This document shows, piece by piece, positions 1 to 36,393 of a DNA stretch of 36,393 bases. Every line of letters starts with the position of its first letter. Within the stretch, counting starts at the first letter, position 1. Position numbers and translations under genes: made by a program. Source of the DNA: an uncultured Granulosicoccaceae bacterium (GTDB lineage: Bacteria; Pseudomonadota; Gammaproteobacteria; Granulosicoccales; Granulosicoccaceae); the NCBI GenBank assembly GCA_937951345.1, contig CALFCF010000078.1, positions 1 through 36,393 on the forward strand, read 5' to 3'. The notes beneath the pieces are model-generated. The model saw only the letters and a program-made list of their open reading frames with translations, was not told the DNA's origin and did no database searches.

Positions 1-250
<250 letters not shown>

Positions 251-328
251 AAAACGGCCATTGACCGACCGATTCGCAACATCAGCGCGCCATAATTTTG
301 CCGTACCTGTTTAAGATCTGTTAAAGCT

Positions 329-347
329 TATTGTCCGTTGGACAATA
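329..347. promoter_or_regulatory. Operator-like palindrome TATTGTCC-GTT-GGACAATA
   Basis: Two perfect 8-base arms (TATTGTCC and GGACAATA) flank a 3-base centre. The spacing and the TTGT...ACAA edges resemble operators of GntR-family regulators, which is inference only. It lies about 390 bases upstream of the binding-protein start and about 80 bases after hemB. There is no T-run behind it, so it is unlikely to be a terminator. Confidence 0.35.
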
Positions 348-580
348 CTTGTCAGGCGCTCAGTTGCTGACAAAAACCCCCAGGCGCAACCCTGATTCAC
401 TTAATCAAGTACTGCTTTACCTGATATTGCCGTCCGGCCAGCACGCCGATGCCTGATAACCCTCTGATTCTGTGGTTATGCGATGGTTGTTCAACTTGTA
501 TGATATATTTCGACGGGTACATAATAAAAAAACAGCAACAAATGTATTCAGGCGTTGATATTCAGTGTGATTTCCTTCGA

Positions 581-618
581 GGGTTATCGAAGTAATTGCG
601 GGTTATCGAAGTAATTGC
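581..618. repeat. Exact 19-bp tandem duplication
   Basis: The unit GGGTTATCGAAGTAATTGC occurs at 581-599 and again directly adjoining at 600-618 with no mismatch. It lies about 120 bases before the binding-protein start. It could be a recent slippage duplication or a paired binding site; sequence alone does not decide. Confidence 0.8.
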
Positions 619-736
619 TATTGGTTCAACGCATCCGACCCAACGTAAATAATGTAATTGCTTCAATTGTCGGGGCCGGGTTCCGGAGGCAGATTTTTTG
701 CCAAGAACCCTGTGCCGCGTACCGAGGAGGAAGAAA

Positions 737-1993
737 ATGAAAGCAACCACTAGATTACTGAGTGGCTTCGCCACTACTGCCGCCGCGACAGCACTTGCCT
801 TGTCGTTTGGCACAAGTTCGGCTTACGCTGCTGAATGTGAAGAGTTATCCATAGGTTCAGCTATATCACTGACAGGTAAATACGCTACCAATGGTATTCA
901 CGCTAAAAACGGTTACGAGTTCGCGATTAAAAAAATCGATGAAAACGGCGGAGTCAAAATTGGCGACAAGTGTTACAACTTCAAAGTTACCTACTATGAT
1001 GATGAATCCAAAGGTGACCGTGGTGCAACGCTGGCTGAACGACTGATCAATCAGGACAAAGTCCAGTACATGCTCGGACCGTACTCATCCGGTCTGACAA
1101 AGGCGATTGCGCCAGTCACAGAGAAATACAAAATACCGATGGTTGAAGCAGAAGGTGCATCACGCTCACTGTTCAACAAAGGCTATGAATACCTGTTTGC
1201 TGTGCTCTCAACATCCGAGCAGTACCTGGCGTCAGCGATTGTTCTCGCGGCTGAAATGGCAGAGAAAGAAGGCAAGAACCCAGGCGATGTAAAAGTTGCT
1301 ATTGCTGTTGAAAACGACCCATTTTCGCTCGACATTCGCGCAGGTGTGCTGGAAGACGCGTCCAAGTACGGCATGAAAGTCGTTGTTGATGAAAAGCTGC
1401 CACGTGACCTCGCTGACATGAGTGCTATCCTGACCAAAGTTAAACTGGTCAAGCCCGATGTATTGATCGTCAGTGGTCACTCCAAAGGTGCTGCAACGGC
1501 TGTCCGTCAAATCGGTGAGATGAAAGTGGACGTGCCGATGATTGCTCTGACGCACTGTGAAGCGGCCGATGTAACCGGTAAGTTCGGTGACACAGCCAAC
1601 GATATTCTGTGTTCCACGCAGTGGGCTGAAACACTCAGCTATGAAGACGACATATTCGGCACAGCCGCTAATTACGAACAGGAGTTCAAGACGACTTATC
1701 CTGAATATACTGATCGCAAAGTACCGTACCAGACCGCGCAGGCTTCTGCAGCGGTATACGTTTTTGCGGATGCATTTCAGCGTGCCGGTACACTTGATAA
1801 GGAAGCGGTTAGAGAGGCTTTAACACAGACTGACATGTCGACATTCTACGGCGGCATCAAGTTCTCTAAAGCCGGTAACAACATAGCCAAGCCCATGGTG
1901 TTACGACAAATTCAGAACGGTGAGTACAACGTTGTTGCGCCATCCGGGTTTGCATCACATGATCTGAACTGGCCACGTAAAGCTCAGCAGTAA
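737..1993 (+). CDS. Periplasmic substrate-binding protein of a branched-chain-amino-acid-type (HAAT) ABC transporter
   Basis: This is a 418-residue exported binding protein that would capture a substrate for the permease/ATPase operon downstream. The start at 737 is chosen because AGGAGG lies about 7 bases before it and because it begins a standard Sec signal peptide: charged start, hydrophobic run to about residue 25, then Ala-Tyr-Ala at 29-31, so cleavage is expected after residue 31. A longer frame from 698 would spoil that signal. The mature part starts IGSAISLTGKYA, followed by NGG..., the usual periplasmic-binding-protein type 1 (Peripla_BP_6) pattern, and keeps the family's length. Substrates of this family include branched-chain amino acids, amides and urea; the sequence does not settle which. 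It is followed by its own terminator. Confidence 0.9.
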   Translation: MKATTRLLSGFATTAAATALALSFGTSSAYAAECEELSIGSAISLTGKYATNGIHAKNGYEFAIKKIDENGGVKIGDKCYNFKVTYYDDESKGDRGATLAERLINQDKVQYMLGPYSSGLTKAIAPVTEKYKIPMVEAEGASRSLFNKGYEYLFAVLSTSEQYLASAIVLAAEMAEKEGKNPGDVKVAIAVENDPFSLDIRAGVLEDASKYGMKVVVDEKLPRDLADMSAILTKVKLVKPDVLIVSGHSKGAATAVRQIGEMKVDVPMIALTHCEAADVTGKFGDTANDILCSTQWAETLSYEDDIFGTAANYEQEFKTTYPEYTDRKVPYQTAQASAAVYVFADAFQRAGTLDKEAVREALTQTDMSTFYGGIKFSKAGNNIAKPMVLRQIQNGEYNVVAPSGFASHDLNWPRKAQQ

Positions 1994-2017
1994 GACGCTG
2001 ACGGAGCGGTGTTTGAG

Positions 2018-2060
2018 AAAAGGTCGCGTATGGTTCGCCATCGCGACCTTTTTTTCTTTT
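2018..2060 (+). terminator. Strong intrinsic terminator with UUCG tetraloop
   Basis: An 11-base stem (AAAAGGTCGCG at 2018-2028 with CGCGACCTTTT at 2042-2052) continues, past a single bulged T, into ATGG-TTCG-CCAT, a classic stable tetraloop hairpin. A T-rich tract follows to 2060. It starts about 25 bases after the binding-protein stop, so transcription of that gene probably ends here. Confidence 0.9.
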
Positions 2061-2565
2061 GAGATCGGTGATTTGGTGTTGCGTCGGGCTGCGAGTGGAT
2101 AAACCAATCGCGCGCGCAAGGCTTAGGCCACTGAACCCGCTCAGGACAATACGTTTGAATTGAACACCTTTGCTATCACACGAAGTAGGTCAGATCATGG
2201 CCATCAAATTTCGGTTGACTTGAAATTGTTCCATCAGAGACTCTCGTGAGGTCTCCGGTAGCCGTCTGCTCAGTCAATATTTTTTGCGATTGAAGTTGCG
2301 ATTGAAGTCGCGATTGAAGCTCCATAGGGAAATATCAGACCTTCATTGTCAGTTGGCTTAACAGCAACTTTACTGCAAGTTTGTGAGAAACCTCTACAGC
2401 GCAACACGATGTAGCGTTATCATATAAATAACATATCAATATGAATGCCTCCAATACGCGGACACACTATTCGGAAGCTTTCTTCGGCACAACGGCAAGA
2501 CGTTCAGCAGGGCAATTATTTAGTCTGTTTCATTACATAAAAACATAAAACTCCGGGCTCCCGTC
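2061..2565. other. Noncoding gap before the permease operon
   Basis: No gene is supported here. It contains a threefold 12-base repeat (2285-2320, listed separately) and an AT-rich segment around 2417-2440 that could hold a promoter (TATAAA-like), though no full promoter is convincing. No clear Shine-Dalgarno sequence precedes the permease start at 2566. Confidence 0.5.
2285..2320. repeat. Three tandem copies of a 12-bp unit
   Basis: The unit (T/C)GCGATTGAAG(T/C) is repeated three times without spacers (2285-2296, 2297-2308, 2309-2320), differing only at the edge positions. It lies in the leader region between the binding-protein terminator and the permease operon. Confidence 0.75.
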
Positions 2566-3477
2566 ATGGACAAGATAATCGGCAACTTTGGTTTGCTACT
2601 CGAATTCCCCGTCGTCAACATTAAGATATTGCTTGACGGTTTAATGATCGGTGCGTTGTTTGCGCTCGCAGCTTACGGCCTGGCGCTGGTCTGGGGTGTA
2701 ATGAACGTAAAAAATCTGGCGCAGGGCGACTTTGTGATTGCTGGTGGCTACGTCGCCTGGTGGTTGCACGGGTTTGGTATGCCGGCATTATTCGGTGTGC
2801 CGGCAGCGTTCGTAGTGCTTTGGGTAGTTGGATACGTTTGCTACCGGCTGATCATCACGCGCGTAATAGAGCGCGATCTATTTACATCGTTGTTGGCAAC
2901 CTTTGGTATAGCCATCATGATGGCGCAGATTCTCAATCTGCTGTTTGGATCCGATACTCAAAGTATCAAACTGCCCTATGAAACCTTGTATTTCTTTGAT
3001 GGTTTCGTTGATGTGCCGATCGCTAAACTGATCGGTGTCTGTATGGCGGCATCTTTAGCTACCGCCGTTGTACTATTCATGAAATTCAGCCGTATGGGGC
3101 AGGCGATTCGCGCGACATCGCAGGACGCTAGGGCAGCACGCGTTCTTGGTATCGACACTGAAAAAGTCTATTCGTTTACCTTTTCATTGAATGCAGCGAT
3201 TTGTGGTGCTGCCGGTGCCATCATCGTCATGGTCTGGCTTATCCAGCCGTTTTACGGCATCACTTATGCCGTTCGTTCGTTCGTTGTGGTAACCGCGGCC
3301 GGTCTCGGTAATCTGCCGGGTGTAATTGCGGCGGGACTCGGCATCGGCGTACTGGAACAATACGGATCTCATATCTTCGGTATCGGCTACCAGCAGGCAA
3401 TCGCTGTGTTGTTGCTGTTACTGGTTCTCGTTGTTCGTATGCTGCAACAGCGTCGTTCACGACAGGCATTGAAATAG
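2566..3477 (+). CDS. livH: Branched-chain-amino-acid-type ABC transporter permease, LivH family
   Basis: This 303-residue inner-membrane protein is one of the two pore-forming permeases of the transporter. It has the LivH pattern: an N-terminal hydrophobic segment with GLMIGALFALAAYGLALVWG, then the conserved block NLAQGDFVIAGGYVAW at about residues 49-64, and later the loop MGQAIRATSQDARAARVLGID (about 178-198), which is the cytoplasmic coupling region that contacts the ATPases. Roughly eight hydrophobic segments can be read. The ATG at 2566 gives the normal family N-terminus, although no good ribosome site is seen. It begins an operon in which the next gene follows after about 10 bases. The name is by family; the transported molecule is unknown. 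Confidence 0.88.
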   Translation: MDKIIGNFGLLLEFPVVNIKILLDGLMIGALFALAAYGLALVWGVMNVKNLAQGDFVIAGGYVAWWLHGFGMPALFGVPAAFVVLWVVGYVCYRLIITRVIERDLFTSLLATFGIAIMMAQILNLLFGSDTQSIKLPYETLYFFDGFVDVPIAKLIGVCMAASLATAVVLFMKFSRMGQAIRATSQDARAARVLGIDTEKVYSFTFSLNAAICGAAGAIIVMVWLIQPFYGITYAVRSFVVVTAAGLGNLPGVIAAGLGIGVLEQYGSHIFGIGYQQAIAVLLLLLVLVVRMLQQRRSRQALK

Positions 3478-3487
3478 GAGGATGACC

Positions 3488-4534
3488 ATGAAATATTTAA
3501 AGATTCCCTTCTATCTTGCGCTGATGGCGTTCATTGTTGCAGCGCCCTTTTTGTTCCCGGCATTCAAAACTCAGTTGGCCACTTTGTGGTTAATGATCAT
3601 CGTGGCACTCACCTGGGACATGACAGGTGGTCAGATGGGGTATAACTCGCTGGGTAATATCTTTTTCTATGGCACGGGTATGTATGTCTGTGCCATTGTC
3701 GGTATCGGCATTGCCTTCAATGTTGGCGAGTACACCAATGCATCCGGAGGTGGCATTTACACTTTTACTGATGCGCAGTATTTCGGTGGAGTATTGCTCG
3801 GATGTCTGGCGGCCGGTTTATTCTGCTCGCTGATGGCGGTGTTGGTTGGATTCATCACCTTTGGTCTTCGTGGTCCGTACTTCGCGATTGGTACTCTGGG
3901 TGTTGCCATTGCCGCAGGCGAACTGGTATCCAACTGGGAATGGGTTGGTGCCGGCCAGGGGATCGCTATGCCGGTGTACCCTTACGACCTTGAGACGGGC
4001 AAGGTATTTTTCTACTTTCTGTTCGCTGGCACAGGTGTCGTATTGTTTGTCTTTTTGTCCTGGCTCTACCGGACCCGCTTCGGTGCTGCGATAAACGCGA
4101 TACGAGACGACGAGGAGAAAGCCGAAGCAATGGGTATTCATACCCTGCGCTACAAATTGACTGCCTGGGCGTTATCAGCTTTTTTTGTCGGTGTGGCCGG
4201 TGCCATTTCGGCTTATCAATTAATCCACTTTGAACCACTTGAGACTGCATACCAAACAATAAACCTCGGTATTTTTATGGTGGTTTGTGTGCTTCTGGGT
4301 GGTAAGGGTACGTTATGGGGGCCGGTTGTTGGCGCGATCGTTTTCCATGTGTTCAAGGAAGTCACGTGGAACTATCTACTCGGTTGGCAGTGGGTGGCGC
4401 TCGGGGCTCTGATAGTTGTCACGGTGGTTTTCTTCCAGGACGGCATCATGGGTTGGCTACGGGTAAAGAAGCCCGAATGGTTTGGTATCCGCGTTGAAAC
4501 AAGTAGCAATGATGCGACAGGAGCTGCCAGATGA
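3488..4534 (+). CDS. livM: Branched-chain-amino-acid-type ABC transporter permease, LivM family
   Basis: This is the second membrane permease of the transporter, about 348 residues with some eight to ten hydrophobic segments. Family marks are WDMTGGQMGYNSLGNIFFYGTG near the N-terminus (the LivM version of the G-x-S-LG-x-x-x-F-G block), FGLRGPYFAIGTLGVA in the middle, and the coupling loop RFGAAINAIRDDEEKAEAMGI. The ATG at 3488 is preferred over the ATG at 3482 because AGGAGG occupies 3476-3481, leaving 6 bases to 3488 and none to 3482. The stop overlaps the next start by ATGA (4531-4534), which indicates translational coupling to the ATPase gene. Confidence 0.88.
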   Translation: MKYLKIPFYLALMAFIVAAPFLFPAFKTQLATLWLMIIVALTWDMTGGQMGYNSLGNIFFYGTGMYVCAIVGIGIAFNVGEYTNASGGGIYTFTDAQYFGGVLLGCLAAGLFCSLMAVLVGFITFGLRGPYFAIGTLGVAIAAGELVSNWEWVGAGQGIAMPVYPYDLETGKVFFYFLFAGTGVVLFVFLSWLYRTRFGAAINAIRDDEEKAEAMGIHTLRYKLTAWALSAFFVGVAGAISAYQLIHFEPLETAYQTINLGIFMVVCVLLGGKGTLWGPVVGAIVFHVFKEVTWNYLLGWQWVALGALIVVTVVFFQDGIMGWLRVKKPEWFGIRVETSSNDATGAAR

Positions 4535-5274
4535 CTGTGATAATTGAAACAAAAAATGTCAGTAAGTCCTATGGCGGGGTAGTGGCGAATAAGGATATAT
4601 CCATATCTGTGGAATCTGGTGGGATAACCGGATTGATCGGGCCGAACGGCTCGGGCAAAACCACGTTGTTCAATTCTATTGTTGGTTACCACCCGATAGA
4701 CAGTGGCACGATTCAGTTCGAGAATCAGGAAATATCAAAGAAGCCGGTTCAGGAAATAGCACGTCTCGGTTTGCTGCGCACATTTCAGCAGACACGAATA
4801 TATGGCGAAATGAACTGTGTCGAAAACATGTTGATTTCTCTGCCGCATCGCAAAATGACGATGCGTGAAATTTTCAGTAGAAACAACCGCGCTGATTATG
4901 AACAAGCCGATCGTTTGCTGGAGTTTGTCGGGTTGTACGAGAAGCGTTTTCTGCAATCAGGTTCGTTATCGTTTGGGCAGCAAAAGTTGCTGGAGTTCGC
5001 AATGGCGCTGATGAATGAGCCCACCTGCTTATTGCTTGATGAACCAACCGCCGGTATCAACCCGACATTGATAAACGGTTTAATCGATCGACTGAAACGC
5101 GCTAACTCTGAATTCGGCATCACGCTTTTTATTATTGAACACAACATGCGTGTGATTATGAACATGGCGGATCAAATATATTGCCTTGCACATGGCGAAT
5201 TGCTTGCGTCAGGGCCTCCGTCGGCGATTCAATCAGACCAGCGTGTGATTGATGCGTATCTTGGAGCTCACTAA
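4531..5274 (+). CDS. livG: ABC transporter ATPase, LivG family
   Basis: This is a 247-residue cytoplasmic ATPase that would power the LivH/LivM-type pore. The Walker A motif GPNGSGKTT lies at about residues 37-45, the LivG-specific RTFQQTRIY (Q-loop) follows, the signature is LSFGQQKLLE, Walker B is CLLLDEPTAGINP, and the switch histidine is in FIIEHNMRVIMN. The C-terminus ends VIDAYLGAH, the usual LivG tail. It overlaps the permease gene by 4 bases and the next ATPase gene by 1 base (TAATG), so the operon is tightly coupled. The family assignment is secure; the substrate of the system is not shown by this subunit. Confidence 0.92.
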   Translation: MTVIIETKNVSKSYGGVVANKDISISVESGGITGLIGPNGSGKTTLFNSIVGYHPIDSGTIQFENQEISKKPVQEIARLGLLRTFQQTRIYGEMNCVENMLISLPHRKMTMREIFSRNNRADYEQADRLLEFVGLYEKRFLQSGSLSFGQQKLLEFAMALMNEPTCLLLDEPTAGINPTLINGLIDRLKRANSEFGITLFIIEHNMRVIMNMADQIYCLAHGELLASGPPSAIQSDQRVIDAYLGAH

Positions 5275-6152
5275 TGGAAAAGCAACCAAACGATGACAAT
5301 CGCATATCAGGTTACGGACAGGGTGCGGTCGATTCCGTAATATCCGTTGAAGAGGTTGTTCGACAAACCCAGGCAATCGCTCAAGATATCACCACCGAAC
5401 AACTCGATGGACTGGTCGATGGTGACCCGTATGTGGTACTGGAAAATCTGACTGCCGGTTACGGGAAAATGGAAATCCTGCACGACCTGACACTCAAAGT
5501 CGGGCGCAAACAGTCCCTGTGCCTGATTGGCCCGAACGGTGCCGGCAAATCCACAATCCTGCACGCAATATTCGGTTTCAATAACATCTTTAAAGGCCGC
5601 GTGTTGATTGGTGAGGGCGACGACAAACGCGATGTCACCCGTCTGTCACCCAACGAAAAATTATCTCAGGCAGGAATCGCCTATATCCTTCAGGACAAAT
5701 CCATCTTCCCCGGTATGACGGTAGAGGAAAATCTGTGGATGGGTGGTTTTCTTAAAGACCAGCCGGCGCAGGCGAAGCGTGCGGCTGAGCAGGTCTTTGA
5801 CAAGTACCCCAGACTGGCAGCCAGGCGCCGACACAATGCTGGTGTGCTCTCGGGTGGGGAGCGCCGTTTGCTTGAAATTTCCCGTGCGCTGGTCATGGAT
5901 CCGGAACTGTTGTTGGTCGATGAGCCGTCAATTGGTCTGGAGCCGCGCTTTATCGATATGGTGTTCGAAATTCTGCATGATCTACAGCATGGAGAAGGCA
6001 AAACCATCATCATGGTGGAACAAAATGCCAAGAAAGGTCTGGAATTCGCTGACATCGGATACGTACTCGTATCGGGACAATTAGCGATTGCCGGCAAAGG
6101 TGATGAGCTGCTGGCTAATCCGAGTGTTGGGGATCTGTTTCTGGGTGGTTAA
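5274..6152 (+). CDS. livF: ABC transporter ATPase, LivF family, with N-terminal extension
   Basis: This is the second ATPase of the transporter. The core has Walker A GPNGAGKST, Q-loop YILQDKSIFPGMTVEENL, signature LSGGERRLLEISRAL, Walker B LLLVDEPSIGLEP and the switch histidine region replaced by MVEQNAKKGLEFAD, where glutamine stands in the place normally seen in LivF. The protein has 292 residues, whereas LivF proteins are usually near 235. The excess is an acidic, polar stretch of about 53 residues before the first strand (VLENLTAGYGKMEIL). The start at 5274 is supported by stop/start overlap TAATG with the previous gene, although an internal start cannot be excluded. No terminator is clear; a dispersed repeat element lies just downstream. 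Confidence 0.9.
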   Translation: MEKQPNDDNRISGYGQGAVDSVISVEEVVRQTQAIAQDITTEQLDGLVDGDPYVVLENLTAGYGKMEILHDLTLKVGRKQSLCLIGPNGAGKSTILHAIFGFNNIFKGRVLIGEGDDKRDVTRLSPNEKLSQAGIAYILQDKSIFPGMTVEENLWMGGFLKDQPAQAKRAAEQVFDKYPRLAARRRHNAGVLSGGERRLLEISRALVMDPELLLVDEPSIGLEPRFIDMVFEILHDLQHGEGKTIIMVEQNAKKGLEFADIGYVLVSGQLAIAGKGDELLANPSVGDLFLGG

Positions 6153-6452
6153 CAGCTTCACGTGCTTTCAACAATAGCTTTGGCACATGCTGACGACCTG
6201 TTTTCGAGAATCCATCTCAACATTGAGATTGTGCGCTCAAACATGGTGTGTGACGCTCGAGCAGCGCAGTTAGCAGCGCAGTAAATGAGCAGCAGCGCAG
6301 AACGGCACACAATGACGCATCAGCGCGCAGAATCCATTTTAAGATGGCTTCTTGTAAATCTGTCTGTTAACGTCCTTTAACTTATGGAATTCGTATGAAA
6401 TACGTATCAGCTACGCGTCTGTTAGAGCACAACGCGTGAGGCTTGGGTGTGA
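6153..6452. other. Gap filled mostly by a dispersed inverted-repeat element
   Basis: About half of these 300 bases is the repeat element at 6207-6352. The remainder before the CoxG-like gene is AT-rich and could hold its promoter, but no confident promoter hexamers were found. Confidence 0.6.
6207..6352. repeat. Dispersed inverted-repeat element, copy 1 (MITE- or REP-like)
   Basis: The element starts AGAATCCATCTCAACATTGA and ends TTTTAAGATGGCTTCT, so its ends are imperfect inverted repeats. The first 54 conserved bases (6212-6265 or so) match the copy at 21715-21845 with only about four differences, and a second block (GGCACACAA..CG.ATCAGC..GCAG) also matches. This copy is about 15 bases longer in the middle because of extra GCAGCGCAG-like repeats. 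It has no coding capacity. It lies between livF and the CoxG-like gene. Confidence 0.8.
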
Positions 6453-6902
6453 ATGAATCTTAAAGAAAGTGTCCAAATAACGCTTCCCCGCGAAGTGGTT
6501 TTTCAAGCGCTAAATGATCCTGACATCCTTCAGCAAAGCATTCCGGGCTGCGAGAAGATCGACAAGGTTGATGAACGGCACCTTGAAGCGCTGATCGCAG
6601 TTAAATTCGGTCCCATGAAAGTACGCTTCAACAGTAAAGTTGAAATCGACCCGACTCTGGGGCCTGAAAAATTCACACTGAACGGTGACGGTGATGCTGG
6701 AGCGGCCGGACTTGCTAAAGGTCAGGCGGATGTTCATCTTGAGGAAAATGCCGACGGAACGATGCTGAACTATGATGTAAACATCGATATAAGTGGCAAA
6801 CTTGCTCAGGTAGGTGCCCGGCTTATGGAGGGTACATCCAAGCGCATCGCTAAAAAATTCTTTACTAACTTTGAGCAAGTGCTGGCGGATCGTCAATCCT
6901 GA
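6453..6902 (+). CDS. CoxG-like SRPBCC-fold protein (carbon monoxide dehydrogenase subunit G family)
   Basis: This 149-residue cytoplasmic protein belongs to the CoxG family, small START/SRPBCC-fold proteins found with molybdenum hydroxylases, where CoxG helps anchor CO dehydrogenase to the membrane. Family marks are VFQALNDPDILQQSIPGCEKI near residues 20-40, VKFGPMKVRF at about 50-59, GDGDAGAAGLAKGQADVHL in the middle and GKLAQVGARLMEGTSKRIAKKFF near the C-terminus. It stands alone on the + strand, downstream of the transporter operon and a repeat element, and close to mocA- and xdhC-like genes on the other strand. No large, medium or small hydroxylase subunit is present in the window, so its partner is unknown. 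Confidence 0.85.
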   Translation: MNLKESVQITLPREVVFQALNDPDILQQSIPGCEKIDKVDERHLEALIAVKFGPMKVRFNSKVEIDPTLGPEKFTLNGDGDAGAAGLAKGQADVHLEENADGTMLNYDVNIDISGKLAQVGARLMEGTSKRIAKKFFTNFEQVLADRQS

Positions 6903-7229
6903 CACTTGTTTTATCTTCGTTGCTCCTTTAAGAGGTAAACGAGGGCCGAATACCGGCATTCTGTTATTTGCGAATTCTCCTGGCTGAATTAAACTTTTGT
7001 GTCCGCGTTACAGGGTATTCAAGCCAGCTGAGCCCTTTGTGAATTGGCTCCCTTTTTTTGTCGTGCTCCCCTCCTTGTGAGTCTGTTAGCCCGCTGAATC
7101 GACCGCAAATAAACTAAGGTTTTCTAATGTCGGGTTAAAGAAACTTTCGTTTGAGAGAAGGCAGTTTCGGTCGTAAATTATGTGTACACCAAACAGGTAA
7201 TTGCAGACAGTTTTCTGCGGGAGATCGCC
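6903..7229. other. Noncoding gap between the CoxG-like and DUF1127 genes
   Basis: There is no gene. It contains a possible weak terminator at 7030-7059: GAGCC and GGCTC arms with an 11-base loop, then CC and seven T residues. The right half probably contains the promoter of the DUF1127 gene, but no clear hexamers were identified. Confidence 0.45.
7030..7059 (+). terminator. Possible weak intrinsic terminator
   Basis: A 5-base stem (GAGCC 7030-7034 with GGCTC 7046-7050) is followed by CC and seven T residues. The stem is short, so it would be a weak terminator, about 130 bases after the CoxG-like gene. Confidence 0.4.
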
Positions 7230-7544
7230 ATGTACACACAACTTTCCAGGTTTGCTGGTAGCTTAGGAATGAATTCACTTGCGCGCAGTTTCGGTACGTT
7301 GCAAGCGATACATGAGCTCAATGCACTAAGTAATCGAGAGTTGGCCGAGCTCGGCATATCACGTGGTGAGATTAGATACGTCGCCAAAAACGGTCGTTAT
7401 ATTGACAATGCGGATGTTACAGCGACAACTGTGACAGCGAACAGGTCGTCAGACGTGGTGGATGCGATTGGGTATGAGAATGAATTGCAGGGTGTCCTAG
7501 CTGATGACAGCTTGCCGCAAGATGCCAGACAACTTGCCGCTTAA
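7230..7544 (+). CDS. DUF1127-domain small protein
   Basis: This is a protein of about 104 residues with a DUF1127 core (LARSFGTLQAIHELNALSNRELAELGISRGEIRYVA, roughly residues 17-52; described here in parts: an ELNALSNRELAELGI helix pair followed by the R-x-EI-x-x-VA end). Proteins with this short domain are common in proteobacteria and some affect RNA turnover or stress and nutrient responses, but the role here is unknown. The ATG at 7230 is chosen over a GTG at 7182 because GGGAG lies 6 bases before it. The C-terminal half is longer than the usual DUF1127 protein and looks disordered, rich in Asp, Ala and Thr. It is convergent with xdhC, with only 6 bases between stops. Confidence 0.75.
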   Translation: MYTQLSRFAGSLGMNSLARSFGTLQAIHELNALSNRELAELGISRGEIRYVAKNGRYIDNADVTATTVTANRSSDVVDAIGYENELQGVLADDSLPQDARQLAA

Positions 7545-7550
7545 CGCGTT

Positions 7551-8567
7551 TCAGTCAGTCTGAAGGGTACGCCGGGTTTTTATCAGGTCGGCAACAACAG
7601 ATATTGCAATTTCAGCTGATGTTCGGCTACCGATATCTAACCCGACCGGGCCTACCAACCGGTCAATAGCCTGCGTATCCAGCCCCAGCCCTGACAGGCG
7701 TTGTTTGCGCTTCTGGTAATTGCGCATCGAGCCCAGGGCACCGACGTAAAATGCATCTGACGGCAGGGCTTCGAGTAGTGCCAGATCATCTACGTTTGGA
7801 TCATGTGTTAGTGCCAGTACGGCAGATTTTGCATCCGTAGCATATGCCAACACTGCGTCATCGGGTGACAGATCAATCAACGTTACGCCTTCCACTGACC
7901 ACGCCTCTTTAAAACCGGGGCGGGGTTCGCAGACAATGACCTCATAGTCGAGCGCTAGCGCAAACTCAGCAGTGTAGCGTGACAGCTGGCCGCATCCGAT
8001 GATCAATATTCGCCAATCCGGGCCGAATACTTTTTTTACTGTTCTGCCATCGTAACTGAACATAGCGGTTCCGGTTTCCGCGCTTTGTGCATCCTGTTCG
8101 CGTTGATAGGGCTGGTATGAGATATGCCCTGAGTCTGTATCAAGTGTTCGAACGACGGATATCCGGTTGGTAATGTTATCCAACAGATCGGCTAAGGTCG
8201 ATGCATCAATGAGCTGCTCAAATACCAATGCCAATTCACCACCACAGGCGAGACCAAAGCGAAGCGCCTGATCATCGTCTACATGATAGGTCACCACCTG
8301 ATTAGGCGTTGCAGCATGCTGGGTGTTCGAGAGGTCGGAGGTTTCATTCCGGTTTTTGATAATGCTTTCAGCGAGTTGTTTTTCTACACACCCACCGGAG
8401 ACTGAGCCTACCAATTCGCCGTCATCGCGAACTGCCGCCATAGAACCCACAGGGCGGGGTGAAGAACCCCAGGTTTGCACAACGGTAACCAGAGATACTG
8501 TGTGTCCGCTTGTTAGCCAGTTATGCGCGACCGTTATGACTTCTTCGTCACTGTTTTTTATACTCAT
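7551..8567 (-). CDS. xdhC: XdhC-family molybdenum-hydroxylase maturation protein
   Basis: This 338-residue cytoplasmic protein belongs to the XdhC/CoxI family, which binds molybdenum cofactor and promotes its sulfuration and insertion into xanthine-dehydrogenase-type enzymes. The N-terminal domain has the hallmark TWGSSPRPVGSMAAV (about 32-46) and GSVSGGCVE (54-62, with the conserved cysteine at 60). The C-terminal domain is a Rossmann fold starting RILIIGCGQLSRYTAEFA (186-203) and ending with the GLDIGSRTSAEIAISVVADLI block. The start overlaps the stop of the mocA-like gene by 4 bases (ATGA on the minus strand), so the two are co-translated. The expected hydroxylase is missing from the window. 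Confidence 0.9.
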   Translation of the reverse strand: MSIKNSDEEVITVAHNWLTSGHTVSLVTVVQTWGSSPRPVGSMAAVRDDGELVGSVSGGCVEKQLAESIIKNRNETSDLSNTQHAATPNQVVTYHVDDDQALRFGLACGGELALVFEQLIDASTLADLLDNITNRISVVRTLDTDSGHISYQPYQREQDAQSAETGTAMFSYDGRTVKKVFGPDWRILIIGCGQLSRYTAEFALALDYEVIVCEPRPGFKEAWSVEGVTLIDLSPDDAVLAYATDAKSAVLALTHDPNVDDLALLEALPSDAFYVGALGSMRNYQKRKQRLSGLGLDTQAIDRLVGPVGLDIGSRTSAEIAISVVADLIKTRRTLQTD

Positions 8568-9259
8568 AAGTCAAGGTCGGATTCGTTCTGTTGTAGATCA
8601 GCCTGCGTGTCGATATCGATTAAAATTCCGGCATCTTCAACCGGTACATCCTGAACGATGGCCTGGTGCTCTTTAAGCAAATGACGTGCACCCACATCGC
8701 CATCTATGTCCAAAATCATATCGAATATTTCGGGTTTAATGATTATCGGGTTGCCCCGATGTCCTTTGAATGTGGGCGCAAAAACCAGTGTCTGAGTGCT
8801 TTCAGTCAGGGTGCTTTTTTCTTGCTCAGCCTGTTTTGTTGCTGTAATCAATGTATTGTAAGTGTTTGTGCTGACATCCGGCATGTCAGCCAGGGTCACC
8901 AGTACTGCAAAATTATCTTGTACGTTGTCTGTAAGAATGCCCTCGTTGTTGATCAGATGTGTTATCGCTGACTTGAGTGAAGTGGACATGCCGGCGTTAA
9001 AATCACGGTTATGTATAAACGCTATTTTATGCTTGTGTCGATCGGCGATTGTTTGGCATAGCGATTCAACAATGTTTGCCTGATGACCGGTGACGACAAG
9101 TGTGTTGTCAATATCGCTGGCAAACAGATTCTCCAGCGTTCGTTGAATGATGGGTTTTCCTTTGCTGTTCGTCAGTAGTTTGTTCCTATCACCAAAACGA
9201 CGGGATTGACCGGCTGCCAGAACGATGGCCGTTACCCGGCACCCGGTTGTTCCCTTCAT
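8564..9259 (-). CDS. mocA: Molybdenum cofactor nucleotidyltransferase (MocA/MobA-like)
   Basis: This 231-residue cytoplasmic enzyme has the NTP-transferase fold and would attach CMP (or GMP) to molybdopterin-Mo. The N-terminal nucleotide-binding signature VLAAGQSRRFGDRNKLL spans about residues 13-29. Further marks are VVTGHQANIVESL, VLVTLADMPDVS (the metal-binding Asp region), FKGHRGNPIIIKPEIF and a C-terminal VPVEDAGILIDIDTQADL, typical of MocA-type enzymes such as those serving xanthine dehydrogenase and CO dehydrogenase. GAGAGAAC before the start (minus strand) can act as ribosome site. It is the first gene of a two-gene minus-strand operon with xdhC. MocA rather than MobA is favoured by that partner; cytidylyl specificity is inferred. 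Confidence 0.85.
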   Translation of the reverse strand: MKGTTGCRVTAIVLAAGQSRRFGDRNKLLTNSKGKPIIQRTLENLFASDIDNTLVVTGHQANIVESLCQTIADRHKHKIAFIHNRDFNAGMSTSLKSAITHLINNEGILTDNVQDNFAVLVTLADMPDVSTNTYNTLITATKQAEQEKSTLTESTQTLVFAPTFKGHRGNPIIIKPEIFDMILDIDGDVGARHLLKEHQAIVQDVPVEDAGILIDIDTQADLQQNESDLDL

Positions 9260-9796
9260 TGTGGTTCTCTCATCTAAAAAAGCGCCGCTCGAATGAAGAT
9301 GGCAGGATAGCGGCAGCGGACTGAGCGTAAGTCTGATTTTGAACTATACGTTCGTCAGTAATGTGCCTTTTCGCAGACGACCGGACGCTATCCGGAGTGA
9401 ATGTGCGAGTAAACACCCTTCAGCATCTTCAGTACGTACTCTGCCGAAAATCATTTGTGAGTCTTAATTACCGCCAATCGGTTGCTAGTCCACATTCTGC
9501 CGATAGATCAGGGGGAGTTTTCAGCGAGGCAGGTTATCTGTTTTCGTGCTTGCGTTCGCTTATTTTACTACACTATTTTCGATAGTAATTAACTACATTG
9601 GTGTTCCGTTATAACCGGTGGCAAAAGTATATTTGTCGCTGATTTCGCCCAATGGCTTCATATTGTCTCCAAAACCACGAATTTTTAAGAAATTTTGCAT
9701 GCAACACTACTTCCTCTTTATGGATTCGGTATTATGTCGTTACGGATCTATGCAAACGCCACTGTTTCTTTGTTGAAACACGGCCCGGAGAAAACG
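9260..9796. other. Noncoding gap between mocA (-) and a Tat-exported protein gene (+)
   Basis: This divergent promoter region has 537 bases. Open frames inside it (for example 9361-9585 and an extension from 9695) lack ribosome sites and family-like composition. A short dyad TTACTA...TAGTAA lies near 9565-9588, in an AT-rich segment that could carry a promoter. Nothing firmer can be stated. Confidence 0.5.
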
Positions 9797-10429
9797 ATGT
9801 CTACCAAAGATCAAAAACTGCAAGGTAAAAGTGAAGCTGAAAGTGATGTTGAAACGTCACTCAACAACGAATCATCAATTGATCGCGGACGCCGACGTGC
9901 CCTGAAAGTTAGTGCGTTATCGTTGTCCGGTGTGTCGTTAGCTGGTATGGCGAGTGTTTCTCAGGCAGTGCCTTGTGGCGACTATAGGCATAATGCAAAT
10001 GCGCTTTCCACCACAGTAGAAAATCCCAACGAAACATCGGACCAAATCAGTTTGAAAGTCCGGCATAGCTGGGCGGGCAATGATCTGGCTGTGGTTCTAA
10101 CTAACAAAAGTCAGCACAACATAACGATAACTGAAATAGCACCGGCGCGTGTTTCGTTGCCGCGTGGCGAATTCGACTTTGCGCACCTGTTGAATCATGG
10201 CTCGCTGACTCTGATGCCCGGCGAATCAACAGAAGTGCCGTTGCAGCCGTATCCCTCCCGGCCAGCAACTGTTGATGCAGGCTACTCACTTGTCAGTGCA
10301 GCAGTATCAACCGGCTATGGTCATTTCGATCGATCTGTTCAACAGCAACTGAAGAGCCGGATTTCTATTACCACCTCAGAAAACAAGCTGGCTTCGGTAA
10401 CTGTGGTGCCGGGACCTGTCGTAGGTTAG
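9797..10429 (+). CDS. Small Tat-exported protein of unknown function
   Basis: I do not recognise the family. The 210-residue protein has a hydrophilic N-terminus of about 30 residues, then a twin-arginine export signal (R32-R33-R-A-L-K) followed by a weakly hydrophobic stretch and Ala-x-Ala-like cleavage region near VSQA (about 54-57). The mature part is about 150 residues, predicted mainly beta strands (for example DLAVVLTNKSQHNITITEI and SRISITTSENKLASVTVV), suggesting a small immunoglobulin-like or sandwich fold. The start at 9797 is chosen because CCGGAG precedes it by about 7 bases; a frame from 9695 is open but has no site. It stands alone upstream of the racemase gene. Tat signals usually mean export in folded form, sometimes with a cofactor, but no cofactor motif is visible. 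Confidence 0.65.
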   Translation: MSTKDQKLQGKSEAESDVETSLNNESSIDRGRRRALKVSALSLSGVSLAGMASVSQAVPCGDYRHNANALSTTVENPNETSDQISLKVRHSWAGNDLAVVLTNKSQHNITITEIAPARVSLPRGEFDFAHLLNHGSLTLMPGESTEVPLQPYPSRPATVDAGYSLVSAAVSTGYGHFDRSVQQQLKSRISITTSENKLASVTVVPGPVVG

Positions 10430-10455
10430 CGCCTTACTGGTGTGTGAATGACATG

Positions 10456-10484
10456 CGGCAACAGCCTGATTGTCGCGGTTGCCG
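10456..10484. other. Hairpin with 7-base arms (weak terminator or regulatory stem)
   Basis: CGGCAAC (10456-10462) and GTTGCCG (10478-10484) can pair around a 15-base loop, in the gap after the Tat-exported protein gene. The following sequence has only a few scattered T residues, so terminator function is uncertain. Confidence 0.3.
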
Positions 10485-10561
10485 TTCGTGTTTGAATGTT
10501 GTTCGGATGATGATTGATCGTGTCGATTAGCTCGGACAGCGCTAGGGTAAATGGAGCAAAT

Positions 10562-11737
10562 GTGACTAGTGGGTCTAATCGATCTAATGGTCCGCTGCAA
10601 GGTTTGCGCGTTGTCGAATTTGCCGGTATCGGCCCGGGACCGTTTGCTGCAATGATGCTTGCGGATATGGGCGCAGACGTTATCAGAATCGATCGTCCGC
10701 CAGCCGGTCAGGATTCGGTATCCTCAGCGAACGACTTTATGTCCCGTGGTCGCCGGTCACTGGCGATGAACCTTAAATCTCCTGAAGCCGTTGAGGTTGC
10801 GTTGCAGATAATTGATTCTGCGGACGCATTGATTGAAGGCTTTCGTCCCGGTGTAATGGAGCGACTTGGGTTGGGGCCGGATGTATGCAGTGCGCGAAAC
10901 CCTGGGCTTGTTTATGGTCGAATGACCGGTTGGGGGCAGTCAGGGCCACTAGCACATAGTGCCGGGCACGATCTCAATTATATCGCCTTGACCGGTGCCT
11001 TATGGGCAACCGGTGACGTGGATCGTCCGCCTTCTTTCCCGATGAATTTGCTGGGCGACTTTGGCGGTGGGGGAATGTATCTGGCTTATGGCCTGGTTGT
11101 CGGTATGCTTAAGGCGCAACGCACGGGGCACGGTGATGTTGTGGATGCCGCGATCTGCGATGGTACCAACAGCTTGATGACATTCATTCACGCATGGCGT
11201 GCTCAAGGTAATTGGCAGGATCAGCGTGCTGCGAATCTGCTGGATGGCGGCGTGCCCTGGTATAGCGTATACACCTGCGCCGACGGAAAATGGATTACGG
11301 TTGCTGCACTTGAACTAAAATTCTGGCATGAATTGCTGAATTTGTTGGGTATAGACCTGGCGGCAGTAGGTGAGCGGGAGGATAAATCTCAGTGGCCTGA
11401 AATACGCCTGCTGTTGACAGAAAAGTTTGCCAGCCAACCGCGCGATTTTTGGGCTGAATTATTTGCGGGTAGTGATGCCTGCGTTGCGCCGGTATTGAAC
11501 CCAGCAGAGGCCAGATTCCATTCCCATATGGCTGCACGCAATGCGTTTGCACCACAAGGCGCTGATCAACCGATGCCGGCACCACGGTTTACCGACTGTC
11601 AGACAGCGCTGCCAATGCCCGCTGTTGCTGTCGGAAGCGATAGTGTGCAAATACTGGAAGAAATCGGTATCAATAAGGCAGAAATACAGGATCTGTTGTC
11701 GAAGGGTATTGTCAGTACCGTCGACGACAAACAATAA
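10562..11737 (+). CDS. Alpha-methylacyl-CoA racemase-type CaiB/BaiF (class III CoA-transferase family) enzyme
   Basis: The sequence follows alpha-methylacyl-CoA racemase, which inverts the 2-methyl centre of branched acyl-CoAs so that they can be beta-oxidised. It has LQGLRVVEFAGIGPGPFAA, then GADVIRIDRP near the N-terminus. The racemase catalytic pair is present: His in SAGHDLNYIALTG and Asp in LLGDFGGGGMYL (residues 136 and 166 from this start, 30 apart as in the mycobacterial racemase MCR). Later blocks DAAICDGTNSLM and NLLDGGVPWYSVYTCADGKW also fit. The start is uncertain: GTG at 10562 has GGAG 5 bases before it and gives a family-like N-terminus, whereas the frame extends back to TTG at 10514. 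A nitronate-monooxygenase-type gene follows 47 bases later. Confidence 0.85.
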   Translation: MTSGSNRSNGPLQGLRVVEFAGIGPGPFAAMMLADMGADVIRIDRPPAGQDSVSSANDFMSRGRRSLAMNLKSPEAVEVALQIIDSADALIEGFRPGVMERLGLGPDVCSARNPGLVYGRMTGWGQSGPLAHSAGHDLNYIALTGALWATGDVDRPPSFPMNLLGDFGGGGMYLAYGLVVGMLKAQRTGHGDVVDAAICDGTNSLMTFIHAWRAQGNWQDQRAANLLDGGVPWYSVYTCADGKWITVAALELKFWHELLNLLGIDLAAVGEREDKSQWPEIRLLLTEKFASQPRDFWAELFAGSDACVAPVLNPAEARFHSHMAARNAFAPQGADQPMPAPRFTDCQTALPMPAVAVGSDSVQILEEIGINKAEIQDLLSKGIVSTVDDKQ

Positions 11738-11784
11738 AATCGCAAAATAGATAAATCACAAAAGAGATAAATTAAAAAAGAGAT

Positions 11785-12777
11785 ATGCCTAACCTTCCTG
11801 ATGCTTTATCTGGTCTGCGTCTGCCAATGATTGGCAGTCCACTTTTCATTATATCGCGACCTGAACTGGTTATCGCGCAGTGCAAGGCTGGTATTGTCGG
11901 CTGTTTCCCTGCACTGAATGCGCGTGAAAAAGATGGCCAGAGTCTGGAGGCCTGGCTTGTACAAATAAAAGAAGCTCTGGATCGTCATAATCAAGCGAAC
12001 CCGGATAAGCCGGCAGCTCCCTATGCAGTAAATCAGATTGTGCACCGTTCCAACACGCGTCTTGAGCGTGATGTGGAAATTTGTATGCAACACGAAGTAC
12101 CGGTTTGGGTAACATCGCTGGGTGCGCGACCTGAAGTCTATGACGCAGCGCACGCCGGTGGCGGCGTTGTGTTACACGATATCATCAACAATAAATTCGC
12201 GCATAAAGCTATAGACAAAGGGGCTGACGGGTTGGTGGCGGTAGCAGCTGGTGCCGGAGGTCATGCGGGGGCACTGTCACCGATGGCTCTCATTCAGGAA
12301 ATTCGCAGCTGGTATGACGGTCCGCTGTATCTATCCGGAGCTATAGCGAAAGGGGATTCGTTACTGGCAGCGCTTGCTATGGGGGCAGACGGTGGATACA
12401 TGGGTTCAGCATTTATCGCGACCCATGAAGCCAATGCAGTGGATGGCTATAAACGTATGATCGCAGAACACGCTGCAGATGACATCGTATATACCAACCT
12501 TTTTACCGGTGTTCTCGGTAACTACCTCAAGCCGTCTATCACTGCTGCGGGTATGGACCCTGATGATCTTGAAGAGTCTGATCCAACCGCAATGAATTTC
12601 GGCGATGAAGGTGAAAAAACCAAGAGTTGGAAAGATATATGGGGTGCCGGGCAGGGTATTGGTGCTGTGACGGATGTGGTGTCTGTTGAAGAATTGGTCA
12701 ATCGCGTTGAGCGTGAGTTCAATAACGCCCGTAAACGTCTGAATCAGCAGTTGTTACCGTTTGAACTTAAGGGGTAG
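11785..12777 (+). CDS. Nitronate monooxygenase-type flavoprotein (2-nitropropane dioxygenase family)
   Basis: This is a 330-residue cytoplasmic TIM-barrel FMN enzyme of the nitronate monooxygenase family, members of which oxidise nitronates or act as related flavin oxidoreductases. The family pattern is clear: LRLPMIGSPLFIISRPELVIAQ at the N-terminus, GIVGCFPALN, VVLHDIINN, KGADGLVAVAAGAGGHAG (about 147-163, phosphate and flavin binding), LYLSGAIAKGDSLLAALAMGADGGYMGSAFIAT (about 192-224) and WGAGQGIGAV near the end. It is probably cotranscribed with the racemase-type gene upstream and the desaturase-type gene downstream (33-base gap). The true substrate is unknown; some relatives next to acyl-CoA genes reduce enoyl groups rather than oxidise nitronates. 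Confidence 0.85.
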   Translation: MPNLPDALSGLRLPMIGSPLFIISRPELVIAQCKAGIVGCFPALNAREKDGQSLEAWLVQIKEALDRHNQANPDKPAAPYAVNQIVHRSNTRLERDVEICMQHEVPVWVTSLGARPEVYDAAHAGGGVVLHDIINNKFAHKAIDKGADGLVAVAAGAGGHAGALSPMALIQEIRSWYDGPLYLSGAIAKGDSLLAALAMGADGGYMGSAFIATHEANAVDGYKRMIAEHAADDIVYTNLFTGVLGNYLKPSITAAGMDPDDLEESDPTAMNFGDEGEKTKSWKDIWGAGQGIGAVTDVVSVEELVNRVEREFNNARKRLNQQLLPFELKG

Positions 12778-12810
12778 ACAGTCCGGATCACAAAATCGGA
12801 CACAGGTATC

Positions 12811-13740
12811 ATGTCTTCAACGACTTCATCAACGAACGCAAGATCTGATTATCAGCATTTTCTCGGAACGCTAACGGCTCAAGACAGACGGTATCTGACA
12901 GCACGCACCAATTGGCATGCTGGCTTACGTTTGAGCAGTGTTGTTGCGTTGCAGTTGTTTTGCGTCGTGGTTATTGTCAATCGCTTTTATTTTTGGCCGG
13001 CGGCAGTGGTGGCGCTCGGTATTCTGTTGGTGTGTCTGTTTCATTTAATGCATGAATGCACGCATGCAACGGCTTTTCGGTCTCGTCGTCTGAATCACAG
13101 TGTGGCTGGTATTTGCGGTCTGTTATTGTTGCTGCCGCCGCGGTGGTTTCGTTATTTCCATTTCGCGCATCATCGCTATACACAAGATCCGTTGCGTGAC
13201 CCCGAGCTGGCGATTGCAAAACCTAAAACCCGAATACAGTGGGCGTATCACGTCTCTGGATTGGGGATATGGCTTGCCAGCTACAAATTGTTGTTTAATG
13301 GAATGTTCAATCGTATCAAAGATGAATTTGTTCCCGAGGCAAGTCGTTCTGCCGTTTGTCGCGAAATTCGTATCATGCTGACAGTCTATGCACTAGTTTT
13401 TGTTATCAGTCTGGTGTCGGGTTCTTTTCTTGTGTTTTGGCTATGGATTATTCCGGGAATCATTGGGCAGCCGTTTCTGCGGCTTTATTTATTGGCAGAG
13501 CATGCTGATTGCGACACGGGTAACAATATGTTCGGTAACACACGTACTGTACTGACAAACCCTTTCATCAGATGGTTTACATGGAATATGCCGTTTCATA
13601 CGGCGCACCACGTTTATCCGGCCGTGCCATTTTATCGCTTACCAGAGATGAATAGTCGCATTGAAAAAGCTATCGTACACAGCAGTGACGGTTATGTTGA
13701 ATTCAATCAGCGTTTCATTGATCGTCTTGGTCGCTCGTGA
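12811..13740 (+). CDS. Membrane fatty acid desaturase-family protein
   Basis: This 309-residue integral membrane protein carries the three histidine boxes of membrane-bound di-iron desaturases and hydroxylases: H81-E-C-T-H85, H117-F-A-H-H121 and H263-T-A-H-H267. Hydrophobic segments lie near residues 42-60, 63-80, 98-110 and in two stretches around 190-225. An H-A-D-C-type segment (LLAEHADC, about 227-234) gives another conserved histidine. It would insert a double bond or hydroxyl into an acyl chain or similar lipid using O2; the substrate (phospholipid acyl, acyl-CoA or carotenoid) cannot be told. It sits 33 bases after the nitronate monooxygenase-type gene, consistent with a lipid-related operon with the acyl-CoA racemase. 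Confidence 0.85.
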   Translation: MSSTTSSTNARSDYQHFLGTLTAQDRRYLTARTNWHAGLRLSSVVALQLFCVVVIVNRFYFWPAAVVALGILLVCLFHLMHECTHATAFRSRRLNHSVAGICGLLLLLPPRWFRYFHFAHHRYTQDPLRDPELAIAKPKTRIQWAYHVSGLGIWLASYKLLFNGMFNRIKDEFVPEASRSAVCREIRIMLTVYALVFVISLVSGSFLVFWLWIIPGIIGQPFLRLYLLAEHADCDTGNNMFGNTRTVLTNPFIRWFTWNMPFHTAHHVYPAVPFYRLPEMNSRIEKAIVHSSDGYVEFNQRFIDRLGRS

Positions 13741-13796
13741 AAGCATTGAACGTAGTCATCTGTTAGCTGAAGTTCGTGCGTATCTCTGAATGGATT

Positions 13797-15620
13797 ATGT
13801 GTAAAACACTACTTCGTTATTTCAGTCCTGCATCAAACGTTGATCGTTTCGACACGGCTTCAGTGTCTGCTCTAACACCGTTTGCAAATGATGTCTCAAT
13901 GCTTGCGAAGACCGCAGCCAGGGAATTACAGTCCGCGCTACAAAAGGATCTGAATAAGTCAATTGTAGAAGGGAAGATGTTCGGTGTTCTGGTTGTGCGT
14001 TTACAAGACGAATATCGCTATCTGTGCGCCTTTTCTGGCAAGTTTAACGGGTGCTGGGACGTGCCGGGTTTCGTTCCGCCACCATTCGATGTATCAGGCG
14101 CAGAAAACTTGCTTGCACAGACAGAAACCACGCTGAACTCGTTGAAGGATTTACGTGATTTTCTTTCTGTGGATCGTCGTCTTTCTCGTCTACAGACCGA
14201 GCACCTGCGGTTATTGGCTGAGCAATCATCAGAACACCAAAAACTAACCGGATGTTTGCAGTTGAAACGAGCCAGGCGCAAAAGGATGCGCAACTGCTTA
14301 ACAGTGTCAAACGCACTAGCAATGTGCGACGATAGTAAGCTAAGTGCAGCTAGCCTTGATCAGGAAAGTAGAGACGACAAAAAACTTCGCAAAGCTGTCA
14401 ATAAAAAGCATAGTCAAGATTTACAAGCCAGCAAAAGTCGATTGGATCAATTGTGTACGTTACGTGATCGCTTTGAACACCGGCGCATACAATTGTCATC
14501 GGAAGCGCAGCGCCGGTATTTTGCGCTCTTTAAGGTCGTCAGCCGGACAGGAAGTGCCATTGACGTTGGGCGACTTAACGCAGGTGGTTTACCACCGGCA
14601 GGTACAGGTGAATGCGCAGGTGCTAAATTACTCAGTTACGCGGTTCAACAAAAGCTTGAACCTGTAGCGATGGCAGAGTTCTGGTGGGGACCACCGCCAG
14701 CCGGAGAAATCAGACATCACGGTGCGTTTTATCCAAGCTGTCGATCTAAGTGCGGGCAGCTAATACCTCGTTTGCTTGATGATAAGACTGCACAGACCAA
14801 GTCCATATTGGATGTACCTGACAGATGCGGTGATAGACCGGGTGCGCTTGATAGATCAACTATTGCAGCGTCGGTAGCACCGCTCGATGATGTGCACGTA
14901 ATCGATGCAGACAATCTTACCGTGCTGTACGAAGATGACCAGCTGGCTGTGATTGAAAAACCTGCATCTGTTTTATCTGTTCGAGGGAAGGTAGGAAACC
15001 GGAGTGTTTATGACTGGGCATACGACCAATGGCCGGATGCTGACGGTGCGTTGTTGGTACACAGGCTGGATATGGACACGTCGGGTATATTGCTGATCGC
15101 CAAGAATGCGAAAGCTCATCGTCTGTTGCAGCAGCAGTTTGAGCGACGGGAAATCGAAAAGGTCTATATAGCGTTACTGGAGAGTGCGCCATCGGCTGAT
15201 CGCGGTAGAATTGAGTTACCTGTAAGGCCCGACTACAGTGATCGACCCCGGCAATTGGTTTGCCATCAACAGGGTAAAGAGGCGGTTACGCTATGGCAGG
15301 TGATAGAGCGGCAAGCAATGGAAAAACAGATAATGAAAAGGGATGTAACGGAGCATAGTGCTCACGGCTGTCGAGTCGAATTACGGCCACTGACCGGAAG
15401 AACTCATCAGCTGCGGGTTCACTGTGCTGCACCTAAAGGACTAAACTCTCCAATTATGGATGACCCTATGTACGGTAATTACTCACAGCTCATGCAGAAA
15501 TCTTCGGCTGGTCCTAATGGAGTTCGACGTCGTCGCATGAAATTGCATGCCACCCGTCTGATTTTTCGCCATCCACTGACCGGTAATTCTCTGGCTGTTG
15601 AGTCAACCGTGCCATTTTGA
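13797..15620 (+). CDS. RluA-family pseudouridine synthase with a long N-terminal extension
   Basis: The C-terminal half (about residues 380-607) is an RluA-type synthase that converts uridine to pseudouridine in RNA: LTVLYEDDQLAVIEKPASVLSVRG, the catalytic LLVHRLDMDTSGILLIAKN (the Asp of HRLD is residue 425 from this start) and GCRVELRPLTGRTHQLRVHCA. Upstream are about 370 extra residues: a charged, probably coiled-coil stretch (about 95-235), then a conserved-looking block GTGECAGAKLLSYAVQQKLEPVAMAEFWWG and FYPSCRSKCGQLIPRLL, which I associate with a long-form RluA subfamily of gammaproteobacteria. Enzymes such as E. coli RluA have only about 220 residues. The start may be ATG 13797, used here, or GTG 13776. 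The stop overlaps the next gene's start (TTGA). Confidence 0.85.
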   Translation: MCKTLLRYFSPASNVDRFDTASVSALTPFANDVSMLAKTAARELQSALQKDLNKSIVEGKMFGVLVVRLQDEYRYLCAFSGKFNGCWDVPGFVPPPFDVSGAENLLAQTETTLNSLKDLRDFLSVDRRLSRLQTEHLRLLAEQSSEHQKLTGCLQLKRARRKRMRNCLTVSNALAMCDDSKLSAASLDQESRDDKKLRKAVNKKHSQDLQASKSRLDQLCTLRDRFEHRRIQLSSEAQRRYFALFKVVSRTGSAIDVGRLNAGGLPPAGTGECAGAKLLSYAVQQKLEPVAMAEFWWGPPPAGEIRHHGAFYPSCRSKCGQLIPRLLDDKTAQTKSILDVPDRCGDRPGALDRSTIAASVAPLDDVHVIDADNLTVLYEDDQLAVIEKPASVLSVRGKVGNRSVYDWAYDQWPDADGALLVHRLDMDTSGILLIAKNAKAHRLLQQQFERREIEKVYIALLESAPSADRGRIELPVRPDYSDRPRQLVCHQQGKEAVTLWQVIERQAMEKQIMKRDVTEHSAHGCRVELRPLTGRTHQLRVHCAAPKGLNSPIMDDPMYGNYSQLMQKSSAGPNGVRRRRMKLHATRLIFRHPLTGNSLAVESTVPF

Positions 15621-16873
15621 CCGATACTTTTTCCAAGCCGTCGAGTCACAGCTCCAGATTGGAGCGTAATCTGCGCTTGTATCCCTGGTACCAGGCTGCC
15701 TGTGGTTTTCTACCGTGGCTACCGGTGTTTTTTCTGTACTTCCTCGAATTTGTATCACTTTCCGATGCGTTGCGCCTTAGTGCTGTTTACTATGTTGTTG
15801 TCGTGCTACTGGAAGTGCCTTCAGGCTACTGTTCCGATCGTATTGGTAGACGGCCAACTTTGTTGCTTTCTGCTTTATTTGCTGTGTTGTCGTATCTCTG
15901 TTTTCTGTTGGCAGGGCCGTACTACTGGCTGGTAGCCGGTCAATGTCTGCTGGCTGGGTTTATGTCGTTAAAATCCGGCAGTGATAACGCGCTGTTGTTT
16001 GACACCTTGTCTGAACTTGAAAAAGAGTCTGTGTATGCGCAGCTTGAAGTTAAATCCTTACGTTTTAGTATGGCTTCTATGGCTGTAGCCGCACTGTTGG
16101 GTGGAGCCAGTGGCATGATCAGCCTGCGAATACCTTACTTTCTTGCGTTACTCGCGGCGATCGCGGCCGTGGTGCTGAGTTACCAGTTTGTTGAACCTCA
16201 TAAAGTCAAGCAGGCGTCTGCGTTTCTTTCACAAGTATCTTATTGTCTCTCGCGACTTAAAGACCCCTTGTTGTTGTGGTTATTCGTGTTTGCAATCGTT
16301 GCCTTCGTGACTGTACATGTCATAGCAGAATTCAACCAACCGTTGATCCGTTCATTGAATATTGCATCTATTCTGAACAGCGATTCCACCGCGTTGATTT
16401 CCGGTGTGATAGTAGCGTTGTCGATGACCGGTGGAGTGATTGGTGCATCGATCAGTCTCAAATTGCTGAAGTTGACAGGCCTCAAACGCTTGTTACTGGG
16501 CAACCTCGCGTTGATGATTGGGGTCGTTGCTGCGATGCGGTTTGTACTGCATCCGGCTGTTCTTGTGCTGGTTACCTTGCGCAATATGCCCATGGCAATT
16601 GTCGAGGCACCCACTCAGGCTGCCATTGCACCCAAGCTTGATGCGCATTACCGGGCTACGTATTTGTCAATTCAAAGTCTTTCAGTACGGTTGTGTTTTG
16701 GTCTGATGCTGTTCATTTTGGGGACATTTTTTACATCCGGCGATGTTGCGCGACAACTTTCCGACAGCCTTCGCTCAGATGTGGATGCCGCGCTGACCGT
16801 AAGCTTGGTATTTGCAGCTGCAGGTGTCGGTATTCTATGGTTTGTTTCACGAATTAAGGAAAACAGTGGTTAA
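15617..16873 (+). CDS. Major facilitator superfamily transporter
   Basis: This is a 418-residue inner-membrane protein with about 12 hydrophobic segments. The MFS motif A is visible between segments 2 and 3 as GYCSDRIGRRP (about residues 70-80), preceded by VVVLLEVPSG. The central loop between the halves (about 190-215) is positively charged, as expected. Substrate is unknown; the acidic S-D-N-A-L-L-F-D-T-L region resembles some drug- or sugar-type MFS proteins but this is not diagnostic. The start is TTG at 15617, which overlaps the stop of the pseudouridine synthase gene (TTGA), implying translational coupling; no other start fits the first membrane segment as well. There is no terminator evident after it. 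Confidence 0.85.
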   Translation: MTDTFSKPSSHSSRLERNLRLYPWYQAACGFLPWLPVFFLYFLEFVSLSDALRLSAVYYVVVVLLEVPSGYCSDRIGRRPTLLLSALFAVLSYLCFLLAGPYYWLVAGQCLLAGFMSLKSGSDNALLFDTLSELEKESVYAQLEVKSLRFSMASMAVAALLGGASGMISLRIPYFLALLAAIAAVVLSYQFVEPHKVKQASAFLSQVSYCLSRLKDPLLLWLFVFAIVAFVTVHVIAEFNQPLIRSLNIASILNSDSTALISGVIVALSMTGGVIGASISLKLLKLTGLKRLLLGNLALMIGVVAAMRFVLHPAVLVLVTLRNMPMAIVEAPTQAAIAPKLDAHYRATYLSIQSLSVRLCFGLMLFILGTFFTSGDVARQLSDSLRSDVDAALTVSLVFAAAGVGILWFVSRIKENSG

Positions 16874-17140
16874 GCCAACTGTAACTCCGTCCTGTGGTCA
16901 GTGGGACCCGAATACGGTTGTGAAGTTGCACTTTGTATGGCGCGCAGAAATACACATTGTGGCGTGGAATGGAATATGCTCCAACAGTAGATTGAGCATT
17001 ATGTTGCGTGGGTGAGGTGGCATGTGTTATCCATCCTATCGCCAATGTTGTTGACATTGTCAGTGGTGCGTGTACGGTGCGATCCACCGGTTCGTCAGGT
17101 GCAGTGTTATGAATAAAAAGACAGCGATTCTGAATTAACC

Positions 17141-19198
17141 ATGCATAAAAGTTTCGGCTTTGTTCGGGTCAGTAGTGCGGTACCACGGGTGCGTGTCGCT
17201 GATCCGGTTGGAAACACCACTGAGATCCTGTCAGTGCGGGAATCGTTGCCGGATTCCGACATCATAGTTTTTCCAGAGCTTAGTATCTCTTCGTATAGTT
17301 GCGGTCGTTTGTTTCATCAGCAAGTGTTGCTGGATGAATGTAAGGAACAACTGCTTCGCCTTGCTGAACAAACTTCTGATCGCCAGCAGTTACTGCTAGT
17401 CGGTTTACCAATCAGTCTGGATAACGCGCTGTACAATTGTGTTGCTGCTATAAATTCGGGTGAAATCATTGGCATAGCGCCGAAACAATTCATACCTACC
17501 TACAACGAGTTCTACGAAGGCCGCTATTTCGCATCGGCAGATAACAATCTTCCGGATAGTGTGTTACTCGGTGATCAATGGGTACCGTTCGGTGTGGATC
17601 TTATCTACAGCTTTTGGTGCGACTCACTTGAAGTGGCAGTCTATACAGAGATTTGTGAAGCCATGTGGATGCCTGTGCCTCCGTCCAGTCTGGCTGCGAT
17701 CGCCGGTGCTACCATCATGTGTAATCCTTCTGCGTCGCCGGAGACAATCGGTAAAGCTGAATATCGCCGAAATCTCGTCACCGGTCAGTCAGGCCGATGC
17801 ATCGCCGGATATGTCTACAGCAGCAGCGCTCCAACCGAGAGCACTGCTGATGTCGTGTATGGCGGTCACTCGTTAATTGCGCAAGCAGGCCATTTACTAA
17901 CGGAATCCGGGTATGTCGGAGACAGCAAACCCACACAGCGTGAAGCCTATACCATAACGGCGGACATAGACGTGGAGCGTCTGCTGACGGAACGACGTAC
18001 AACGACATCCTATGTTGACGGGTTACGTTATGTTGATCGCGAAGACTATCGCCGCATACCCTTTGTATTGGATACGCAAACAAATGATCTGGTTAATCCG
18101 GTCGATGCCATGCCGTTTGTGCCATCCGATCGAGGGATGTTGGAGCAACGATGTACCGAAGTGTTTGGTATACAGACGGCGGCGCTGGCCAAGCGTCTTG
18201 AATGTCTCGGTGAAAACCCGAAAGCTGTCATAGGTGTATCAGGCGGACTTGACTCAACTCTGGCGTTACTGGTTGCAACCCGTGCATTTGACGCGCTGGA
18301 TTTACCGCGCGGAAATATAACTGCTGTCACCATGCCCGGTTTTGGTACAACAGAGCACACCTTGAACAATGCACGTACGTTGATGAAGTATTTAGGGGTC
18401 ACGTGCATCGAACTTGATATTTGTGAGGCAGCCCTTCTTGAATACCACGAACTTGCAGAGGCTACAGGTTATAAGCCGTTCGGGAAAATTCAACTGGACA
18501 ACAGTAGTCCGGATAAGCGTATGCCGATGGATGAATTTGTTCAGGCTTTGCAAAACATCCCTGATGCCGAACGTCGTGATCTGACATTCGAAAACGTACA
18601 GGCGCGTCGTCGCACAGAATTGTTGATGAATATGGGATTTGTGCTGGGTACTGGCGATATGTCCGAACTGTGGTTAGGTTGGTGTACCTACAATGCTGAT
18701 CACCAAAGCATGTACAACGTCAATTGCTCGGTACCTAAAACCATGGTCAGATTTCTGGTTGATTATGTTGCCAATCATGAATTTGAAGGCGATATTCGAC
18801 ACACATTAACGTCGATTGTTGACACTGAAATATCGCCCGAGCTTTTACCTCCCACAGAGGGTGGAAAAGCATCGCAGAGCACTGAAGCCGAGGTGGGGCC
18901 ATACGAATTACATGACTTTTTCATGTTCCACCTGGCGCGACACGGTTCTTCGCCGGCGAAAGTACTGTACCTGGCGGAAAATGCTGAGGGATGGTCAAAA
19001 GTCTATACACGTGAAGAACTGACTCACTGGTTAACGGTAAACCTCAAACGAGCTTTCTCACAGCAGTACAAGCGTGACGATGTGCCAAACGGACCGAAGG
19101 TGGGTTCGCTCAGTTTATCTCCACGTGGTGACTGGCGCATGCCAAGTGATGCAGTCGTTGACGCATGGCTTCGTTCCATTAAAACCCATGATGAATGA
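17141..19198 (+). CDS. nadE: Glutamine-dependent NAD+ synthetase
   Basis: This 685-residue cytoplasmic enzyme amidates deamido-NAD to NAD with ammonia made from glutamine. The N-terminal nitrilase-type glutaminase domain has the Glu-Lys-Cys triad: E46 in VFPELSISSY, K115 in APKQFIPTYNEFYE and C172 in AVYTEICEAMW. The synthetase domain has the ATP-pyrophosphatase loop VIGVSGGLDSTLALLV (Ser of SGG at 367), then GTGDMSELWLGWCTYN and the K-R-D-D-V-P-N-G-P-K C-terminal block. The length and arrangement match the long, Mycobacterium-type NadE rather than the short ammonia-only enzyme. No ribosome site is clear before ATG 17141, but the N-terminus is right for the family. The stop overlaps the next start by ATGA, so the FAD oxidase is coupled. 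Confidence 0.95.
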   Translation: MHKSFGFVRVSSAVPRVRVADPVGNTTEILSVRESLPDSDIIVFPELSISSYSCGRLFHQQVLLDECKEQLLRLAEQTSDRQQLLLVGLPISLDNALYNCVAAINSGEIIGIAPKQFIPTYNEFYEGRYFASADNNLPDSVLLGDQWVPFGVDLIYSFWCDSLEVAVYTEICEAMWMPVPPSSLAAIAGATIMCNPSASPETIGKAEYRRNLVTGQSGRCIAGYVYSSSAPTESTADVVYGGHSLIAQAGHLLTESGYVGDSKPTQREAYTITADIDVERLLTERRTTTSYVDGLRYVDREDYRRIPFVLDTQTNDLVNPVDAMPFVPSDRGMLEQRCTEVFGIQTAALAKRLECLGENPKAVIGVSGGLDSTLALLVATRAFDALDLPRGNITAVTMPGFGTTEHTLNNARTLMKYLGVTCIELDICEAALLEYHELAEATGYKPFGKIQLDNSSPDKRMPMDEFVQALQNIPDAERRDLTFENVQARRRTELLMNMGFVLGTGDMSELWLGWCTYNADHQSMYNVNCSVPKTMVRFLVDYVANHEFEGDIRHTLTSIVDTEISPELLPPTEGGKASQSTEAEVGPYELHDFFMFHLARHGSSPAKVLYLAENAEGWSKVYTREELTHWLTVNLKRAFSQQYKRDDVPNGPKVGSLSLSPRGDWRMPSDAVVDAWLRSIKTHDE

Positions 19199-20583
19199 TG
19201 TCTAAAGCAAACAACCTGTTCGACAAACTTGCTGCTATTGTGGGTGCGGATCACGTACTCGGCGAAGAGAAAATCGCGTTACGCAGCCCCGGCTGGTGTG
19301 AAAACAGTCAGCGTGCGCACCTGCTAGTGCGACCATCAACCACTGAAGAACTGGCGCAGGTTGCGCGTATTGCCCACGCTAATCGTATTGTTATGGTGCC
19401 TCAGGGTGGGTTGACCGGCCTGGTTGACGCGACCGCAACGGAAGCTGATAACCTGATTGTTAGTTTTGAGCGTTTCGACAAAATTATACGTGTCGATCCG
19501 GTGCAGGGAGTACTGGTAGCAGGTACCGGTGTAACACTCGCAGCTGCGCATGCGGCAGCTGCAGAGCATGGCCTGATGCTGGGTGTTGATATCCCGTCGC
19601 GTGATTCCTGCACATTGGGGGGTATTGTATCGACCAACGCTGGTGGTATTCGTGTTATCCGCTACGGCATGACACGTGAGAATGTTCTTGGTCTTACGGC
19701 AGTACTTGCCGACGGTACCGTTGTTGATGCCGCGAATACGCTAATGAAGAACAATGCCGGCTATGATCTAAAACATTTATTTATTGGCAGTGAGGGAACC
19801 CTCGGCCTGGTGACCGAAGTGGTGTTCAAATTGTTTCCAAAGCCTGTACGCGAGCACACTGCACTGGTTGCAGCGGACAGTGTCGATGACTTGTTGACTG
19901 TGCTGACTCGATGCAGGCAGCAACTGGGAGCATCGTTGTTGTCTTTTGAAGGTTTATGGGAAGACTATTACGTTAAAAAAACGCAAGCTGCCGGTATCCG
20001 TGCACCGATAGACAAGGCCTATCCGGTTTACGCCATTATTGAGTGTGGAGTCTGGCGTGCTGGTGATAATGTCAATCCGCTGGAAGAAACACTATCAACT
20101 GTATTGGAGGAAGGGCTCATTGTCGACGCCGTTCTATCATCTTCCGAAGCAGAAAGGCGTGAGATTTGGGACATACGTGAGAACGGTGAGCCTTTAAGAA
20201 AGTACGGCAGACATATACAGTCCTTTGATGTATCGTTTGAACTGCCAGACATTGCGCCATTCGTTAAACGTTTGCGTGAGGCTATGGCCGAGCAATGGCC
20301 GGATAAACTGGTGTTTGTTTTCGGCCATCTTGGTGATGGAAATCTGCACATCACATTGTCAAACAACGATGAAGAGCATGCTCGACGCCATGATTTTGAA
20401 TCGGTTGTCTATCAGGTAACAGCCGAATTTAACAACAGTTCAGTCTCGGCTGAACACGGTATCGGTCTGGAGAAGAAGGCCTTTCTGCCTTCAAGCCGAT
20501 CAGCTGATCAGTTGGATGTAATGCAACGCGTTCGCTCAGCGCTTGTTCCTGATGCTACCCTGAATCCCGGCAAGATCTTCTGA
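19195..20583 (+). CDS. FAD-binding oxidase/dehydrogenase, GlcD / D-lactate dehydrogenase family
   Basis: This 462-residue flavoprotein belongs to the VAO/PCMH family of 2-hydroxyacid dehydrogenases (glycolate oxidase GlcD, D-lactate, D-2-hydroxyglutarate). The FAD-binding part shows VPQGGLTGLVDATAT (about 67-81), GVDIPSRDSCTLGGIVSTNAGGIRV (about 131-155) and NNAGYDLKHLFIGSEGTLGLVTEV (about 185-208). The C-terminal substrate/metal part has VFGHLGDGNLHITL and SVSAEHGIGLEKKAFL, ending LNPGKIF. The start ATG 19195 overlaps the NAD synthetase stop by 4 bases; ATG 19198 is an equally possible start. No GlcE or iron-sulfur partner gene follows, so it is likely a single-subunit enzyme. The exact hydroxyacid is not determined. 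Confidence 0.88.
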   Translation: MMSKANNLFDKLAAIVGADHVLGEEKIALRSPGWCENSQRAHLLVRPSTTEELAQVARIAHANRIVMVPQGGLTGLVDATATEADNLIVSFERFDKIIRVDPVQGVLVAGTGVTLAAAHAAAAEHGLMLGVDIPSRDSCTLGGIVSTNAGGIRVIRYGMTRENVLGLTAVLADGTVVDAANTLMKNNAGYDLKHLFIGSEGTLGLVTEVVFKLFPKPVREHTALVAADSVDDLLTVLTRCRQQLGASLLSFEGLWEDYYVKKTQAAGIRAPIDKAYPVYAIIECGVWRAGDNVNPLEETLSTVLEEGLIVDAVLSSSEAERREIWDIRENGEPLRKYGRHIQSFDVSFELPDIAPFVKRLREAMAEQWPDKLVFVFGHLGDGNLHITLSNNDEEHARRHDFESVVYQVTAEFNNSSVSAEHGIGLEKKAFLPSSRSADQLDVMQRVRSALVPDATLNPGKIF

Positions 20584-20680
20584 TTGTATGCGATGCCGGG
20601 CAGGTCTCTGACGTAATAACCGTTTCATCATGGACGGGGTATCTGGCACTTGCAAGCCTATCGATGGCTAAGAGCCGGGT

Positions 20681-20701
20681 ATAAAAACACTGTGTTTTTA
20701 T
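20681..20701. promoter_or_regulatory. 21-bp perfect palindrome in front of the ureohydrolase gene
   Basis: Arms ATAAAAACAC and GTGTTTTTAT flank a single central T at 20691. It lies 35 bases before the ureohydrolase start and about 100 bases after the preceding stop. As RNA it could fold only into an AU-rich stem, so an operator for a dimeric regulator seems more likely than a terminator; this is inference. Confidence 0.45.
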
Positions 20702-20735
20702 GAGTGATATACCGAATGTCCAACCAATTTAGCCA

Positions 20736-21698
20736 ATGACCGAATACAACCAGCCACTGGGTGGCAACGATATGCCGCGTTTTGCTGGCCCGGGTACGAT
20801 GATGCGCTTGCCTGCGGCTCAGAGCGCAGCCGGTCTTGATGCCTGCTTTGTGGGTATACCGATGGATATTGGCACATCCCATCGAGCCGGTACGCGTTTC
20901 GGGCCACGTCAGATTCGCGCAGAATCAGTGATGATACGTCCGTACAACATGTGGTCGCGAATTTCACCTTTTGATCACATACAGATTGCAGACGTTGGTG
21001 ATATTGCCACCAATCCGTTTGATTTGAAAAAATCAGTTGCACTGATTGAACAAACCTACACTGAACTGCTTAAGCACCCTGTGATACCACTGGGTCTCGG
21101 GGGCGATCATACCCTCACATTGCCGATATTACGTGCGATGGCAAAAAAACATGGGCCGGTTGGATTAGTTCATGTCGATGCGCACGCTGATATCAATGAG
21201 CATATGTTCGGTGAAGAGATCGCACACGGCACACCTTTTCGTCGCGCTGTTGAAGAAGGTCTATTGGATTGTAAGCGCTGTATTCAGATTGGATTGCGCG
21301 CTACCGGCTATTCGGATGATGACTTTGACTGGCCGCGAAAGCAGGGTATGCGGGTAGTGCAGGCAGAGGAATGCTGGCATCAATCGCTGACACCATTGAT
21401 GGCAGAAGTACGCAGTCAGATGGGGCAGGGGCCGGTATACCTGACTTATGATATTGACAGCCTTGATCCAGCCTACGCACCGGGCACAGGTACAATCGAG
21501 ATTGGCGGTCTTACTACTGTTCAGGCCCTGGAGATCATACGCGGTTGTGCAGGCCTTAATCTGGTGGGTTGCGATCTGGTCGAAGTGTCTCCGCCTTATG
21601 ATACCAGTGGATCAACGGCTGTTATCGCCGCCAACTTGTTATACGAGATGTTGTGTGTGCTGCCACAGGTTCTTGACAGAGCAGACTCCCGTGCGTAA
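20736..21698 (+). CDS. gbuA: Ureohydrolase of the agmatinase family, guanidinobutyrase-like
   Basis: This 320-residue cytoplasmic manganese enzyme removes urea from a guanidino compound. The metal ligands are all present: H125 in GLGGDHTLTLP, D148-x-H150-x-D152 in HVDAHADIN and D239-x-D241 in YDIDSLDP. From memory the sequence tracks Pseudomonas guanidinobutyrase almost throughout, including the N-terminal YNQPLGGNDMPRF, FGPRQIRAESVMIRPYN, EEIAHGTPFRRAVEEGLLDC and VGCDLVEVSPPYDTSG. So 4-guanidinobutyrate to GABA plus urea is the best guess; guanidinopropionate, agmatine or guanidine remain possible because specificity rests on few residues. A 21-bp palindrome lies 35 bases upstream. No ribosome site is clear. 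A repeat element separates it from the cupin gene. Confidence 0.88.
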   Translation: MTEYNQPLGGNDMPRFAGPGTMMRLPAAQSAAGLDACFVGIPMDIGTSHRAGTRFGPRQIRAESVMIRPYNMWSRISPFDHIQIADVGDIATNPFDLKKSVALIEQTYTELLKHPVIPLGLGGDHTLTLPILRAMAKKHGPVGLVHVDAHADINEHMFGEEIAHGTPFRRAVEEGLLDCKRCIQIGLRATGYSDDDFDWPRKQGMRVVQAEECWHQSLTPLMAEVRSQMGQGPVYLTYDIDSLDPAYAPGTGTIEIGGLTTVQALEIIRGCAGLNLVGCDLVEVSPPYDTSGSTAVIAANLLYEMLCVLPQVLDRADSRA

Positions 21699-21714
21699 TG
21701 CAGATTGCTATTGC

Positions 21715-21845
21715 TAGAAGCCATCTCAAAATTGAGATTGTGCGCTCAGACAAGGTGTGTGGCGCTCGAGCAGCACACAGTGGCACACAACGCCGGATCA
21801 GCTTGCAGGACTCGGCGTCCCCGATCGATTTTGAGATGGCTTCTA
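21715..21845. repeat. Dispersed inverted-repeat element, copy 2, with perfect 18-bp ends
   Basis: The left end TAGAAGCCATCTCAAAAT (21715-21732) and right end ATTTTGAGATGGCTTCTA (21828-21845) are exact reverse complements. Inside are smaller palindromes (TCTCAA-AA-TTGAGA; GTGTG and CACAC blocks; CTCGAG). The left half matches copy 1 (6207-6352) at about 50 of 54 bases, and a GGCACACAA block also matches. If the outer TA is a target-site duplication the element would resemble an IS630/Tc1-type MITE; otherwise a large REP-like structure. It fills the gap between gbuA and the cupin gene. Confidence 0.85.
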
Positions 21846-21885
21846 ACTACCCGCTAACAACTGTCAAACAACCAGAATTGCATCA

Positions 21886-22401
21886 ATGGAAAGTTTGATA
21901 AAAAAAATAAAAAATGCAGCAACTAAGGATGATGCCAATCATCTGATTAAATCCTTTCTGAAAAGCTGGGTTGAAGATGTTGTAGAGAACAATGTCCCGA
22001 TACCTGACTACGAGGAAGATGAGTGCTTGCTGTTTGAGGACGAAAGCGTGTCCATATGGCATTGCCGTTATCGTCCCGGTTTTACAGTACCGGCACACGA
22101 TCATCAGATTGTTGCCACGATCGCAGTCTATCAGGGTATCGAAAGTAACACTCTGTGGGTGAAGACAAACGACGGTGGATTGAAAAAGAAATCTGTTATA
22201 GAGATAAAACGCGGTGAAGTTCTGCAATTCGGGCCGACAGCAATTCACTCCGTGAGTTGTGCAAATGATAAGGATTCACTGGCAGTCCACGTCTATCAAG
22301 GAAACCTGAGCACTATCGATCGCTCGTTGTTTGATACGCAAACCGGGCAGACGATGCCTTTCTCGGACGAAAATTATGAGCTGCTGGCCAACAAGGCTTA
22401 G
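21886..22401 (+). CDS. Cupin-fold protein, cysteine-dioxygenase-like
   Basis: This 171-residue cytoplasmic protein has a single cupin barrel. The probable metal site is H71-D-H73 in TVPAHDHQIVATIAVYQG and H121 in FGPTAIHSVS, the three-histidine arrangement found in cysteine dioxygenase and related thiol dioxygenases. A typical cupin Glu is absent from the first motif, supporting a three-His type. The tail has VHVYQGNL and a MPFSDENYELL end, also seen in the predicted metal-dependent double-stranded beta-helix family. The substrate is unknown. The first 20 residues are Lys-rich. There is no clear ribosome site at ATG 21886. It ends overlapping the convergent nnr gene by 4 bases, so the two genes run into each other with no terminator. 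Confidence 0.7.
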   Translation: MESLIKKIKNAATKDDANHLIKSFLKSWVEDVVENNVPIPDYEEDECLLFEDESVSIWHCRYRPGFTVPAHDHQIVATIAVYQGIESNTLWVKTNDGGLKKKSVIEIKRGEVLQFGPTAIHSVSCANDKDSLAVHVYQGNLSTIDRSLFDTQTGQTMPFSDENYELLANKA

Positions 22402-24146
22402 TTAGAAAAAAACGGTTCAACAACTGAACCGTATTGCGCAGGTATATCACTTGCGATCAAGCCGGGGCCAACATTTTGCGCGGCTTTCGTATGCAGCCAC
22501 ACAGCAAAGCATGTGCGCTTAAAAGCCATTTCATGCCCGGACAAGCGCGCTTCAGTCGGTGAACTCCTTTCGGTTGCCAGGTGTTTGCGAGTCGTGTTCA
22601 TCGCTATCGAATTTAGCTTATGCTGCGCCAATAATCCTGCAATCGTGCCAGCCAGCACATCCCCGGACCCGGCTGTTGCCAGCCACTGCGCAGCCGGTGG
22701 GATACTGTCAGCGTTGATAACTGCTTTACCATCCGGTGACGCTATTACAGTGTCTGCACCTTTGTGAACTACAATCGCTCCTGACAACGCAGCCGCTCGT
22801 TTTGTTCTTTCCAGCTTGCCGGTGCATTCATTGATCTCTTGCTGCTGCCCGAAAACCCGATCGAATTCCCCCTCATGCGGTGTCATCACAACGATGCTAT
22901 TACTGTGTTGAATCATCGAAAACAGAGATTCCGGTTGTTCAACTCCTGAATGTCCAAAGCACGACAATGCATCAGCGTCCAATACAACATGTGGCCCGTT
23001 GCTATCGTTCAAGGCAATGCAAACCTTGTCTGCCAGTTCCTTTGTCACGCCGTTGGCGGGTCCCAGAACAACACAATCAAACGGGTTATCTTCCAGTTGC
23101 TGTCTAAACTGATGTTCGTTGTCAACGATGGTTTGCATCACTTCTGTCAAGTGGGATGCGTTAATCGGAATCGCCTCTGTCGGACTCGCCATTGTGACGA
23201 CACCGGCACCGGCGCGTAAGGCAGCCAGTGCTGACAAACGTGCAGCACCCGTAGCATGCACTGGACCGCTTTGAACCAACACATGACCACGCCGGTATTT
23301 ATGGTCGGAAACTGACGGGCTGGGGATGGTTTGTTGCCATAACCCGGGGTTGTTGGCATGACACGATGGCTTGAGTTTCGTGAGTACCGAAGGTGAAATA
23401 CCGATATCACGCCGATGAATTGTACCGCAGTGCGAACGTCCCGGATAAAGCCAGTGTGCCGGCTTGTGGCGAAAGAATGTCACCGTGTGATCAGCTGCTA
23501 GTGCAGTCCCGCATATCTGCCCGCTATCGCCGTTAATCCCGCTGGGTAAGTCGATGCTCAGTATCATCTTACGTTGCTGATGAGAATTGTTAGCTGTGCG
23601 CCAGGCATTCAATACATCAATCAAAGTTGCGAGCCTGCCGGTGACAGGTCTTGATAATCCGGCGCCGAAAACTGCGTCGATGATCAGACGACAATCAGTG
23701 AATTCTGAGGGCAAGGTGAGCGGCTGTTGTTGCGATTGGGCAGATCTGCCTGATTGCTGAATAACCTGATCGATGTTCAGGTCATCCAGTGTCAGGAGTT
23801 TGCCGTCGCCTTGTGTTTGAAACCAGTCGAGAGCACGCGCTGCATCGCCCTTAAGTTCTATCGGTCGATCTCGATCAGCACATAAAACTGTAGAAACAGG
23901 TACACCTTGCAACTGTAATAGTGCTGATAGCAAAAGACCATCACCACCGTTGTTGCCAATACCGCAGATGACGGCAACACGGTCATTGTTATCCAATAGT
24001 CCGAGTGAGACCTCCAAAACCGCATGTGCCGCGTTCTGCATTAATGTAAAGCTGTTGGGTACGTCGCTCAGTGCTAATCGATCAGCCTCATACATCTCGT
24101 GGACCGATAATATCTCTGACGCGCAATCTGGAGGGGTTTTATCCAT
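22398..24146 (-). CDS. nnr: Bifunctional NAD(P)HX epimerase / ADP-dependent NAD(P)HX dehydratase
   Basis: This 582-residue cytoplasmic enzyme repairs hydrated NADH and NADPH. The N-terminal YjeF_N epimerase domain (about 10-230) has VAVICGIGNNGGDGLL and LIIDAVFGAGLSRPVTG, followed by MILSIDLPSGINGDSGQICG and an ADHTVTFFRHKPAHWLYPG end. The C-terminal ribokinase-fold dehydratase (about 265-575) has RRGHVLVQSGPVHATGAARLSALAALRAGAGVV, VVLDADALSCF, IVVMTPHEGEFDRVFG and WLATAGSGDVLAGTIAGLLAQ, with the ADP-binding and catalytic Asp in the last block. Length is slightly above the usual 500 or so, with a few low-complexity insertions. The start at 24146 lies 82 bases from the divergent aminotransferase start, so a shared promoter region is likely. 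Confidence 0.93.
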   Translation of the reverse strand: MDKTPPDCASEILSVHEMYEADRLALSDVPNSFTLMQNAAHAVLEVSLGLLDNNDRVAVICGIGNNGGDGLLLSALLQLQGVPVSTVLCADRDRPIELKGDAARALDWFQTQGDGKLLTLDDLNIDQVIQQSGRSAQSQQQPLTLPSEFTDCRLIIDAVFGAGLSRPVTGRLATLIDVLNAWRTANNSHQQRKMILSIDLPSGINGDSGQICGTALAADHTVTFFRHKPAHWLYPGRSHCGTIHRRDIGISPSVLTKLKPSCHANNPGLWQQTIPSPSVSDHKYRRGHVLVQSGPVHATGAARLSALAALRAGAGVVTMASPTEAIPINASHLTEVMQTIVDNEHQFRQQLEDNPFDCVVLGPANGVTKELADKVCIALNDSNGPHVVLDADALSCFGHSGVEQPESLFSMIQHSNSIVVMTPHEGEFDRVFGQQQEINECTGKLERTKRAAALSGAIVVHKGADTVIASPDGKAVINADSIPPAAQWLATAGSGDVLAGTIAGLLAQHKLNSIAMNTTRKHLATERSSPTEARLSGHEMAFKRTCFAVWLHTKAAQNVGPGLIASDIPAQYGSVVEPFFSN

Positions 24147-24228
24147 AATCGGACGGTATAATGAGGCGAAGTAACGATAAAAGTCTTTTAGTTATCTATA
24201 CCGCTAATTTTAACACTGGTCCCGTTAA
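24147..24228. other. Divergent promoter region between nnr and the aminotransferase
   Basis: These 82 bases lie between the two divergent start codons. They are AT-rich (for example TTATCTATACCGCTAATTT near 24190-24210) and must contain the promoters of both genes if neither is driven from further away. No specific operator was recognised. Confidence 0.4.
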
Positions 24229-25440
24229 ATGAATTTTGAACGCTTGCTATCTTCCGCCACCGCCATAGCGGACAATCCCTGGTCGGGATTTCCGCAGTAC
24301 AACTTCGTAGGTGGCCATATTGACCGTGCAACTGTGCCTGTTGATGATTTACTTGCCGCTGTAACCGCTGGTATGCAGAAAACGGGTAGTGATCTGGCCA
24401 GCTATGGATTGTTGTCCGGACCACAAGGTTACCTGCCATTGCGCGAATACCTTGTAAGTAAACTTGAACGGTACTCGGGAATGACCTGCAGTGCTGATGA
24501 GATTCTCCTGACCAGTGGTTCGTTACAGGGCATGGATCTCGTCAACCAGGCTTTGCTCGATGCGGGTGATACTGTCATTGTCGAAGAGTCGAACTACGGT
24601 GGCGCATTAACCCGATTCCGCAAACTAGGTGTGGACATGGAGTCTATCCCGGTTGACAACGAGGGTATGCAGACTGATGAGCTAGAAAAAACACTTTCAA
24701 GAATGACCGCTGCCGGGCAGTCGCCGAAGTTTATTTACACGATACCAACCGTACATAATCCAACAGGTAGTATCATGACGCTTGAACGTCGTCATGCCTT
24801 GCTGGAAATTGCGGCTAAACACGATGTGGCTGTAGTCGAGGATGAATGTTATGCCGATCTGATATGGGATGGGCAAAGACCGGCATCATTGTATGGTCTG
24901 GATACCGATACCCGTGTGATTCATATTGGCTCGTTTTCCAAAACGATTTCACCGGCACTAAGAGTTGGTTATGTTGTTGCACCCTGGCGGTTGATGGGGC
25001 ATTTGCTTGCACTGAAAACGGATGCCGGTTCGGGCGCACTCGAGCAACTTCTACTCGCAGAATATTGTCCGAAACACTTCGATGATCATGTAACGTCTGT
25101 TAATCAGGCGTTAAAGAGAAAGCTTGACACTTTAACGGGTGCATTGGACAAGGAGTTTGGTTCTACAGTTGAATACTGGTATCCACCAGGGGGTATTTTC
25201 CTCTGGGTGAAGTTTGATTCAACGGTTGATACGCAGAAGCTGGCATCCGTAGCCGGTCCGGAAGGAGTATCAATTAACCCCGGTCATGAGTGGTCTTTGC
25301 AGAGCGATTCCAAATCGTTTATCCGCTTGTGTTTCGCCTATCCGGATGAAGACACGATTGAAGCCGGTGTAGCACGATTAGCGGAAATCTGTCATAACAC
25401 GTTTGGCGTTCCGGCTTATGGTGCAAACCGAAAACGGTGA
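24229..25440 (+). CDS. PLP-dependent aminotransferase, class I/II fold
   Basis: This 403-residue cytoplasmic enzyme uses pyridoxal phosphate to move amino groups. The fold-type I marks are: LTSGSLQGMDLVNQALLDAGDTVIVEE (about 88-115; the GSLQG cofactor-phosphate loop), IYTIPTVHNPTGSIMTLERR (about 167-187), VVEDECYADLIWDG (about 201-214), the cofactor lysine K238 in HIGSFSKTISPALRVGYV and the C-terminal FIRLCFAY arginine that binds the substrate carboxylate. The sequence resembles the 2-aminoadipate aminotransferase / MocR-domain branch, but without a DNA-binding domain. A hydroxypyruvate-isomerase-like gene starts 61 bases after it, so amino-acid-to-ketoacid conversion linked to serine or glyoxylate metabolism is possible; the exact substrate is unknown. 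Confidence 0.87.
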   Translation: MNFERLLSSATAIADNPWSGFPQYNFVGGHIDRATVPVDDLLAAVTAGMQKTGSDLASYGLLSGPQGYLPLREYLVSKLERYSGMTCSADEILLTSGSLQGMDLVNQALLDAGDTVIVEESNYGGALTRFRKLGVDMESIPVDNEGMQTDELEKTLSRMTAAGQSPKFIYTIPTVHNPTGSIMTLERRHALLEIAAKHDVAVVEDECYADLIWDGQRPASLYGLDTDTRVIHIGSFSKTISPALRVGYVVAPWRLMGHLLALKTDAGSGALEQLLLAEYCPKHFDDHVTSVNQALKRKLDTLTGALDKEFGSTVEYWYPPGGIFLWVKFDSTVDTQKLASVAGPEGVSINPGHEWSLQSDSKSFIRLCFAYPDEDTIEAGVARLAEICHNTFGVPAYGANRKR

Positions 25441-25501
25441 TTCTGAATATTGTTAATGTTACAAGTTACTCGCTCTTTACCTAACATCCTGTTTACCGAT
25501 C

Positions 25502-26275
25502 ATGCCTAAATTACAGTTATCTGCCAATCTTGGTTTTCTCTGGAAAGAGCTACCACTTGTAGAAAGAATTCACAAAGCAGCCGAAGCCGGATTTGATGCT
25601 GTTGAGTGTCATTTCCCGTATGACACACTCGAATCAAATGTCGTCGAAGCGCTTAAGACGACCAACCTGTCGATGCTCGGGTTAAATACAGATGTAGGCA
25701 AAAACGGTGCTGATGACTTTGGCGTGGCCGCGCAACCCGATCGCGAAGCCGAAGCACGCGCACTGATAGATCAGGCCATAGATTACGCTAAAGCCATTGG
25801 TTGCCGAAATGTTCATGTAATGGCGGGAAAAACTGGAAGACAAAATAATTCAGAATCTGTATTTCGTGAGAATTTACGCTATGCAGCTGAAAAGGCGTCC
25901 TCAGCGCAAATTACATTGCTGCTCGAACCTATCAACCACCGCTCAGTACCTGGTTATCACTTATCAACAACACGACAGGCTCTTGAAACAATCGAAGCGT
26001 TGGGGTTATCGAATATAAAAATGATGTTTGATTGCTTTCATCTGCAAATAAGCGAAGGTGATTTACTTAATCGCTTTAACGAATGCAAACACTTGATTGG
26101 TCACGTGCAATTCGCCGCCGTTCCTGACCGGGGTGAACCGGATGCAGGTGAGATCGATTACGGGTTCCTGCTTCCAGCATTGGTTGATGCTGGATGGACA
26201 GGGTATCTCGGTGCTGAATATACACCGCGTAACAGTACTGATGTTGGTTTGGAGTGGATGAAACGGTTTAGATAA
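25502..26275 (+). CDS. Hydroxypyruvate isomerase-like TIM-barrel protein
   Basis: This 257-residue cytoplasmic protein belongs to the AP-endonuclease-type TIM-barrel family that contains hydroxypyruvate isomerase (hydroxypyruvate to tartronate semialdehyde). Key features are LSANLGFLWKELPLVERI at the N-terminus, AVECHFPY (33-40), the catalytic-type E142 in LLLEPINHRSVPGYHLST, D177 and H180 in MMFDCFHLQISEGDLL, HVQFAAVPDRGEPDAGEIDY (201-220) and E239 in YLGAEYTPR. These positions correspond well with the two glutamates and metal ligands known for Hyi. Length is normal. It follows the aminotransferase gene after 61 bases and is probably cotranscribed. Family members with other substrates (for example other ketose/aldose isomerases) are common, so the reaction is probable rather than certain. 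Confidence 0.82.
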   Translation: MPKLQLSANLGFLWKELPLVERIHKAAEAGFDAVECHFPYDTLESNVVEALKTTNLSMLGLNTDVGKNGADDFGVAAQPDREAEARALIDQAIDYAKAIGCRNVHVMAGKTGRQNNSESVFRENLRYAAEKASSAQITLLLEPINHRSVPGYHLSTTRQALETIEALGLSNIKMMFDCFHLQISEGDLLNRFNECKHLIGHVQFAAVPDRGEPDAGEIDYGFLLPALVDAGWTGYLGAEYTPRNSTDVGLEWMKRFR

Positions 26276-26780
26276 AGTGTCGAGAGTGCCGGATCAGACC
26301 ATCACACGTTATAAATAATAAAGAGTATTGTGCTGTATTCTCAACCAAAAGGAGTCTTAGGATTCCGTGAATTCAATTTCCAAGTGCAACAACTTTCAAT
26401 AGCTTATTGAGGTCTGCTCCCATCATCAACATGCATTTTTAACCTCGAAAATGCGTTTTAAGTTCTGACTCATTGTCCTGAAAATGATCGTCAGTGCCTT
26501 AACCTTAAATCTCAAAATGATGCTAGAAATTGATTTTAAGCATCTATATTGTTTGAAATGACTACAAGAGTTCATTGAATTCAGTTGGTTTCGATGGTCC
26601 GACCCCGCCATCTGCACTTGAGAAACGCGTCACAAATCCAAAAGAGCGCAGCATGTAACCAGCGATGACAAATGTTGCATGTCGTGAATTTCTTTGGCTT
26701 AGCAGGAAACGCGACTCCAGTATTTCACGATACTTTCCGATATCGATAGTTGGATAGAGAGGTAGTGTCGAGAAAACACA
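26276..26780. other. Long noncoding gap before the polysaccharide/adhesin pair
   Basis: No gene is supported here. It is AT-rich and contains two short hairpins, GCATTTT...AAAATGC (26433-26454), followed by TTTTA, and GATGCT...AGCATC (26519-26544). The first may be a weak terminator for the preceding operon; the rest probably includes the promoter of the glycosyltransferase gene. No ribosome-site consensus is clear at its right end. Confidence 0.45.
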
Positions 26781-28265
26781 ATGTCATGGGAAGCTGAAAC
26801 TCAGCCGACTCCTGAGCGGAATGAGGATTCATTTACGCAACGTGGTTCACTCCGGCCTGAACGGCTCGTAAGTGTCAGACGGCACCAGGATCTGCGACTC
26901 GCTGGCCATTACTTCCATGCTATCGACACACTGGTCCTGATCTGTGTGACAGTTTTCTTTATTCAGCAGATCACGGATCGAGCATTACTTGTTTTAGTCC
27001 CGGTGGTAGCTGGTGTGTGTTGCACCTGGTTCATGCTGTTGGTTCTTGACATGTACCGTTTCGGTCGAAACGAACGTTTTCTCAACCATTTGTCCCGTCT
27101 GTTTCTCGCCCTTCTTGCTGGCGCTAGCGCGACTTCCGTCTGCCATGCGGTAATCTCCTCGCAACAGAGTCAGCTAAGTGACTTACTGCTTTTTGGTTTG
27201 ATCAGTAGCGCTGGCATGCTGCTTTTGCACGTGATTTGGTGGTCCCTGGTGGCCAGGTGGCGGTCAAAAGGGCTTTTGATACCTAACGTAGTTGTCGTTG
27301 GAGCCAACAATCAGGCTGAAGAATTTATTTCAACAACCATCGACCGGCGTGATATGAATATTTTAGGCGTGTTTGATGATCGTGCTGATCGATCACCACC
27401 CCACATGCTTGGTGTGCCTGTGCTCGGTACGACTGATACGATGCTTACGCACCGGATCATGCCCTGCGTTGACCTTATAGTCGTTACCATTGATCAGTCT
27501 GCCACTCAGCGCGTCCAGCAGATCATGGGTCGTTTGGAAAAGCTCCCTAACCCCATCACAATGTACCTTGACGACGTTGATGCAAACCGTCGTGCGGACG
27601 CCATTGAGCAGATCGCGGACGCACCCCTGGCACCCCTTCATACTAAAAACGGCTCGACGCGCAAAGCTTTCGCGAAGAGGATGCAGGATCTCGTGATTGG
27701 GTTTTTTGCACTGTTGTTCTTTGGCATCCCGATGATGTTGATTGCGTTGGTGATTCGTCTTGACAGTCCTGGACCTGTGTTCTTTCGACAGCCGCGTGAG
27801 GGTTTCAATAACGAGCAATTCCTGGTGTGGAAGTTTCGAACGCTGCGGCATGAGACTACTGATATGAAAGCCGAACGCCAAGTGACCGCTGACGATGATC
27901 GCATCACCCGTGTCGGTCGCTTCCTTCGTTCGACAAGTCTTGACGAGTTGCCTCAATTGTTTAACGTGATCGCCGGTGAGATGTCACTGGTTGGTCCGCG
28001 ACCGCATGCTATCGGTATGAAGACCGGTGGCGTCGAGTCGTCGGAACTGGTTGCACTATACGCGCACCGTCACCGAATCAAGCCAGGTATGACGGGTTGG
28101 GCTGCGATTAACGGATCCCGTGGCTCAATGCATAAGCCTGAAGATATCAGTATGAGAGTGGCATTTGATATTGCCTATATCGAGTGTCAATCGTCTTTAC
28201 TTGATTTGAAGATCATGGCGAAAACGATACCAACCATGCTGGGTGACAAGGATGCTATCCGTTAA
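26781..28265 (+). CDS. Polyprenyl-phosphate sugar-1-phosphate transferase (exopolysaccharide initiating enzyme, WcaJ/WbaP type)
   Basis: This 494-residue inner-membrane enzyme would start a surface polysaccharide by moving a sugar phosphate from a nucleotide sugar onto undecaprenyl phosphate. After a charged N-terminus there are four hydrophobic segments (about 48-155), a Rossmann-like domain beginning LIPNVVVVGANNQAEEF (about 170-260), another membrane segment (LVIGFFALLFFGIPMMLIALVIR) and the bacterial sugar-transferase domain: RLDSPGPVFFRQPREG, VWKFRTLRHE, STSLDELPQLFNVIAGEMSLVGPRPH and KPGMTGWAAINGSRG. The Asp-Glu of SLDELP and the VGPRPH block are characteristic. It has no other glycosyltransferase, flippase or polymerase neighbours in the window. 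A secreted lectin-like protein lies 286 bases downstream. Confidence 0.9.
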   Translation: MSWEAETQPTPERNEDSFTQRGSLRPERLVSVRRHQDLRLAGHYFHAIDTLVLICVTVFFIQQITDRALLVLVPVVAGVCCTWFMLLVLDMYRFGRNERFLNHLSRLFLALLAGASATSVCHAVISSQQSQLSDLLLFGLISSAGMLLLHVIWWSLVARWRSKGLLIPNVVVVGANNQAEEFISTTIDRRDMNILGVFDDRADRSPPHMLGVPVLGTTDTMLTHRIMPCVDLIVVTIDQSATQRVQQIMGRLEKLPNPITMYLDDVDANRRADAIEQIADAPLAPLHTKNGSTRKAFAKRMQDLVIGFFALLFFGIPMMLIALVIRLDSPGPVFFRQPREGFNNEQFLVWKFRTLRHETTDMKAERQVTADDDRITRVGRFLRSTSLDELPQLFNVIAGEMSLVGPRPHAIGMKTGGVESSELVALYAHRHRIKPGMTGWAAINGSRGSMHKPEDISMRVAFDIAYIECQSSLLDLKIMAKTIPTMLGDKDAIR

Positions 28266-28551
28266 TGGCAACAGCTAGTGGCAATTAGAGCGCACCGCCC
28301 GCAGATAGTCACGTAATCCGCGAGGAACGCTTTCTGGCCAGGTTTGGTCGAAGCCATCGTCGTTTAATGCACCAGAGCGTGTGCCGATCACTATTTCCTG
28401 CGAATCGTGGGAGTTCTACTCAACCGAACCCGATGGGGTAGCGACGCGATTCACATTCCTGCATGTATTCAGAGCCCAGCGGTAACGCAACCCCGCGCCA
28501 TGCCGCTATGACTCAGGAAGAAGTCTAAATTGAATTAAGTTTGAGCAGAAC

Positions 28552-31500
28552 ATGAGATCACACGAAGCAAAAAACGGCTCGACCAAGCTTTCCACTGGAA
28601 GCTCCCTCCCTGCTGTAGAGACAACCGCCGCGATACTCGCGTGTTTTGCAATATTGTTCGCAGTCAGCGTTGTGAACCTCAAAAACGAGGCAGAGCCAGA
28701 AATTGGCGCAGCTGAACCAGCCCTGATGCCAAACAGTGGCGGCAGCACCGGTGCGACACACACGACGCTGGTATCTGAGTTCGCCTCGTTTAACACGCCT
28801 GGCGTACTTGATGGTCGGGTCGAGGCAATTGCCGTCGACGGCGACATGGTTTTTGTCGGTGGAACATTTACGCAGATTCAAGATCCCTTCAGCGATGAGA
28901 TTATTGATCAACCATACTTGTTCGCCTACAGCAAGTCCTCTGGCAATATTATTCGAGACTTTGACCCCTCGCTTAATAATGCAGTTCGAGCCCTGGAGAC
29001 TACTGGCGATGGTAGTGGCGTCTTCGCTGGTGGTATTTTTGGTAACCTCAATGGCATATTCTCTCGTGGTCGCTTAGCAAAAATTGACAACTTTGGCGAC
29101 CCGGTCAGCAACTTTGCTGGACGACCAAATTCTGGGATTAATACGTTAATCAGATTCGGCAACACGCTCTATGTTGGTGGAAGCTTTGACGCTATTAATG
29201 GCACGCCAGTGGAAAATCTTGCAGCCATTGATGCAACCACGGGGCAAGTTCTTCCAACACTCTCTCTGGATTTTGACGGTACGATATCAACGACTAGAAC
29301 GACAGGCCTTCAAGGTGTTCAAGACATTGACATTACCTCCGACGGTCAACTGATGGTGGTTGTTGGAAATTTCGAGACTATCGATGGACTTGATCGAAAA
29401 CGCCTCGCTGTTGTCGAGCTAGACGGTCAGGCAAGAGTTTCAGATTGGAACACGAGCATTTTTGATGTTCAGTGTCCTGCGCTACTATTTCCACAGTACA
29501 TACGCGGCATCGACATTGCGCCAGACAATGCCTATTTTGTCGTTGGAACAACTGGCTTCCGTCGCATGGGTGAGCCTGCGTGTGACACTATCTCAAGATT
29601 TGACTTTGGTGATCTGACTGGCACAGACGTCCAACCCACGTGGATTAACTACACCGGCGGTGATACCACTTATGATGTTGTTGCTACTGATCATGCGATT
29701 TATGCTGGCGGACATTTTCGTTGGTTGAACAATGATAAAAGCATAGATGGACGAAGCGCGGGTCCTGGTGCTGTTGAACGCCTGGGCATGGCTGCACTTG
29801 ACCCACTCAATGGGTTGGCGCTACTCAACTGGCGCTCTGATCGTAACCCTCGTGGCCTTGGTACCTTTGCTCTAATTGCTGAACCTGAAGGCCTCTACAT
29901 CGGTGACGACACAGACTTTCTCAACGGTACCCAACACCAGAAACTTAAGTTTCTACCAATCGGCTCTGATGTTGTCAGCCGTCCAGAATTGCCTTCGTTA
30001 CCGACAACAGCTCTGAGCGTGAACAGTAGCGATACCGTCACTGCAAACGTTTTTGACGGAGTGAGCTTTGGACCAACAATGGTGCTTTCCAATTCTGAAT
30101 TCAGTCAGGTACGCGGTGCGATGTACGTAGGTGGAAGTCTGTTTTATGCCGATGCCAACAACAACATGTGGGCAAGTCGATTCAACGGAACAACATTTGA
30201 ACCACGCACATCAGTTAATCTTTATGGACAAACTAACAACGAATGGAATTTAAGTAACGTTGGTGGAATGTTCTTCGATTACGAATGGAGCCGGGTGTAT
30301 TACACGATTCAAGGTGATACACGATTGTTCTGGCGTGCGTTTACACCTGCTAGCCCTTACTTTGGCAACGATGAGTTTGTTGCTGAAGAGCAAGGTGATA
30401 TCCAATGGAGCGATGTCAGCGGTATGGACGTCATTGATGGTAACCTCTACTTTGCGCGTAACGATGGCACGCTGTACCGCGCACAAATCGATGGCGCTGC
30501 GGTTATTGCCGGTACGACTCAAGCCATCAGCGGCCCTGATATCGATGCGCGCAGTTGGGATAATAACTTTTTTACCTTTCTTGGTGACGGAGAACCTACC
30601 GGACCTGTAGCGGACGCGCAGTTTGAATTTGAATCATCAGGCTCTCAAGTTGCAGGTCGCTTTCGAAAATTTGAGTTCGATGTGGTTGCCGGTGAACCTG
30701 TAGACGTTCTTCTACAATGGCAAGACCCTAGCGCTATGCTCAACCTGTTCGTGCGAGACGCCAGCGGTGCAACGGTTGGCTTCGACAACACTGCAGCTGG
30801 TTCGCCCAAGCTAGTAACAGCACTTGCTGATACGGGTGGCACTTACGTTGCCTCAGTGTTGGTTGCAGAAGGTAGCACTGCATACACTCTACAAGTGAAT
30901 CCGACTGAGCTACCTGAAGCTGAACCAGAGCTTCTTGCAGACTTCGAGTTCAGCAGTAATGGGGATCAAAACAGTGGTCGATTCCAGAGGTTCAATTTTG
31001 ATGTTGTCGCTGGCGAACTCATTGAAGCTGAAGTTAACTGGGCGGTACAGACCGCAGATATTGCTGAAACAGACGTTAGATTCTTCCTACGCGATGAAAC
31101 TGGTGCTCAGATTGCTAACAACCTCAACAACTTCGTCGCTGCAGACGGCATGGGTTCTGCCCAACTATCGGCTGTTGCTGAGACCAGCGGTCGATGGTCG
31201 GTAGCGGTATTCGTTGCCGCCGGAAGCGCAGACTACGATGTACTGGTCAACACGACAGGGGATACCATTGATCCAGTTACGGTAGAGACAAGCCCTGTGG
31301 TACCCGATATTACTAATATCGCGTTAACTGGCACAGCATCGCAATCGTCTACAGCTTTTCGTGGTTCGGCCAGCCGTGCGGTCGATGGCAATACCGATGG
31401 TAGTTATAACAGGAATTCTGTTACGCACACTGCTAGTTCCAATCAACCCTGGTGGGAAGTGGAGCTGTCAGAGATCAGTACAATCGATAGCATCAACCTG

Positions 31501-31725
31501 TACAACCGCACAAACAGTTGCTGTATTACTCGCCTGAGTAACTTCACAGTTTCAATACTGGATGAAAACGGAGCAATTGTATTTTCGAGCTTTTTTGCTG
31601 ATTCGCCAAATCCATCCATCTCTATTGATGTTGGCGGAATCACTGGAAAAACGGTTCGAGTGCAATTAGAAGGAACGAATTTTCTTTCAATTGCTGAGGT
31701 TCAAGTTATGGGTTACGCCCAGTGA
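28552..31725 (+). CDS. Large exported beta-propeller protein with a C-terminal F-type-lectin-like domain
   Basis: This 1057-residue protein looks like a secreted or membrane-anchored adhesin. A single hydrophobic segment (about 24-43, AAILACFAILFAVSVV) is a signal or anchor. Residues about 80-480 carry at least six propeller-like repeats of the kind D-x-x-(V/L)-(F/Y)-V-G-G-x-F followed by NG (for example FVGGTFTQI, YVGGSFDAINGT, YAGGHFRWL). Residues about 490-680 continue as another propeller-like region. Two similar domains (about 687-785 and 793-905; QFEFESSG..AGRFRKFEFDVVAGE, DFEFSSNG..SGRFQRFNFDVVAGE) resemble PPC-type secretion domains. The last 135 residues form a galactose-binding-like/F-type lectin fold: NIALTGTASQSSTAF, H959, then 26 residues to R986, and the vicinal cysteines C990-C991. 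No enzyme motif is seen. A strong terminator follows. Confidence 0.75.
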   Translation: MRSHEAKNGSTKLSTGSSLPAVETTAAILACFAILFAVSVVNLKNEAEPEIGAAEPALMPNSGGSTGATHTTLVSEFASFNTPGVLDGRVEAIAVDGDMVFVGGTFTQIQDPFSDEIIDQPYLFAYSKSSGNIIRDFDPSLNNAVRALETTGDGSGVFAGGIFGNLNGIFSRGRLAKIDNFGDPVSNFAGRPNSGINTLIRFGNTLYVGGSFDAINGTPVENLAAIDATTGQVLPTLSLDFDGTISTTRTTGLQGVQDIDITSDGQLMVVVGNFETIDGLDRKRLAVVELDGQARVSDWNTSIFDVQCPALLFPQYIRGIDIAPDNAYFVVGTTGFRRMGEPACDTISRFDFGDLTGTDVQPTWINYTGGDTTYDVVATDHAIYAGGHFRWLNNDKSIDGRSAGPGAVERLGMAALDPLNGLALLNWRSDRNPRGLGTFALIAEPEGLYIGDDTDFLNGTQHQKLKFLPIGSDVVSRPELPSLPTTALSVNSSDTVTANVFDGVSFGPTMVLSNSEFSQVRGAMYVGGSLFYADANNNMWASRFNGTTFEPRTSVNLYGQTNNEWNLSNVGGMFFDYEWSRVYYTIQGDTRLFWRAFTPASPYFGNDEFVAEEQGDIQWSDVSGMDVIDGNLYFARNDGTLYRAQIDGAAVIAGTTQAISGPDIDARSWDNNFFTFLGDGEPTGPVADAQFEFESSGSQVAGRFRKFEFDVVAGEPVDVLLQWQDPSAMLNLFVRDASGATVGFDNTAAGSPKLVTALADTGGTYVASVLVAEGSTAYTLQVNPTELPEAEPELLADFEFSSNGDQNSGRFQRFNFDVVAGELIEAEVNWAVQTADIAETDVRFFLRDETGAQIANNLNNFVAADGMGSAQLSAVAETSGRWSVAVFVAAGSADYDVLVNTTGDTIDPVTVETSPVVPDITNIALTGTASQSSTAFRGSASRAVDGNTDGSYNRNSVTHTASSNQPWWEVELSEISTIDSINLYNRTNSCCITRLSNFTVSILDENGAIVFSSFFADSPNPSISIDVGGITGKTVRVQLEGTNFLSIAEVQVMGYAQ

Positions 31726-31785
31726 CTCAATGCTGGATTCGGGAATCTAAACCAGAGGACTGAATATCAAGTCGTAAGGTAAAAT

Positions 31786-31820
31786 GAGATGTCGCCACCT
31801 TCTGGTGGCATCTCTTTTTT
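31786..31820 (+). terminator. Intrinsic terminator of the adhesin gene
   Basis: GAGATG and GCCACC pair with GGTGGC and CATCTC (31786-31814) around a TTCT loop, with one small bulge, then six T residues follow (31815-31820). It lies 60 bases after the stop of the beta-propeller protein. Confidence 0.88.
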
Positions 31821-31843
31821 GCTGAGGCTCAACTGCTGGGCTC

Positions 31844-31874
31844 CCATAGTGGGTTCCATAGTGGGTTCCATAGT
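31844..31874. repeat. Tandem 12-bp repeat, about 2.6 copies
   Basis: The unit CCATAGTGGGTT occurs at 31844-31855 and 31856-31867 and is followed by the partial CCATAGT at 31868-31874. It is purely intergenic and may reflect slippage. Confidence 0.75.
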
Positions 31875-32290
31875 AAAAGGCAGCACTTTCTGGCAGGGTG
31901 CAAGAAGCGTATCGAAACACTGCTGGATAACCTAACACACCAAACTGATCTGCTGTTCTGACCGCTTATCGTTTTAACCTCATTGTGGCGATTCAAGCTT
32001 TTATAAACTGTTCGATGGTATAAAGCAAAAACTGAGCGTCTATCTGCTCAAAAACAATTCACGTCCAACGCGCTATCTCATTCATGATAGCGTCACCATT
32101 TAAACCATTCGGATTATCGCACAACACTTCACGCAATAGAAAATTCCTTTCGCCATGTAGAAAGAATCGATTACGGTGTGATACACACTTTGGCTAGATC
32201 TTGTGGGTGCTTATGGTTGGGTCGAACGCACTCATTGACTCGTCAATAGCAGCAAGCTGTTTGATCGCCCTTTCTAACTATGTTTGATGA

Positions 32291-32337
32291 TATAATTTAA
32301 GTCCAGATAGTTCGCTACGTTTGCGAATAGGACTGGA
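32291..32337 (+). promoter_or_regulatory. Putative hmgA promoter -10 box and adjacent operator-like palindrome
   Basis: TATAAT at 32291-32296 is an exact -10 hexamer, but no good -35 box lies 16-18 bases before it. Just after it, an imperfect 36-base palindrome spans 32302-32337 (outer arms TCCAG and CTGGA, inner arms TTCGC and GCGAA). Its position around a likely transcription start suggests a repressor site. It is about 140 bases before the start chosen for hmgA. Function is inferred. Confidence 0.35.
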
Positions 32338-32474
32338 TAAAAATGGACAAAAACGGATAAAACAAACCAATCACCGATGACAGATCCAGCGTTTAGGTTA
32401 AGTGCATTCTACTGACTTTCATTCAATTAGACTTTTCGCGTTTGCTATATAACTCCGAATGTAAGAGGAATAGG

Positions 32475-33833
32475 GTGGGTACTTCTACACAATCGAGAAT
32501 GACGGTTGCGCCCTCTGTAGATGGAGTGTCTGCTGGTTATGCCCCGGGCTTTGGCAATGATTTTGAAACCGAGGCACTTCCTGGTGCATTACCACAGGGC
32601 CGAAACAGTCCACAGCAATGTCCGTATAAGCTTTACGCTGAACAGCTTTCAGGAACACCGTTTACAGCACCGCGTGGTCAAAACGAAAGAACGTGGTGTT
32701 ACCGCATAAGGCCATCTGTCAAACATGTCGGGCGCTTGCGCCGTATTGACATGCCTTACTGGAAAACAGCACCTCACGTCATCGAATCGAACACGTCTCT
32801 CGGACAGTATCGATGGGACGCACTGCCCCACACTGATCACGATGTCACTTTTATCACCGGTATGCGAACTATGACGTGTGCGGGTGATGTCAATACACAA
32901 ATGGGGATGGCAGCTCATGTTTATTTGGCGAATGAATCCATGGAAGATGATTACTTTTATTCTGCTGATAGCGAGTTGCTGATCGTACCGCAGGAAGGAG
33001 AGCTCCGATTTTACACCGAGCTGGGTATCATCGATATTCAGCCGCAGTCTATAGCCATTATCCCGCGCGGTTTGGTTTTTCGTGTTGAAGTAACAAATGG
33101 CCCGGCCAGAGGTTTTGTATGCGAAAACTACGGCCAGAAGTTTGATCTGCCAAACCGCGGCCCGATAGGCGCTAACTGTCTGGCAAATCCCAGGGATTTT
33201 AAAACGCCGGTGGCAGCGTTTGAAGACAGGGATGTAAAGTCGACTGTAACCATAAAATGGTGTGGTCAGTTTCATAGCACGGATATAAACCATTCACCAC
33301 TTGATGTGGTTGCCTGGCACGGTAACTATGCACCGTGCAAATATGATTTGCGCACCTTTAGTCCTGTCGGCGCGATTCTGTTTGATCACCCGGATCCGTC
33401 AATATTTACCGTGCTAACGGCACCATCAGCGGTAGAAGGAACAGCTAACATTGACTTCGTGTTATTTCGTGATCGCTGGCAGGTTGCTGAAAATACTTTT
33501 CGACCGCCGTGGTATCACAAAAACATCATGTCTGAGTTGATGGGAAATATTCATGGCGTTTACGATGCAAAACCGGAAGGTTTTAATCCCGGTGGCATTA
33601 GTTTGCACAATATGATGTTGCCACACGGGCCGGATAAAAACGCGTTTGAAAAAGCCACTAACGAACCAATGAAGCCTGCTTATCTCGCCAACACTATGTC
33701 GTTTATGTTCGAAACGCGTTTTCCTCAGCACCTAACAGAGTTTGCAGCGACTGAAGCACCGCTTCAGGATAACTATGCAGATTGCTGGAGTGATTTGGTG
33801 AAACACTTTGACGGTACTGATTCGACAACGTAA
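32475..33833 (+). CDS. hmgA: Homogentisate 1,2-dioxygenase
   Basis: This cytoplasmic non-haem iron enzyme (about 452 residues) opens the aromatic ring of homogentisate to maleylacetoacetate in tyrosine and phenylalanine breakdown. Family signatures are [26 protein letters not shown] at the N-terminus, [26 protein letters not shown], a central [21 protein letters not shown] cupin block, [30 protein letters not shown] and the iron-binding [16 protein letters not shown] (His and Glu) plus [15 protein letters not shown] (His). The frame is open back to TTG 32442, but GTG 32475 has AGAGGAA before it at suitable spacing and is preferred; ATG 32499 is also possible. fahA follows 117 bases later. No maleylacetoacetate isomerase gene lies in the window. 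Confidence 0.95.
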
Positions 33834-33950
33834 TTCCGACTATCGACTGTTGGTAGTCCAAAGCTTCTGTCATGACCGGCCAGATTCTAAAAGCATTTAT
33901 TGCATCTATAGCGTTTGAATTAACGAATCTGTAAACCACGCAACCTCGAT

Positions 33951-35204
33951 ATGACATCACGTCTTTCCTCACACGTTGTCTCTGCAAACAGCGACAGCAC
34001 AGATTTTCCGTTGAACAACCTGCCTTACGGGGTGTTTTCAATCGACAGTGGCGAACGACGTTGCGGTGTTGCCATTGGCGACTATGTGATCGACGTTGCG
34101 ACTCTTGAACGTGATGGGACGATTGATCTCGGCAAACCGTTACTGCAATCCGGGGTGTGGAATCCTGTGATGGAAGCAGGCTCTGATGTGTGGGAACAAC
34201 TGCGGCTAAGGCTCATCAGCTTGCTTGATGCGAACAGCCCGGATCAAAACCATGTAACCAACGCATTAGTACCATTGACTGAAGTGCGTCTGCACATGCC
34301 TTTTACCGTTGCAGAATTTACCGATTTCTATGCCGGTAAACACCATGCGACGAATGTGGGCACGATGTTTCGTGGACCGGAGAATGCATTGCCGCCCAAC
34401 TGGTTGCATATACCGATAGGTTACAACGGCAGGGCCTCTTCCGTTGTTGTTTCCGGTACACAAATTAGACGTCCCTGGGGGCAACTGAAAGGCCCGGACG
34501 ATGCAGCGCCACGCTTTGCACCCTGTGCCCGGTTTGATATTGAACTTGAAATAGGCGCTATTGTTGGTCAGTCATCCGATGGGCCGGTTAGCGTCAAAAC
34601 TGCAGACGAAATGATATTTGGATACGTGTTGCTCAACGACTGGTCAGCCAGAGATATTCAGGCCTGGGAGTATCAACCGCTTGGACCGTTTCAAGGTAAA
34701 GCCACCGCCACCTCGATCAGCCCGTGGATTGTAACCAAAGCTGCGCTCGAGCCATTCCGCTGCGATGCACCGGCAAGAGAAGTAGAACTACTTCCTCATC
34801 TGAAAGACGCTGGACCGATGCTGTATGACATTGACCTGTCGGTCACGTTGCAACCGAAGGGCAAGGGGCCAACGGTAATTACACAAACCAACTACAACGA
34901 AATGTATTACTCATCAGCGCAGCAACTGGCGCATCACACCAGTTCTGGCTGTCCAATGCGGGTTGGTGATTTGCTAGGCACGGGTACGATTTCGGGTGCG
35001 AACAAAGAGAATCGCGGTGCGCTACTTGAAATCAGTTGGGGTGGGAAAGAACCGATTACACTCGACAGTGGTGAAACACGCAGTTTTGTAGAAGATCACG
35101 ATACCGTGACACTTTTCGGTGCCGCTTGTGCGAATGACTACCGGATCGGTTTCGGTCGTTGTGAAGGGACGCTGCTGCCCGCAAAAGACAATCCGTTCGC
35201 ATAG
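33951..35204 (+). CDS. fahA: Fumarylacetoacetase
   Basis: This 417-residue cytoplasmic enzyme cleaves fumarylacetoacetate to fumarate and acetoacetate, the last step of homogentisate degradation. It has the family's N-terminal beta domain (LPYGVFSIDSGERRCGVAIGDYVIDVATL) and a catalytic domain with FTDFYAGKHHATNVGTMFRG (the Asp is a metal ligand and His in the KHHA block is the general base region), then LPPNWLHIPIGYNGRASSVVVSGT, ARFDIELEIGAIVG (metal-binding glutamates), LLNDWSARDIQAWEY and the C-terminal GTISGANKENRGALLEISWGGKEP. Length matches fumarylacetoacetases. It is downstream of hmgA with a 117-base gap, so both may belong to one transcript or to two. It is convergent with the next gene on the minus strand, 45 bases apart. 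Confidence 0.95.
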   Translation: MTSRLSSHVVSANSDSTDFPLNNLPYGVFSIDSGERRCGVAIGDYVIDVATLERDGTIDLGKPLLQSGVWNPVMEAGSDVWEQLRLRLISLLDANSPDQNHVTNALVPLTEVRLHMPFTVAEFTDFYAGKHHATNVGTMFRGPENALPPNWLHIPIGYNGRASSVVVSGTQIRRPWGQLKGPDDAAPRFAPCARFDIELEIGAIVGQSSDGPVSVKTADEMIFGYVLLNDWSARDIQAWEYQPLGPFQGKATATSISPWIVTKAALEPFRCDAPAREVELLPHLKDAGPMLYDIDLSVTLQPKGKGPTVITQTNYNEMYYSSAQQLAHHTSSGCPMRVGDLLGTGTISGANKENRGALLEISWGGKEPITLDSGETRSFVEDHDTVTLFGAACANDYRIGFGRCEGTLLPAKDNPFA

Positions 35205-35249
35205 GCCTCGTTGCGAATCTTATGGCCGTGAACAATGTGCAATGGGTTG

Positions 35250-35840
35250 TCAGGGTTTATCCAGCGACTGTATCAATTGCTCAAGTCGAGCTGCGTTCTC
35301 TGCCCGCTCAGTTATTAAAATAACATTCAGAGTGGCATCTGCGCTAATACTCGCGGCCTCCGATATCAATGGTCGTACTATCTCTACTATGTCAAGCGCG
35401 TTTGAATTTTTTATATGGATAACTTCGGTAACCAATCTGTCGTTTTTACGGGTTATTCCACTATCGTTATCATTGTGCCGCAATACAGGTACAGCGCTCT
35501 GTACACCGTTTGTGAGCGGCACAATTTTGATAAAGCTACCGGCGTGTACTGCTGCAAAGCCATGTACATCGAGCACCGACAAGAACATGTCATACAGTTG
35601 ATTTGCGTCAATCGGGCTGGATGAAATGACTGTGACAGATGCTTTAACGCGCGGATCGACAATAAAATTTCTACCGGTCCGCTTGGATACGGTATCGATC
35701 AATGTGTGTATATCAACATCGGTAAGGTTCACGGTAAATGTGTCTGTCGATGTTGACTGCGAACGCGCTATATCACTGGTTGTCAAAGCAATCGCAAAAA
35801 CCAGCAGCGAACAGATCTGAGCTATTTTCATAATGCCCAT
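35250..35840 (-). CDS. Stand-alone GspD-like N0-N1 periplasmic protein without a secretin pore
   Basis: This 196-residue protein looks like only the first two domains of a type II secretion secretin (GspD). It has a Sec signal peptide (about 1-27: hydrophobic SLLVFAIALTT, cleavage near ARSQ). The N0 domain follows (FTVNLTDVDIHTLIDTVSKRTGRNFIVDPRVKASVTVISS, about 33-75), then a linker and an N1 secretin domain (VIHIKNSNALDIVEIVRPLI...LNVILITERAENAARLEQLIQSLD, about 140-194). In full GspD the next block is R-P-Q-V-L-V-E, but here TGA comes immediately after LDKP. No continuation in the other two frames of the 45 bases downstream resembles N2 or the C-terminal secretin domain. ATG 35840 and ATG 35831 are both possible. 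It may be a stand-alone pilot-like or regulatory protein, or a decayed secretin. Confidence 0.75.
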   Translation of the reverse strand: MGIMKIAQICSLLVFAIALTTSDIARSQSTSTDTFTVNLTDVDIHTLIDTVSKRTGRNFIVDPRVKASVTVISSSPIDANQLYDMFLSVLDVHGFAAVHAGSFIKIVPLTNGVQSAVPVLRHNDNDSGITRKNDRLVTEVIHIKNSNALDIVEIVRPLISEAASISADATLNVILITERAENAARLEQLIQSLDKP

Positions 35841-36118
35841 CGGGAGGCAATTACCGTTTCTTGAAGGAAAATTGTATTCGACTGAGCTGTCGATGTAGCT
35901 ACGCTATAGGATTATTCCTGGTTCACACGGTTATTCTGGTTTGTACTGCTCGGTTGAGTAGTGGGGAATGTATATTCCCATAGTTAATAATATGTCTGAG
36001 CCGTATCTTCTATGCATCACCTTTATTGCATTCTGAGGCGAATAGGCGCTATTATTGCCTCATATTATGAGGCGAATAATTCGATTAATTGCCTCAAAAT
36101 CATTAAAATCAATAAGTT
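35841..36118. other. Divergent promoter region before the Fic-family gene
   Basis: These 278 bases separate the GspD-like gene (-) from the Fic-family gene (+). The right part holds two tandem palindromes (36035-36095). A lone half-site GAGGCAATTA also lies at 35844-35853 just in front of the GspD-like start. A possible promoter is TTGCAT (36026-36031) and TATTAT (36050-36055), 18 bases apart. Confidence 0.55.
36035..36095. promoter_or_regulatory. Two tandem 27-bp palindromes with GAGGC/GCCTC ends, operator-like
   Basis: Each unit begins GAGGCGAATA and ends ATTGCCTC: 36035-36061 and 36069-36095, separated by the 7 bases ATATTAT. The inner edges also form a palindrome (GCCTC-ATATTAT-GAGGC, 36057-36073), giving four alternating half-sites. 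The first unit overlaps a plausible -10 box (TATTAT, 36050-36055), so a bound dimer would block the promoter of the Fic-family gene, whose ATG is at 36119. Regulatory role is inferred. Confidence 0.6.
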
Positions 36119-36393
36119 ATGGCCAACTATATTTGGCAATTAGACGATTGGAATGCCGCTGCTGCGCCATTATTCAATTGGCTGCCGGAATTGATCGATC
36201 AGCGCACTGCCGAACTGCAGCGATCGCTTGACGAGTTAATACCTCACGGATCAAATTTGATGGGTGATGCAGAGGTGCAGATCCGGATAGATGCGCTGGT
36301 GCAAACGGCGCTGCGTAGCAGTGAGATAGAAGGCGAGGTACTTGATGCGCGATCAGTCCGGTCATCCGTTGTTAATAAATTGGGGTTGGAGGC
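36119..36393 (+). CDS. Fic-family protein, N-terminal part (DUF4172-type), partial
   Basis: This gene runs off the right edge after 91 complete codons. The N-terminus MANYIWQLDDWNAAAAPLFNW, the helical middle and especially QTALRSSEIEGEVLDARSVRSSVVNKLGL match the region before the Fic catalytic domain in DUF4172-type Fic proteins, which transfer AMP (or a similar group) from a nucleotide to target proteins. The sequence S67-S-E-I-E71-G72 fits the (S/T)xxxE(G/N) inhibitory-helix motif by which Fic proteins restrain their own activity; the catalytic HPFxxGNGR motif lies outside the window. No ribosome site is strong before ATG 36119. It is preceded by a double palindrome likely to control it. 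Confidence 0.78.
   Translation, partial: MANYIWQLDDWNAAAAPLFNWLPELIDQRTAELQRSLDELIPHGSNLMGDAEVQIRIDALVQTALRSSEIEGEVLDARSVRSSVVNKLGLE

Follow-up and report, generated by a model that had tools for sequence, protein, structure and literature searches.

The window analysed here, a stretch of 36,393 nucleotides from an uncultured Granulosicoccaceae bacterium, carries a short segment with mirrored ends, preceded by an arginase-family gene and followed by a cupin-like open reading frame (ORF). This raises the questions of what the segment is, what moved it there and what its strongly folding interior is for. The segment, 21715-21845, reads TA-GAAGCCATCTCAAAAT...ATTTTGAGATGGCTTC-TA. As described in an earlier note made from the letters alone, it is 131 bp long, its 18-bp terminal inverted repeats (TIRs, including the TA) are exact, it lacks coding capacity, with no ORF of at least 100 amino acids inside the element, and the cupin-like ORF starts 40 bases past its end (21886 versus 21845). 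Folded as RNA, the element forms one long hairpin of -60.6 kcal/mol (z = -5.6 versus shuffles). Neither a promoter- nor a terminator-like site was detected near the element and the cupin-like ORF, and a Pfam search with this ORF returned no match.

Table 1. Features in and around the element (window coordinates)
Feature	Position	Strand	Basis or remark
TA, left end	21715..21716	.	Presumed target-site duplication
Left TIR GAAGCCATCTCAAAAT	21717..21732	+	Same TIR on the IS5-family element L130:4-897
Family A element, internally deleted copy of 127 bp	21717..21843	+	+ denotes AAGGC-to-AACGC orientation
ERIC-type core, 5'-half remnant (AAGG and 5' arm)	21752..21767	+	Alignment to 154-bp consensus
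Point of the 27-bp gap, central TTTAC...GTAAA hairpin missing	21767..21768	.	Consensus has GAGCAGCGCA direct repeats on either side
ERIC-type core, 3'-half remnant, AACGC at its end	21768..21793	+	Alignment to 154-bp consensus
Right TIR, exact inverse of left TIR	21828..21843	-	
TA, right end	21844..21845	.	Target CTAA; presumed target-site duplication
Arginase-family gene, upstream of the element	20736..21698	+	PF00491, 2.8e-94
Cupin-like ORF, downstream of the element	21886..22401	+	
Other family A copy of the window (144 bp, old), core kept	6208..6351	+	R1 match 6243-6316, 18.2 bits

The genome-wide copy search proposed in the earlier note revealed a large family, termed family A, with GAAGCCATCTCAAAA as its end string. 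Using the window element as query, 47 BLAST matches were obtained in its own genome, where the TIR is found 100 times with up to two mismatches, compared with a single match for the reversed control. At least 57 interspersed copies were delimited by hand, including the "copy 1" that the note implied, at window 6208-6351. Taken together, these counts argue that the feature is not a product of chance. An oriented alignment of the copies yields a 154-bp consensus (RNA folding z of -6.2), from which they diverge by 8% on average. TA is present at the left end of 38/57 and at the right end of 41/57 copies, whereas the dinucleotide has a background frequency of 0.047; the 28 copies with TA at both ends mostly occupy a YTAR target. 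Family A copies are mostly intergenic, with every gene orientation represented. Near one end of six copies (L021, L027, L049, L054, L062, L063), a 14-bp unit TCGGGGACGCCGAG is tandemly expanded.

Two genomes of the same genus were compared with respect to insertion sites. At the locus of copy L017, both (G001 and G002) retain the two flanking genes without the element. A covariance model of the element core (R1, see below) identifies 7 copies in G001 and none in G002. At the window locus G002, read by eye, carries the arginase-family gene directly followed by an opposite-strand gene resembling window 22398-24146, with neither the element nor the cupin-like ORF. In the window, this ORF separates the arginase-family gene from a convergent neighbour. 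Insertion/absence polymorphism among relatives is therefore observed for family A at the level of loci. The alignment with relatives suggested earlier thus bore out the absence of the element, at L017 in both congeners and at the window locus in G002, but not the expected TA duplication, which is not visible at base level because the intergenic flanks have diverged too far. Being short, non-coding, multi-copy, bounded by TIRs and TA flanks and absent from congeners, the element is supported as a miniature inverted-repeat transposable element (MITE), in line with the first reading of this locus.

The window copy represents a 127-bp form, in which the 27 bp between two GAGCAGCGCA repeats are gone from the 154-bp plan. 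In a poorly resolved tree built without the deleted columns, at least 13 changes are needed to account for 16 short copies, and short and long copies group together at 80-86% support. As short copies are scattered on the tree, the 27-bp core loss probably occurred in many separate events; in the window copy it was probably caused by slippage between the direct repeats after insertion. A single, separately mobile 127-bp subfamily is not supported in view of this scatter and number of changes, read with the poor resolution of the tree in mind.

We then asked which enzyme could have moved family A. IS630 and Tc1 elements duplicate TA on insertion, and the TA at both ends had led to the suggestion of an IS630/Tc1-type origin. 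A MITE derived from such a transposon is very improbable and this reading is largely refuted: no DDE_3 (IS630-type) transposase was found in the element's own genome, no IS630 gene lies between family A TIRs in any locus checked, and the TIR is an IS5-family one in five separate cases; together with the same TA flanks, it bounds an IS5-family transposase gene. An 894-bp IS5-family element (L130:4-897) carries exact family A TIRs with TA on both sides, and two of its frames match PF13340, PF01609 and NCBIfam NF033580 (IS5 family transposase). IS5 transposase genes also adjoin the family A TIR in L174, L198 and the viral contig L352. On a Leptospira weilii plasmid (L368), a RefSeq-annotated IS5-family transposase with 62% identity is bordered by TTA-GAACCCATCTCAAAA and its inverse, a TIR that differs from that of family A by one base. 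The exact string TAGAAGCCATCTCAAAAT is moreover present in MITEs of Desulfobacterales, Bacteroidota and others. The family A TIRs qualify as those of an IS5-family element.

In the 115 contigs of the own genome (95.5% complete) no IS5 transposase with family A ends was found, a weak argument given the incomplete assembly and an enzyme that a non-autonomous element need not keep, and neither of its DDE_Tnp_1 genes (L073, L074) is surrounded by a family A or B TIR pair. Since no gene with these ends was found in the genome, yet the TIR is linked to IS5, the mover of family A was, judging from these sequences, most likely an IS5-family enzyme that is now lost or unassembled. L198:1597-1914 holds what is left of an IS5 gene, 318 bp bounded by TIRs, and apparently represents an internal deletion en route to a MITE. 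Two viral contigs with 927-bp TIR pairs were rejected as IS5 carriers, as they hold no IS5 gene and their left end is a poor match; the family B TIR pattern was not found in viral contigs.

Searches with R1 uncovered this second family, B, in the same genome: about 60 near-identical copies of 140 bp with ends GGAACCTCTGATTTATT (for example L267:267-406, L254 and L269). Family B is younger than family A. Identical 4-bp flanks, nearly all YTAR, surround 12 of 17 copies, and the core follows the same plan as in A with a central stem TGTAT/ATACA. Many B copies lie at contig ends, so that family B probably broke the assembly. An empty and a filled site can be compared within another repeat, C, which reads GGAAATTGCTTAGTTTTCATT without B (L036) and GGAAATTGC-TTAG-[B]-TTAG-TTTTCATT with it (L267). 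Repeat C itself (L016, L036, L048, L049, L053, L279) ends in TA-GCCTGCTCTATTCATGAAGG, and several A copies abut a C end at a common TA. One single, old copy (L278:1759-1899) is a chimera, in which the left end and arm of B are joined at the core to the right half of A.

What families A and B share is the core, and similarity to distant relatives is likewise found mainly in the middle of the element. In full-length copies the core reads AAGGC-arm-GCGSAG-TTTAC-loop-GTAAA-TGAGCA-arm'-AACGC and covaries; the full-length copies L014 and L044 carry it, scoring 65.6 bits with the core model. Of 185 genomes searched in the class, 32 contain the pattern AGTTTAC-N2-10-GTAAATGAGC, in as many as 72 places in one genome, while the reversed control stays close to zero. 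The sequences around the pattern have AAGGC, GCGSAG, TGAGCA and AACGC in common, whereas the arms between them differ yet stay complementary. An alignment of 25 sequences drawn from other genomes has 84% paired cells, both sides have changed in 14 of 23 pairs, and the covariation score amounts to 0.344, compared with 0.130 for shuffled and at most 0.171 for slid alignments. Adding family B and Desulfobacterales sequences raises this to 16 of 23 covarying pairs, now including the central stem, and a score of 0.492 versus 0.172 shuffled. In a set of 29 elements, own arms pair at 8.1/10 positions and swapped arms at 5.8/10; none of 10,000 permutations reached 8.1. R1, built without Desulfobacterales sequences, detects the Desulfobacterales MITEs L152 and L133 at E values of 1.3e-6 and 2.3e-5, and a further covariance model, R2, matches in 105 of 299 genomes of the phylum (E <= 1e-4). 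Hosts by name include Pseudomonas and Halomonas plasmids, with no feature annotated at the sites. Bacteroidota MITEs with the family A TIR (L114, L170, L205) read GAGGCG-arm-GGAG-stem-TGACG-arm'-CAACG by eye; unscored by R2, they were not accepted as core members. Across the class the same core lies between many different ends, and it accordingly behaves as a widespread hairpin module that moves between different TIRs.

Pairing of the arms between families might also arise without selection on the hairpin, if template switching during replication perfected the palindromes. Hairpin-templated correction is a known mutational process, and G-U and A-C mispairs of family A are about equally frequent in A1 (15 versus 12) and A2 (13 versus 13). 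The conserved AAGGC, GCGSAG, TGAGCA and AACGC are, however, unpaired or loop-closing, and correction would not conserve them. We therefore regard template switching as unlikely and favour preservation of the hairpin itself.

The block order of the core is reminiscent of ERIC, an element whose range is given as Enterobacteriaceae and Vibrionaceae (PMC10969869). R2 contains no ERIC sequence, yet when 49 kb of E. coli were searched it matched a single site, the ERIC copy in the ybhJ-ybhI interval (E 0.0024; 0.018 with R1). In eight genomes, R2 produced 37 matches at E up to 0.01, 24 of which were fetched: 11 are ERIC copies recognised by BLAST (L334, L335, L339, L340, L343, L345, L346, L348-L351) and others belong to a second enterobacterial repeat. 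The latter (L329, L332, L333, L337, L342) has a central stem CGTAC/GTACG and is possibly a known repeat such as YPAL/RU-2. The link to ERIC consists of model scores (E 0.0024 in 0.1 Mb, ~1e-5 to 0.01 per genome) and not of long sequence identity. ERIC and family A could accordingly be unrelated MITEs that converged, as their outer arms and TIRs are wholly different and single ERIC scores are modest. This appears rather doubtful, considering that AAGGC, GGAG, TGA, AACGC and the central stem agree in order and spacing, that the sole strong match in the E. coli segment is ERIC, and that an ERIC-free model recovered 11 ERIC copies genome-wide. A search of Rfam with the window and related loci gave nothing credible, and no description of this core outside ERIC was found in the open-access literature; as far as that literature shows, the occurrence of the core outside Enterobacteriaceae and Vibrionaceae and the exchangeable ends are new. 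Tentatively, at somewhat less than even odds, ERIC may be the enterobacterial branch of old mobile hairpin cassettes distributed across the phylum and beyond, which would have outlived their transposases by swapping TIRs, chiefly for IS5-family ends, and which would need the hairpin for mobility.

A common core leaves the purpose of the hairpin to be explained. The element could be retained since its RNA regulates neighbouring genes, for instance as an RNase site: in Yersinia, exposure of an RNase site by ERIC and an effect on mRNA have been reported (PMC2229807), and the window copy combines a strong predicted RNA fold with an intergenic position near the cupin-like ORF. Several observations make this improbable. 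Copies occur in every gene orientation and the element is missing from congeners. Divergence in family A is about the same at paired (0.080) as at unpaired (0.086) positions, paired changes are rare, and G-U mispairs in the core do not exceed A-C (56 of each in the inner stems). In the family A TIRs G-U does prevail over A-C (78/37), an excess explained at least in part by a single frequent A/G variant of the right arm. The mispair counts give no clear sign of RNA selection. The interior, for which a large REP-like RNA structure had been considered, is not a REP but an ERIC-type hairpin module. As the hairpin is kept between families and not at single insertion sites, we infer that it serves propagation rather than a host function.

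Collectively, we interpret the element as a non-autonomous DNA transposon with IS5-family ends that carries an ERIC-type hairpin module as a passenger (probability roughly 0.77). An IS5-family transposase acting in trans would have cut the element and joined it at TA, preferably within YTAR, leaving TA on both sides. In the 154-bp form the hairpin module lies between the TIRs and is preserved across families by paired changes, whereas single copies decay once inserted. Other families, including one of this genome, have the module between other TIRs; it thus behaves as a passenger cassette that takes on the ends of whichever transposases are available. Recombination at the shared core, of the kind seen in the A/B chimera L278, is the probable route. 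The window copy inserted between the arginase-family and cupin-like genes and later probably lost 27 bp of its core.

ERIC has been used in typing for decades, while its mover and relatives have stayed unexplained. Provided that the core is indeed shared and ends can be exchanged, a search for the mover could start from relatives bearing the ends of known IS5 elements, and comparing the mobility of elements that have the hairpin with that of elements lacking it could reveal its role. Modelling the core by covariance would further label a frequent type of intergenic DNA, most of which has no annotation at present, as illustrated by its presence in 105 of the 299 genomes sampled.

Among known systems, the closest experimental parallel is MITEPsy1 of Pseudomonas syringae, which transposes and duplicates CTAG or YTAA (PMC3189936). 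It is non-autonomous, has 18-nt TIRs, shares the CTAG/YTAA duplication with family B and is suspected to be of IS5 origin (PMC3189936). Unlike family A it measures 100 bp, and the comparison covers ends and target. IS5-family insertion sequences of the NF033580 type (L130:4-897, Leptospira weilii L368) resemble family A in TIRs that are identical or one base off and in TA flanks, but encode a transposase and lack the hairpin module. The RUP and Correia/NEMIS MITEs are likewise TA-bordered and structured, although with other TIRs, and RUP has been linked to IS630-Spn1 (PMC2229807). ERIC (IRU, RU-1) of enterobacteria shares with family A the size class (127 bp), TA ends, a long hairpin, the lack of a transposase gene and the block order AAGGC-GGAG-stem-TGA-AACGC. 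It differs in its central stem CTTAC/GTAAG, in arms without sequence kinship and in its TIRs TATACCC/GGGTATA; as these TIRs are missing from family A, an assignment to ERIC proper was rejected. The element is thus of a known kind, a MITE, standing outside both ERIC proper and the IS630 MITEs.
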